Under the pieces are notes generated by a model. That model had not been told where the DNA came from. It was given only the letters and a program-made list of their open reading frames with translations, and made no database searches. A stretch of 39,869 nt of DNA. It comes from a virus. This document shows positions 1 through 39,869 of the stretch, piece by piece. Location of the stretch: positions 1 through 39,869 of the IMG/VR virus record IMGVR_UViG_3300021961_000231; one strand, 5' to 3'. The number at the start of each line of letters is the position of its first letter. Positions within the stretch are counted from its first letter, which is position 1. The position numbers were made by a program, and so were the translations under genes.

Positions 1-73
1 TGTTAGCGGCAAAGTCGATCGTGTCTAGTCCCGTGCCGCCATCGACAACAGGCTCCAGCCCATCACCAGCAGG
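1..73. repeat. Terminal overlap, left copy
   Basis: These 73 bases are identical to the last 73 bases of the window. The tail fibre chaperone gene reads in frame through the join, so this is the overlap left by closing a circular or circularly permuted genome. A biological end inside a gene is less likely. Confidence 0.95.
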
Positions 74-553
74 ATCAGCAGCAACGACAGGAGGGTGATC
101 GGGATCATTCGGCCAGATGGGGTATGCGGTGCCGGTAATGTACGCCGCTAAATCCGGGGTGTCATTAGTCGTGCCGATATGCAGCACCTTTTCGTTAGCG
201 GCCAGACGGACGGATTCGCGCCATGCCTTCCACTCGGCATCCATTGCAGTGCCGTTGTCCGCTTCACGCACCACCTGCCAGTCAGTTGGGGTTAGCAGGC
301 TGTTAGCGGTTTGACGGGTATTGCCAATCCAAAGCTTGACCAGTTCGGCGTGATCTTTGGGGATCAGCTTGCCGTCAGCGTCATAGCCCCAGTAGAAGAG
401 TTGGTCCCAAGTCGGCGGGTCGGGGACTTCGACGATGCCGATGGCTTGCTTTTCAGCGAGCGTCGATAATCTCAGCCAATTTGCGGGGTAAGAAATACCC
501 GCATGGGAAAATGCCTTGTCTAGGGGTAGCCGTTGGCCGTCTAAAAGAAACAT
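1..553 (-). CDS. Tail fibre assembly chaperone-like protein (N-terminal part)
   Basis: Starts with ATG at 553 and runs off the left edge after 184 codons. Across the circular join it continues for seven residues (STSAGIS) and stops at 39774-39776, giving 191 aa. The middle part, around SLLTPTDWQVVREADNG followed by AEWKAWRESVR, matches the pattern of the Phage_tail_APC family, small chaperones or tail proteins coded just after fibre genes (family knowledge). It directly follows the fibre gene at 612-2288 on the same strand, with 58 bp between. The first 45 residues look like a short substrate-binding lead. The end is rich in Asp, Pro and Gly and probably flexible. A minor fibre component cannot be ruled out. 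Confidence 0.65.
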   Translation of the reverse strand, partial: MFLLDGQRLPLDKAFSHAGISYPANWLRLSTLAEKQAIGIVEVPDPPTWDQLFYWGYDADGKLIPKDHAELVKLWIGNTRQTANSLLTPTDWQVVREADNGTAMDAEWKAWRESVRLAANEKVLHIGTTNDTPDLAAYITGTAYPIWPNDPDHPPVVAADPAGDGLEPVVDGGTGLDTIDFAAN

Positions 554-611
554 GGTCCTAGGTGCGTGGTTTTAGGTTAGCCCGATCAGCGTGCGCGGGC
601 GTATAAACGAC

Positions 612-2288
612 TCATGGATTGGGCTGTGCTCTAGCGTACTTAAATGGATCGCCAGTGGTCGTGATGCTGTAGCTGTAAGTGCTGACGTTTTGGTTGTAGG
701 TCGTGCTGGTGGTTCTGATCTTAAATCCGTTGCTTAGCTTGTCAGCATGAGTGCCAAATGTGACTGCATTTCCGCCAACGGTCATCGCAGTGGGAACACC
801 GTTTAAGTAGACAAAAGGACCATCGGCCACGCCATTGCCTGTGTATGTGCCGCTGGTGGTGATGGTTGTGCTGGGCAGGTTTGCCGTACAGAGCGCCTTG
901 AAGCCGCTGGGGGCCGTGTAGGCGAAGGGGCGTTGGCCGAAGTTGGCAGTAATGCTGCTCTGCCCCGACCCGCCTGAATTATCCTCCACATAGGGGAACA
1001 TACCCTCGGCGAAGGTGAATCCAGTTACACTGCCATTAGCAACACCGTTTTTATAGAAATAAATGGCCCCGTTATCACGGTCTACAGCAATGCCGCACAC
1101 ATCGCCAACATTGATGCTTGATCCATTAGTCTTGGTCCCGGTACTCGAGAAAACCGTGCCCCCTATTCCTCCGCCCAAGAAGTAAATCTCCGCATAAGCA
1201 CTGGTAGACCTGTTCTGGTACGATCCACTAATCGGCTTGGTTATACCGGCAAACGCAATATCGATGGATGGCAGTGTCGTCGATGTAACTACAATCTCCC
1301 AGTACCATTTACCAGATGACGGAATTGCAATCGTGCCAAATACAGCCCCACCTCCAGCAGAACCAGCCGTGACTACATCAAGGTTTCCATTTGATAATGT
1401 CGAACTGTTGAAGTTAGATAGCGGGTTCCAAGTGCAGTAATTCCCCCGCACCTGCCCGCCACTTCCCGTATCAACCTCGCTGCCGTTAGTGGGAACGTCT
1501 ACGAGGCTGTCGTTGCCTGCACCAGCGGTGACAGAGAGGTTGTTCACCGTCCAATCATTGCTGCCTGCAGCGTCGTAACCCAGTGCGGCATTACTGCTGT
1601 TATCGCTGAAGTCGAGGTGGAAACCGTTGGTGCCGTAGCTGCCGGTGTATTCAATCGGTTGCCAGATGCCGTTGTCGTCGAACTCACCAAAGTCGGTGGG
1701 GTCTAGCGCTTGGCCGTCGATGAAGTGGATGTCGGCCAGGTAGCCGTCGAAATAGTACGGCGAGCCTGTTCCTTCCCATCCAATTCGGTGCAAAACATTT
1801 CTATTAAAGCCTAAGTCGTAGTTGAGACTTGGGTAAGTTGCCGTGCTAAATGCCGTAACCTGGACTCCGTTAATGAACAGTCGAGCCCTGTTAGATGCTG
1901 AACCCTGCGTGGTATCTACAGAAAACACAAGATGAAACCAGGCAGAGGGATCCCTGAATACCTGAGAAGTAATCAGCATTAGCTGAGTTGTATCACTAGA
2001 ATCCCTGTCCCAGATCATAAAAACATCGCTACTAGTGAATGTTGCTCTAAAGAAATCGCCAGCACCATCGGCGCGGCAGATAAATAAGAACTCTTCAATG
2101 CCAAGTTTCCACCGCTTCACCCACCCCGCCCAGGTCCACGTCTTGCGGTTGCCAGCAGATGCAGGGGTGCGGTTGAGATATGCCGAATCGGCTGAGTTGA
2201 ACCGAACGCTCCTGTCAATGGTGTAGCCCGTTGGCGCTGCCGCAGCGCTCTGAAGCAGCAGCAGATTCGCGTTACCAGGAATTGCCAT
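612..2288 (-). CDS. Tail fibre or adhesin with LamG-like and SPRY-like domains
   Basis: A 558-aa virion-surface protein. Residues about 25-215 look like a concanavalin/LamG jelly roll, with the typical WTWAGWVKR and FDGYLADIHFIDGQ stretches. Residues about 320-450 look like a SPRY/B30.2 fold (KWYWEIVV, then GIAVDRDNGAIYFYKNG). Both folds bind carbohydrate or protein ligands (family knowledge), so a receptor-binding role is inferred. It follows the 802-aa fibre with a 3-bp gap and precedes the chaperone-like gene. The hydrophobic N-terminus (AIPGNANLLLLQSAAAAP) is a short virion anchor rather than an export signal in this setting. Confidence 0.75.
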   Translation of the reverse strand: MAIPGNANLLLLQSAAAAPTGYTIDRSVRFNSADSAYLNRTPASAGNRKTWTWAGWVKRWKLGIEEFLFICRADGAGDFFRATFTSSDVFMIWDRDSSDTTQLMLITSQVFRDPSAWFHLVFSVDTTQGSASNRARLFINGVQVTAFSTATYPSLNYDLGFNRNVLHRIGWEGTGSPYYFDGYLADIHFIDGQALDPTDFGEFDDNGIWQPIEYTGSYGTNGFHLDFSDNSSNAALGYDAAGSNDWTVNNLSVTAGAGNDSLVDVPTNGSEVDTGSGGQVRGNYCTWNPLSNFNSSTLSNGNLDVVTAGSAGGGAVFGTIAIPSSGKWYWEIVVTSTTLPSIDIAFAGITKPISGSYQNRSTSAYAEIYFLGGGIGGTVFSSTGTKTNGSSINVGDVCGIAVDRDNGAIYFYKNGVANGSVTGFTFAEGMFPYVEDNSGGSGQSSITANFGQRPFAYTAPSGFKALCTANLPSTTITTSGTYTGNGVADGPFVYLNGVPTAMTVGGNAVTFGTHADKLSNGFKIRTTSTTYNQNVSTYSYSITTTGDPFKYARAQPNP

Positions 2289-2291
2289 TGA

Positions 2292-4700
2292 TCAGGAGAT
2301 GTTGGTGATCAGAGTAGCTGCAATGTCAGTGCTGGTTCTCACTGTGTAGACCAACACGTCAACAGCACTTGCAGTCGTTGTCAGCGTAGGTGCGGTGCCA
2401 CCAGAGAACGACCAATACGACCCAAATGCCAATGTCCGGCTTCCGGTGCCGTCCTGCGAAATAAAAATTGCGCCACTTGCACCAGCAGTCAGGTTGGTCG
2501 GGTTAGCCAATGTCCGGTTGCCGCCCAAGGTGACGCTGAAGTTATTCGCCAAGCTGAAATCTGGCGTGATCGTCGCACCATCCGTCAACGCGGAAATCGC
2601 ACCACGCTGTTGGGCGGTAAAGGTCTGAACCGCAGATAGACCAGCCAGGGTGGTTGTGGCGTCGGGCAAAGTAACCGTGCGGTCTGCAGTCGGCTCACAT
2701 GCCAGCGTCAACTCGTAGTCGTCAGCCGTAGTGCCCTCAAGGACAACAGAGCCGTTGAAGGTGGCCGTGCCAGCAACAGTCAGCGTGCCATCAAGCGTCG
2801 TGTTGCCCGTGACATCCAGCGTGCCGGGAATATCAACGTTGCTGGTCCACTCAACACCCGTACCACCGGCATCCGTCTGGAGCAGTTGACGGGCAGCGCC
2901 GTCGGCAAGCTTGCTAACAGCAATCTCAGCAGTGGCGCTGATGTCTGCGTTGGCGATCGTGCCATCGGCAATCATCGTGCTGGTCACCGTGCCGGTGTCA
3001 CCCGTTGTGACGACAGTGCCAGTTACATCCGGGAAGGTAATGGTGCGATCCGCCGTGGGATCCACAACATCCAGGAAGGTTTCAAAGTCGTTAGCCGAAG
3101 TGCCCTCAAAGGCAAAACTTCCGCTGGTGCCAATCAGTAGTTCACCAGTGATGGTGCCGCCGCCTGCGCCAAGCTTTTCGCTATCGACTTCCTCAATTGC
3201 CGTCTGGACGTTGGTGGCCGAGATATTGCCGGCAGGCGAGAAGCTGACGTTGCTTGCAACCTGTGCCGTAACGGTCTGGGAAACGTCGATCTCAGTCCAG
3301 GCCGAGCCGTTGGAAAGGATGATGTCCGGCGGGCTCAGTGCAACGTTGGGGGCATTGCCGCTGGTGATCGTGCCAGCTTCCGAAACCACTAAGTAGTAAC
3401 GGTTGTTAGCCGTGGCGGCTGCAGGCAAAGGGTTACCGACAACAAGGCCGACAGCCGTACCTTCAGCCGTGACCGAAGCAACAAGACCAGTGCCGCCACC
3501 AGCGGATGCGTCAAACGTTCCAGCAAAAACAATCTCACCGACCGAGATGCCGATGGGCTGGAAGACGTTGCCGTCCCAGAGGAACAGGTCGCGGGACAGC
3601 GGGTTGAAGAAGAACTGACCGATGTGGTCAGCGGTGGGCTGGTTTTCGCCAATCTTGGAGACGGCGTAGTTGGCCAGCTTGCTGCCGGGAACTGTATTAG
3701 TGCCAAGGCGGGCAACATCTAGGGTGCCGCTGGTCAGCAGTGCGGCGCTGTGGTTTGGAAGGTCAGCATCGGCAAGAGCTGCGCCAGAGCTGACGTGGCC
3801 TTGGCCGTCAATCGTGACCTTGGTGTAGGTGCCGGCAGTAGCAGAGTTGATGTGATTGAGGTTGCCCGAACCATCAACAGAAAGACCGGTGCCGGGAATA
3901 ACGGCGCCCTTTGCAGAGCCCGTGGCGGCAGGCAGGTCACTGCTGATAACAGTGCGGCCATTGGTAACGAGACCCTTGGCGTTGTAGGTGACTAGGCCGT
4001 AGGTGACGTTGGCGGCTACGTCGTTGTCAATCTCCAGGACGGCCCCGTCCATGCGGAGACCTTCGCCGTTAATAGCGACGCCGCCGCGAGCGCTTGTTGT
4101 CGGGGCGGGAAGGTCGTCACCAGTAATGGTGCGGTAGCTAACGGCGCCAGCAGAAGCAGCCGGACCAGCAAGGAATTGAGCAGCGGCTGTCGTGTTATCC
4201 AGCGTTGCGCTGACAGTTACGTCGTTGCCGCTAGTAGTAACAACGATGTTGATCGTGCCCGCCGTGCTGCCGACAACGGAGCCGACAGAACCAGCAGCCT
4301 TAAAGCTGACCCAGGCGCTGCCATCCCAGATGTAGGCGTTGTCGTCGTCGGTGTCGAGAGCAATCTGACCAATAAATGCGCCAGAGGCAGGCAGGGTGGT
4401 GACCAGATCGACGGTGGATTCGTCGCCCAGCTTTGCTGCGGTAACAGCGTCGTCTTGAATCTTGGCTGTGGTTACAGCGTCAGTCGCCAGAGAAGCGGCA
4501 ACAATTGAACCCGAGCCAAACAGGATCTTGGCGCTTGGGATTGTGGCATCCGCAATCAGCGTGGTGGCGTTACCCACCATGTCGGTCACGGTGATCTTTT
4601 TGGTCTCACTCGCAGAGACATCAACGATCGGCAGCAGGTCACCGCTGGCTAAATTCGCCCCCGCAAGAGCTGTTAGTTCGCTAATCCGAAGGTCAGCCAT
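2292..4700 (-). CDS. Large repetitive tail fibre protein
   Basis: An 802-aa, Thr/Ala/Gly/Asp-rich, low-charge protein with beta-type repeats and no transmembrane segment. A unit of the form EGTxAxDxE...PTADRT(I/V)T(F/L)PD occurs twice, near residues 530 and 652. Other parts resemble TSTMIADGTIANADIS linkers and a C-terminal GGNRTLANPTNLTAGASG block that is common in trimeric phage fibres (family knowledge). N-terminal residues MADLRISELTAL resemble the start of many cyanophage fibre proteins. It lies between the 297-aa tail protein and the LamG/SPRY fibre. Host adsorption is the likely job; the receptor is unknown. Confidence 0.8.
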   Translation of the reverse strand: MADLRISELTALAGANLASGDLLPIVDVSASETKKITVTDMVGNATTLIADATIPSAKILFGSGSIVAASLATDAVTTAKIQDDAVTAAKLGDESTVDLVTTLPASGAFIGQIALDTDDDNAYIWDGSAWVSFKAAGSVGSVVGSTAGTINIVVTTSGNDVTVSATLDNTTAAAQFLAGPAASAGAVSYRTITGDDLPAPTTSARGGVAINGEGLRMDGAVLEIDNDVAANVTYGLVTYNAKGLVTNGRTVISSDLPAATGSAKGAVIPGTGLSVDGSGNLNHINSATAGTYTKVTIDGQGHVSSGAALADADLPNHSAALLTSGTLDVARLGTNTVPGSKLANYAVSKIGENQPTADHIGQFFFNPLSRDLFLWDGNVFQPIGISVGEIVFAGTFDASAGGGTGLVASVTAEGTAVGLVVGNPLPAAATANNRYYLVVSEAGTITSGNAPNVALSPPDIILSNGSAWTEIDVSQTVTAQVASNVSFSPAGNISATNVQTAIEEVDSEKLGAGGGTITGELLIGTSGSFAFEGTSANDFETFLDVVDPTADRTITFPDVTGTVVTTGDTGTVTSTMIADGTIANADISATAEIAVSKLADGAARQLLQTDAGGTGVEWTSNVDIPGTLDVTGNTTLDGTLTVAGTATFNGSVVLEGTTADDYELTLACEPTADRTVTLPDATTTLAGLSAVQTFTAQQRGAISALTDGATITPDFSLANNFSVTLGGNRTLANPTNLTAGASGAIFISQDGTGSRTLAFGSYWSFSGGTAPTLTTTASAVDVLVYTVRTSTDIAATLITNIS

Positions 4701-4745
4701 ACCGCCTAAGCCGACAGAGCACTGTTACCAACTAGCTTAGCCGGC

Positions 4746-5639
4746 TCAAGCAATGTCTTCCTGCAACAGTGATGCTGTTGAATTTTGCTCCAGGCGAATA
4801 TCACCGGCATCTTCTTGCAGCACCTTGTTTGAAGGCGTCGTCTTGGCAAGCAGGCGGATTGGGCCAGTAGTCACAAAATCGGCGCTGACTTCAACCGCGT
4901 TTTCTGGTGAAAAATTGACGCCAGCTTGGGTAATTAAGCCTTCAACTTCGTACCAAATTTCGTCGTCAATTGACGTGCCATCGCCAATCTCGTTGCCGAC
5001 CTTCAGATAAAACTTGCTGCCAAACTTGGAGCCAACCTCTGTGCGGACGGCAAGCTGCAATAAGTAATGAGCAGATTCCGCGCTGGATTGTTTGGCGTAG
5101 GACGGCAGGTACTCCCAGTAAGCGCGGAAAGTCCCACTGCCGCTGATGAGGCTGGAATACTGCGACCGGAACTCATCGCCAAGAGCTGTAACGTCAACTG
5201 CTTCGCGGTTTGTATTTAACTCGAAATATGTGCACTGCGCCAGGATGTGCGGGATCAAATTAGATACCCGAACTGCAATCGGGATGTCGCGTGCAATCGA
5301 AGTCAGCACAATGGCCTGACTCTGCAAACCCTCGATCGATTTATCAAAGGTGTCGTAAAGGCGAATGCCGCCCAGTTCATCAACATTGATGTACCAGTGG
5401 CCAGCATCTTGGACAGTGCCGACACCCCAGCCGGTTGCATCTACAAAGTCAAGATCAGTGCCGTCAGTGGTGCGAATTTCTAGTTGATCGCCGCTGTGGA
5501 GAAAGCCGGAATCAAAATCAAAACTGAAGCGGCGGCGGCTGACATTAACGTCGCCGGGATTGACCACAGAGGTCTTTTCGGCAAGCTCGGAGCTACGCCG
5601 TAATTCGACCAGACCGTAACTGCCGAGATAGACGCTCAT
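4746..5639 (-). CDS. Minor tail protein with a tail-tube-like segment
   Basis: A 297-aa protein without a recognised family name. Residues about 137-175 hold CTYFELNTNREAVDVTALG, then a SGSGTFRAYW strand. This is the same order of strands and turns as in the tail tube protein at 14518-15276 and the 141-aa protein at 5639-6064. The last 70 residues carry a further beta block. ATG at 5639 overlaps the stop of the 141-aa gene by one base. Position between tip protein and fibres suggests a structural role in the tail tip, joining fibres to the tube (inference). Confidence 0.55.
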   Translation of the reverse strand: MSVYLGSYGLVELRRSSELAEKTSVVNPGDVNVSRRRFSFDFDSGFLHSGDQLEIRTTDGTDLDFVDATGWGVGTVQDAGHWYINVDELGGIRLYDTFDKSIEGLQSQAIVLTSIARDIPIAVRVSNLIPHILAQCTYFELNTNREAVDVTALGDEFRSQYSSLISGSGTFRAYWEYLPSYAKQSSAESAHYLLQLAVRTEVGSKFGSKFYLKVGNEIGDGTSIDDEIWYEVEGLITQAGVNFSPENAVEVSADFVTTGPIRLLAKTTPSNKVLQEDAGDIRLEQNSTASLLQEDIA

Positions 5640-6064
5640 TACAAGGTTGCGGTGGTCAGAGCACCAGTGGCTTGGAAGTTGATTTGAGCTGAGACGACTT
5701 CACCGACTGAAGCGCCAATGCTGACGCTGGTGATGTAGGCCGTCAAAGTTACGTCGTTGTTGCCTTGGTCGCTAGTAAGACGCAAAGTAAGACTCACCGT
5801 GTCGCTGGTGGTGACGTTGCCGGTTCGTACCAGCTTGCGCAGCAGTGTGCTTGCGTCGTTGGTGTTATCTGCATCGACGTAGTACAGCAGGCTGGCGCTG
5901 CCGCTAAAGCTTTGGACGCCCGGCACATAGTTGCGCTGATTGTCGCCAAGGGTTGTTGTCTCCAGAGTTTCTAGGTCAGCCTGGAGCGTCCAGTTGGTCA
6001 CCTTGACCAAGGTGTCGGAGCCCAGAAGCAGGCGTCCGTCGCGTCCGGTAAAAATCTGGGCCAT
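5639..6064 (-). CDS. Small tail-tube-like protein
   Basis: A 141-aa protein with the hallmarks of a siphophage tail tube subunit: KVTNWTLQADLETLETTTLG at residues 21-40, then a VPGVQSFSGSASLLYYV strand pair, and a closing VSAQINFQATGAL strand. It lacks the inserted domain seen in the 252-aa tube protein. Its place after the tip protein, not between terminator and chaperone, is unusual for a main tube protein. It may form a terminal ring or a fibre collar (inference). Confidence 0.6.
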   Translation of the reverse strand: MAQIFTGRDGRLLLGSDTLVKVTNWTLQADLETLETTTLGDNQRNYVPGVQSFSGSASLLYYVDADNTNDASTLLRKLVRTGNVTTSDTVSLTLRLTSDQGNNDVTLTAYITSVSIGASVGEVVSAQINFQATGALTTATL

Positions 6065-6073
6065 GACTTTAGT

Positions 6074-6448
6074 TTAGAGAACGCCGACGAGCTTGACTTG
6101 GACGCTGCTAACTCCAGGGCGAACAGCGGTGATTCGCGGTGCTTCGGCATAACGCCAAGCATTTGAACCGGTTACGTCGATTGAACTGCTAGTGCCGCCC
6201 CAGCCTGTCCGCACGTTGCTTGGGACAGTAAATGTCTGGTATGTGCCTTGTACTTCGTCGAAGTGAGTTACGAACAGGCCGGCATTTGCGTCGGTGATGT
6301 TGTCGTAGTTCAGCTCCAGCGTCATGTTGGTGCGCTGGTTGCCGTAAAGGACGCGAACCTCAGCGCCGGATTGGGCCTTGAAGGTTTTGATCGGATAGTT
6401 GCCGGGGTCAAAGTTCCGCCCGGTTGGTTGGAGAGTTGGAAAGGCCAT
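6074..6448 (-). CDS. Minor tail protein, small
   Basis: A 124-aa protein of beta-type composition (FPTLQPTGRNFDPGNYPIKTF, VRVLYGNQRTNMTLELNYDN). The start ATG at 6448 overlaps the stop of the J-like gene. The pattern of a short conserved lead, a strand with NMTLEL and a closing PGVSSVQVKLVGVL recalls small distal-tail proteins of lambda gpM type, but I cannot name the family with certainty. Co-transcribed with tail tip genes. Confidence 0.5.
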   Translation of the reverse strand: MAFPTLQPTGRNFDPGNYPIKTFKAQSGAEVRVLYGNQRTNMTLELNYDNITDANAGLFVTHFDEVQGTYQTFTVPSNVRTGWGGTSSSIDVTGSNAWRYAEAPRITAVRPGVSSVQVKLVGVL

Positions 6449-9400
6449 CAGGAGTCAACCAAGAACAGAGCGGAGTTGGTAACGTCTTGCGCAATCAGGC
6501 TGCGGAATTGTTCATCGCAAGGGAACTCCGTAGCAGTGATTTGAACGTTGCCTTCAGCATCCAGCGTAAGTTGCTCCACCATGTAGACATTCTGAGCGGT
6601 AACCGAGTTTGAGACGGTAAACACGCTGTCAAATAGCGCTGACTCCTGCACCAAACCATTGGCAACGTTCATCACGCCTTCACTGACATCCTCAGAGCCG
6701 GATTTGTAGTACAGAACGTTGTAGCTGCCGTCCGCAAAGGTAGTGGCGCTAGTGATGACGCCAGTTGCGCTGATGCTGCCGTTTTGCGCAGAGCTATAAG
6801 GATTGGCTTCGGTGACGACGCGGATGTAATCGCCGGGTGCCAGGTCAATGCCGTATGGCGATGTCTTGAAGGTGATGTTGTGGGTGATGCGGCGGCGAAT
6901 TGACATGAAGAACCGCCCGACCAGCTCAGCGTGAGCACGGCTGGTGCAGTATTGCGTCATGTCGAACTGTTCCAAGGGATCTTCACTGCTGGTGCCATCG
7001 TTCCAGCGCATGACGATGTTCTTTTCCTCTGGCAGCTGGTTTTCGCGTTCTTGGCGGAAGCGCAGCATTGCCTGGAAGTCTTTGCGCTCTTCGGCGGAGA
7101 TGTAGTTCAGCTCGAAGCTGTCTTCGTAAATGTTGCCGGCAGTGAAAAGCTGTTTGATGGTGACGGCATCAGTGCTGATATTTCCGCTTGGCGTATTGGG
7201 CAGAGCAGGCACCAGAGCAAAGCGGCCATCCATGATTGCAAAGTTGCACAGCATGAACGGGGCTGTGTCAGCGATGAACTGGCGGACGTTTACTGCGCCT
7301 GAAATTGCGCCATCGAAGAACAAGCCGTTTGTTTTGAGGAAGCGAGCTGTGCTGACAAAGCTGTCGGTGTTGATTAGCGGGGCGTTGTCTACGGACATGC
7401 CAAGTAGGTCGCCAACACCAGCCACCCGGTCGGTCAGCAAGTAATAGACGAGATCGCAGAACAGGTTGCTGGCAACGACTTGGGAGGATTCGTCTGGGTG
7501 GAAACGCTTGACCGGAATGCCGTCCTTAAGCCAGAAGCGCAGTTGATCCAGTGCAGTGAAGTTGCGGGAAGCTTTAAGTGCCAAGCCCGCAATGGTCATG
7601 TTGGTGTACTCGGGAACTTGGTCATTGCTGGCAATTTCGTTGACGTAAACAACGGTGTGCTCAGGGCTGTTGGCGTTCGACTTTTCAACCAAGCTGCCGT
7701 ACAGGCTTAGGTCGCCGTACATGCTTTGTTGCTCGAAGGTACGACCCTCGTACTCGTAGGTTTCGGTTATGCGCAGGCCACGGGATTCAATAACAAAGCG
7801 TGCGCCAACTTGGCTGCCGGGTCTGCGGAAAGGGTTGTTGCTATCGACGGTCAGCAAATAATCGAAAGTGTCGCCCAGTTGCCATTCACTAGACACGTAG
7901 TTGGTGTCTTCAGAAACGACGATTGTTGGGGCGCTCCAGAAGCGGGTTTGACCACTCCAATGGCCCTCGACGTATTGAACACGGCTGGTAAGGAGCAGGC
8001 GGATGCCGTCGCCACGAATGTTGGTGGTGTCGAGTGTGAAGGTGCGGGTGGTGCCGATGTCGTAGTTGCGGGCCGGGCCGAACATCTCTTCGTACCAGGC
8101 TTGGCTGCGACCTTGGACTGCATCAACCGAAATAACACCGGTTACGCGGCGGCGCTGACTGATGTTGTTAAACACCGGACTGCTAGGAGGTTCGCGGAAC
8201 GGGTTGCTGCTCTGGACCGAGAAGGTAACGAGGTATTCGCTAAGGATGTCCCAGTTGGTCGAGCTTTCAATGATGGTTTCCTGCTGAATCAACCAGACAT
8301 GGCTTTGTGCTGAAAAATGAGGCTCAGGAAATTCGTGCTTCTGAAGCGTGTAGCGGACTTTGTACCACCGACCGCCGGATACGTTATGGGTGTATTCGAA
8401 CGTGGCTTGAGCGCCCGCGCCACCGGGATAGTTCTGGGCTGAGCCAATGCCTGCGCGGTTACTGAGCTCCCAAGTAAATGACCCGTTGCGGCCTTCGATG
8501 TAGCCAAAGCTGGGGTCGGTGACCCAATCAAGAAACTCGCTCGCTGAAATCCGGGTTTCGGCGCCTTGCTCGTCCGGCAGCAACGTGACAATGCCAACGC
8601 TTGTGGGACGGTCGTTTACAACCGTGCGGTCTTGGTAAGTGGCAAGGTTGCGGAACTCTGAGTTCTGCTGGATTTCCAGCTTGGTGACAGTCGTGCCAGT
8701 GCTGACAACCTTGAAGGTGCCGTAAGCAGTCGTGTAGTTGGCGCTGAGAACTTGGCGCTCAGAAGCAACGTTGGTAGAGCCGCCATGGTGCAGATACCAG
8801 AACTCCGCGTCGTCGGGGGAATGGCGGCCAATGTCTGCGCCATTTTTGGGGATGAACTGGAACTCGTACTGGCGCTCATCAGGATGCACCAGGCGGATGA
8901 AGTTGTACTGATCGACAGGCTGACTGCCGATGATGCAGAACTGTTCGCCCAGCGGTTGCCAGATGTACTCGTTGCCGGAAGGATCTAAGCCGGCGGGACG
9001 CAGGAAGATCGTGAATAGTGAAGCTCGCTTGATATACGAATTGATCGTGCCTGTTTGGACGGTGACCCGTGCGTTGTCCAGCGCCACGAGCTGTTGAGGG
9101 CTCATGATTGTCTGGAAGTTGCAAAGTCCGTTCAGCCGTTGGAATACGTTGCTGCGGATTCCGATTTCGGTGACTTCACAGGGGCGGGTGTTACGGACAG
9201 TTGCTTTGGCAAAACGGGTTAGCGGCCACCAAGCCACGCCGCAGTTGTATCTCTCAATTGAGCTGTTATCAGAAACGTAATCAGCACGGAGCATGTGCTG
9301 GGATACCAGGCCGATGTCATTGACTGCGGGCGCATTTACGTCAATGCACTTCAGCTCAACAACCTGGTCTTGTTTATCTTCAATTTTCCAGATAGCGCGG

Positions 9401-10782
9401 CTGCGTTTGATGACCTGCCAAGTGGTGCGGCCAATCATGAATAGCTCGCCAACTTGCAAAGCGTCGTCAGCGTTATTGCGGAGTTCTGTAACCGCGTCAT
9501 TGATGTCCTGGACGCTTACTTCTCGGTCAGTGCCTTTGTAGTAATTCTCTGGAATGTTGTTGTGGGCAATGGTGAACTCGATTACGTCGCCAACATTGAC
9601 GGTGCGGATCGCTTTACCTTCGTTGTCAGTAACACCAACGCCGTTTAGCGAGGTAATGCCCATGCGGCGGCTGTAGTTGCGGCCAATGCCGCTCATGCCG
9701 TCATCAGCGATTACTCCGTAGTTCTGATCATTTCTAAGTTCGTCGTCAGTAAGCCCCGCTTGACCAGCAATCTTTACGCGCTGGTAAATGTTGTTGAGGC
9801 CAGGATCCAGCTTGATGAAATCGGTGTCGGGATCTCTGGGGATTGAGACGACAGTCCAGTTGATGCGGTAGTGTGCACCATTGCCAATAGCGCTGTAGCA
9901 ACCAAACTCGGCGTTGTTGCTGAGGCTGTGCGCTGCGCAGAATGCTGCTTCGTTATCGCTAACTCGCGTGGGGCAGCTGTAGATGTCGTCGAAATTTTCG
10001 GGGTCGCCAGCGTCTAAAGTGCCGCGTGTTCCGTAGGTCAGATTGACGCCACGCATCCGGTTGAAGCCGGAAGTAGTCGTGTTGCGCTTCCAATAGAACG
10101 CAAAGGTTTGGTTGTAGATCGCGTCGAGCGAACCATTGCCTAAGAAGATTCCCTGAAGAGCAGGCGGCGGATCAATCCCGTCGGGCGGAATGCCTTCACC
10201 AACGCCTTGTTCGCCAACAACAAACAGCAGCTTTACGCCTTGCTGGCGCCCGTAGCTGAACATGCGGGACCACACCAGTTTTGGGGTGACCAACATGCCG
10301 CCGGTGGTTCCAGTCCATTTGCCGAAAATGATCGGGATTGGATCGCCGTAATTGGCGAGTTCGACCTGGCTGTCAAAGCCGTATGTAGGACTAAACCGTT
10401 GACCGCCGAGAATGCTGTCTAGCGCTAACTGGCTGCTACCAAGTCCGCCACGGTTTTGTTGTGCAGAAAGCTGCGGGGCACGAGGCTTGGGGGCAAGAAA
10501 AAACGATAATGCGGTTGATGCTAGGCCAATTACAAGGCTGGCAATTGCAATGATCTCAGCGCCTGTATTTTGAACGTCTGGAATATGTGCGTATTCGGCA
10601 GGACGCAGTTTTGCGCGGCGTTGGACTTCCTGTACGAAATAGCGATATTCCTGTTCTGTTAAACCGGCAAGTTCTATTAAATGCTTTTCATACGGAAGCA
10701 GATTGGATCGGAAAATGCTCGTGCCGGAGCCCAGGCGACCTTGTTCAGATGCCGGTTGATGTAAAGGATTCCGGTCTGCCAT
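6448..10782 (-). CDS. Tail tip host-specificity protein, J-like
   Basis: The largest gene, 1444 aa, in the position and size range of lambda gpJ-type central tip proteins. Residues 75-97 form a hydrophobic segment (AEIIAIASLVIGLASTALSF) followed by APKPRAPQ; J proteins often have such a stretch near the N-terminus. The mid-part has repeated beta strands. The C-terminal 300 residues carry a gpJ-like hub region (APGDYIRVVTEANPYSS, then VTSATTF-type strands). ATG at 10782 lies 106 bp inside the NlpC-like gene, an unusually long overlap. The residues coded there (GRLGSGTSIFRSNLLPYEKH) read as natural protein, so I keep this start. Confidence 0.8.
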   Translation of the reverse strand: MADRNPLHQPASEQGRLGSGTSIFRSNLLPYEKHLIELAGLTEQEYRYFVQEVQRRAKLRPAEYAHIPDVQNTGAEIIAIASLVIGLASTALSFFLAPKPRAPQLSAQQNRGGLGSSQLALDSILGGQRFSPTYGFDSQVELANYGDPIPIIFGKWTGTTGGMLVTPKLVWSRMFSYGRQQGVKLLFVVGEQGVGEGIPPDGIDPPPALQGIFLGNGSLDAIYNQTFAFYWKRNTTTSGFNRMRGVNLTYGTRGTLDAGDPENFDDIYSCPTRVSDNEAAFCAAHSLSNNAEFGCYSAIGNGAHYRINWTVVSIPRDPDTDFIKLDPGLNNIYQRVKIAGQAGLTDDELRNDQNYGVIADDGMSGIGRNYSRRMGITSLNGVGVTDNEGKAIRTVNVGDVIEFTIAHNNIPENYYKGTDREVSVQDINDAVTELRNNADDALQVGELFMIGRTTWQVIKRSRAIWKIEDKQDQVVELKCIDVNAPAVNDIGLVSQHMLRADYVSDNSSIERYNCGVAWWPLTRFAKATVRNTRPCEVTEIGIRSNVFQRLNGLCNFQTIMSPQQLVALDNARVTVQTGTINSYIKRASLFTIFLRPAGLDPSGNEYIWQPLGEQFCIIGSQPVDQYNFIRLVHPDERQYEFQFIPKNGADIGRHSPDDAEFWYLHHGGSTNVASERQVLSANYTTAYGTFKVVSTGTTVTKLEIQQNSEFRNLATYQDRTVVNDRPTSVGIVTLLPDEQGAETRISASEFLDWVTDPSFGYIEGRNGSFTWELSNRAGIGSAQNYPGGAGAQATFEYTHNVSGGRWYKVRYTLQKHEFPEPHFSAQSHVWLIQQETIIESSTNWDILSEYLVTFSVQSSNPFREPPSSPVFNNISQRRRVTGVISVDAVQGRSQAWYEEMFGPARNYDIGTTRTFTLDTTNIRGDGIRLLLTSRVQYVEGHWSGQTRFWSAPTIVVSEDTNYVSSEWQLGDTFDYLLTVDSNNPFRRPGSQVGARFVIESRGLRITETYEYEGRTFEQQSMYGDLSLYGSLVEKSNANSPEHTVVYVNEIASNDQVPEYTNMTIAGLALKASRNFTALDQLRFWLKDGIPVKRFHPDESSQVVASNLFCDLVYYLLTDRVAGVGDLLGMSVDNAPLINTDSFVSTARFLKTNGLFFDGAISGAVNVRQFIADTAPFMLCNFAIMDGRFALVPALPNTPSGNISTDAVTIKQLFTAGNIYEDSFELNYISAEERKDFQAMLRFRQERENQLPEEKNIVMRWNDGTSSEDPLEQFDMTQYCTSRAHAELVGRFFMSIRRRITHNITFKTSPYGIDLAPGDYIRVVTEANPYSSAQNGSISATGVITSATTFADGSYNVLYYKSGSEDVSEGVMNVANGLVQESALFDSVFTVSNSVTAQNVYMVEQLTLDAEGNVQITATEFPCDEQFRSLIAQDVTNSALFLVDS

Positions 10783-11045
10783 GTCACCGCAAATGCCCAG
10801 TTCGATTCCCTGAGCAGCAAGATGTCACCATCGTACTCGGGCTGTTGAATACGGCGACCCCAGCCCAAAATGTCTCGAATGATTTGCCGCCGGGGCGCTG
10901 TGTACCAGTCGGGATTGAACGGCGGGGTTTCGATCTTTAGCCGCTCCAGCACTACATAAACCAGATGGATGCAGTCGATTTCGGCATCTGTGCCGTCGGC
11001 ACCAAGGCGGTATGGACGCCCGATTAGATCACTGCAGTCGGACAC
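10677..11045 (-). CDS. NlpC/P60-like tail peptidase domain protein
   Basis: Lambda gpK-like position, before the tip protein. With the GTG start at 11045 the protein has 122 aa and begins VSDCSDLIGRPYRLGADG. The catalytic Cys candidate is C25 in AEIDCIHLVY, the D-C-x-H form of the NlpC/P60 family, and GDILLL with a later His in YINRHLN fits the remaining strands. It probably cuts cell-wall peptides during DNA entry or helps tip assembly (family knowledge). A TTG start at 11069 would add eight residues. Its 3' end overlaps the J-like gene by 106 bp. Confidence 0.65.
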   Translation of the reverse strand: MSDCSDLIGRPYRLGADGTDAEIDCIHLVYVVLERLKIETPPFNPDWYTAPRRQIIRDILGWGRRIQQPEYDGDILLLRESNWAFAVTWQTGILYINRHLNKVAWAPARAFSDPICFRMKSI

Positions 11046-11493
11046 CGGCTGTGCTCGGGATGTTGCCAATCAGGCGTTGGGTTAGGCGGCGTTGCGGTAC
11101 GTCCGAGCCAACAGCGTCCAGCACTGTATTCAGCGTCAAATCCAGCTCGGCTTCTTTCCAGCGGCCACTGGCCACCATGCCGTAATACTGGTGCATCTGC
11201 GTAAAGCTGGTGCGGTCGGCTGGATCCAGCAGCATCACGCGGACATGAGCAATCCAGCGGTTATCTAGGGCTTCGACGGCCCAGTTGCGGCTGAGTGCGT
11301 TGTTGGGCAGGATCAGGGAAGCGTCAGTGTTGTCGCCGCTGCGGTTGACCGTGACGCCCGAGAAGCCAAACGGCAGAAAGCCATACTGCTCGCCGCTGTA
11401 GGTGATGGTTTCGCTGATAAAGAAGTTCTGGAACCGTTGGCGAACAATCCCGTTATCACTGAAGGTGATGAAGTTGCCGATCGCTAGTTCCAT
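11029..11493 (-). CDS. Distal tail protein, DUF1833/gpM-L-like
   Basis: A 154-aa beta-rich protein (MELAIGNFITFSDNGIVRQRFQ) placed between tape measure and NlpC-like genes, where lambda has M and L. The text ITYSGEQYGFLPFGFSGV and the closing DLTLNTVLDAVGSDVPQRRL recall DUF1833/DUF2163-like distal tail proteins, which form the ring joining tube and tip. Start ATG at 11493 overlaps the tape measure stop by one base. Confidence 0.6.
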   Translation of the reverse strand: MELAIGNFITFSDNGIVRQRFQNFFISETITYSGEQYGFLPFGFSGVTVNRSGDNTDASLILPNNALSRNWAVEALDNRWIAHVRVMLLDPADRTSFTQMHQYYGMVASGRWKEAELDLTLNTVLDAVGSDVPQRRLTQRLIGNIPSTAGVRLQ

Positions 11494-13883
11494 TACATCC
11501 CAAGCCGCTTACGGGTGCTGGTGGACATCTGAAGCCTACGCAGGGTGCGCTGTTCGCCTTGGGCGGCGCCTTGTTGGGCAGCTTGCTGCATACCAGTCTG
11601 GAACTGATCGGCGGTGACGTAATCCACGCTATTGATGCGTTCAACGGTGTAGCGCACGTCGATGGCAGCAGGTGCTGCGGTTGCGGTGCCGCCCATTCCG
11701 CCTTCGCCGCCGCCAGATGGGATAACGGCAGAACCACGGGCGCCAGCTGCGTAGCGATTCATGGCGCCGCGCATTTTGCTTTGAGGAATGACGTATTCCG
11801 GTTCGCCGCCTTCACCAATCAACGCATTGGTTGGACCTGTGACAAAGCCGCCTTCAGCAAATACGCCGCTCGGGAACATCTTGCCGGGGGATAAGGCGCC
11901 TTTACCCGATAAACCTTTACCGGCATCTGAGAGGTCTTTTTGGAAGCCACCAGCCCCGCTAAGTGCATTAAATATGGTTTGCAGAATGATCAATGTCATT
12001 TGCTTGGCAATGATTTCAAGCGCCATGCTGATAAACGCTTCGCCAATCTTTTTGAAGGCATCACTAAGGGCTTCCCGAACCGATTTAGAGCCAGTAATTA
12101 CTTCGCCAAATGCAGTGCTAAATGCATCGCCAATGGCGGTGGCACCAGTAACGATTGCCTGAGTCGCCAACTTGATTGGATTCAGTTGGTCCTGAAGATC
12201 AGTGATTGCCTTGCCGATACCGCCAGCGATGGTGTCTTGGCCCTCAACGCCAAAATCCATGCCTTTGATGATTTCATCCGTCAGCTCTTGGGCTTTCTTG
12301 ACTTGCTTTTCAAGTTCTTCGGTCTGAAGTTCAAGCAGCTCAAGCCTGCGGATTTCATCGTTGATTTGACTCAAATTGATCTGCTGCTCGGTATTCTTCA
12401 GCTCCGCGATTTGTTCGGCACGATCTTGATAGTCGTATTGGATTTGAAGACGCTTGCGCTCGATCTCTGAGGTTTCACCAATCAGAACGGCTTGACGCGA
12501 GAACTGAGTGAATAACTGGTTGCCGGTCTGCAGTGAACGCGCCAGTTCATCAGCAAGCTTTTTGGCTTCATTTGCCGTCTTTTTAGCGCCATCACCATTC
12601 GTTCCACCAAGCAGCGGAGGAGGGTTACCCCCGGTAATCGTCGGAGCTTTTGGCGCAGCAGTAGAACGGCCACCCCTTAACTGATCAAAGATCGCCTTTT
12701 CGCGCTCGGCAATGAATTGGCCCCTGCCCTCAGCAAAAACATTAAACCTGCCAAATTTTGCCCTTGCTTCTTCAATGGCTTGGTTTCTTGCTGTTATCTC
12801 ATCCTGCATCACAGTCGCATCGTTCAGCCGGTTAATGAACCGTGTGATGCCTTCAATCAGGAACTTGAATACAGGCTCGAAGAATTTACCGATGTTCTGA
12901 GCTAGTCGCTGGAAAGAATCCTGCAGTGTGCTCAACTTGCCAGCCAACGTGTCGCTTTGAGCGATGGCACCATTGGCATATTTGCCGCCAGCATCTGTCA
13001 GCTTTCTGACCGCATATTCAACAGCTTCAGCACTGATCTGACCTTTGCTTAACGCCTTCTGGAATTCGTCGCCACTGAGCTTGTATTCCTCTTTTAGAAC
13101 CTTTTGCAGTGCAACCCCGCGCTCCTGGAATTGCAGAAGTTCTTCACCTTGTAAACGACCCTTGGCCTGAACCTGGCCGTAAGCAGTGACAAGACCTTGA
13201 AGTTCAGCGCCTGTTGCACCAGAAACATCAGCAAGGCGCCTAGTGGTCTCAACGACCTTTTCAGTGTCAACGCCAAAAGCCTGAAGACGCTTTGCTGATT
13301 CAATCAGTTCAGTGCTAGTAAATGGCGTGACCGCGCCAATGTCCTGCAGCTGTTTAACAATGTCCCGTGCTTTTTCGGCGCTTCCAACAAGAACTTCAAG
13401 GCTGCGGGTTTGCTTTTCAATTTCTGCTGCCTGGCCAAATACAAATTGAATTGTCCTGCTGGCCGCGTAAACACCAACAAGTCCTCTGATGACACCGCCT
13501 AAGCGATTCCCGGATTGCGCATTTTGCTCTTGAGTTTGATTTGCCTGCCTTAGAACACGCTCATAGTCAGCGATTTGTTTTGCCGCTTTTTGATATATCG
13601 CCCCACCTAGTTGAACTTTGCTTTGCACGTCTCGCAACGCGCTGATCTGAGCCTTGATTGCCTGCTCAGTGTTTCTAACCTTGGCAGCGAATACGCCTTG
13701 AACTGTTGATGCCTTGGCGAACCCGCCTTGCTGCGCCTCAACAATCGCCTTTACGGCTTTGGCTCGATCTTCTAATTTCTTGAATCCGTCTGCGGCGCCA
13801 ACCGAAGTCTGCCGAATGGCCTTGAGCTGCTGCTGAACGCCGCGTGCATCAAGATTGACGGCAACATTGGCGACGACACCCAC
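11493..13883 (-). CDS. Tail tape measure protein
   Basis: A 796-aa protein starting with GTG at 13883. Residues about 150-330 match the tape-measure N-terminal domain (VLVGSAEKARDIVKQLQDIG, then TPFTSTELIESAKRLQAFGV and LQGEELLQFQERG). A coiled-coil stretch rich in Glu, Leu and Gln lies near 455-545. Hydrophobic helices near 585-650 (ALEIIAKQMTLIILQTIFNAL) would sit in the host membrane on DNA entry. The end is Gly/Ala-rich. Length times about 0.15 nm per residue suggests a tail near 120 nm (inference). Confidence 0.92.
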   Translation of the reverse strand: MGVVANVAVNLDARGVQQQLKAIRQTSVGAADGFKKLEDRAKAVKAIVEAQQGGFAKASTVQGVFAAKVRNTEQAIKAQISALRDVQSKVQLGGAIYQKAAKQIADYERVLRQANQTQEQNAQSGNRLGGVIRGLVGVYAASRTIQFVFGQAAEIEKQTRSLEVLVGSAEKARDIVKQLQDIGAVTPFTSTELIESAKRLQAFGVDTEKVVETTRRLADVSGATGAELQGLVTAYGQVQAKGRLQGEELLQFQERGVALQKVLKEEYKLSGDEFQKALSKGQISAEAVEYAVRKLTDAGGKYANGAIAQSDTLAGKLSTLQDSFQRLAQNIGKFFEPVFKFLIEGITRFINRLNDATVMQDEITARNQAIEEARAKFGRFNVFAEGRGQFIAEREKAIFDQLRGGRSTAAPKAPTITGGNPPPLLGGTNGDGAKKTANEAKKLADELARSLQTGNQLFTQFSRQAVLIGETSEIERKRLQIQYDYQDRAEQIAELKNTEQQINLSQINDEIRRLELLELQTEELEKQVKKAQELTDEIIKGMDFGVEGQDTIAGGIGKAITDLQDQLNPIKLATQAIVTGATAIGDAFSTAFGEVITGSKSVREALSDAFKKIGEAFISMALEIIAKQMTLIILQTIFNALSGAGGFQKDLSDAGKGLSGKGALSPGKMFPSGVFAEGGFVTGPTNALIGEGGEPEYVIPQSKMRGAMNRYAAGARGSAVIPSGGGEGGMGGTATAAPAAIDVRYTVERINSVDYVTADQFQTGMQQAAQQGAAQGEQRTLRRLQMSTSTRKRLGM

Positions 13884-13909
13884 AGCACTGCCCTTGTACT
13901 AGAAGCAGT

Positions 13910-14095
13910 CTACCGGCGCCGTTTTAGTTGACGCTCCTGCTCTTCATTCAGTAGGTCGAAATATGTACTCCACAACATCAGCTCTTCTAACGTCACCTCA
14001 CGACTCAACTGGGCCAGGCTGTAACCCAGCTCTTTGGCAACACCAAGCTGCAACAGCAGCAGATTGTCTTTTTTAAGCTCAGCCTTTAGTGCTTT
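13910..14095 (-). CDS. Tail assembly chaperone, second frame (frameshift product)
   Basis: A 61-codon open stretch in a different frame from the chaperone gene upstream. It reads KALKAELKKDNLLLLQLGVA, then KELGYSLAQLSREVTLEELM and ends in QERQLKRRR before TAG at 13910-13912. The GYSLAQL and TLEEL pattern is typical of the T part of siphophage G/GT chaperones. No ATG is usable near its beginning. A +1 or -2 slip at ATGAAAA (14099-14093) joins it to the upstream frame to give about 174-175 aa. Initiation at a CTG or TTG codon within LLLL is the alternative. Confidence 0.7.
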   Translation of the reverse strand, partial: KALKAELKKDNLLLLQLGVAKELGYSLAQLSREVTLEELMLWSTYFDLLNEEQERQLKRRR

Positions 14096-14435
14096 TCATG
14101 TCAACCTCTTCCTCCTCAGGATTGGTGACAATGGCCAGCATCAATGCCTGCAGGTCGGCGTCCAGCACATCGTTTTTCAGCTCAGCAATCTCGCCAGCCT
14201 GAAACAGGCGTTTGCCAGTGTCATCAATAGCCTTGGTAACCAAGAGATTGAGAGCAAAGCCATTCACATCCTCACCATTGGGCATTTTCTGAGCACGTTC
14301 ACGCTCAGCCATGGTCAACGGCGCTGAGTAAAACTCAAACTCTGTACCGTCAGTAAGCGTTACCACGCGCTTGATCGGCGTCAGATTTGCAGCCTTCTTC
14401 AGGCGGGCAAGAGCAGACGAGGCAGGCGCAGGCAT
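14079..14435 (-). CDS. Tail assembly chaperone, first frame
   Basis: A 118-aa, largely helical protein. Residues about 18-45 (LTPIKRVVTLTDGTEFEFYS) and 46-90 (APLTMAERERAQK...) match the G-type tail chaperone that coats the tape measure protein during assembly. It lies between tail tube and tape measure genes, the standard place. Its last residues are DMKSTKG, and the alternate frame that carries the T part begins before this stop, so ribosomal frameshifting is likely. Confidence 0.75.
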   Translation of the reverse strand: MPAPASSALARLKKAANLTPIKRVVTLTDGTEFEFYSAPLTMAERERAQKMPNGEDVNGFALNLLVTKAIDDTGKRLFQAGEIAELKNDVLDADLQALMLAIVTNPEEEEVDMKSTKG

Positions 14436-14466
14436 AAAAATGGAGTCTTTGTTATCACTTTAGACA

Positions 14467-14495
14467 TAAAAAAGCCCCCGGTGCAACCCAGGGGC
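14467..14495 (-). terminator. Rho-independent terminator after the tail tube gene
   Basis: On the minus strand a GCCCC...GGGGC stem (14474-14495) with an inner CC/GG pairing and a short loop is followed by six T. It lies 23 bp past the stop of the tail tube gene and 32 bp before the chaperone gene. Partial stopping here would give more tube protein than chaperone. Confidence 0.85.
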
Positions 14496-14517
14496 CGAAC
14501 ATTCCAGCGGCAGCCTA

Positions 14518-15276
14518 TCAGGCGGAGGTGCTGAAGTCGAAGGTAGGAACGCCAGCGGGGCGGAAGGTGATCTCAACCTGCTGAGCGTCGTCAGGGTTGA
14601 TGTTCATGCTGGCGGTCAGGAGCACGGCGTCCATGGCGATGGAACGGCTCAGGGCTTCGCTGCTCTGCTTGTCGGTGTAGAGCTTGAAGGCACAACCAAC
14701 TTGCTGACGCTGCAGCACATCTTCCACCATGCGGTTGGACAGGGCGGAATCTTCGTTGGTCACATAGACCGTGGCGGTGCCATTGCCATCAGCGAAACCA
14801 GGGATGTAAGCACGGAAGGGTGCGTATTGACCGGCGGTTTGACCGATGGTGGTCACGTCGATCTCGCTGCGGCTGATCTCGAAAGACCAGGACTGAACTT
14901 GGCCGACAGCTGCGTAATCGGCATAGGCAACCTGGAACTCGTTAGGAGCAGCAGCGGTGCCGTCGTCAGTGATAGTGATGGTTGCACCACCAGCAGAAGC
15001 AGAGACCTGCATGACGCCGGTTGCCGGGGCGTAGGCAATGACGTAATAGGTGGTAGCCAGGGAAATGCCAGCAGGCAGAGTGCCGGTGCCGGAACCCCCG
15101 GTCTGGCTATTGACTACGCTGAAAACGACAGGATCACCAACCTTGAAGTTGAGATAAGGCTCAACCGTGATCTCGTCGTCTGCAACACTGACACCAGATT
15201 CACCGAAAGTACCGGTGGTGCCAGCGGGCTTGTAATAGAGGGCGCCGGACGTACCGGACAAAACAGTGACAGCCAT
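14518..15276 (-). CDS. Major tail tube protein
   Basis: A 252-aa protein. The tube fold shows as QVQSWSFEISRSEIDVTTIG at residues 126-145, then PGFADGNGTATVYV, and the closing strand AQQVEITFRPAGVPTF. Residues about 37-118 form an inserted beta domain (VGDPVVFSV, TTYYVIAYAPATGVMQVSAS) that probably decorates the outside of the tube. It is preceded by the tail terminator and followed by a strong terminator, as expected for an abundant structural protein. Confidence 0.85.
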   Translation of the reverse strand: MAVTVLSGTSGALYYKPAGTTGTFGESGVSVADDEITVEPYLNFKVGDPVVFSVVNSQTGGSGTGTLPAGISLATTYYVIAYAPATGVMQVSASAGGATITITDDGTAAAPNEFQVAYADYAAVGQVQSWSFEISRSEIDVTTIGQTAGQYAPFRAYIPGFADGNGTATVYVTNEDSALSNRMVEDVLQRQQVGCAFKLYTDKQSSEALSRSIAMDAVLLTASMNINPDDAQQVEITFRPAGVPTFDFSTSA

Positions 15277-15306
15277 TGTTGTGAACGGTAAGTGGCTAAA
15301 GAGATT

Positions 15307-15738
15307 CTAGCTTTGCTCGTAAGCTTCAAAAGTAATGGCCACTTGCGTCTGGAAGAATCCTTCTGGCGCAGCGGGTTCAATGGTGCGCGGACCATTTGCA
15401 GCATCAAATTTTATATTTTCTAGCTGTAAACGTGAAAATAGGTCGATGCATCGCTGAGCAATGGTTAATCCTGCGCCAGGACCTTCACCGCGAGGGCTGA
15501 AAATGTTAAAAACAAGCGTGCCGTTGCGACGATCAAAACCTTCACCAGTTCCGCGGGCCGATGTGGTCAAGATGGTCATATAGGCCGAATCACCCCAGAC
15601 AATGCTGGTCTGAAGCCAGCTGGCATTATTGGGCGGAGTGAACGGAACGTTCTGATAGGAAACCTGCAGGACAGGAGCCGTTGCAAACTCAGTCGCAATG
15701 CGGCCTTCGATGTCAGCGCGGATTGTGTTGAGGCTCAT
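15307..15738 (-). CDS. Tail terminator protein (DUF4128-like)
   Basis: A 143-aa protein starting MSLNTIRADIEGRIATEFA and including VLQVSYQNVPFTPPNNASWL and a GEGFDRRNGTLVFNIFSP strand. This is the pattern of lambda gpU/DUF4128-type terminators, which cap the tube and bind the head connector. It overlaps the gp10-like gene by four bases (ATGA). Confidence 0.75.
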   Translation of the reverse strand: MSLNTIRADIEGRIATEFATAPVLQVSYQNVPFTPPNNASWLQTSIVWGDSAYMTILTTSARGTGEGFDRRNGTLVFNIFSPRGEGPGAGLTIAQRCIDLFSRLQLENIKFDAANGPRTIEPAAPEGFFQTQVAITFEAYEQS

Positions 15739-16139
15739 GATTGGCGACCAATGCGGTCCGCTTCTGAATCAACCCAAGTCTGAATGTCCTTGGCTACGCC
15801 ATCAACCCAGCCATCAGGTGCCTCCCTGCTATGACCGCGTGCCAAGGGATCGGCGTAAACGAGGTTGTTGTGGACGCTGTAAACGTTGCCAGCCTTCTCA
15901 GTACCAAGCTGATAATTAACGGCATTAGGCGGCGACGCCGTCGGATAACTGCCCTCAGGTACGCCAGGAAAAGGTGCGGCGTTCTCGCCAATCGCCCAGC
16001 TTGCACGGAAACGGCCAGTATCAACAGGACTGGCGAGCTTCACACGCTTATCGGTTTCAAATACAGCAGCCTTCAGAAGTTTGTCGAACTGATCAGCTGC
16101 GTAATCACCAATGTCCCCGATTTTGATATTCCTGGCCAT
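15735..16139 (-). CDS. HK97 gp10-like head-tail joining protein
   Basis: A 134-aa protein. Residues 32-60 (DKRVKLASPVDTGRFRASW) are the signature of the HK97 gp10 family of head-tail joining proteins. DPLARGHSREAPDGWV near the end is also common in the family. It lies between the head closure and the tail terminator genes, in the canonical order. Confidence 0.85.
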   Translation of the reverse strand: MARNIKIGDIGDYAADQFDKLLKAAVFETDKRVKLASPVDTGRFRASWAIGENAAPFPGVPEGSYPTASPPNAVNYQLGTEKAGNVYSVHNNLVYADPLARGHSREAPDGWVDGVAKDIQTWVDSEADRIGRQS

Positions 16140-16140
16140 G

Positions 16141-16497
16141 TCACTCCCTCAGGAACGCTTCAAACACAATCGCTGTGTTGTCCTGTTCGATCTTGTTGAC
16201 CTGCACGATCTGCATAGCGCGACCGCCAACAGTCACTTGATCTGACACCGCAGGTTCAAAGCTCAGATCGGCCGCGGCCAACGTCAGCTTCTTATCCGTG
16301 CTCTTGATCAGATCGTTGATCTCACGCTCGCGGACATCCTCAAGGACACCACGCACCGTAGAAGTTGCGACTGAAGGCGTTGCCGTGCCAGTGGTCGGGT
16401 TGTAAGCCGCGGTCGTAACACGGCGGAAGGTGACCTCGCCACCAAACTTGGTCATCAGCTTGCTAGCTGTCTTGCGTAGCGAGGTTGCAAGGGCCAT
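16141..16497 (-). CDS. Head closure protein-like (head-tail connector)
   Basis: A 118-aa protein that starts with the ATG at 16497, which shares a base with the TGA of the preceding gene. Residues 20-45 (GGEVTFRRVTTAAYNPTTGT) and the later VGGRAMQIVQVNKIEQDNT fit head closure/SPP1 gp16-like proteins. A longer version from TTG at 16518 is less likely given the TGATG join. Confidence 0.65.
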   Translation of the reverse strand: MALATSLRKTASKLMTKFGGEVTFRRVTTAAYNPTTGTATPSVATSTVRGVLEDVREREINDLIKSTDKKLTLAAADLSFEPAVSDQVTVGGRAMQIVQVNKIEQDNTAIVFEAFLRE

Positions 16498-16751
16498 CAG
16501 ATCTTGTAGGCGATACAAGCTCCGTTCTGGAGCTGAATGCTGGTGAAATAACCAGTCAAGTGAGCGCCCTGGTCAATCGAAGCGCCAGCAAAACTGTTGT
16601 CAGTGATGTTGGTTGAAACGATTGCAGTGACCGTGGTGCTTTCGTAAAAGTCGATGTGGTGGAACTTGCCGGTATGGGCAACCGTGTCAGTAATCACTTC
16701 TGCGCCAATCGAGAAATCAACGTCAGAAGCGCCGCCGTGTGATTTAGCCAT
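16497..16751 (-). CDS. 84-aa virion-type protein, copy B of a tandem pair
   Basis: Shares a frame of residues with its neighbour at 16754-17008: FSIGAEV against YSIGGDF, HTGKFHHI against QTGRWNRI, TSIQLQNGACIAYKI against TAFTLNASGAVIAYKI. Both have 84 residues and end in AYKI. Small, beta-type, no Cys pairs. In similar phages such genes sit between capsid and connector and may be head fibres or decoration (inference). I cannot assign a family. Confidence 0.7.
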   Translation of the reverse strand: MAKSHGGASDVDFSIGAEVITDTVAHTGKFHHIDFYESTTVTAIVSTNITDNSFAGASIDQGAHLTGYFTSIQLQNGACIAYKI

Positions 16752-16753
16752 GA

Positions 16754-17008
16754 TCAGATCTTGTAAGCGATGACAGCACCGCTGGCGTTCAGGGTGAAGG
16801 CAGTGAATACGCCCTGCAGTTCAAAGCCCGCGGGGAAGCCTTCGCCAACCAAGCTGTTGCCGGTGTAATTCTGAGCAGTGATCGCGGAAAAAGAAGTGTT
16901 GCCTTTGACGATCACGATCCGATTCCAGCGCCCGGTCTGGGCGTCAGTGCTGCTTACGAAATCACCGCCAATGCTGTAGGCAGGATCAATGCCTTTGTAT
17001 CTGCCCAT
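16754..17008 (-). CDS. 84-aa virion-type protein, copy A of a tandem pair
   Basis: The upstream copy of the pair. It begins MGRYKGIDPAYSIGGDF and ends FTLNASGAVIAYKI. Conserved spots with copy B are spread over the whole length, so the pair arose by gene duplication and then diverged widely. Two bases separate it from copy B. A surface or decoration role is inferred from its position among head genes. Confidence 0.7.
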   Translation of the reverse strand: MGRYKGIDPAYSIGGDFVSSTDAQTGRWNRIVIVKGNTSFSAITAQNYTGNSLVGEGFPAGFELQGVFTAFTLNASGAVIAYKI

Positions 17009-17010
17009 GA

Positions 17011-17577
17011 TTAGCTCCGCTTAATGGCAAAGTTTCCAGGTCCGCTAATTCTAAGTCCAGTCAAATAACGTTCAAAGATTGGCGGGACACGATCAGCGCC
17101 AGTGGCCATGCTGCTAGCGCCAGCAGTTTCAACGTTGATGCTGCCGATCTGAACGCGCTTGTAATCCTCAAGGCCACTCAGACCAAGGCCATCCTTGTTG
17201 TTGTGCAGGTAGACGGCGAGCACAGCCTGAGCCTGCTTGATCTGATCCGGGATCTCCGTGTCAGTGAAATAGTCAGTAGTGATGCGGAAGGGGAAGCCAA
17301 CCGCATAGGTATTGATGTAGGTGTCGGGTTTCCTGACGCCAGTACGCGGCCATTGCAGCGCCTGAGTATCAGTAGCCCGAGCACCTAGAAAACGTTCACG
17401 ATCAAGCCGTTGAACGGCGGAATACAACGCACGATTTTTTTGATCTGTTGTGGCCGACGCCCATGCAGTCACGTCGTCGTTTTCGACCATGCCATCAATT
17501 AACGCCTGTGCATCAGCAAGGGTCAGATAGCTATTCGCGCTAGCTCCGCCAACGGTGGCGTCAATCGTGATCGCCAT
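17011..17577 (-). CDS. Head-tail adaptor with DnaT-like domain
   Basis: A 188-aa protein. MAITIDATVGGASANSYLTL followed by ADAQALID, the ALYSAVQRLDRERFLGAR helix and the LQWPRTGV turn are characteristic of the family often labelled 'DnaT-like ssDNA-binding protein' in phages. By position it acts as the first connector under the portal, as HK97 gp6. The label DnaT is misleading here; there is no primosome context. Confidence 0.75.
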   Translation of the reverse strand: MAITIDATVGGASANSYLTLADAQALIDGMVENDDVTAWASATTDQKNRALYSAVQRLDRERFLGARATDTQALQWPRTGVRKPDTYINTYAVGFPFRITTDYFTDTEIPDQIKQAQAVLAVYLHNNKDGLGLSGLEDYKRVQIGSINVETAGASSMATGADRVPPIFERYLTGLRISGPGNFAIKRS

Positions 17578-17737
17578 TTACAGGCTCCGTTTTGGGCTTA
17601 GAAGTCCGCTGCCTTTTGGGCTTTGGCTCTTCTTTGGTTTGTTCAATTTTAGGAGTGGGCTCTGCATTAGAAAAAGAGGCCCCAGCCGAAGCCGAGACCT
17701 CCGATTCACGCAGTCGCCGGAAGGCGAACATACCCAT
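17561..17737 (-). CDS. Small basic head-region protein
   Basis: A 58-aa protein beginning MGMFAFRRLRESEVSAS and ending in a Lys/Pro-rich tail (PKPKRQRTSKPKTEPVNG). ATG at 17737 shares a base with the TGA of the decoration gene, and its end overlaps the adaptor gene by 17 bp. I recognise the type from picocyanobacterial phages but not its function. The charged disordered tail suggests contact with DNA or the capsid interior. Confidence 0.65.
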   Translation of the reverse strand: MGMFAFRRLRESEVSASAGASFSNAEPTPKIEQTKEEPKPKRQRTSKPKTEPVNGDHD

Positions 17738-18102
17738 CAGGAGCTAGCGCCCTTCAGAGCAACGAAGTTCAGAACGATTGCTTCGGCCAGAGCGCCGCCA
17801 GACACGTTGCCAACAGTGATCTTGAAAGACCCTGCAGCAATGGTGTTGGCCTGCACCACATAGGCGCCAGCAGTACCGGCAGAACCGTGGTTGACCACGA
17901 CAACATCAGTGGCAGACACTTCGCTGTTGGTCACGGTGAAGGTGACTTCAGCAGCATCAGCCAAAGAGGCGTTGTGCATGGTGATTTGACCCGAAGCAGC
18001 GTTCAGGGTCACGCCAGTGGACTTGCTGGTTGCTTGGGTGACAGTGCCACCAGTAGCGGGTCCAACAAGTTTCCCGGCGCTAACTTCAAACATGGAAGCC
18101 AT
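17737..18102 (-). CDS. Probable head decoration protein
   Basis: A 121-aa, beta-rich, Ala/Val/Thr-rich protein with no charged core, directly after the capsid gene. Strands such as EVTFTVTNSEVSATDVVVVN and SFKITVGNVSGGALAEAI suggest an Ig-like or beta-sandwich shape. Position and composition fit a decoration or cement protein. A start at Met4 is also possible. Confidence 0.55.
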   Translation of the reverse strand: MASMFEVSAGKLVGPATGGTVTQATSKSTGVTLNAASGQITMHNASLADAAEVTFTVTNSEVSATDVVVVNHGSAGTAGAYVVQANTIAAGSFKITVGNVSGGALAEAIVLNFVALKGASS

Positions 18103-18117
18103 CGTTAGTTCCTCCTA

Positions 18118-19140
18118 TCAGTCGTAGTTGGAAGTGATGGTCGCACGCACGATTCCAATGTTCTTGGTTTCGTACACTTTCGACCAGTTGCCAACGGTGG
18201 CCAGCTGAGCGCGGGTCGGGTTGGTGGTGGTCACGCCCCACTTAGCACCCACAGGGTGATAGATGTAGTGCATGTCCACAGACATTGCATCGCTCTTGGC
18301 GAGGATGTCGCGGTCGGTTTCGGTCCGCATTGCAGCTTGCTCACCAGAGGCAACAGCGCCAGGGGTGAAGAAGTAGCAAGCGTAGTTACCACCGCTGTTG
18401 GTGACATCATCCGAAATCACAACGCGCATCCCCATGTAAGTGGGAACACGAACATCACCGAAGGAAGCAACAACGCTACCGGCGAATGCGTCAGGCTGAG
18501 CGGTGTCGGGGGTCAGGCCACCGGCAATTTCGCTAGACAGAACGTAATCAATGGACTTGCGCTCAACAAGGTCGTAGTAGCAAGCAGAGTGCATTGCCAC
18601 GGTGGTCAGCTTGTCGCCTTGGTCGCCCAGAAGAGCGCGAGCCTTAGCCACTTGACGGGGGCCGAGAGCAGTGGCGCCGCTGGTATCGAAGCGCAGGGCA
18701 TCGAAAGCGGGGGAGTCACCGCCGGTCAGAGCACCGAAGACACCATCAAGGGACTTCAGCAGGTCGGCTTGCTGTTGGTTGGCCAGATAGGCGCCCAGCT
18801 TTTGACCGATAGCGGCCATGGGGTCGGAACCAGCAGCCAGAGCAGCCAGGTCACGGGCCTCAAAAGCGCGACCACGGTGCAGGACCACGCCAATTTGCTT
18901 GTCGGCAGTGATCTTGCCAGGGGTCAGGCTGGAAGAATCAGACAGAACCTCCAGATCGCCAGACAGGTTGGCTTTCCAGAAAGGAACGTTGACGAAATCG
19001 CCACCATCTTCCGAAGTATTCAGCGCCTCAAGAGGCTGAACAACACCGCTGGCAAGGAATGCGTTGCGCTGGGTGGTTTGTTCAATCACATAAGGCGTAA
19101 AAATTTCGGGGATGATGACATCAGAGCGAAGAGTCGCCAT
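18118..19140 (-). CDS. Major capsid protein
   Basis: A 340-aa protein that begins MATLRSDVIIPEIFTPYVIE and contains FLASGVVQPLEAL, a GGDFVNVPFW turn and LHRGRAFEARDLAALAAGSD. This is the HK97-fold capsid type found in many siphoviruses and related prophages, which has a separate scaffold gene upstream instead of a fused delta domain. No prohead protease gene is seen nearby, so maturation by cleavage is not expected. C-terminal WGVTTTNPTRAQL is typical of the group. Confidence 0.88.
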   Translation of the reverse strand: MATLRSDVIIPEIFTPYVIEQTTQRNAFLASGVVQPLEALNTSEDGGDFVNVPFWKANLSGDLEVLSDSSSLTPGKITADKQIGVVLHRGRAFEARDLAALAAGSDPMAAIGQKLGAYLANQQQADLLKSLDGVFGALTGGDSPAFDALRFDTSGATALGPRQVAKARALLGDQGDKLTTVAMHSACYYDLVERKSIDYVLSSEIAGGLTPDTAQPDAFAGSVVASFGDVRVPTYMGMRVVISDDVTNSGGNYACYFFTPGAVASGEQAAMRTETDRDILAKSDAMSVDMHYIYHPVGAKWGVTTTNPTRAQLATVGNWSKVYETKNIGIVRATITSNYD

Positions 19141-19160
19141 GAGTCAGAACCAGAAATGTT

Positions 19161-19220
19161 TTACGTTGCGGGCGTAACCCATTGACGATCCGGCGTAGCC
19201 TTCGCGTCTAACACAGACAT
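19161..19220 (-). CDS. Possible 19-aa peptide between scaffold and capsid
   Basis: Reads MSVLDAKATPDRQWVTPAT and then TAA at 19161-19163. It fills most of the 81-bp gap between two highly expressed genes, and its residues look natural. There is no Shine-Dalgarno box before it and length alone gives little support. It could be a leader peptide or chance. Confidence 0.25.
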   Translation of the reverse strand: MSVLDAKATPDRQWVTPAT

Positions 19221-19221
19221 A

Positions 19222-19917
19222 TTAAGCATTGTTCGCGGCAGCTTTCAATCGTTCGTACAGATCACGATCAGTGCGGAAGATTCGAGCCTGTTCAGTCAGG
19301 TTGAAATGCTCGCGGTCGAATGGGTTTTTGGTGCCGGGTTGAATCTCGGCGGATGCGGCCTTGGTGCCAACAGGAGCGCCAGAACCTTTGACGGCAGGCG
19401 GCTTAAACAGATAGCCACGCTCAGTCTTGAGCTTTTCAACCCACTGGCTCATGGGCACTTCGTTGTAGCCATCAACGGCCACAGGATTGCCCGATTCGTC
19501 CAGCTTCAGCTGATCACGCACTAGGCGCAAGGTGTCGTGCGGGTTATGCGCGCCTTGCTCAGCCAGGATCGCAATCACGCGGTTGTCCAGCTGATTAACG
19601 GTCAGCTTCGACTCAAGATCGCCAATCCGTTTCTTGTAATCCTCTTCACGCTCAGAGAATTGCTGGGCGTACTGCTTGAGGGCTTCGTCGTATTTGCCCT
19701 TGGATTCGAGCTCCTCCTGTTCCTTGCGGCGCTTGAACTCAACAAGCTCTTTGACATCAACGCCATCGGGGACAACAGGCGCCTTTTCCTTCTGTTCCTT
19801 CAACTTGCCGATCAGCTCGAAGTTTTTGCGTTCAAGGGCTTCAATGCTTTTCTTGAGTGCATCAAGCTCTTGATTATCCGCAGTCGGCGTAGCGTCCTGC
19901 ATTTGTTCGTCGGACAT
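19222..19917 (-). CDS. Scaffolding protein
   Basis: A 231-aa acidic, Lys/Glu/Gln-rich protein. Residues 15-110 form a long coiled coil (LDALKKSIEALERKNFELIG and KQYAQQFSEREEDYKKRIGD), and the C-terminus (FDREHFNLTEQARIFRTDRD) is a compact basic helix region of the kind that binds capsid. It lies immediately before the capsid gene and just after a promoter, so head assembly genes start here. Confidence 0.85.
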   Translation of the reverse strand: MSDEQMQDATPTADNQELDALKKSIEALERKNFELIGKLKEQKEKAPVVPDGVDVKELVEFKRRKEQEELESKGKYDEALKQYAQQFSEREEDYKKRIGDLESKLTVNQLDNRVIAILAEQGAHNPHDTLRLVRDQLKLDESGNPVAVDGYNEVPMSQWVEKLKTERGYLFKPPAVKGSGAPVGTKAASAEIQPGTKNPFDREHFNLTEQARIFRTDRDLYERLKAAANNA

Positions 19918-19942
19918 GAAATACCCGTAGGGTTACAGGTGG

Positions 19943-19970
19943 AGTATATCTCTATTTTCAAGGGCAACAA
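19943..19970 (-). promoter_or_regulatory. Promoter before the scaffold and capsid genes
   Basis: On the minus strand: -35 TTGTTG (19970-19965), 16-bp spacer, -10 TATACT (19948-19943), followed by CCACCTG. The ATG of the scaffold gene is 26 bp after the -10. The box and its downstream CCACCTG are shared with the promoter at 30045-30074. No Shine-Dalgarno sequence is seen in the leader. Confidence 0.65.
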
Positions 19971-20003
19971 TCAGACTGATGCGGTAATCCCGCCACAGGG
20001 ACA

Positions 20004-20192
20004 ATGCGCGAGTGGAATACACCAATACGGGAGCCGTGGAATCCTGTGATTAGCCAACTACTGCGGGCGATTGACCTGCATACGCGCCAATACTTCGCCA
20101 CAGGCGACAAGTGGCACGCAGAACGGGCTGACCAGCTGCGGCGTTATGTGATCGACCTGAAGGAATGGATCTTCAAGATGGAAGGCCGTTAG
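20004..20192 (+). CDS. Small conserved-looking protein on the opposite strand of the late block
   Basis: A 62-aa protein: MREWNTPIREPWNPVISQLL, then HTRQYFATGDKWHAERADQLRRYVIDLKEWI. The Trp-rich, evenly charged sequence looks coding, and I recall similar short proteins in cyanophages. It is the only convincing plus-strand gene inside the late minus block. Its end overlaps the 45-aa gene on the other strand by 20 bp. AGGGA just before the ATG may help initiation. Function unknown. Confidence 0.55.
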   Translation: MREWNTPIREPWNPVISQLLRAIDLHTRQYFATGDKWHAERADQLRRYVIDLKEWIFKMEGR

Positions 20193-20310
20193 CGCTTTTG
20201 CCTTTGCCCTTGTGCGCTGAATCCTTCATCAGCCGACCATCGGGCATGTAGTGATAGCCCTTGGGTGCCTTCTTTTTGCCTGATTTGGCTGGTTTCTTGC
20301 CGTAAGCCAT
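20173..20310 (-). CDS. Small Lys/Gly-rich basic protein
   Basis: A 45-aa protein, MAYGKKPAKSGKKKAPKGYH followed by YMPDGRLMKDSAHKGKGK. ATG at 20310 shares a base with the TGA of the 91-aa gene (TGATG). The form 'basic tail, then GYHYMPDG(R/K)LMKDSAH' recurs in many phage head regions (pattern memory). Possibly a DNA-binding internal head protein; unproved. Confidence 0.7.
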   Translation of the reverse strand: MAYGKKPAKSGKKKAPKGYHYMPDGRLMKDSAHKGKGKSANGLPS

Positions 20311-20585
20311 CACCATTTCACCTTATTAGCCCAGTATGCCGCCGACATTTTGCCTTTGGCGATATTTTTGGCGTGGCGCGCTTGGAACGATGCCCTTCTG
20401 GCCTTGTTGGCTTCTGATTCACCTTTTCGCGCTGGTGAGCCTTTTACGCCCTGCTGACCAAACCTAATCAGCTTTACCTCGTCGCCTTCCTTGGCCAGGA
20501 CGACATGGGATTTGTTGGGATGCTTCGGCGTGCGCTTGGGCTTGTTGTAGCCCTCAAATTCTTCGCCGCGATATTTAATCGTCAT
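20310..20585 (-). CDS. Basic protein of the head region
   Basis: A 91-aa protein with residues such as YRGEEFEGYNKPKRTPKHPN, KSHVVLAKEGDEVKLIRFGQ and SFQARHAKNIAKGKMSAAYW. An SD box GGAGG lies at the exact distance (nine bases) before the ATG at 20585, so I take this start and not the ATG three codons earlier, which touches the SD box. The pattern, including QQGVKGSP, is known from cyanophage hypothetical proteins. Function unknown. Confidence 0.7.
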   Translation of the reverse strand: MTIKYRGEEFEGYNKPKRTPKHPNKSHVVLAKEGDEVKLIRFGQQGVKGSPARKGESEANKARRASFQARHAKNIAKGKMSAAYWANKVKW

Positions 20586-20754
20586 CTTCGTCATCCTCCG
20601 TGCAGGTAATGACTTCTACGCCTTCAGCCAGTCTGCCCAGTAACGCACCAAGGATTTCAGGGCTGTTGGGCGTAGGAAACATGAAGCGGCCTTCAACAAT
20701 GCCGTCGGCACATTTCAGGTAAGTGCAGCTGCCTTCCCAGATCCGACCTTTCAT
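20575..20754 (-). CDS. Small hypothetical protein with acidic tail
   Basis: A 59-aa protein, MKGRIWEGSCTYLKCADGIV, then EGRFMFPTPNSPEILGALLG, ending in DDEDDD. The acidic end contrasts with the basic proteins on both sides. Four bases overlap the upstream gene and 11 the downstream gene, which supports translation coupling. Function unknown. Confidence 0.65.
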   Translation of the reverse strand: MKGRIWEGSCTYLKCADGIVEGRFMFPTPNSPEILGALLGRLAEGVEVITCTEDDEDDD

Positions 20755-20981
20755 TTGCGTTTTGGCGCTGCCTTCAATTCTGACCGCTTTTTAAGGACTG
20801 GGTTACCGGTCGATTCTGATTTGATTCTGAGAACCGGATCAGATCCAGAGCCAACACGAACAACAGTGCCGCCATTGGCAGTGCGAACAGAGCCGCGCTT
20901 ACCTTCTTTGCCGACGACCACGCCATAGGTGCGAGTGCCTTGATAAACCCAGCTAACACGGGAGCCAATGCCAATGGCCAT
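20751..20981 (-). CDS. Small protein with Tudor-like beta barrel
   Basis: A 76-aa protein beginning MAIGIGSRVSWVYQGTRTYG and VVVGKEGKRGSV. This resembles the short SH3/Tudor-like barrel seen in the 'hypervirulence-associated Tudor' family. The end is basic (LKKRSELKAAPKRK). ATG at 20981 shares a base with the TGA of the 47-aa gene. A role at the head or with DNA is only a guess. Confidence 0.6.
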   Translation of the reverse strand: MAIGIGSRVSWVYQGTRTYGVVVGKEGKRGSVRTANGGTVVRVGSGSDPVLRIKSESTGNPVLKKRSELKAAPKRK

Positions 20982-21124
20982 CACTTCTTCTTGCGACGTT
21001 TACGGGATTTGCCAGCCTTGGAATAGGCAATGGCCGCGGCCTGTTTGGGGTCACGACCAGACTTTATTTCGCGCCTGATGTTTTCTTGAATGACCTTTTT
21101 GCTTCGGCCTTTCTTGAGTGGCAT
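20981..21124 (-). CDS. Small, strongly basic protein
   Basis: A 47-aa protein, MPLKKGRSKKVIQENIRREI followed by KSGRDPKQAAAIAYSKAGKS and RKRRKKK. The stretch 'IRREIKSGRDPKQAAAIAY' is a recurring short phage module that I recognise from many tailed phages. It lies between head morphogenesis and Tudor-like genes. Possibly binds packaged DNA; not established. Confidence 0.7.
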   Translation of the reverse strand: MPLKKGRSKKVIQENIRREIKSGRDPKQAAAIAYSKAGKSRKRRKKK

Positions 21125-21148
21125 CAGTTCAAGGCGGATGCTGTCAGC

Positions 21149-22465
21149 CTAATCAACCCGGACCTTGCCGTAACTCCGCTGCAGTTGAGCCAGGGTGACT
21201 TCACTGCCGTCTTCGCGCACCATGCGAACCAAGGCATCCTGCGGGCCGTATTTATTGGACAACTTTCTGAAGTACGCGGCGCGGCGGTCACTGCGGAAAA
21301 CATCTTTCTGATAATCCTTGCTTTGACCTTCGAGCCATTTGCCGTAAGTGACGTTGGCGGGCACTGGGCCTTCAGCTGATGCACGCTTGCCAATGCCGAT
21401 CACCTTTTCAGGCGGCGTCAGTTCAAGTCCTTCGTAGTCAATGATCGGCACGGTAGTGCTGCGGCAGTTGAAATGAATAGGTGGCTGCGGTCCTTTGCCG
21501 TATTCAAATTCTTGGCCGTCAAGGCTGGCGCAGATCGCTGAAGTCCGGCTATCCAGCGTGGCGACGTAGCGATACTTCTGCGTCACGTCCTGATTAGCCT
21601 TATAGACCTGTTCACTGGCTGCATTGGCGACCTGTTGCACCGAAGTTCGTACAAGTGTCAAAACCTGATGGTCAGCAGCCTTGGTCAGTTCACCGCCAGC
21701 CAGAGCTTGTTGCCGTGCGGTCTTAGCCAACTGGCCAAAGTTCAAGCTTCCAACCATGCGCCGTGCGATTTGCGCCGTTGGCTCACCAGTCAGCAGGCCA
21801 GTGCGAACAATGACGTTGAATCGTTGCGCCTGTGCTTCGGCTAAGCCGCGGAAAGCTTTAGACACGACATCGCCGTTGGGCAAAGTTATGGCTGAGCCTT
21901 GAGCTGCGGTCAGATTGAAGCCACCAGTACCAGGCAGCGTGAAGTTCAGATCTGTTGGGTCAACCGTGGCCACAGTCGCCGCAAAGTTGGGCGCCACCTC
22001 AACAGTATTGACCACACGCTGAGCCACAACGCTTGGTTCAATGCCACGCGCACCAACCTGCCCGCCCTCAATCGCAAACTTCAGCTGTTCAGTGACAAAC
22101 TCAGTTTGTAGCTCGGCCAAGCCTTGCAATTCACGCGCCACATATGCAGTGCTGCGGCCAGACCATGCATCAAGCGATTCCTTGAGCTGAGCGAGGATCA
22201 CGCGCAACCGCTGGGCCTGCACTGATTGCGGGCTGACGATTCCAGCGCCTGCAGTTACTTCGCCAAGGTCAATCGCCTTTAGGTCAGCAACAGCACTGAG
22301 AATGATGTTGTTGTAGTCCCGCACGATCTGGCGAGCGACACCATTACCAAAACGGTTCAGGTCAATGGCATTGCGGTAGATATTGGCGATGGGTTGATTG
22401 GGGTCAATCCGCCGCTTGTACTGCTCAACATTGAGAAGGCGAGGCGTTACGCCAGATTGCGTCAT
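21149..22465 (-). CDS. Head morphogenesis protein, Mu gpF-like
   Basis: A 438-aa protein whose C-terminal part (residues about 280-350) carries the gpF/SPP1 gp7 signature: TSVQQVANAASEQVYKAN, then YRYVATLDSRTSAICASLDG and PIHFNCRSTTVPI. The conserved His, Cys and Arg of HFNCR are present. Such proteins ride with the portal into the procapsid and aid head assembly or DNA ejection. It overlaps the portal gene by four bases (ATGA). The N-terminal 280 residues are mainly helical. Confidence 0.88.
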   Translation of the reverse strand: MTQSGVTPRLLNVEQYKRRIDPNQPIANIYRNAIDLNRFGNGVARQIVRDYNNIILSAVADLKAIDLGEVTAGAGIVSPQSVQAQRLRVILAQLKESLDAWSGRSTAYVARELQGLAELQTEFVTEQLKFAIEGGQVGARGIEPSVVAQRVVNTVEVAPNFAATVATVDPTDLNFTLPGTGGFNLTAAQGSAITLPNGDVVSKAFRGLAEAQAQRFNVIVRTGLLTGEPTAQIARRMVGSLNFGQLAKTARQQALAGGELTKAADHQVLTLVRTSVQQVANAASEQVYKANQDVTQKYRYVATLDSRTSAICASLDGQEFEYGKGPQPPIHFNCRSTTVPIIDYEGLELTPPEKVIGIGKRASAEGPVPANVTYGKWLEGQSKDYQKDVFRSDRRAAYFRKLSNKYGPQDALVRMVREDGSEVTLAQLQRSYGKVRVD

Positions 22466-23928
22466 TGCTCGTCAGCGGGGACTTCTTCTTCCATCACGTC
22501 CTCGCCAAGCAGGTTTTCAGGCCCGCCCATTTCGATAAGGCCACCAGCTTGGGTTGCTTCCAGCTCTTCCTCAACGTCAAAATCATCGCCAAGGATTTCG
22601 CCTTCGCTGAGCTGATCAAGCAAGGTCTTTTGCGTGATGGACCCAGAGGTGTAGAGCTGCAGCAGCGCCAGGATTTCCTGAGGCTCAAGGCGTGCGCCAA
22701 CAAAATCACGGTTGACGAAACTGGAACCAGCCTGCGCTTGGCCAACGTAATCAGCGTGGAACTTGAGGCAGTTGTCCAGTAGATCCTGCACCTGCTGAGC
22801 AATGACCATCATGGTGCTGTCGCCCTGGCTGCGATCAATCCGCTTGGATTCAGCGGTTTCAGCGCTCATCTTTTGACCAAGGACAGCAGACAGGCCAAGC
22901 TCGTTGATTTGTTTTTCAAGCTGCTCTAGGCGGCGGTATTGAGCTTCAAAGCTCTTGCCGTCAGGCTCGATATATTCAGCGCGACCTTCAGCGGGGAAGG
23001 CAATAGCTTCGCCAGGGCCAGCGCTTACTTCCTCGGCAGATGACGGGAAGCCGTAGAACGCGAGCATGGGCACCGCGCTTACATGTAAAATGTTGTCTAA
23101 ATCACTTTGAATTTGATAGGACTTGAGGTTTAGCTCTGCGATGTCTTCCATCGGCGGGCGTGACTCAAGTAGCCCAACACGGTTGGAATAGGCAACAGCA
23201 AAGGGGATGTAATCAAGGCTGGTCTGGCCTTCAGCTACTACCTCAAAATCACCGCTGTTTTCACCTTGGCGGTACAGCTGATAAGAACCAGGGCGCAGCA
23301 CGCGGATTTGCTCAACGTACTTTTCGCCAAACTCACCGTCGGGGATGACGACACGTTCCATTAGGCGCAGCATGGTCAGCTGCTGAGCGCCATTGACGAT
23401 CTCAGAACGCCAACCAAGGATGTCTCTTGGCGTGTACGCGCACCAGTACGGGCGAAGGCTTGCAACATCCGTGATGTTTTGGGTTTCGCTGTCATCAGCA
23501 GTTGGGAAATCAACCAACACGCCGACGTGGCCATAGCGCACAACTTTGCGCGTCAATTCATAGGTGAAAATGTTTAGATCGTTACCCTGCAAATCCACGT
23601 CAAACAGCTGTTCGCGGACTTGATCAGCAACGTTGTCGAGCTTGACGGGCTTGCGGGTCAACATGCCAGCCAGCATCCGTTCAAGGCGCTGGTAATACGG
23701 CGGGCAAACGCTGCGGGCTAAGCGGTTGTCGTAGCTCTCGTCCTGTTCGCGTGGTTCCTGCGGAAGGTAACGCCGATGCTTGCGGCGCATCCCGTAAGTG
23801 CCCTGCAGTAGATCTTCAATCAGGATCCAGTGCGGTTCTTGAACGGCCCAAGCACTATTCGGGTCCTGCACCTGAGCGGCTTGACGCACAATCGCCCGGT
23901 CGTAGTGCTTGAAACCGGTGTAAGTCAT
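22462..23928 (-). CDS. Portal protein (DUF4055-like)
   Basis: A 488-aa protein. RLARSVCPPYYQRLERMLAG and LTRKPVKL near residues 70-95, then VGVLVDFP and a YTPRDILGWRSE turn, match portal proteins of the DUF4055 group. The QLEKQINELGLSAVLGQKMS and AETAESKRIDRSQGD helices form the stem and crown. The C-terminus is acidic. It makes the twelve-part ring through which DNA enters and leaves the head (family knowledge). Confidence 0.88.
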   Translation of the reverse strand: MTYTGFKHYDRAIVRQAAQVQDPNSAWAVQEPHWILIEDLLQGTYGMRRKHRRYLPQEPREQDESYDNRLARSVCPPYYQRLERMLAGMLTRKPVKLDNVADQVREQLFDVDLQGNDLNIFTYELTRKVVRYGHVGVLVDFPTADDSETQNITDVASLRPYWCAYTPRDILGWRSEIVNGAQQLTMLRLMERVVIPDGEFGEKYVEQIRVLRPGSYQLYRQGENSGDFEVVAEGQTSLDYIPFAVAYSNRVGLLESRPPMEDIAELNLKSYQIQSDLDNILHVSAVPMLAFYGFPSSAEEVSAGPGEAIAFPAEGRAEYIEPDGKSFEAQYRRLEQLEKQINELGLSAVLGQKMSAETAESKRIDRSQGDSTMMVIAQQVQDLLDNCLKFHADYVGQAQAGSSFVNRDFVGARLEPQEILALLQLYTSGSITQKTLLDQLSEGEILGDDFDVEEELEATQAGGLIEMGGPENLLGEDVMEEEVPADEQ

Positions 23929-23936
23929 TTCTTGCG

Positions 23937-23967
23937 CCTAGCCATGCACAAATTCTATGGCTCTAGG
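23937..23967. other. Inverted repeat just before the portal gene
   Basis: CCTAGCCAT (23937-23945) pairs with ATGGCTCTAGG (23957-23967) apart from a two-base bulge, with an 11-base loop. It lies 9-39 bp before the portal start on the transcribed strand. It could shape the leader of the portal mRNA or be an operator; no T run follows, so it is not a terminator. The rest of the 117-bp gap holds no gene I can support. Confidence 0.45.
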
Positions 23968-24045
23968 TTAATCGTGATTGTTGGCTGGGCCTCCGATACC
24001 ACCACACACGGCGTTCATCCTTACGGGTAGAACCGACCCAGCAAA

Positions 24046-24234
24046 TTAGTCTGCCTCTTCAGCGTGGAAGATTTCTTCGTCTAGGGAATCAGCGGCCTCA
24101 TCAAATCCTTGTTCGTAGAGCCATTGCTGAATGACAGCGAGCATGGCCGCGGCGGGTTGACTGAAATTTTGGGCGTCAAGGTCTTGGGCTGCGTCAAAAG
24201 CAGCTTCCATTTCGTGCCAGAGGTAGGTGGCCAT
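24046..24234 (-). CDS. Small acidic hypothetical protein
   Basis: A 62-aa protein (MATYLWHEMEAAFDAAQDLD, then QQWLYEQGFDEAADSLDEEI) with two amphipathic helices and net negative charge. It lies between the RlpA-like gene and the portal. I do not recognise the family. Confidence 0.6.
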   Translation of the reverse strand: MATYLWHEMEAAFDAAQDLDAQNFSQPAAAMLAVIQQWLYEQGFDEAADSLDEEIFHAEEAD

Positions 24235-24276
24235 TGAAAGTGTGCGGCAGATTCAGGGTAATCGGCATGGCAACGG

Positions 24277-24609
24277 TTAGTAACTGATGCGAACGGTGGC
24301 GACGCCATCAACAGGGACACCAAGACGTTGGGCAGCAGCGGCGGATAGGTCAATGCTGTTGCAATCGCAGCGGTCAGTAATTGGCACGATCAAGGATCGA
24401 CCCTTGTGCGAGACGCGAACTTTGGTGCCGCATGAAAGCCAAGGGTGAGCGGCAGAGATGCCGGAATAGTGCCGGTAGGCCTGACCGCAATAGGTCGTGC
24501 GGCCATCGAACCATGGGTGATAGACGGTGGCGGTGACCGGACGGCCAGTGTGATGAGCGAAGGCTGGACCGTTAAGCAGCAGTGCTGCAGCGAAGAGAAG
24601 TCGTTTCAT
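24277..24609 (-). CDS. Secreted RlpA-like double-psi beta-barrel protein
   Basis: A 110-aa protein. Residues 1-18 (MKRLLFAAALLLNGPAFA) are a clear signal peptide. The mature part, 19-110, is a compact RlpA/barwin-like barrel: TATVYHPWFDGRTTYCGQ, WLSCGTKVRVSHKGRSLIV, then PITDRCDCNSIDLSAAAAQ. Asp79 (TDR) and Asp87 (IDLS) are at the usual places. RlpA proteins cut glycan strands lacking stem peptides or bind peptidoglycan (family knowledge). Here three Cys may form bridges after export. Its place between terminase and portal is odd for a cell-wall gene. Confidence 0.8.
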   Translation of the reverse strand: MKRLLFAAALLLNGPAFAHHTGRPVTATVYHPWFDGRTTYCGQAYRHYSGISAAHPWLSCGTKVRVSHKGRSLIVPITDRCDCNSIDLSAAAAQRLGVPVDGVATVRISY

Positions 24610-24830
24610 TGCGGCTTTGGGCGACGGGCGGCGCGGAGATTAGGAGGGATGCGCGGATTCCAGCCTTCAAGAGCTTCACAACATGCGTTTAACTCTTGGT
24701 CTGCGCCCCATCGAGCGGCGAGTGTGGCGAATCGCATCTTGACTTCAAACATGAAGGGAGCGTCCAACGCCACATCGGACCACTCCTGTACCAGCTCCGG
24801 CGGTGGGGTAATCGGGTGTTGTTGTGTCAT
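24606..24830 (-). CDS. Small conserved cyanophage-type protein
   Basis: A 74-aa protein beginning MTQQHPITPPPELVQEWSD and containing ARWGADQELNACCEALEGW and a closing NLRAARRPKPQ. I have seen this pattern in many phages of marine and freshwater picocyanobacteria, which is one reason for the host guess. Function unknown. It overlaps the RlpA-like gene by four bases. Confidence 0.75.
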   Translation of the reverse strand: MTQQHPITPPPELVQEWSDVALDAPFMFEVKMRFATLAARWGADQELNACCEALEGWNPRIPPNLRAARRPKPQ

Positions 24831-24833
24831 AAG

Positions 24834-24857
24834 AAAAAAGCCCCCGAAGAGGCCGGG
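24834..24857 (-). terminator. Probable rho-independent terminator
   Basis: On the minus strand CCCG and CGGG form a short stem with a seven-base loop, followed by GGC and six T. It stands three bases after the stop of the 90-aa gene. The stem is only 4 bp, so stopping may be partial, letting transcription pass to the RlpA-like and portal genes. Confidence 0.6.
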
Positions 24858-24860
24858 TGA

Positions 24861-25133
24861 TCAGGATTGGATAAGTGCCAGTTCGTATTCCCAGCGGTTG
24901 TCATCAATCTGCTCAAAGGCACTGGGCTCAGCGCGAAGCAGGTTGGTCCAGCCGCGCTTGCAACCATGCTTAACGGCTGCCTTCCACAACTGGCGCAGTT
25001 CTTCAACGGTCATGACTTCCTTTTCAATTTCAGCGCCGAACTGATTGATGGTGATCAGGGTGCCTTCGGAGCCGTTGACGGTAAAAAGGAAGTTGTTTTT
25101 GCCGTTAGTCAGAGAGTGGGTTGCGATGGTCAT
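24861..25133 (-). CDS. Hypothetical protein under a strong promoter
   Basis: A 90-aa protein: MTIATHSLTNGKNNFLFTVN, a GSEGTLITINQFGAEIEKEV strand pair, and a helix near VEELRQLWKAAVKHGCKRGW. It is bracketed by the promoter at 25170-25199 and the terminator at 24834-24857, so it forms its own transcription unit. That layout suggests high or specially timed expression. I do not recognise the family. Confidence 0.65.
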   Translation of the reverse strand: MTIATHSLTNGKNNFLFTVNGSEGTLITINQFGAEIEKEVMTVEELRQLWKAAVKHGCKRGWTNLLRAEPSAFEQIDDNRWEYELALIQS

Positions 25134-25169
25134 GATCTTGCGTGTGGTGGGGTCGCCCCCTGTCCCCTA

Positions 25170-25199
25170 ATTATGGGGTATACCCCCGGCCCCTGTCAA
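25170..25199 (-). promoter_or_regulatory. Strong sigma-70-type promoter
   Basis: On the minus strand a perfect -35 TTGACA (25199-25194), an 18-bp spacer and -10 CATAAT (25175-25170). It drives the 90-aa gene 37 bp away. The spacer contains the palindrome at 25175-25186, so a protein bound there would block RNA polymerase. Confidence 0.75.
25175..25186. promoter_or_regulatory. Palindromic operator candidate in a promoter spacer
   Basis: GGGGTATACCCC is a perfect 12-bp palindrome that fills most of the spacer between TTGACA and CATAAT. Near copies lie at 30065-30076 and, more loosely, at 34141-34152 and 32293-32304, each on a -10 box. No repressor is known here; the small early DNA-binding proteins are candidates. 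Confidence 0.5.
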
Positions 25200-25204
25200 C
25201 AGGC

Positions 25205-25231
25205 AAAAGAAAACCCCCGCCGAAGCGGAGG
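25205..25231 (-). terminator. Strong rho-independent terminator
   Basis: On the minus strand CCTCCGC-TTCG-GCGGGGG: a 7-bp stem with a TTCG tetraloop (25231-25214), then TTTTCTTTT. It lies 220 bp after the large terminase stop and ends the terminase transcript just before the promoter at 25170-25199. Confidence 0.9.
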
Positions 25232-25450
25232 CTCTTCTGCCCTGAAATATCCCTCGGCACGCCCGCTTGAGCATGCGTGTTCCCGACTTCAATTCCTGAT
25301 GACTGATATTGAAATGGACCCCGTTAGACGCAACAAAGGCGAATCGGCCGTGCTCGGGGAGAGCAGTTGTGACGGGGGTCTGGTATCACCCAGCCGTTTT
25401 CCGTCAGATCCAATCAAATGACAGCAAACGACAAGGGCCTGCCGTTGAGG
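25232..25450. other. 219-bp stretch without a supported gene
   Basis: Trailer between the large terminase stop and the terminator at 25205-25231. A 40-codon plus-strand frame (25299-25421) exists but its composition is not convincing. I find no tRNA fold and no promoter box worth naming. Confidence 0.5.
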
Positions 25451-26791
25451 TCAATATAGCCTGATTCCAGTGCCGCGGCCAACGCCCTGATGCAGTGGGT
25501 TGAACTCACGCCACACCACATACCCCAGCGCATCAACCATGTGATCGTGCCCGCCTTCCTTGTCAGGTTCGCCCTTCTCAGTCCAGCTCTGCAGCTCCAA
25601 GCACTCGATCAGCCGCGCACAACCCTGAGCCACGCTGAGCCGGACCTCGCCCTTGCCGTTTTCCAGTAGACCTTGAACAGCACTAACCCGATCACGAACG
25701 GCAGGATTTGACCGGCCCGACTGGTTGCTGAACCCGTAGCTTTCCAGGATTTGAATGTCGGTGCGGCTGGCATTGGTGCTGCGGTTGCCGCCTGAGGCGT
25801 CGGGGTACACATATATATGGTGCATCGGGTAACGCCGTTTCAACTCCTGCGCCAGGGCGTCCGTATCGTGCGCGCCGCTGATCTCATCCACCACGGTCAG
25901 CTTGTTGCCGCTGCGTACCGCGACGACTGCCGACATGTTGCCAACGTTGAAGTCAACGCCTACCCGCAACGGCTCACCGCTGAAGTCAGCCACGCTGGCC
26001 ACCACATGCTTGGCACGGTCGAACCTGTCGTAAACCTGTCCCGTATTGAGATTGACCCAAAGGCCTTCTAAATACGACTTGATCAGCTGCGGCGGATAGT
26101 TCGCCATCAGGCTGTCCACAAACCCGTCAGGCAAATACGGGTTATCCATAGTGCGAGCGCGAATCAGCGCCGTGTCTTCACCAGCGTTACGGTCGAACGT
26201 GTCAAATGCCCAGCCATAACCCTCAGGCGTCGTGGCGGCATAGAACTGTTGGACATTGCCAGCACGAAGACGGGCAAGAGCCATGCGAGTGGCCTGTTCA
26301 GCAACGCGCTTATTCGCCGTGTCCGCTTCATCGAAGCCAATGGCGCAAAGGTTTTGGCCACGAATGCGGTTCCACGTCTCCATGGTGCGGAGCAGGATCG
26401 TATGGCTGCCTTCAGCGAAATGCAGCTGGTATTCCGGCAACGGGCTGACGCGGAAGTCAAACGGGATTTCCCACTCTTCCAACAGGTCATCCATCGTGCG
26501 CTGAAGGATGTCACGCAGCATTGGCGCGACGGGCTCAAACAACGCTGAGACGTAGCCAATGTTTAGGGCTGCCATGTGAACAGCCTTGGCAACGAGGCCA
26601 TGGGTCTTACCAGCACCGAAGCCACAGACCAGGGCGAGCTTGCGGTGGTCGGTGTCATCACAGAAGGCGAGCTGATGCGGCAGAAGGGTTTGCCGAATGC
26701 GGGCCAGGGTTTCCTGAGCGGGCGGGCCAGTGAGCTGAGCGGTTGGCGGTTCTAGAAGATTGCCGCCAGGTGCATTAGCCAGCAGGCTCAT
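25451..26791 (-). CDS. terL: Terminase large subunit
   Basis: A 446-aa packaging motor. Walker A is CGFGAGKT at residues 56-63, Walker B is LCAIGFDEAD with D154 and E155, and the nuclease part starts at VGVDFN with D280 and ends near VDALGYVVW. The ATGA overlap with the small subunit gene supports the start. It cuts and pumps DNA into the procapsid through the portal. The nuclease type (cos or headful) cannot be told from the sequence alone, but the permuted closure of the genome fits headful packaging. Confidence 0.95.
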   Translation of the reverse strand: MSLLANAPGGNLLEPPTAQLTGPPAQETLARIRQTLLPHQLAFCDDTDHRKLALVCGFGAGKTHGLVAKAVHMAALNIGYVSALFEPVAPMLRDILQRTMDDLLEEWEIPFDFRVSPLPEYQLHFAEGSHTILLRTMETWNRIRGQNLCAIGFDEADTANKRVAEQATRMALARLRAGNVQQFYAATTPEGYGWAFDTFDRNAGEDTALIRARTMDNPYLPDGFVDSLMANYPPQLIKSYLEGLWVNLNTGQVYDRFDRAKHVVASVADFSGEPLRVGVDFNVGNMSAVVAVRSGNKLTVVDEISGAHDTDALAQELKRRYPMHHIYVYPDASGGNRSTNASRTDIQILESYGFSNQSGRSNPAVRDRVSAVQGLLENGKGEVRLSVAQGCARLIECLELQSWTEKGEPDKEGGHDHMVDALGYVVWREFNPLHQGVGRGTGIRLY

Positions 26792-27105
26792 AAATCAAAG
26801 CCGATGAGCTTGGCTTGGAGCTGGATGGAGTTGATGGCCACTTGCGTTTGGCCGCGCTTGTAGGCGGACTGTTCGTAGGTACGAAGGCGGCCTAGGGCCT
26901 CAGCTAGCCAAGCAGGGCGCGCCATATCGGCGTCCTGTTCAAGGCGAATTCTTGCGCGCTGAATATATTCATCGGCTTGACGCGCTGAACAGTTCCACTG
27001 ATTCGCTGAGAATTGAACGATCTGCCCGCGTGATTGTCCTTCGGTCAAAAGACCGTAAATCGTGTCAACACGGAAGTTCACTTCGGCAGCAGTGGAGCGC
27101 GCCAA
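26788..27105 (-). CDS. terS: Terminase small subunit
   Basis: A 105-aa helical protein (DTIYGLLTEGQSRGQIVQFS, then WNCSARQADEYIQRARIRLE) with the helix-turn-helix and central helices of small terminases. It begins with TTG at 27105; the reading frame is closed by TAA 24 bp upstream and no ATG is available. It overlaps terL by four bases. It recognises the pac or cos site, often within or near its own gene (family knowledge). Confidence 0.8.
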   Translation of the reverse strand: MARSTAAEVNFRVDTIYGLLTEGQSRGQIVQFSANQWNCSARQADEYIQRARIRLEQDADMARPAWLAEALGRLRTYEQSAYKRGQTQVAINSIQLQAKLIGFDL

Positions 27106-27164
27106 GTTTGCGGAAAAAGTTGATTGTTAACAGGATAAACCCAAATTGGTGATGTGCGTTCTTT

Positions 27165-27210
27165 TGAGACGCGGATGAGACAAGCGTGACTCAAATAGAC
27201 GGGATGAGAC
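27165..27210. repeat. Phased TGAGAC repeats in the divergent region
   Basis: TGAGAC occurs at 27165, 27176 and 27205, and an imperfect copy TGACTC at 27187. The first three sites are exactly 11 bp apart, one helical turn. The block lies between the divergent terminase and early genes. It could be an operator for one or both directions or an iteron set for a replication initiator. Confidence 0.55.
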
Positions 27211-27234
27211 TGCCGAAATCGTGTCCTGCGGCAC

Positions 27235-27263
27235 TTGACTGGCCGGTTCGAGCTGGCTAATCT
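27235..27263 (+). promoter_or_regulatory. Early promoter
   Basis: -35 TTGACT (27235-27240), 17-bp spacer, -10 TAATCT (27258-27263). The first early gene starts 53 bp after the -10. The phased TGAGAC repeats end 24 bp upstream, a distance fit for an activator or repressor. Confidence 0.7.
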
Positions 27264-27315
27264 TTTTGCCGTGCATTGCCGCACATTTCCGATTTTTCCC
27301 GATCACACCCGCAAA

Positions 27316-27828
27316 ATGCCGCTACGCGCCGACCTCCGTATTCCAGACGATTTGGCGTCTGTTGTAATGCGTCACAAACCGAGTTACCTGTCCCTGTCTG
27401 CGTTTTGCCTGCATCTAATCGCCCTAGGGGTTGACAGCAACGTTACGCTGGCGGAGCGACCGAAGGGGAGCGAAGCCTCTAACTCTTCTATTACTAGTAA
27501 TAAGAAGAAAGATAAATCATTAAATAGGACGATTCCAGCTGCGCTGGAGCCCCTGTCGGGGCTGATCAACGACTTTTTTCGGGTCAAGAAGGGCAGCAAG
27601 GGTGAAGTGGCTTGGAAGCTGCTCATGACCAATCTCAGCAAGATCCGTGAGAAATACGGTGACGCCGTTGTTGCGGCTCAGCTGGAATTAGGGATCAACG
27701 GCAAGTGGGCTGGGATCACCCTTGAGCGATATGAGCAATTCGGGCGGCCTGCGTCCAAGGGCTCATCCGGCTCAGCACCGCTGATCTATCAGCCAAAACC
27801 CGATACCGACTGGGCGAACGCCGAATGA
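27316..27828 (+). CDS. Possible replication initiator with ribbon-helix-helix-like N-terminus
   Basis: A 170-aa protein from ATG at 27316; a longer frame from TTG at 27235 would place the start inside the promoter. Residues 1-40 (MPLRADLRIPDDLASVV, then SLSAFCLHLIALGVD) look like a strand followed by two helices, as in ribbon-helix-helix DNA-binding proteins. A Ser/Lys-rich linker follows near 55-75. The C-terminal part (KGEVAWKLLMTNLSKIREKY and LELGINGKWAGITLERYEQF) is a helical domain I cannot name. It stands directly before the helicase gene, where lambda-like phages code the initiator that loads DnaB. The role is inferred from position. Confidence 0.55.
   Translation: MPLRADLRIPDDLASVVMRHKPSYLSLSAFCLHLIALGVDSNVTLAERPKGSEASNSSITSNKKKDKSLNRTIPAALEPLSGLINDFFRVKKGSKGEVAWKLLMTNLSKIREKYGDAVVAAQLELGINGKWAGITLERYEQFGRPASKGSSGSAPLIYQPKPDTDWANAE
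27481..27530. other. AT-rich palindromic segment inside the possible initiator gene
   Basis: An island of mostly A and T in an otherwise GC-rich genome, coding for the Ser/Lys linker. It contains the perfect 14-bp palindrome TATTACTAGTAATA (27489-27502), flanked by CTTC and GAAG with one bulged base. Two direct GGAGCGA copies (27453 and 27467) lie just upstream. The layout recalls the lambda origin, which lies within gene O. Confidence 0.4.
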
Positions 27829-27965
27829 ACCGCGAACAACTAATCCGGGATTTGTGGGATCAAGTGGATGACCTGCAAGCAATGCGAGAACACTGGGCCA
27901 CCCTTGACGAGGACCAATGGCTTGCAGCAGCTGATCAAGTGATGGGTTATGGCGATGAAGACTGA
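27825..27965 (+). CDS. Small acidic protein between initiator and helicase
   Basis: A 46-aa protein: MNREQLIRDLWDQVDDLQAM, then REHWATLDEDQWLAAADQVM. It overlaps the upstream gene by four bases and the helicase gene by 17, so all three are translated together. It is helical and acidic. It could act as a loader adaptor or chaperone for the helicase, but only its position points that way. Confidence 0.6.
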   Translation: MNREQLIRDLWDQVDDLQAMREHWATLDEDQWLAAADQVMGYGDED

Positions 27966-29403
27966 GACACAAGCTCCGATCACATGGGATACCGCGCTGT
28001 ATGAGCGGCTGTTTATTGGCTTTGCTGCGCGGAACGTTGCTGCTAGGTGGCTGCCTGAGATCTTGTGCCAGGTCAATGAAGACTGGTTCCTGCATCGGCA
28101 CCGCCGCTTGGTCTACGAGGCTCTGTGCGGGCTACACACGCGGAACCGGGCTAGGGGCGCCTTTTTTACGCCCAAGGCCCTTGCAGGAGCTTCTGAGGCG
28201 CTTTGCGGTGATCCGACGGGATGGGCTGCAGAGGAGATCCAGGACTGCATGGCCGCAGAATCCGAAACCTTCATCACTGAAGCCAGCCTGAAGGCAACCT
28301 TGATCCCCGCGTGGCATGTCGCCAAGGGAAGACCGGCGGTGCGACGCGAGTTGATGCTCGCGGATGAATTACTGGGCTTAACGGCGATGCAGGGGACGCA
28401 GACGCTTGAGGATGTCTCCAATCACCTGCGCGCCGCCTGCGAGCAATGGGACAAGGCCATGCATGGGCTGCCCGACGAGAACCGGGTAACAGCCCACAGC
28501 GTCGTGGCTGAACTGCTTACGCCAGTCGATGACAGCAAGCCGGATCACTGCAGCACGGGCATCAGCGACCTTGACGGAATGCTGGGTGGCGGCATTGCTA
28601 TGGACAACGCCGTGGTTCATGGACGATTGATCACCGTGGCAGGCAGGCCGGGCATGGGCAAAACGGCGTTCCTCTGCTCACTTGCACACAACGTCAGTCA
28701 AGGTGGCGGCGGAGTTCTGCTTTATTCCTTGGAAGTCGATGCAAAACAGATTTATACGCGGTTGCTTGGTATTCACGATTTCACAAACCAGCTCATAACT
28801 AAGGGCCGAATCGTTGAGGCGCTGACCCTGAAAAACCTTCGCAATCGAAGCTTCACTGAAGCTCAACGGGAGCGGCTAAGAAGTTACGCAAAAGATCTGT
28901 CTCAAAACCTTGTCATCTACGACCAATCAGTTTCACTTGATCAAATTTGCAATCAGGTTCGACTGCAGAAGCGACGCGACGAAAACGTTCGTTTGGTGTG
29001 TATTGACTATCTGGGCCTGATGGAACTGCCCGATGCAGAGACCCAAACGCTCGCCATTGGCCGTGCAACAAGGGCCCTAAAGCTTCTGGCCGTGGAGTTG
29101 AAGATAGATATTATGCTTTTATCTCAGCTGAACCGTGGAGTTGAGGGCAGGACTAACAAAACGCCACAGCTTTCAGACCTACGGGATAGCGGTCGCATCG
29201 AGGAAGACTCTGATGCAGTGATTGGACTATTTCGCCCGGAGTATTACGACCCAACCACTCAGCCAAATCAAATTGAGTTACACATGTTGAAAAATCGGCA
29301 TGGCATTACAGGAAAACTAACTCTTGGTTTTGATGGAAAAACTGGCGTAGTTTATGGCGAACTTCCTGTAAGAAAACCACTTGCAAATGAAGAGGCATGG
29401 TGA
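27949..29403 (+). CDS. dnaB: Replicative DNA helicase, DnaB-like
   Basis: A 484-aa protein. The N-terminal domain (residues 15-165) is DnaB-like, the linker follows, and the RecA-type motor runs from about 200. Walker A is GRPGMGKT at 232-239. The Walker B strand is LVCIDYLGLM, followed by LLSQLNRGVEGR and a PQLSDLRDSGRIEEDSD arginine-finger region. It unwinds DNA at the fork as a hexamer. No phage primase or polymerase accompanies it, so it presumably recruits the host ones. Confidence 0.93.
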   Translation: MAMKTETQAPITWDTALYERLFIGFAARNVAARWLPEILCQVNEDWFLHRHRRLVYEALCGLHTRNRARGAFFTPKALAGASEALCGDPTGWAAEEIQDCMAAESETFITEASLKATLIPAWHVAKGRPAVRRELMLADELLGLTAMQGTQTLEDVSNHLRAACEQWDKAMHGLPDENRVTAHSVVAELLTPVDDSKPDHCSTGISDLDGMLGGGIAMDNAVVHGRLITVAGRPGMGKTAFLCSLAHNVSQGGGGVLLYSLEVDAKQIYTRLLGIHDFTNQLITKGRIVEALTLKNLRNRSFTEAQRERLRSYAKDLSQNLVIYDQSVSLDQICNQVRLQKRRDENVRLVCIDYLGLMELPDAETQTLAIGRATRALKLLAVELKIDIMLLSQLNRGVEGRTNKTPQLSDLRDSGRIEEDSDAVIGLFRPEYYDPTTQPNQIELHMLKNRHGITGKLTLGFDGKTGVVYGELPVRKPLANEEAW

Positions 29404-30041
29404 TGGATGACCGCTGGCTGAGCCCGTTACCGATCAAGTTCGACGATGAGGCGCACCGGTATTGCTGGGAGCCGACAGGGCAGTGGCTGAATCATTCAGT
29501 GACGAAGGTGTGCAAGGGCACGAAGGATGCGTGGGCGATGAAGCGCATCATGGAGACCAAGCACATCTGGGAACCGCGTGGGAAGTCGGTTCACGCGGCG
29601 CTGGAGACCTTTCTGAAGACTGGTGATCCGGGCCAGTACCCAGAGGAATACAAGGAATGGGTTGAGCCGTTACTTGAGCATTCCGTTTGGAAGACGTACG
29701 AGGCAGTGGCCTGTGAGTACAGGTTGGCTGATGTGGAGCGCAGCATCGCCGGGTCGTTTGATTGTTTGCTGCGGCGGAAGGATGACCACAATCAGCTCGT
29801 GCTGGTGGATTTGAAGACCCAGGGCAAGGCTGATGCCAGTCCGTATGACGTGAGCACGCAGCTTGGCGGGTATCTGGGAATGCTCAGCCTGCATTGGCCG
29901 AAGCTGTATGTGCAGAAGGCTGGTGTGCTGTGGGCTAGGCCGGGGTCAACGACGCTGCAGAAGGTTGACGTGGATCAGGCGGTGATCGAATGGCAGGGCG
30001 CCAGGGATGCGTTCCTGATGCTGAATCAACCTGAGTTCTAG
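29403..30041 (+). CDS. PD-(D/E)XK nuclease, Cas4/RecB-like exonuclease
   Basis: A 212-aa protein from the ATG at 29403, which shares a base with the helicase stop (TGATG); a start two codons earlier is possible. The nuclease core shows as GKSVHAALE with a His, GSFD (D120), VDLKTQ (D136, K138) and a Q-x3-Y motif in TQLGGYLGML. Such enzymes resect DNA ends and work with annealing proteins. With the Sak3-like protein at 32353 and RusA at 31140 it makes a phage recombination set. Confidence 0.85.
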   Translation: MDDRWLSPLPIKFDDEAHRYCWEPTGQWLNHSVTKVCKGTKDAWAMKRIMETKHIWEPRGKSVHAALETFLKTGDPGQYPEEYKEWVEPLLEHSVWKTYEAVACEYRLADVERSIAGSFDCLLRRKDDHNQLVLVDLKTQGKADASPYDVSTQLGGYLGMLSLHWPKLYVQKAGVLWARPGSTTLQKVDVDQAVIEWQGARDAFLMLNQPEF

Positions 30042-30044
30042 GGG

Positions 30045-30074
30045 TTGCCAGCCCCTTGCGTTTAGGGGTATACT
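30045..30074 (+). promoter_or_regulatory. Promoter inside the early block
   Basis: -35 TTGCCA (30045-30050), 18-bp spacer, -10 TATACT (30069-30074). The -10 sits in TAGGGGTATACTCCACCTG, a text nearly repeated at 32291-32309 and on the minus strand at 19936-19952. It lies right after the nuclease stop and drives the 135-aa gene and those after it. Confidence 0.7.
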
Positions 30075-30097
30075 CCACCTGCAGAGATGCCCCACGC

Positions 30098-30505
30098 ATG
30101 ATCGAACCAATTAGTTCAGAAGAGCTGGAATGGGCCAGGCAGGCCCGCGCACGCCATCCTGAAATCACTTCCTATGGATTTGGCTTGCCCGGCAATGACA
30201 AAGATCACTTTGAAGAATCAGGTGATTCTGGCCTGCAAATGATTGTTGCTTGCCGTCGTTGGCTGACTGGTCAAAAGTTTCGCAAAACTATTAATCCAAT
30301 CGACTGCCCAGGGTCGTATGCAGCCAAGCACATGGTTGAGTCCTGGCCGGGAAACCCCAAAGAGCCAACCAAATACATATACGAAGGCGCCTTGATCCTG
30401 GCAGCAGTAGCCCTTGGTGTGCCGTACAAACAAAAAACAGGCCACTGGGGTATTTATTTGGGTCTCAGCCGCAAAACCATCCCTTCAAACTTTTTCTACG
30501 CATGA
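30098..30505 (+). CDS. Hypothetical protein
   Basis: A 135-aa protein from ATG at 30098. An upstream frame extension would overlap the promoter and is rejected. Visible parts: EPISSEELEWARQARARHPE, TSYGFGLPGNDKDHF, MIVACRRWLTGQKFRKTINP and YIYEGALILAAVALGVPYKQ. The last part looks like a buried helix, but there is no export signal. I do not recognise the family. Confidence 0.6.
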   Translation: MIEPISSEELEWARQARARHPEITSYGFGLPGNDKDHFEESGDSGLQMIVACRRWLTGQKFRKTINPIDCPGSYAAKHMVESWPGNPKEPTKYIYEGALILAAVALGVPYKQKTGHWGIYLGLSRKTIPSNFFYA

Positions 30506-30810
30506 CCAACCCCAGCCTTCTCCTCGGTGCCATCGCCAGCACCAAAGCTGAAATCAAGCGCCACGAAGACGCCCTTCAGGTTCTGATGGACGACCTAGCC
30601 CTGATGTACGCCACGGGCGAAATGGACGACCTCAAAGACGAAGACGGCAATCTTGTCCACGAAGCCGTCAAGGTATCCCGCTGCACCCGCACGAGTTGGC
30701 AGTACAGCAATGCCGTCAAGGAACTTCAGCAGCTCGAACAGTTCGAGGGCGTAGCGAGTAAAAAGGAGACGGAGTATTGGCGGGTGACCCTGCCGAAAGC
30801 AGAGTTCTGA
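30502..30810 (+). CDS. Small helical hypothetical protein
   Basis: A 102-aa protein with ATGA overlap to its upstream neighbour. Residues 8-40 form a coiled coil (LGAIASTKAEIKRHEDALQV), and the rest is acidic then basic (TRTSWQYSNAVKELQQLEQF). Shape and context recall small early phage proteins of unknown role, some of which help recombination proteins. Confidence 0.6.
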   Translation: MTNPSLLLGAIASTKAEIKRHEDALQVLMDDLALMYATGEMDDLKDEDGNLVHEAVKVSRCTRTSWQYSNAVKELQQLEQFEGVASKKETEYWRVTLPKAEF

Positions 30811-31016
30811 TGGCTGACACTCCCATAGATGACCGTATCGAGGCCATCCTCTTCAAATACGACCTATGGGAGCCAGATCAGTACCGCGATGCCGTTGCTG
30901 AACTCACCGTCTATCTACTGACCTTGACCAATGAAGAGCTTGAGGGCAGCTTGTACCACCAACGCCTTAGAGACAAGGTTCACCTTGAAAATTGTTTGAT
31001 GCGATCCGATGGCTAA
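30810..31016 (+). CDS. Small acidic hypothetical protein
   Basis: A 68-aa protein, MADTPIDDRIEAILFKYDLW, then EPDQYRDAVAELTVYLLTLT. Start ATG shares a base with the TGA upstream (TGATG). It is helical and acidic. The text is similar to short cyanophage proteins coded near resolvases, but no function is known to me. Confidence 0.6.
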   Translation: MADTPIDDRIEAILFKYDLWEPDQYRDAVAELTVYLLTLTNEELEGSLYHQRLRDKVHLENCLMRSDG

Positions 31017-31143
31017 CCCCTACAACCTGTCCTGGCAGACACGATTTTTGTTTTGGCTGTTATCAAAGCGTCCAGACGTGGTGGGCATTAATTTGAGCGC
31101 GCCCGTTGACCATTTGAATCGTTGCCTCAGTCACACCAGATGA
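31009..31143 (+). CDS. Small hypothetical protein before rusA
   Basis: A 44-aa protein: MANPYNLSWQTRFLFWLLSK, then RPDVVGINLSAPVDHLNRCL. It overlaps both neighbours (8 and 4 bases), which supports translation. The aromatic N-terminus could touch a membrane or a partner protein. Confidence 0.5.
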   Translation: MANPYNLSWQTRFLFWLLSKRPDVVGINLSAPVDHLNRCLSHTR

Positions 31144-31550
31144 AGTTTGCTGTTCAAGGAGTTGAACCGGCACCGCAAGGCAGCAAACGCCATGTAGGCA
31201 ATGGTCGAATGGTGGAATCATCCAAGAAGGTGAAGCCGTGGCGTTTTGCCGTCAGTCAGGCAGCCTTGGAGACCAGCCATGAAATGTTCGACGGTCCCGT
31301 TTATGTGGGCATCACATTTCTATTTGCCAGGCCGAAGGCGCATTACAACACCAAAGGCATCCTCAAGCCGAATGCACCATTTCACAAAGTCAGCAAGCCG
31401 GATATTGACAAGCTATGCCGCTCAACCCTTGATGGCATCACCGGAATCCTGCTGAAGGATGACTCTCAGGTGGCTTGTTTGATGGCCACAAAGCAATACG
31501 CCAACGAAGGCGAATACATCGGGGCAATCATCACCATCAACCCACTGTGA
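31140..31550 (+). CDS. rusA: Holliday junction resolvase, RusA-like
   Basis: A 136-aa protein from ATG at 31140 (ATGA overlap). The RusA core is clear: EPAPQGSKRHVGNGR near the start, then KPDIDKLCRSTLDGITGILL followed by KDDSQVACL. The three conserved Asp groups (PDID, TLDG, DDSQ) are intact. It cuts four-way junctions made during recombination or at stalled forks, and clears branches before packaging. Confidence 0.92.
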   Translation: MKFAVQGVEPAPQGSKRHVGNGRMVESSKKVKPWRFAVSQAALETSHEMFDGPVYVGITFLFARPKAHYNTKGILKPNAPFHKVSKPDIDKLCRSTLDGITGILLKDDSQVACLMATKQYANEGEYIGAIITINPL

Positions 31551-32287
31551 AAGGTTCAAAGCATCTCCGCGAGTGCGCTGTTTGCAAGTCCATTTTCAAG
31601 ATCCCCATTCTCAAGGGCAATCACAAAAGCAACCGCCAAACCTGCAGCCCTCTGTGTCATCGGCGGCTTGTAGGTCAGCGATCAACACCTTGGACAAAGG
31701 GTGAAATCGACATCATCGAACAGCTCAGCACGTCCATGCCGCCAAAGCGGTTGTATCTGACGTATTGCCGAATGGCTGCTGACCGTGGCTTCCCAAAACG
31801 TACAGAACCCGCATTCCGCTGCAAGCTGAGGTTGCTGGGCATCCCGTTGATGCCGGAGCTGGATTGGTACAGGCTGCAGCAACTGGCGGATATGTTCGGT
31901 AGTACGCGGCATTCAGTGGCAAAGCTGCTGAAGAAAGGCTTGAGGGCGGAGAAGGAGTCGCAGCATGGGAATCAGCCGTGGTTTGTTAGCCGTGCAGAGC
32001 TGCGCCGTTTTGCACGTAAGCATCCTGGGTTGCTGCGTGAATTTGACGCCGATGGTCTTTTCATTGCACTTGAGGACCGCAGCCTTGTTGAGCTGATCCT
32101 TGCCCAACCACTTGTGCGTCAGCCAAGCCGATACAACCCCACGCCAGTGAAATGCGTTGAGACAGGGAACGTGTACCCGAGTTACCGCGCTGCGGCTAGG
32201 GCCGTTTTTGTTGATGGTTCCGCTGTTCATGCTGCGGCACTGAGGGGGCATCGTGCTGGTGGTTACCACTGGGTTGCGCTGAAATAA
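31547..32287 (+). CDS. Multi-domain DNA-binding protein (zinc finger, HTH, NUMOD1-like)
   Basis: A 246-aa protein from GTG at 31547, which overlaps the rusA stop (GTGA). The first 40 residues hold a zinc finger (CAVC and CSPLC pairs). Residues 45-100 look like a Myb/SANT-like helix bundle (WTKGEIDIIEQLSTSMPPKR). Residues 105-165 are an excisionase/MerR-like HTH (LQQLADMFGSTRHSVAKLLK, then WFVSRAELRRFARKH). The last 45 (VKCVETGNVYPSYRAAARAV, then GYHWVAL) match NUMOD1, a DNA-binding module usually fused to homing nucleases. No nuclease domain is present, so a regulator is likely. The promoter at 32274-32302 overlaps its end. Confidence 0.65.
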   Translation: MKGSKHLRECAVCKSIFKIPILKGNHKSNRQTCSPLCHRRLVGQRSTPWTKGEIDIIEQLSTSMPPKRLYLTYCRMAADRGFPKRTEPAFRCKLRLLGIPLMPELDWYRLQQLADMFGSTRHSVAKLLKKGLRAEKESQHGNQPWFVSRAELRRFARKHPGLLREFDADGLFIALEDRSLVELILAQPLVRQPSRYNPTPVKCVETGNVYPSYRAAARAVFVDGSAVHAAALRGHRAGGYHWVALK

Positions 32288-32302
32288 ATTTAGGGATATA
32301 CT
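32274..32302 (+). promoter_or_regulatory. Promoter before the annealing protein gene
   Basis: -35 TTGCGC (32274-32279), 17-bp spacer, -10 TATACT (32297-32302), within TAGGGATATACTCCAGGTG. It overlaps the end of the upstream gene. The leader to the ATG at 32353 is about 45 bases, rich in C and A, with no Shine-Dalgarno box. Confidence 0.7.
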
Positions 32303-32352
32303 CCAGGTGGGTCCTAAGCCCGTCCTCACTCTCCGATCCACCGCACACACTT

Positions 32353-33051
32353 ATGGCCGATTTCCCCAATCTCGGGGCTGTCATCACTAAGGCCGACGTT
32401 GACACCAAAGGCACAGGCTCTTACGCAGCCGAGTATGTGAATTGGTGCCGTGTAGCTCACCTGCTACATGAAAATGCGCCTAACTGGCAGTTCCATCTAG
32501 TCCGCACCGCCGAAGACAGCCACGTCTGGCAATCGCCTAATGGCACCGCCTACGTCGTCGGTTGCTTCAGTGGTCCCGATGGCCTCCGTACGCCTGACTT
32601 CCCTCAGGCAATCATGGACAATCGAAACAATGCGATCGCATTTGAAAAGGTCACTGCTCGTGATCTCACGGATGCTCACCGACGTTGCCTATGCACTGCC
32701 GCAGCCGCGCAATTCGGATTGGCATGGCAACTATGGGCACGAGAGCCCGTCGAAGATCCGCACCGTGAAGAGGCACCTAAGCCAGCTCTTCAACAAGACA
32801 CGCCAAAGCCTGCGGAGCCAGCTAAGTCAGCGGCTAAGTCCACCACCAAGAAAGCCGCCGGAGTGGTTTTTCTGAAGGATGAAGATCTTGAGGAAGTCAA
32901 GGCTGCCGTCAAGGCTTACGAAAAGCGCGAGGAGTTGATTACTGCCTTCAAAAAGCAGTTCAACATCATGGCGCCACGTATCGCTGACCGTATCCAGTTC
33001 CCTGAGCACAAGGAGTTCATTGATCAATACATTGCCGCGAATCCTGCATGA
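32353..33051 (+). CDS. Single-strand annealing protein, Sak3/DUF1071-like
   Basis: A 232-aa protein. The N-terminal core (residues 20-130) has SYAAEYVNWCRVAHLLHENA, then AYVVGCFSGPDG and FEKVTARDLTDAHRRCLCTA with AAAQFGLAWQLWA. This fits DUF1071/Sak3, phage annealing proteins related to RecT/Erf in role. A Lys/Ala/Pro linker (130-170) leads to a helical end (DLEEVKAAVKAYEKREELIT). It likely pairs single strands made by the nuclease at 29403-30041. Its own promoter suggests stronger expression than its neighbours. Confidence 0.75.
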   Translation: MADFPNLGAVITKADVDTKGTGSYAAEYVNWCRVAHLLHENAPNWQFHLVRTAEDSHVWQSPNGTAYVVGCFSGPDGLRTPDFPQAIMDNRNNAIAFEKVTARDLTDAHRRCLCTAAAAQFGLAWQLWAREPVEDPHREEAPKPALQQDTPKPAEPAKSAAKSTTKKAAGVVFLKDEDLEEVKAAVKAYEKREELITAFKKQFNIMAPRIADRIQFPEHKEFIDQYIAANPA

Positions 33052-33230
33052 CCGCACGACGCCCTAAATCTCCAACTGAAATCAACCGGAAGAAAAACCG
33101 CTTCGTTGTTGCGGCCAAGCTTTCGGCTGATATTCACAAAGAGCTAAGGGCATACTGCGCCAAAACGGGGCAAAACATCAACCAAGCCCTGCGGCACATC
33201 ATCACCACCTTCCTGTCAACTCATGGCTGA
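33048..33230 (+). CDS. Ribbon-helix-helix DNA-binding protein
   Basis: A 60-aa protein: a basic lead (MTARRPKSPTEINRKKNR), strand FVVAAKLSADIHKELRAYC, then AKTGQNINQALRHIITTFL. This is the Arc/MetJ-like strand-helix-helix plan. As a small repressor type it is a candidate to bind the palindromic promoter elements. ATGA overlap with the annealing protein gene. Confidence 0.7.
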   Translation: MTARRPKSPTEINRKKNRFVVAAKLSADIHKELRAYCAKTGQNINQALRHIITTFLSTHG

Positions 33231-33519
33231 TTTTGCTTTCACCGCGAAATTCCGAATCATGGAAAATCGCAACCGCAAAAACGACAAGGCGCCCGAGGAA
33301 AACCTCGTGGTGGACTTCACCGCAACAGAAGCCGTCAAGGCTGCGAATTACCTGATGACCATGGCCGAACAGGCCGAGGCAAACGGCACCAAGATTCGCA
33401 TCTATACCGGCAAGGATCAGTTCACTGAAGAAACCGGTTTTTCTCTTTGGGGCGGTAAGTGGGGCAATAAAGGCTCCTTCAGCCCGCTCAAGCCCGAGTC
33501 CTCTGAAGCTTCCTTCTGA
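33223..33519 (+). CDS. Hypothetical protein of the recombination region
   Basis: A 98-aa protein starting MADFAFTAKFRIMENRNRKN, with DFTATEAVKAANYLMTMAEQ and a glycine/aromatic end (GGKWGNKGSFSPLKPE). The strand-helix-strand form and place after the annealing protein suggest a partner of single-stranded DNA metabolism. I do not know the family. Confidence 0.6.
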   Translation: MADFAFTAKFRIMENRNRKNDKAPEENLVVDFTATEAVKAANYLMTMAEQAEANGTKIRIYTGKDQFTEETGFSLWGGKWGNKGSFSPLKPESSEASF

Positions 33520-33854
33520 TGTCAACCATGATCATCCTCACCGATTCTCAAGTTGTTGAGCTGAACAACCGCATCGGGCAAATCCAACGCCTGATCGAAA
33601 ATGCTCAGATCATCAAGGCCGGTGGCACGCCCCAGCCCGCTGCTGTCACTGAAACAAAGCCCAAGGTGACTGTTCGGCGTCGCGCTCGCCGTAATTTGCT
33701 GAACGAAACCAAGGTTGTTGAAATCAAGCAACGCCTAGCCAGCAAAGAGTCGGCAACCAAGATTGCCAAATCCTTTGGCGTTCACGTCAGCACGATCAAC
33801 AACATCAAGTACGGGAAGAACTGGGCGCACATCAAAGTGCCTGTCAGTTCCTGA
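33519..33854 (+). CDS. HTH protein with coiled-coil N-terminus
   Basis: A 111-aa protein. Residues 8-35 form a coil (VVELNNRIGQIQRLIENAQI), a Pro/Lys/Arg linker follows, and residues 61-105 are a helix-turn-helix (NETKVVEIKQRLASKESATK, then IAKSFGVHVSTINNIKYGKN and W). The HTH is closely like that at 34955-35296, and like the module often found on HNH homing enzymes. Probably a small regulator or dimeric DNA-binding protein. Confidence 0.65.
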   Translation: MSTMIILTDSQVVELNNRIGQIQRLIENAQIIKAGGTPQPAAVTETKPKVTVRRRARRNLLNETKVVEIKQRLASKESATKIAKSFGVHVSTINNIKYGKNWAHIKVPVSS

Positions 33855-34095
33855 TTTCGCGCTGAGATTCCATCAGCTGCAGCTCAAGTGCTGCAATTCT
33901 GTTGGTGGCTTGCTGTAGGAGGTCCTGCTGCATAGACCAAGCGCGGTACAACTGAGCAGCGATGGGGCCTGCGTTTGGGGTGTTCTCCAGGCGTCGGGCC
34001 TCTTTTTCAACGCTGAACGCAGTCGTTGCATCGCGCTTCATCTGTAGCCATTCCCAAGCAGCGTCGTCCATGATTTTGGCGTGTACCACATTCAC
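33844..34095 (-). CDS. Antisense-oriented small gene in the early block
   Basis: An 83-aa frame from GTG at 34095, or 75 aa from the ATG at 34071. The residues (DDAAWEWLQMKRDATTAFSV, then GPIAAQLYRAWSMQQDLLQQ and ATNRIAALELQLMESQREIR) look coding, with a coiled-coil end. It converges on the HTH gene, overlapping it by 11 bp. No plus-strand gene fills this gap. It would need its own promoter. Confidence 0.5.
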   Translation of the reverse strand: MNVVHAKIMDDAAWEWLQMKRDATTAFSVEKEARRLENTPNAGPIAAQLYRAWSMQQDLLQQATNRIAALELQLMESQREIRN

Positions 34096-34121
34096 GGTAG
34101 GTAGAGCGTCAAGATCAAGAA

Positions 34122-34150
34122 TTACAACTTGCCGAAATAAGGGGTTTACT
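34122..34150 (+). promoter_or_regulatory. Promoter before the small-gene cluster
   Basis: -35 TTACAA (34122-34127), 17-bp spacer, -10 TTTACT (34145-34150) in AAGGGGTTTACTCC. It resembles the TATACTCC promoters at 30069 and 32297 with one base changed in the -10. The next gene starts at 34220. Confidence 0.55.
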
Positions 34151-34219
34151 CCTTGGGAATGCTGGCTACTATTCGCCCAACCGGAGCGATCCGGTCATCG
34201 CTACACACCACACAGACCC

Positions 34220-34354
34220 ATGAAAAACCTTGTCTCCAACACGATTCTCTTCCTGATCCCCACCCTCACCTTCGCCGCCATCTTCTACGACGGCCTCACC
34301 TACCAAGCCTCAAGCAACGCCCCCACCGTTCACCACGCAATCGTCATCAAGTGA
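34220..34354 (+). CDS. Small single-pass membrane protein
   Basis: A 44-aa protein: MKNLVSNTILFLIPTLTFAA, then IFYDGLTYQASSNAPTVHHA. Residues 4-22 form one transmembrane helix or a signal peptide. It is first in its operon. Early small membrane proteins of phages often block superinfection or act on host membrane proteins; here this is only a thought. Confidence 0.6.
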   Translation: MKNLVSNTILFLIPTLTFAAIFYDGLTYQASSNAPTVHHAIVIK

Positions 34355-34650
34355 GCTACGTCCTCCTCTCTTCCCAGTGCTGCGGCAAGGTCGCACCCGT
34401 CATCAGCACCAAGCAAAAGACCTACAAGATGTCGCCCAATCGCAATGGCGTTCGCGCTGATCGTGATCTTTGGCGCTTCTGTGCTGGTATGCCCTGCTAC
34501 GTCAAAGGTTGGCTTCAGGCTGAATGCACCATCATCAGCAAGCTAGAGGGTTATTCATGGCCCAGCTACCTAATCGAAAGCCATGATGGCCACAAATACA
34601 CCGTCAGCCAGCTTTATCTATCCCGTAGGCCCATCGAAGGCAAGAAATGA
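34351..34650 (+). CDS. Hypothetical protein with SH3-like pattern
   Basis: A 99-aa protein from GTG at 34351 (GTGA overlap); a longer ATG frame upstream runs through the preceding gene. Visible strands: SYVLLSSQCCGKVAPVISTK, MPCYVKGWLQAECTIISKLE and SWPSYLIESHDGHKYTVSQL. The last part recalls short beta-barrel proteins of cyanophages. Function unknown. Confidence 0.6.
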   Translation: MSYVLLSSQCCGKVAPVISTKQKTYKMSPNRNGVRADRDLWRFCAGMPCYVKGWLQAECTIISKLEGYSWPSYLIESHDGHKYTVSQLYLSRRPIEGKK

Positions 34651-34751
34651 TTGACAGGTGGGTGGTCCTCCCGAGGTGTCACCCTTACCGCTGCCTGTCA
34701 TCAACGGACGTTCCCGTGCCCCTCGAAAAGGTTTACGGACTGACACCTTAA
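34647..34751 (+). CDS. Possible 34-aa peptide
   Basis: ATG at 34647 overlaps the stop before it (ATGA) and the frame reads MIDRWVVLPRCHPYRCLSST and on to VYGLTP. The start fits the overlap style of the operon, but the same bases form a nested stem-loop, and the residues are not typical. Coding or structured RNA remains open. Confidence 0.3.
   Translation: MIDRWVVLPRCHPYRCLSSTDVPVPLEKVYGLTP
34652..34700 (+). ncRNA. Nested stem-loop, structured RNA candidate
   Basis: TGACAGG (34652-34658) pairs perfectly with CCTGTCA (34694-34700). Within it GGGTG (34660-34664) pairs with CACCC (34680-34684). No T run follows, so it is not a normal terminator. It sits in the 125-bp gap between the 99-aa and 59-aa genes and could control the downstream cluster. 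Confidence 0.35.
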
Positions 34752-34775
34752 GCACTCACCACCAATCCGCAAGTC

Positions 34776-34955
34776 ATGAACGAACTTCGTCGCTTTTACT
34801 TCACCATCCCTTCATCCGGTGCTTACGACTGGGTTGTAGCCGCCAGCTTTGAAGACGCCAAAATTGCGGCCTTTGAAGAATGGGCACCGCTCTACAACGA
34901 AATTAAATGGCTCACGCCTACTGACCACTCCGAAGTCAAACTTCCCGCGATCTAG
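34776..34955 (+). CDS. Small hypothetical protein
   Basis: A 59-aa protein: MNELRRFYFTIPSSGAYDWV, VAASFEDAKIAAFEEWAPLY and a short end. The strand-helix-strand pattern with FEDAKIAAF is natural. Its TAG overlaps the GTG of the next gene (TAGTG). Family unknown. Confidence 0.6.
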   Translation: MNELRRFYFTIPSSGAYDWVVAASFEDAKIAAFEEWAPLYNEIKWLTPTDHSEVKLPAI

Positions 34956-35296
34956 TGGCCGCCTCTAAAAAAGTTCTCACCGAGAACAATGTGGTCGAAA
35001 TTCTTCAGTCCACAGAAAACAACACGCAACTAGCCGCACGCTTTGGCGTCACTCGCCAGGCCATCTCACAGATCCGCAATGGCATCAACTGGACAAACGT
35101 CGCCCCGGAACTACCTCGCATCCCCGTTCGCGTCAAAGAATCAGTCCGTAAGGACTACCTACAGCGCAGGCCAAATTGCCACAAATGTCATGAATGGAAT
35201 GGCCATGAATGTTCCTACGGTTTCCCCGAGGCCATAGATGAACCATTTTTTGCCATTGGATGCGACCTCTATCGAAGAAATCCGGGCAGTGCTTGA
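34955..35296 (+). CDS. HTH protein fused to a four-cysteine module
   Basis: A 113-aa protein from GTG at 34955. Residues 7-47 are a helix-turn-helix (LTENNVVEILQSTENNTQLA, then ARFGVTRQAISQIRNGINW) homologous in look to 33519-33854. Residues 75-106 are a Cys module: C75-x2-C78, C86 followed by SYGFPEA, and C103 before DLY. The module returns in the 128-aa protein at 36104-36490. Zinc or iron-sulfur binding is inferred from the four Cys. Confidence 0.65.
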   Translation: MAASKKVLTENNVVEILQSTENNTQLAARFGVTRQAISQIRNGINWTNVAPELPRIPVRVKESVRKDYLQRRPNCHKCHEWNGHECSYGFPEAIDEPFFAIGCDLYRRNPGSA

Positions 35297-35432
35297 TCAA
35301 TGCCTTGATGCTTACTGGTCAGAGCGCTTTAACGAATTAACAATTGACCACCCGGCACGGATGCACGCTGCATTGCAGCCATTCATCAGCTATCAAGCTG
35401 AGAGGTGCCCCGTGTCTAATGCCGCCGATTAA
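35238..35432 (+). CDS. Small hypothetical protein
   Basis: A 64-aa protein, MNHFLPLDATSIEEIRAVLD, then QCLDAYWSERFNELTIDHPA. It overlaps the upstream gene by 59 bp, long for this operon, but the composition (helical, acidic then neutral) looks coding. Not recognised. Confidence 0.45.
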   Translation: MNHFLPLDATSIEEIRAVLDQCLDAYWSERFNELTIDHPARMHAALQPFISYQAERCPVSNAAD

Positions 35433-35616
35433 AGCAACCCAGACCCGTTACAACAGCCCGACACATTTTTGTTACGGCGCTGACTGGACCGGCTACGGTT
35501 TGCATTCCGGTTATGAACCGTGGTGTTGGGATGGCGCTGCCGTTTGGTGGGGGCCAATCTGTGACACCTATTCAGAAGCACTCAACCTTGCCAAAGAACA
35601 TGCTGAACGCCACTGA
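35419..35616 (+). CDS. Small Trp/Tyr-rich hypothetical protein
   Basis: A 65-aa protein from ATG at 35419: MPPIKATQTRYNSPTHFCYG, then ADWTGYGLHSGYEPWCWDGA and VWWGPICDTYSEALNLAKEH. Strong Trp and Tyr content with three Cys suggests a compact fold. The frame extends upstream but would lie wholly inside the previous gene. Confidence 0.55.
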   Translation: MPPIKATQTRYNSPTHFCYGADWTGYGLHSGYEPWCWDGAAVWWGPICDTYSEALNLAKEHAERH

Positions 35617-35872
35617 ACTTGATCAACGCCGCGCTGACTTCCTAGACATGCTTTATGAAACTTCTGGGCGCACAAACAAGCTTTACACCGGGCTGTGGGC
35701 TGAGTTCCAACAGCACCTGGCCGATAAATTTCGTGATCTTGATTATGAAACTATGCGCGACGACATTGTTCGTGCTGTTGGTGGTACTGATAACGATTTG
35801 GCTAAACGCCATGCTGATGTTGCCATTACCGTAATGACCAAGCATCTTATGGAGGACTGGGTTAAACAATGA
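35600..35872 (+). CDS. Small helical hypothetical protein
   Basis: A 90-aa protein from ATG at 35600: MLNATELDQRRADFLDMLYE, AEFQQHLADKFRDLDYETMR and DLAKRHADVAITVMTKHLME. Mostly helical. It overlaps its neighbours by 17 and 4 bases. Family unknown. Confidence 0.6.
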   Translation: MLNATELDQRRADFLDMLYETSGRTNKLYTGLWAEFQQHLADKFRDLDYETMRDDIVRAVGGTDNDLAKRHADVAITVMTKHLMEDWVKQ

Positions 35873-36102
35873 AGGTCACAGCGCCATTCCTGAACTGGCT
35901 TGAAAATCGCGCCTTGAATTTGCTTGCCAATAGCCCCCGTGTCGGCACGATTCAAATCAGAATGCGTGGATCACTGCTCACCTACATCGTGCGGGATTAC
36001 AACGATCCGCAATGTGAAGGGCGAACAGATGAAGAGATGGTCCCTGATGCGTTCAACCTAGAGCGGATCTTCCATCAACCCTCCTACGGCGAGGAAGAAT
36101 GA
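35869..36102 (+). CDS. Small hypothetical protein
   Basis: A 77-aa protein: MKVTAPFLNWLENRALNLLA, VGTIQIRMRGSLLTYIVRDY and an acidic end. ATGA overlap with the gene before it. The strand-rich middle suggests a small mixed fold. Not recognised. Confidence 0.6.
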   Translation: MKVTAPFLNWLENRALNLLANSPRVGTIQIRMRGSLLTYIVRDYNDPQCEGRTDEEMVPDAFNLERIFHQPSYGEEE

Positions 36103-36103
36103 A

Positions 36104-36490
36104 GTGATCCACCTCTTCAACAACAGGCTGATCCTTGAACGGCGAAAGCTGTCAGAGAATTGGCGCTGTCGTGTGCGGCTAGGTCCGAAAACTGAGCAGC
36201 AAATAGAGGTGGACCTTCAAACCCCTGATCTGCGTACCGCTTTCATACGCGCCAACAACATCTATCAAGCATTCCGCAAGGGCAAGCGGCTGCAACCATT
36301 AGAAGATTCCGAACCTACCGGCCATCGTTGCTGGGATTGCATTCAATGGGTGCCCACTCTCACCCACAATGGAGGTAACGGCTGTTCGCTTGGTTTCCCT
36401 GAAGCCAAAAGCTACGCGAATGGTCGTTTTGCCAACTTCTGCAGCCTTTACAGCGATGGAACCAACAGTGTTGAGTCGGACGGATTTTGA
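36104..36490 (+). CDS. Four-cysteine module protein
   Basis: A 128-aa protein from GTG at 36104. Residues 1-68 form a strand-helix domain (LILERRKLSENWRCRVRLGP, then TPDLRTAFIRANNIYQAFRK). Residues 76-115 carry C76-x2-C79, C94 followed by SLGFPEA, and C113 before SLY, the same module as at 34955-35296 with a longer loop. Probably metal-binding. Role unknown. Confidence 0.65.
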   Translation: MIHLFNNRLILERRKLSENWRCRVRLGPKTEQQIEVDLQTPDLRTAFIRANNIYQAFRKGKRLQPLEDSEPTGHRCWDCIQWVPTLTHNGGNGCSLGFPEAKSYANGRFANFCSLYSDGTNSVESDGF

Positions 36491-36629
36491 CGATGGTAGC
36501 TACATCGAAGTTTTAGAACCTGCCGATGGCGGTGAGATGTATTACCGCACTTGCTACAAAGGAGTTTGCAGGTACAGCTCAGATCTTTGGCAAGCACAGG
36601 TTTATCAACATCAGATGACTTCGCCCTGA
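36456..36629 (+). CDS. Small hypothetical protein
   Basis: A 57-aa protein from ATG at 36456: MEPTVLSRTDFDDGSYIEVL, then EPADGGEMYYRTCYKGVCRY. It overlaps the upstream gene by 35 bp, and its end overlaps the HNH gene on the other strand by 19 bp. A beta-type pattern with a Cys pair; function unknown. Confidence 0.5.
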   Translation: MEPTVLSRTDFDDGSYIEVLEPADGGEMYYRTCYKGVCRYSSDLWQAQVYQHQMTSP

Positions 36630-36943
36630 TCTAAGTCACGGGTGATCCAGTCCATGATTCTGGCCTCACCTATCTCCGACCAAAACGGCAAACTTCTATA
36701 CCAAACCCGCCAATCCTTATGCCCCTTACTCATATTGCACCCAAAGCAACACGCCACGAGATTGGTTAATTCACTGTTGCCACCTTTGGCCTTGGGTACA
36801 ACGTGATCAAGCGTTGGCGATCTACCTAATGGCTCAAAGCAATACGCGCAGTGGTGATTAAAGTGACTCAGAACGGCATCACGAAAACGACGTTTTGCCT
36901 CGTGCTTCGGGATTAACTCCGAGCCGTCAATGTGTTCAACCAC
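36611..36943 (-). CDS. HNH endonuclease
   Basis: A 110-aa protein. The HNH core is complete: C32-x2-C35, D46-H47 in PTLDHVVPKAKGG, N61 in LTNLVACCFGCNMSKGH with the second Cys pair. Phage HNH enzymes of this size either help terminase or act as mobile homing enzymes. It lies antisense at the end of the early block, away from terminase, which favours a free-standing mobile gene. Its start ATG at 36943 is 43 bp from the divergent 56-aa gene. Confidence 0.85.
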   Translation of the reverse strand: MVEHIDGSELIPKHEAKRRFRDAVLSHFNHHCAYCFEPLGRSPTLDHVVPKAKGGNSELTNLVACCFGCNMSKGHKDWRVWYRSLPFWSEIGEARIMDWITRDLDQGEVI

Positions 36944-36986
36944 AAGCCGCCGCTTGATTCTCTAAACGGTAGCGAACGAAACCTAA

Positions 36987-37157
36987 ATGGCTTACTACCT
37001 TAAGCTTCCGGACGGAACACGAGTGGGACCATTCTCAACCATCGTTGAGGCTCATGATTGGGCGCAACTGCGGAAGATCACTGATCATTCATTTCACCTT
37101 CTGCAGAGTCCAGATCTGCCATGCGAGATGAGGCACGAACAAGGGCCTGATCACTGA
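36987..37157 (+). CDS. Small hypothetical protein, last of the plus block
   Basis: A 56-aa protein: MAYYLKLPDGTRVGPFSTIV, EAHDWAQLRKITDHSFHLLQ and a short end. The first half looks like a small strand-turn-helix (GPFSTIVEAHDWA). It stands alone between the HNH gene and the terminator. Not recognised. Confidence 0.5.
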   Translation: MAYYLKLPDGTRVGPFSTIVEAHDWAQLRKITDHSFHLLQSPDLPCEMRHEQGPDH

Positions 37158-37161
37158 GCAA

Positions 37162-37187
37162 TAAAAAGCCGCCCCATCCAGAGCGGC
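37162..37187 (-). terminator. Terminator at the convergence of both blocks
   Basis: On the minus strand GCCGC (37187-37183) and GCGGC (37172-37168) form a stem with a 10-base loop, followed by five T and ATT. It ends the late block after dCTP deaminase. On the plus strand the stem is followed by CCGTCCCCC, so stopping in that direction is less sure. Confidence 0.8.
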
Positions 37188-37214
37188 CCGTCCCCCTTGT
37201 TCTCCAAGTCAATA

Positions 37215-37766
37215 CTAAGCCGTCGCCGTCACAGCCGTCTTAAGAGTTTCCCAAGAAGGCATTACGGTTTCATGTCGGTTGTAGTGACCGATTTGTGCAT
37301 AGGAGCGATTGGGCTTAGCAGTTAAGGGCATAAACAAAACTTGGCCAATTAACATCCCAGGCCAGATACCTACCTTGTGCTTTTGCCGCACATTTTTTAA
37401 CTCAAGCGTCAACCTGCTGCCGTGGTATCCCGGATCAATGAATCCCGCCAACATGTGTTGAATGCCGCTTCTGGCGCGGCTTGACTTCAATACAAACTGA
37501 CCAGAGATCGCCGGATCATCCGGCATGTTGAACATCTCTTCAGTTTCCGCAAGGATGAACGTTCCAGGCTCAAGCCAATACGGATCAGCCTCTGTATGGC
37601 CGCCAATGTTGTGCCTGATTAGTTCCGTGGTCTCGGCTACCTCAATCATGATGTGAACCCCTAGCGCCACGTCGTAGGACGAAGGTTGAAGCTGTTCTTC
37701 GTTGAAGGGGCTAATCAGAGCGTGCTCAAGGCAAAGCGCACGAATCTCGTGGTCAGGCAGCAGCAT
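37215..37766 (-). CDS. dcd: dCTP deaminase (dCTP to dUTP, or bifunctional to dUMP)
   Basis: A 183-aa trimeric-type enzyme. Conserved parts: PSSYDVALG near 28-36, the phosphate-binding SSRARSG at 95-101, HMLAGFIDPGYHGSRLTLEL at 104-123 with D111 and catalytic E122, and GQVLF at 141-145. It deaminates dCTP for thymidylate supply, and some members also remove pyrophosphate. It is the last gene of the late lysis block, right before the terminator, where a nucleotide gene is not expected. No phage thymidylate synthase is present. Confidence 0.9.
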   Translation of the reverse strand: MLLPDHEIRALCLEHALISPFNEEQLQPSSYDVALGVHIMIEVAETTELIRHNIGGHTEADPYWLEPGTFILAETEEMFNMPDDPAISGQFVLKSSRARSGIQHMLAGFIDPGYHGSRLTLELKNVRQKHKVGIWPGMLIGQVLFMPLTAKPNRSYAQIGHYNRHETVMPSWETLKTAVTATA

Positions 37767-37772
37767 CGAGGC

Positions 37773-38822
37773 TTAGTAATCCCAGCGGACTCTAGGCCGT
37801 CCAGGGCGAATGCCAAGGTGTACGAAACCTTTTGGCGCACCATATCCCAAGCTGTACGGCCAGTTGGCATCGCACCAAGTCTGTACGGAATAAATGTCCG
37901 CCCCGGCAATGCAGAAATCCACAGCGCCAGTATCCGGTGCATCGTACAAATGCTCAGACCTTGCTGAGCCGCCGACAGCCGCATTGATCTTGGGAGGTCG
38001 ATAACCGCTCGTGATCACGACAGGCTTATTGCCAAATGCCTTACGGGCACGCTCAAGAAATTGACACAACACCATTGCCGTGTCGCATTGATGCTGATAC
38101 TTGAAACGCCGTTCCTCAAGGTTCAACGCCAGCTCGCCATATTTAATGTTTGGCGTCACATTGAAATCAAACGGCTTGCTAGGCGTCAGCTTTACGTCAT
38201 CGGTTAGCGGCTTTGTGCCGTTTAAAAACAGATCAAGTTCATCACGACGACGACGAACCAAGCCCTCAAGAATGTCACCGCCACCCTTGTTCCACCTAGG
38301 CAGCTCTTCCATCGCTACCTTCTGCGGATTCTCGCCATTATTCAGCCGCTTACGCAGCGTGCTATCAAGCAATGCCCCAACGCCAACATTGAACGCAAAG
38401 CTGATCAACGCGCAACGCTGATTATTCGTCAACGGCACCTTGATTTGATTATCAACAGCCTTGGCGAAACGCTCAACATCAGAAGTCAACAGGTAATCAG
38501 CATCAGCCTGCGTGATCTTCATCCCAACCGATACATTCGGCCCCGTATGGCCATAGCCAATGGTCGGCACACCAGCAGGGCACACATAACCTTCAAGCCG
38601 CAGCCCTTCCCATTTCTTGATAATGTCCAAAGCTGGCTTTAAATCATTCTCAGGTTGCTTGCCTGATTGACTCCAGACCTTGAACCATTCCTGATCACGA
38701 TTCAACAAGGAATCATCCGCCTTGCAAATCGCCTCCTCAAGTAAATGCAACGCCGCCATCTGATGCGGCAAATTCTTGAAATACTTAAATAGATCAATCA
38801 GGCGAACCGGTGCCTTCGTCAT
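37773..38822 (-). CDS. Two-domain endolysin: GH24 lysozyme plus M15 peptidase
   Basis: A 349-aa protein. Residues 62-205 are a T4/lambda-R21-type lysozyme with E72-x8-C81-x5-T87 in WEGLRLEGYVCPAGVPTIGY, the catalytic triad pattern of phage lysozymes. Residues about 225-349 are an M15A-type zinc peptidase with H291, D302 and H335 (SEHLYDAPDTGAVDF and GFVHLGIR). One chain can cut both glycan and peptide bonds. The first 60 residues are an extra helical lead with no signal peptide. Release thus needs a holin; two small membrane proteins are coded just upstream. Confidence 0.93.
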   Translation of the reverse strand: MTKAPVRLIDLFKYFKNLPHQMAALHLLEEAICKADDSLLNRDQEWFKVWSQSGKQPENDLKPALDIIKKWEGLRLEGYVCPAGVPTIGYGHTGPNVSVGMKITQADADYLLTSDVERFAKAVDNQIKVPLTNNQRCALISFAFNVGVGALLDSTLRKRLNNGENPQKVAMEELPRWNKGGGDILEGLVRRRRDELDLFLNGTKPLTDDVKLTPSKPFDFNVTPNIKYGELALNLEERRFKYQHQCDTAMVLCQFLERARKAFGNKPVVITSGYRPPKINAAVGGSARSEHLYDAPDTGAVDFCIAGADIYSVQTWCDANWPYSLGYGAPKGFVHLGIRPGRPRVRWDY

Positions 38823-39030
38823 TAGTCCAAGGTGCCCTGATGTGAAGATTGTCTAAATCAATGATTGGTGGAGGAATGGCCGGTGGCTGTGATTCATGCC
38901 ACTCCTCAATCGCACGATCAAGCCTTGGCGACAGGGTGGCGTTGAATTTGTGCTGTTGTGCCGCACGATTCAAGTGATGCCGCCAATCCTTATTGCCAAA
39001 CCGCGCTAGCCATACGGTGTCAGCATTCAA
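38794..39030 (-). CDS. Hypothetical protein in the lysis region
   Basis: A 78-aa protein from TTG at 39030, overlapping the stop of the 45-aa gene (TTGA). It reads ADTVWLARFGNKDWRHHLNR, then LDRAIEEWHESQPPAIPPPI. The Pro-rich end is soluble. It overlaps the endolysin by 29 bp. It might be an Rz-like or control protein, but lacks a membrane anchor; no family recognised. Confidence 0.55.
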   Translation of the reverse strand: MNADTVWLARFGNKDWRHHLNRAAQQHKFNATLSPRLDRAIEEWHESQPPAIPPPIIDLDNLHIRAPWTNDEGTGSPD

Positions 39031-39164
39031 CGCTTTGGGAAGACCACCTTCAGCGCCTTAAGGATCAACTGCACCCAGGAATTTTCCTTGATCGGCAGCA
39101 GCGTGATGATTTCAGAGCCAGCAGCAATGACAATGGCAACGACAGCAGCAGTGGTGGGATCCAT
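39027..39164 (-). CDS. Small membrane protein, holin candidate
   Basis: A 45-aa protein: MDPTTAAVVAIVIAAGSEII, then LLPIKENSWVQLILKALKVV. Residues 5-24 form a transmembrane helix and 30-42 an amphipathic one with a basic end. Similar short proteins occur in the lysis regions of picocyanobacterial phages (pattern memory). With the 83-aa gene upstream it could make the holin/antiholin pair. Confidence 0.6.
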   Translation of the reverse strand: MDPTTAAVVAIVIAAGSEIITLLPIKENSWVQLILKALKVVFPKR

Positions 39165-39197
39165 GGTGATGAACTGTTTGGTTTAACTGTAAGACGC

Positions 39198-39449
39198 TTA
39201 AGGGCGCCTGCCAATACTCATCTCGATCTGTCTTACGCGACCTTCAAGATCACTTAACCGCTCTTTGCTGTCGTTCTTTAGCTCCTGAATATCAGCTGCA
39301 ACGGTATTGACTGATTGATCCAGCTTGGCGACCTGCATAAAAAGACCGCCTAACCCGACGACTGCAGCAGTCAACAGGGCTGGGACGGCTTGGTTGAACG
39401 GGTTGTCAGGCGGCTTGGCTGCGATAAACGCCTCTTCGTGGTGCTCCAT
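39198..39449 (-). CDS. Membrane protein with coiled coil, holin candidate
   Basis: An 83-aa protein. Residues 1-18 are polar, 20-40 (AVPALLTAAVVGLGGLFMQV) form one transmembrane helix, and 42-80 a coiled coil (VAADIQELKNDSKERLSDLE). The plan is that of an XhlA-type holin turned around, or of a spanin-like anchor. Its place two genes before the endolysin supports a lysis role. Confidence 0.6.
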   Translation of the reverse strand: MEHHEEAFIAAKPPDNPFNQAVPALLTAAVVGLGGLFMQVAKLDQSVNTVAADIQELKNDSKERLSDLEGRVRQIEMSIGRRP

Positions 39450-39490
39450 TGCGAGGCGTGTTGCTTCTCTTTTTACAGTGTACTGACTCT

Positions 39491-39640
39491 TTATTTGGCG
39501 ATTGGTTCTATGTCGTCAAAAGGGTCTGGACCGCCCCTGACGATGGCGACTGCGCGGCGATAAAACATGCAATCGGTCTTGCCCGCGACTTCCAGCGCTT
39601 CTTTGATCTTGCGCCAGTTATCGCGGGTTTGCTGGTCCAT
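39491..39640 (-). CDS. Small conserved cyanophage-type protein
   Basis: A 49-aa protein: MDQQTRDNWRKIKEALEVAG, then KTDCMFYRRAVAIVRGGPDP. ATG at 39640 shares a base with the TGA upstream (TGATG). I recognise the sequence type from Synechococcus phages; function unknown. A longer frame upstream is a shadow of the 44-aa gene. Confidence 0.75.
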   Translation of the reverse strand: MDQQTRDNWRKIKEALEVAGKTDCMFYRRAVAIVRGGPDPFDDIEPIAK

Positions 39641-39774
39641 CAGCCCTTGCCCTGACCGCGCAGCTTTTTGCGATTGCGGGGGCGTGAATGCTGACCTTGC
39701 CCAATGCTGGTGCGTTTGGGCTTGCCGGGTTTGTGCTCGATCCGTCCCAGTGCGGTCTTGGATTTGACGGCCAT
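39640..39774 (-). CDS. Small basic conserved cyanophage-type protein
   Basis: A 44-aa protein: MAVKSKTALGRIEHKPGKPK, then RTSIGQGQHSRPRNRKKLRG. Very basic and probably disordered. ATG at 39774 shares a base with the stop of the fibre chaperone (TAATG). The type is known to me from several picocyanobacterial phages, without known function. Confidence 0.75.
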   Translation of the reverse strand: MAVKSKTALGRIEHKPGKPKRTSIGQGQHSRPRNRKKLRGQGKG

Positions 39775-39869
39775 TAGCTGATGCCTGCGCTGGTGCTGTT
39801 AGCGGCAAAGTCGATCGTGTCTAGTCCCGTGCCGCCATCGACAACAGGCTCCAGCCCATCACCAGCAGG
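39774..39869 (-). CDS. Tail fibre assembly chaperone-like protein (C-terminal end)
   Basis: This is the C-terminal end of the gene starting at 553, seen here because of the circular overlap. Reading from 39869 in the minus frame gives the same residues as 73 down to 1, then STSAGIS and TAA at 39774-39776. The stop shares one base with the ATG of the next small gene (TAATG), a tight join typical of this late operon. Confidence 0.7.
   Translation of the reverse strand, partial: PAGDGLEPVVDGGTGLDTIDFAANSTSAGIS
39797..39869. repeat. Terminal overlap, right copy
   Basis: Exact copy of bases 1-73. Removing one copy gives a circle of 39,796 bp. A true short direct terminal repeat would have the same look, but both ends fall inside one open gene. 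Confidence 0.95.

Follow-up and report, generated by a model that had tools for sequence, protein, structure and literature searches.

A tail assembly chaperone gene of the lambda G/GT type, very probably expressed by programmed +1 ribosomal frameshifting, was identified by sequence analysis in an IMG/VR virus record of 39,869 bases (the whole stretch is referred to here as the window), whose closest annotated relative is Cyanophage KBS-S-2A. The initial annotation had proposed that a programmed frameshift at ATGAAAA connects a G-like part with a T-like one, and this proposal is upheld by gene order, predicted fold, selection on the two frames and conservation of the site. The gene belongs to a widespread group of cyanophage-like viruses in which ribosomes apparently slip in the +1 direction at a conserved AAA-AGC, and in the −1 direction in close relatives.

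Overlapping frames and the direction of the shift

All features of the locus lie on the minus strand. ORF1 (14079–14435) encodes a G-like tail assembly chaperone of 118 amino acids in the 0 frame (phrog_20784, 3.4e-33); its 3′ end reads ...EEEEVDMKSTKG-TGA, the protein ends in DMKSTKG, and the 0-frame stop TGA occupies 14081–14079. The second open frame (13908–14095), which encodes the T-like C-terminal part (phrog_26456, 1.1e-4), is offset from ORF1 by +1 (equivalent to −2). It opens after a +1-frame TGA at 14098–14096, which lies just 5′ of the slip site AAA_AGC (14091–14096; 0-frame Lys-Ser) and sets the upstream limit of the frame; it starts with KALKAELKKDNLLLLQLGVAKELGYSLAQL and ends in RRR before the stop at 13910–13908. 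The frame offset, ends and stops agree with those read in the initial annotation, but the overlap, put there at 20 bases, is a little smaller, since 14 nt separate the second-frame stop from the 0-frame stop. The pair is flanked by the major tail protein gene upstream (14518–15276; phrog_158, 9.9e-8; phrog_1407, 1.6e-5) and the tape measure protein gene downstream (11493–13883; PF20155 TMP_3, 1.2e-25; phrog_9959, 2.9e-41), which is the placement of G/GT genes.

Including the distant searches, a total of 372 usable gene pairs was collected, in which homology of the T part served as the anchor for assigning its frame; this frame is +1 in 261 pairs and −1 in 111. Some contigs were retrieved twice, and counts are therefore given for 190 representatives under 95% identity (136 of the +1 type and 54 of the −1 type), which are related to one another and are not independent trials, although the groups still diverge widely (ORF1 identity to the window down to 34–40%). 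No relatives were found among bacterial genome contigs, and no cultured relative of the +1 type was encountered. All 80 viral contigs similar to ORF1 keep GAY-ATG-AAA-AGC, the adjoining +1-frame stop and the downstream 0-frame stop, so that the alignment called for in the initial annotation finds the AAAA run retained, and both stops and the site common to independent contigs.

In the wider sample, a 0-frame NNN_AAA_AGN is present in the overlap of all 261 pairs of the +1 type, and the window and these loci, with T in the +1 frame, do not fit a canonical −1 X_XXY_YYZ frameshift. AAAAG occurs in 136 of the 136 +1 representatives and is followed by C in 125 (giving AAAAGC), by T in nine, and by G and A in one each; elsewhere in the same genes, AAA accounts for 44–80% of the Lys codons and AGC for 9–23% of the Ser codons. 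The +1-frame stop occupies the same place in 113 of the 136 representatives and lies farther upstream in the rest. Counted from the first base of AAA, the 0-frame stop lies at a distance of 6 to 27 nt, and this variable spacing indicates that the stop does not belong to the slip site. In AG-345-A17, a marine and AT-rich group (hereafter, the AG group), the site is immediately preceded by the +1-frame stop TRA, and AGC is often followed at once by the 0-frame stop, leaving crossover possible only within AAAAGC. Two of the 80 contigs similar to ORF1 (L069 and L076) do not have the AAAGGCTGA with which the overlap ends, yet keep ATGAAAAGC. An AAA_GGC sequence near the ORF1 stop, at which a +1 move would lead from AAA to AAG, was also considered as the site and was rejected, being absent from L069, L076, L056, L120 and the AG group.

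The initial annotation left the choice between a −2 slip of the AAA codon, with phage Mu as the comparison, and a +1 skip of one base. A +1 move would allow tRNA-Lys to re-pair perfectly, from AAA to an identical AAA, as P-site re-pairing requires at the level of sequence. A −2 move would place the same tRNA on NNA, with NN taken from the freely varying end of the codon before it, leaving no conserved re-pairing. The codon 5′ of AAA varies freely, with 13 kinds among the 136 representatives (ATG, TTG, TTA, CTG, TCC, GCC, AGC and others), while the fourth A, which the +1 move alone requires, is invariant; the pattern of conservation therefore leads us to conclude that the direction at the window site would be +1 and not −2. 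A Mu-type −2 slip at AAA, which would insert one extra residue (DMKKALK), is permitted by the frame arithmetic alone but is very unlikely, as the codons on which it would land in relatives (TGA, TAA, CTA, CCA, GCA, CGA and TCA) share no common pairing. The Mu comparison thus fails, and the earlier estimate of a fusion of roughly 175 amino acids, correct for a −2 slip (175), becomes 174 for a +1 skip.

Under programmed +1 frameshifting, most ribosomes would finish ORF1 at its stop, producing the short chaperone (G). In a minority, with peptidyl-tRNA-Lys on AAA (14096–14094) and AGC in the A site, we infer a movement of one base forward, upon which tRNA-Lys would re-pair with the overlapping AAA (14095–14093) and GCA (Ala) would become the next codon. 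The second frame would then be read from GCA (14092–14090) to the last coding base at 13911, yielding a 174-amino acid G-T fusion with the junction ...EEVDMK-ALKAELKKDN.... By analogy with lambda, G would coat the tape measure protein and the T part of G-T would recruit the major tail protein.

Coding evidence and identity of the T part

Purifying selection is strong on both the G and the T frames. Read in the +1 frame, T has a dN/dS of 0.08 in the window's group, 0.20 in the AG group and 0.12 in the L120/L214 group; across the groups, the other frames give values from 0.66 to 4.4 and also contain stops. In the window's group, the same DNA gives 4.4 and 0.66 in its other two frames against 0.08 in the second frame, a difference that argues against a chance open frame. 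No conserved start codon was found when the first 20 codons of T were scanned for ATG, GTG and TTG in the three groups, and the start that the initial annotation had suggested looking for in relatives is accordingly not a shared feature. The T-like part is therefore conserved, in a different frame and devoid of a start of its own, as in G/GT genes.

The alternative that T is a separate protein, whose translation would start internally (e.g., at the TTG in NLLLLQL) through re-initiation coupled to termination at the end of ORF1, is improbable to a similar degree as the −2 slip. Some members of the window's group do have a TTG 11–13 codons after the beginning of T, but no internal start is conserved, and 68 of 135 representatives have no ATG, GTG or TTG within the first 20 T codons (34 of 39 in the AG group, 13 of 50 in the window's group and 21 of 46 in the L120/L214 group). 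Moreover, an internal start would remove the conserved KKDNLLLLQL and would leave the invariant AAAAG unexplained.

Transcriptional slippage, by which bases would be added or dropped in the A run, is less probable still. The window has a run of four As and KBS-S-2A one of six, and slippage by bacterial polymerases usually requires longer runs; in addition, the conservation is phased by codon, with AAA in frame 0, and reaches into AG, which counts against slippage during transcription. Homologues shifting in opposite directions, as found here, have nevertheless been read, for transposase genes, as hinting at transcriptional realignment (PMC3711429). Finally, a chance overlap, a pseudogene or a sequencing indel is scarcely credible, because purifying selection acts on both frames, because hundreds of independent contigs retain the arrangement, because independent contigs from many metagenomes have both stops and the site in common, and because the single indel closing the two frames into one, raised in the initial annotation, is present in no retrieved relative.

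With respect to protein identity, distant family members of ORF1 match phrog_344, annotated “tail assembly chaperone” (2.3e-5), and homologous T parts match the tail families phrog_337 and phrog_14766; Pfam gave weak matches only, including Phage_TAC_13 for 5 of 35 members. An AlphaFold2 model of the fusion, for which the window fusion was supplied together with G and T rows read from viral contigs, is of moderate quality (pLDDT 82.7, pTM 0.50). Its best PDB match is 2ob9, the HK97 tail assembly chaperone (probability 1.00, E 2.3e-3, TM 0.49 by target length), and the next different entry has a probability of only 0.10; the predicted fusion thus resembles the HK97 tail assembly chaperone. The BFVD entry D6PII1, an unnamed and uninterrupted viral protein of 179 amino acids, shows 36% identity along the whole G-T fusion; seen as a protein entry, it suggests that G and T are encoded without interruption in one frame in some phage.

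Sequence context of the slip site

Several elements known to accompany recoding sites were searched for around AAA_AGC. No group showed a specific downstream RNA structure in windows that begin at the site or 3′ of it (mean z about −0.9 to +0.1), Rfam yielded no match, and no phage-encoded tRNA was found in the window by ARAGORN. An RF2-type Shine-Dalgarno (SD) element just 5′ of the P-site codon was not detected in the +1 groups, where the mean anti-SD energy is near 0 close to the site, nor was an SD-like stimulator in the window's group, in which anti-SD pairing is weaker than the synonymous null. AGC is used 26 times per 1000 codons in the window, where it is the commonest Ser codon, 17.8–30.4 times in two groups and 4.4 times in the AG group. 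Other genes show no avoidance of AAA_AGC, its frequency in them being about as expected. Consequently, slow decoding in the A site is not established, and AAA_AGC by itself would probably promote shifting only to a mild degree.

The AG group has a further element. Approximately 22 nt 5′ of the site, an SD-like AGGAGG or AGGGGG gives an anti-SD value of −10.1 compared with −6.1 (sd 0.43) for the synonymous null, and is followed by GAGGCUAAAGCCGA. A later scan returned 78 AG-group loci fitting the pattern, which overlap in part with contigs already in the set, and in 73 of these GAGGCUAAAGCCGA is unchanged even at synonymous sites. Examples with AGGRGG...GAGGCUAAAGCCGA within the 30 nt preceding AAAAGC are L084, L124 and L148. 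This sequence is likely to be a 5′ stimulator specific to the AG group. GGCUAAAGCC could form a 3-bp hairpin, whose stem is invariant, so that covariation speaks neither for nor against it.

Homologues with a −1 shift and comparison with known systems

Each of the 111 homologous pairs of the −1 type holds a canonical heptamer, mostly A AAA AAC and otherwise A AAA AAA, C CCA AAG or G GGA AAG. Cyanophage KBS-S-2A, Synechococcus phage S-H1 and Cyanophage S-2L are among them; they share the G and T families and the gene order of the window, but their parts are joined by −1 shifting at A AAA AAC or C CCA AAG. In the −1 homologues, shifting leads to the same T part, which points to the fusion as the product that is conserved. 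In KBS-S-2A, the T part is unannotated and lies at about 5440–5617 of L081 (NC_020854, about 34,100–34,277), with the −1 shift at GTA AAA AAC (A AAA AAC). The S-H1 pair, at about 3505–3720 of L082 (MK105819), has A AAA AAC, and a separate 47-amino acid ORF is annotated at T. A −1-frame G/T pair is also present in Prochlorococcus phage MED4-184 (L377, 1151–1704; NC_020847), with the overlap GCA AAG GAA TCC TAA, which has no obvious canonical X_XXY_YYZ heptamer and in which the shift site is possibly A_AAG. These observations correct the annotation of KBS-S-2A; in all of these phages, automatic gene calling will overlook G-T.

Two changes are required to place the +1 and −1 labels on a maximum-likelihood tree of 54 fusions, and none of 200 bootstrap trees requires only one. 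The +1 clade of the window (98/99 support) is nested within the −1 clade of KBS-S-2A (96/97 and 97/96). A wider tree that adds the AG and S-H1 groups requires four changes, with long branches that make its deeper joins unsafe. As read from the family tree, the predicted direction of frameshifting has changed at least twice within this chaperone family.

The best-known counterpart is the programmed −1 frameshift of the lambda G/GT genes (Xu, Hendrix and Duda; reviewed in PMC5009743), which shares with the window the placement between the major tail protein and tape measure genes, a short G with a C-terminal T extension, a shift near the 3′ end of G and an HK97-chaperone-like fold. The window differs in its +1 direction, in having AAA_AGC instead of a −1 heptamer, and in that no stimulator was found in its group. 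Phage Mu also reaches the +1 (= −2) frame (PMC5009743), but −2 re-pairing would not be possible at the site conserved here. In the yeast elements Ty1 and Ty3, the +1 sites CUU_AGG_C and GCG_AGU_U likewise place a sense AGN codon (AGG or AGU) in the A site, and Ty1 shifts by P-site re-pairing (PMC5009743); these are, however, retroelements read by eukaryotic ribosomes, for which slow AGN decoding is established, as it is not here.

According to the same review, the tail genes of different phages use −1, −2 or +1 shifts, with −2 in Mu and very likely +1 in HSTV-2 (PMC5009743), and the SEA-PHAGES training set contains 350 forward cases (PMC10885494); HSTV-2 and these forward cases resemble the window in direction and gene. 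Frameshifts of the +1 type in tail chaperones were thus already known in general. PRFect includes a motif of four equal bases (“four”) that formally covers AAAA, and its authors state that no general motif has been identified for forward sites; in the accessible parts of PMC5009743 and PMC10885494, we found no description of an AAA_AGN site or of a −1/+1 switch within one homologous family, and no literature linking KBS-S-2A with frameshifting was found in a search limited to papers accessible without subscription. We lean towards regarding AAA_AGN (mostly AAA_AGC) as a class of bacterial +1 recoding site not described before, carried by a large virus family in which −1 and +1 would have been switched at least two times and to which AG-345-A17 adds a 5′ element consisting of a strong Shine-Dalgarno sequence and then the invariant GGCUAAAGCC hairpin. 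Known forward sites are few, and more than 100 diverse examples with one invariant core, accompanied by sisters that shift in the opposite direction, constitute a natural experiment on the direction of frameshifting.

Follow-up and report, generated by a model that had tools for sequence, protein, structure and literature searches.

A candidate dyad-symmetric operator on sigma70-type promoters of core and accessory genes in an uncultured cyanobacterial virus

To our knowledge, gene timing in most cyanophages without a polymerase of their own is poorly known. In the virus record IMGVR_UViG_3300021961_000231, several promoters carry nearly the same text around the -10 hexamer, which raises the question of what is being shared: a favoured promoter, the mark of an altered polymerase, or the binding site of a regulator. 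A first-pass annotation of the window (the whole analysed stretch of 39,869 nucleotides) had described four such strings, all of which we recovered; those at S2, S3 and S4 lie as quoted, and the S1 string TAGGGGTATACTCCACCTG is present but sits at 30063-30081, having been given one base too high. The boxes and their promoter hexamers are the following, with S5 as a further site:

30045-30050, plus strand: S1 -35 hexamer TTGCCA, 18-bp spacer
30065-30076, plus strand: S1 box GGGGTATACTCC in the window, with orthologous sites in relatives
30069-30074, plus strand: S1 -10 hexamer TATACT, inside the S1 box
32274-32279, plus strand: S2 -35 hexamer TTGCGC, 17-bp spacer
32293-32304, plus strand: S2 box GGGATATACTCC (quoted string at 32291-32309)
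32297-32302, plus strand: S2 -10 hexamer TATACT
34141-34152, plus strand: S3 box GGGGTTTACTCC (quoted string at 34139-34152)
19941-19952, minus strand: S4 box GAGATATACTCC with -10 TATACT, before the scaffold gene (quoted string at 19951-19936)
25199-25194, minus strand: S5 -35 hexamer TTGACA, 18-bp spacer to CATAAT
25175-25186, minus strand: S5 perfect palindrome GGGGTATACCCC, in the promoter spacer
25175-25170, minus strand: S5 -10 hexamer CATAAT

A motif scan of the kind proposed in that annotation, run with AGGGRTATACTCCA on both strands of the window with up to two mismatches, returned five matches, namely S1-S4 and S5 (25187-25174, minus strand), against 0.14 +/- 0.35 expected from shuffles, none of 100 of which reached five; taken alone this excess is circular, because AGGGRTATACTCCA was built from these very sites. 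S3 (TTTACT) and S4 (AGAGATATACTCC) are the weaker members of the family. The S3 box can be placed in two ways: on the -10 TTTACT of a promoter whose -35 is TTACAA, or on the -35 of another promoter that has a -10-like TACTAT downstream. The palindromic fifth site, the hairpins downstream of the promoters and the interchangeable cargo genes described below had no place in the earlier description. Two of the boxes precede recognizable core genes, and the early or late timing of the box-bearing genes is predicted from gene content:

32353-33051, plus strand: Sak-like single-strand annealing protein gene, under S2 (PHROG 21418 and 659)
19222-19917, minus strand: head scaffolding protein gene, under S4 (PHROG 206, 2.6e-30)

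At most of these sites the promoter itself is of the sigma70 type, with -35 and -10 hexamers 16-18 bp apart. Among the TATACT-type modules 44 of 57 match the -35 consensus at 5-6 of 6 positions; the S2 sites match at 3-5 of 6. Such TATACT hexamers, spaced 17-18 bp from a good -35 in most modules, together with the placement of the element on the -10 at S1, S2 and S4, are what one would expect if the boxes were just strong promoters with an extended -10 (GGGG-TATACT-CC) favoured by the host polymerase and under no dedicated regulator. We consider this unlikely, as the same GGGGTATAC-CC element is found off the -10 elsewhere: at S5 it occupies the spacer between -35 and -10 as a perfect palindrome, and in distant relatives, which keep GGGTATACCC at other offsets, it precedes the -10 by 4-6 bp. 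An extended -10 is not expected to be conserved within a spacer. The S5-type sites (perfect palindrome, 18-bp spacer) match TTGACA at 5-6 of 6 positions in 44 of 45 distinct relatives. The inverted symmetry thus recurs at several promoters at positions not tied to the -10, even though S3 and S4 fit the dyad poorly. Since the element shifts its position with respect to the -10 and is a perfect palindrome once freed from it, it behaves like an operator, and the most fitting reading is a dyad operator superimposed on normal sigma70-type promoters rather than the signature of a modified polymerase.

The original wording, a promoter family with a long -10, hence holds as regards the shared promoters and is incomplete as regards the long -10, given the spacer position at S5; that the element is more than a sigma factor site is likewise supported. 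As to its suggestion of a shared regulator or a modified RNA polymerase, the former is supported, but the sliding element and the host-type -35 hexamers speak against the latter. Neither a phage RNA polymerase nor a phage sigma factor turned up among the scanned ORFs and, together with the sliding, this led us to reject a modified polymerase or phage sigma factor as the reader of the boxes.

Comparison of the intergenic regions of relatives, likewise suggested at the outset, showed that the Sak-gene box is retained while its surroundings change. Across 25 distinct relative sequences, the columns GGnTATACTC show no variation and 96% have the last C, whereas the flanking columns are mostly 40-80% conserved. 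The invariance of TATACTC is partly built in, because the relatives were located by that string; the GG and the last C lie outside it and their conservation is free of this effect. The pattern GGGNTATACYCC matched in 15 of 18 related virus records; a reversed control pattern gave no match. A refuting condition named in the first-pass annotation, a motif as frequent within genes as between them, was not borne out: none of 79 distinct-context sites in relatives falls inside homologous coding regions, which make up 65% of the bases in this comparison. Further out, the distant contigs L047 and L070 each carry GGGTATACCC twice, at promoters. The S4 site is limited to the window's own subclade, most relatives having an unrelated promoter before the scaffold gene. 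We did not find the motif in the isolated relatives KBS-S-2A, S-H1, MED4-184 and MED4-117, nor any match to the S5 region among 50,697 phage records. A wide module scan of viral contigs also gave matches in L235, L238, L241, L245 and L256, which we set aside as unlike the module; that in L256 sits within an unrelated helicase-like gene.

If the element is an operator, the most likely candidate regulator that would bind it is encoded directly downstream of Sak, under S2:

33048-33230, plus strand: gene for a 60-aa ribbon-helix-helix (RHH; Arc/CopG/SvtR-like) protein

Profile comparison matched residues 7-58 of this protein to the viral repressor SvtR (PDB: 2kel; E=2.1e-6), placing it by sequence homology with a solved Arc/CopG/SvtR member. 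Weaker matches were obtained to Pfam Omega_Repress (3e-5, below the cut-off) and to a PHROG of Arc-like repressors (0.004). In the AlphaFold monomer both C-terminal helices are present, but the N-terminal strand is drawn as a helix, with pLDDT about 55-69 there, and Foldseek with this model retrieved mostly RHH proteins, all with E above 1. SvtR of the archaeal virus SIRV1 is likewise a virus-encoded RHH protein of about 60 aa and represses its own and other viral promoters, including that of a structural gene (PMC5569661); the present protein differs in belonging to a bacterial virus and in having a different target sequence, to which its binding is predicted. The RHH gene lies directly behind Sak throughout the motif-bearing clade, and one of the GGGTATACCC copies in L047 and L070 is upstream of RusA-Sak-RHH genes, the RHH gene there being diverged. 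The predicted DNA-facing strand residues are V, A and K in the RHH protein of the window and H, Q and R in L047, which has the same palindrome core despite this difference. The gene also occurs in distant relatives where no such palindrome was seen.

What ties the RHH gene to the boxes is circumstantial, and other binders deserve consideration. Two phage proteins with weak helix-turn-helix matches (33519-33854 and 34955-35296) are encoded in 27 of 29 and 26 of 29 near-clade loci, respectively, and the palindrome might be the operator of one of them. We regard this as quite unlikely: in distant loci there are just weak matches to such proteins, with none in the palindrome-bearing L047 and L070, where a diverged RHH protein is present, although absence from distant loci is weak evidence because those contigs are fragments. 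It is also very unlikely, in our estimate, that the palindrome belongs to a host regulator whose operator the phage exploits to time or tune its genes. The 17-mer GGGGTATACCCCATAAT, which represents the S5 form with its flank rather than the bare palindrome, matched no cyanobacterial contig in a set of 84,980 species genomes, its 12 matches there being in unrelated bacteria and at about chance level.

Downstream of the -10 each promoter of the window is followed by a potential hairpin:

30081-30090, plus strand: S1 5' leader hairpin GCA(GAGA)TGC, about 7 nt past the -10
32309-32321, plus strand: S2 5' leader hairpin GGGT-CCTAA-GCCC, no GNRA loop
34180-34195, plus strand: S3 leader hairpin ACCGGA(GCGA)TCCGGT
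19923-19933, minus strand: S4 leader hairpin ACCC-TAC-GGGT
25149-25160, minus strand: S5 5' leader hairpin GGGG(GCGA)CCCC, about 4 nt past the predicted transcript start

A hairpin with a GCGA or GAGA loop and covarying stems follows the promoter at both accessory loci, at the predicted transcript start. Pairing is seen in 93% of cells against 73% in shuffles, covariation is 0.467 against 0.178, and 30 cells have changed on both sides of the stem; none of 500 shuffles reached these values, and sliding the hairpin partner lowers pairing to 51% or less. The case rests on this covariation, because single-sequence folding, which gave z-scores of just -0.9 to -1.6 for the leaders, is a poor test here. 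The S1 hairpin has 3 bp only in the window, being longer in many relatives, and does not come out as the minimum-energy fold when the leader is folded alone. At S2 many, not all, relatives have a hairpin of different sequence, which is not in every case the predicted best fold, and the S4 hairpin stands before the scaffold gene even in those relatives with a different promoter. No Rfam family reached its gathering score in the window, and two sub-threshold matches lie off these leaders.

Covariation of a dyad looks identical in DNA, and the hairpins could in principle be DNA elements, acting as another dyad operator or being extruded as promoter hairpins like those that the virion RNA polymerase of phage N4 reads. 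We judge this highly improbable: the arms vary freely (GGGG, GGGA, GGCA, GCA, GGTG) while the loop stays GCGA or GAGA, and does so just on the sense strand, which is how an RNA GNRA loop should behave; moreover, the hairpin comes after the -10, and the scanned ORFs yielded no N4-type polymerase. Read as RNA, the GNRA-loop hairpin probably protects the mRNA 5' end from decay. Stem-loops at the 5' terminus stabilise the bacterial ompA and papA mRNAs (cited in PMC3997798), and in the virus, too, the hairpin is predicted a few bases from the transcript start; it differs in its conserved GCGA/GAGA loop, its covarying stems and its sharing by unrelated genes, its stabilising effect being putative. 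A tie to RNase E is speculation; its appeal comes from a cyanophage whose infection increases host RNase E (PMC9692554). The SAS/ESAS elements of cluster K mycobacteriophages are also short repeats near gene starts, with the 13-mer GGGATAGGAGCCC near the starts of a subset of genes and, for some, an upstream inverted repeat (PMC3203893). Those are asymmetric 13-mers at translation starts with 17-bp inverted repeats, whereas here a promoter repeat is coupled to a covarying hairpin, and the leader hairpins differ from GGGATAGGAGCCC in sequence and position.

The accessory loci themselves comprise these features:

30098-30505, plus strand: S1 cargo ORF, 135 aa, no family match
25210-25235, minus strand: terminator-like hairpin and T run, immediately before the S5 promoter
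24861-25133, minus strand: S5 cargo ORF, 90 aa, no PHROG match
24839-24857, minus strand: terminator-like hairpin and T run, directly past the S5 cargo stop codon

In several relatives the next gene (30502-30810) begins at the S1 promoter in place of the S1 cargo ORF; the S5 cargo ORF is replaced by unrelated proteins in relatives. Morons are phage genes that carry a promoter and a terminator of their own. The S5 unit of the window, inserted between TerL and portal, resembles them in its order of terminator (25235-25210), promoter, small foreign-looking ORF and terminator (24857-24839) and in having cargo that differs in relatives; it departs from them in that the expression part is standardised, common to several loci and equipped with the operator and hairpin. 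Another parallel is offered by the conserved early-gene regulatory sequences of archaeal rudiviruses and the acr-aca arrangement, with a conserved strong promoter before many small, single, mutually unrelated genes, which a small virus DNA-binding protein is proposed to shut off later (PMC11065993). The two systems are alike in the one conserved promoter sequence before unrelated small genes and in the proposed small viral DNA-binding protein; they differ in that the archaeal promoter is of the TATA/BRE type, as against a sigma70-type promoter with an internal dyad, an RHH candidate regulator and a 5' GNRA hairpin here, where an anti-defence role of the cargo is putative. Our literature search on the motif, on leader hairpins of phage promoters and on morons with leaders found nothing closer than the systems cited.

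Several features are seen in the sequence itself: the boxes with their palindrome and promoter hexamers, the sliding of the element, hairpins with covarying stems, the diversity of the cargo and the linked RHH gene. Taken together they suggest a model that we hold to be reasonably probable as a whole: a dyad operator on sigma70-type promoters, a phage repressor, GNRA-hairpin leaders and swappable cargo. The boxes would be copies of one operator with the ideal form GGGGTATACCCC, which in the spacer (S5) is the perfect palindrome and on the -10 (S1, S2, S4) would take the form GGGRTATACTCC, its symmetry being broken there because TATACT requires its final T. Read by the host RNA polymerase, these promoters would fire immediately upon infection and later be turned down together when a small DNA-binding protein encoded by the phage (most likely the RHH protein) binds the operator and represses them; with the RHH gene behind Sak under S2, the regulator would feed back on its own operon. 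At accessory loci the mRNA would start a few bases from the GNRA-loop hairpin, followed by an interchangeable small cargo gene.

If correct, a single repeated switch serving both core genes and numerous small, unrelated accessory genes in a group of uncultured cyanobacterial viruses would supply an operator-repressor candidate that could be put to the test in a laboratory strain, along with a conserved, clearly covarying leader RNA element that matches no Rfam family. More tentatively, the clade might keep a standardised, exchangeable cassette of promoter, RHH-repressor operator and GNRA hairpin before dozens of unrelated small genes, many of them for counter-defence or host takeover, with the cassette as a search tag; in archaeal viruses, conserved regulatory sequences used as a search handle uncovered anti-defence genes (PMC11065993). 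Ten of the cargo proteins gave no confident match in Pfam, and nine compared to PHROGs gave a single match, of function unknown. The small cargo behind the promoter and hairpin falls into 27 unrelated protein clusters; therefore the same type of module recurs before interchangeable cargo, and as a search tag it would already have drawn these 27 families, which carry almost no annotation.

The four promoter boxes of the first-pass annotation, namely S1 before a 135-aa cargo ORF, S2 before the gene for a Sak-like single-strand annealing protein, S3, and S4 before the scaffold gene, are all present in the window as quoted, with the coordinates of S1 needing a shift of one base. A search with AGGGRTATACTCCA allowing up to two mismatches recovers five sites and none besides (0.14 expected), the additional one being the palindromic site S5. 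Since this pattern was derived from the sites themselves, we examined relatives as a further test, fetching eighty loci for each of two genes, the Sak-like and the scaffold gene; these are metagenomic contigs, many fragmentary and related by descent. Before the Sak-like gene GGnTATACTC is invariant, the last C of the box is kept at 96% and the adjacent columns are variable across 25 distinct sequences, which were found via TATACTC, so that only the letters outside it are free evidence. GGGNTATACYCC is present in 15 of 18 related records, and a reversed control pattern in 0 of 18.

The first-pass annotation had proposed a promoter family with a shared regulator or a modified RNA polymerase, and had taken equal frequency of the motif within and between genes as a finding that would count against it. 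Homologous coding regions account for 65% of the bases, yet none of the 79 distinct-context matches falls in one (coding here means homology to window proteins, the relatives' cargo genes not being counted); thus, the boxes are not as frequent within genes as between them. As a trait of the family, S4 is the weakest of the sites: AGAGATATACTCC precedes the scaffold gene only in the window's subclade, most relatives having a different promoter there. The scaffold gene's leader ACCCTACGGGT (window 19933-19923, minus strand; L082-L161) is kept across relatives, including those with a quite different upstream promoter. The features that enter the following analysis are:

25186-25175, minus strand: S5 element GGGGTATACCCC, perfectly palindromic, within the spacer of its TTGACA-18-CATAAT promoter
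33048-33230, plus strand: ribbon-helix-helix candidate gene, overlapping the end of the Sak-like gene
34141-34195, plus strand: S3, whose hairpin ACCGGA(GCGA)TCCGGT lies farther downstream than in S1/S5-type leaders

The S5 unit is near-identical in dozens of relatives, while the downstream gene and upstream sequence vary. The palindrome hardly varies among 45 distinct versions, of which 44 match the -35 hexamer TTGACA at 5 or 6 of 6 positions with 18 bp spacing. GGGTATACCC also occurs at promoters of the distant relatives L047, L070 and L049 (Sak 53-55% identical), where it lies 4-6 bp ahead of the apparent -10; L047 and L070 have two copies each, and L058 has a near-copy. The box element is best read as a putative operator, because its symmetry is kept while its offset from the -10 changes. 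On the -10 of S1, S2 and S4 the terminal T of TATACT breaks one symmetric pair, which explains the form GGGRTATACTCC at these sites. S3 allows two promoter readings, with TTTACT either as the -10 or as a -35 paired with TACTAT; the second places the start right before the hairpin.

Given its overlap with the end of the Sak-like gene, the 33048-33230 gene lies downstream of S2. Its protein's profile matches SvtR of SIRV1 (PDB 2kel; E=2.1e-6), a ribbon-helix-helix protein that represses viral promoters, its own among them (PMC5569661), with weak matches to Pfam Omega_Repress and a PHROG Arc-like repressor. Among the motif-bearing loci L002-L030, those whose contig covers the region have a homologue behind Sak; a diverged one stands there in distant loci, including some in which no palindrome was seen. 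The strand does not appear in the AlphaFold monomer, whose fold matches, mostly to ribbon-helix-helix proteins, all have E above 1. Rival candidates are two small plus-strand proteins (33519-33854 and 34955-35296) with weak HTH matches; their PHROG matches are HNH endonuclease families, of which the DNA-binding part alone seems retained. The ribbon-helix-helix protein is the best available candidate for the box regulator. Two more small ribbon-helix-helix-like proteins were recognized by eye near the helicase gene of L047 (1310-1618 and 3465-3632, both minus strand).

S1- and S5-type promoters are followed, about 6-15 nt past the end of the -10, by a short inverted repeat around sense-strand GCGA or GAGA, with stems including GGGG/CCCC, GGGA/TCCC, GGCA/TGCC, GCA/TGC and GGTG/CGCT. 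Across 27 distinct leaders, with kinship uncorrected, 93.3% of cells are paired (72.7 shuffled), 30 are changed on both sides (13.4 shuffled) and covariation is 0.467 (0.178 shuffled); 0 of 500 shuffles reach any of these values. Sliding the partner by 1-3 columns lowers pairing to 34-51%. Because leaders were selected for having the hairpin, part of the pairing percentage follows from that choice; the occurrence of several compensated stem versions at one place does not. The S2 and S4 hairpins have loops other than GCGA/GAGA, and that of S1 in the window has three pairs only, an alternative fold being favored. If transcription starts about 7 nt past the -10, the distance from the 5' end would be 0-5 nt for most hairpins. 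By analogy with 5'-terminal stem-loops that protect mRNA ends (references listed in PMC3997798), their likely effect would be such protection.

Box promoter and leader hairpin together form a module, behind which a small cargo gene stands. The 87 proteins with distinct starts behind such modules fall into 27 clusters with no detectable similarity between them (representatives 47-135 aa); the same cluster can occur behind several hairpin types and the same hairpin type ahead of many clusters. Ten cargo proteins searched in Pfam gave one weak match, and nine searched in PHROGs gave one family of unknown function. At least one box lies in the TerL-portal interval of all 24 contigs examined, and two in 3 of them, a description rather than a frequency as most were chosen for a box already seen. 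The window S5 unit is flanked on both sides by terminator-like hairpins and has the structure of a moron, to which a shared standard expression part is added here. Among published systems the nearest parallel is a regulatory sequence conserved ahead of the early anti-defence genes that archaeal viruses carry (PMC11065993). Between terminase and portal the window also encodes a 110-aa protein with a leader-like N-terminus (24277-24609, minus strand), resembling double-psi-barrel proteins of the RlpA type (PHROG 7930, lipoprotein precursor).

The virus record of 39,869 bases has a 73-bp direct repeat at its ends. Its capsid protein shares 60-70% identity with those of four isolated cyanosiphoviruses, KBS-S-2A, S-H1, MED4-184 and MED4-117, of which the virus is an uncultured relative. 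The box motif is absent from all four isolates. KBS-S-2A has a gene annotated as an RNA polymerase sigma factor (L162 7779-8708) and no boxes, which suggests that gene timing is solved differently among relatives. In the window, a dCTP deaminase-like gene (37215-37766, minus strand) adjoins the endolysin gene.
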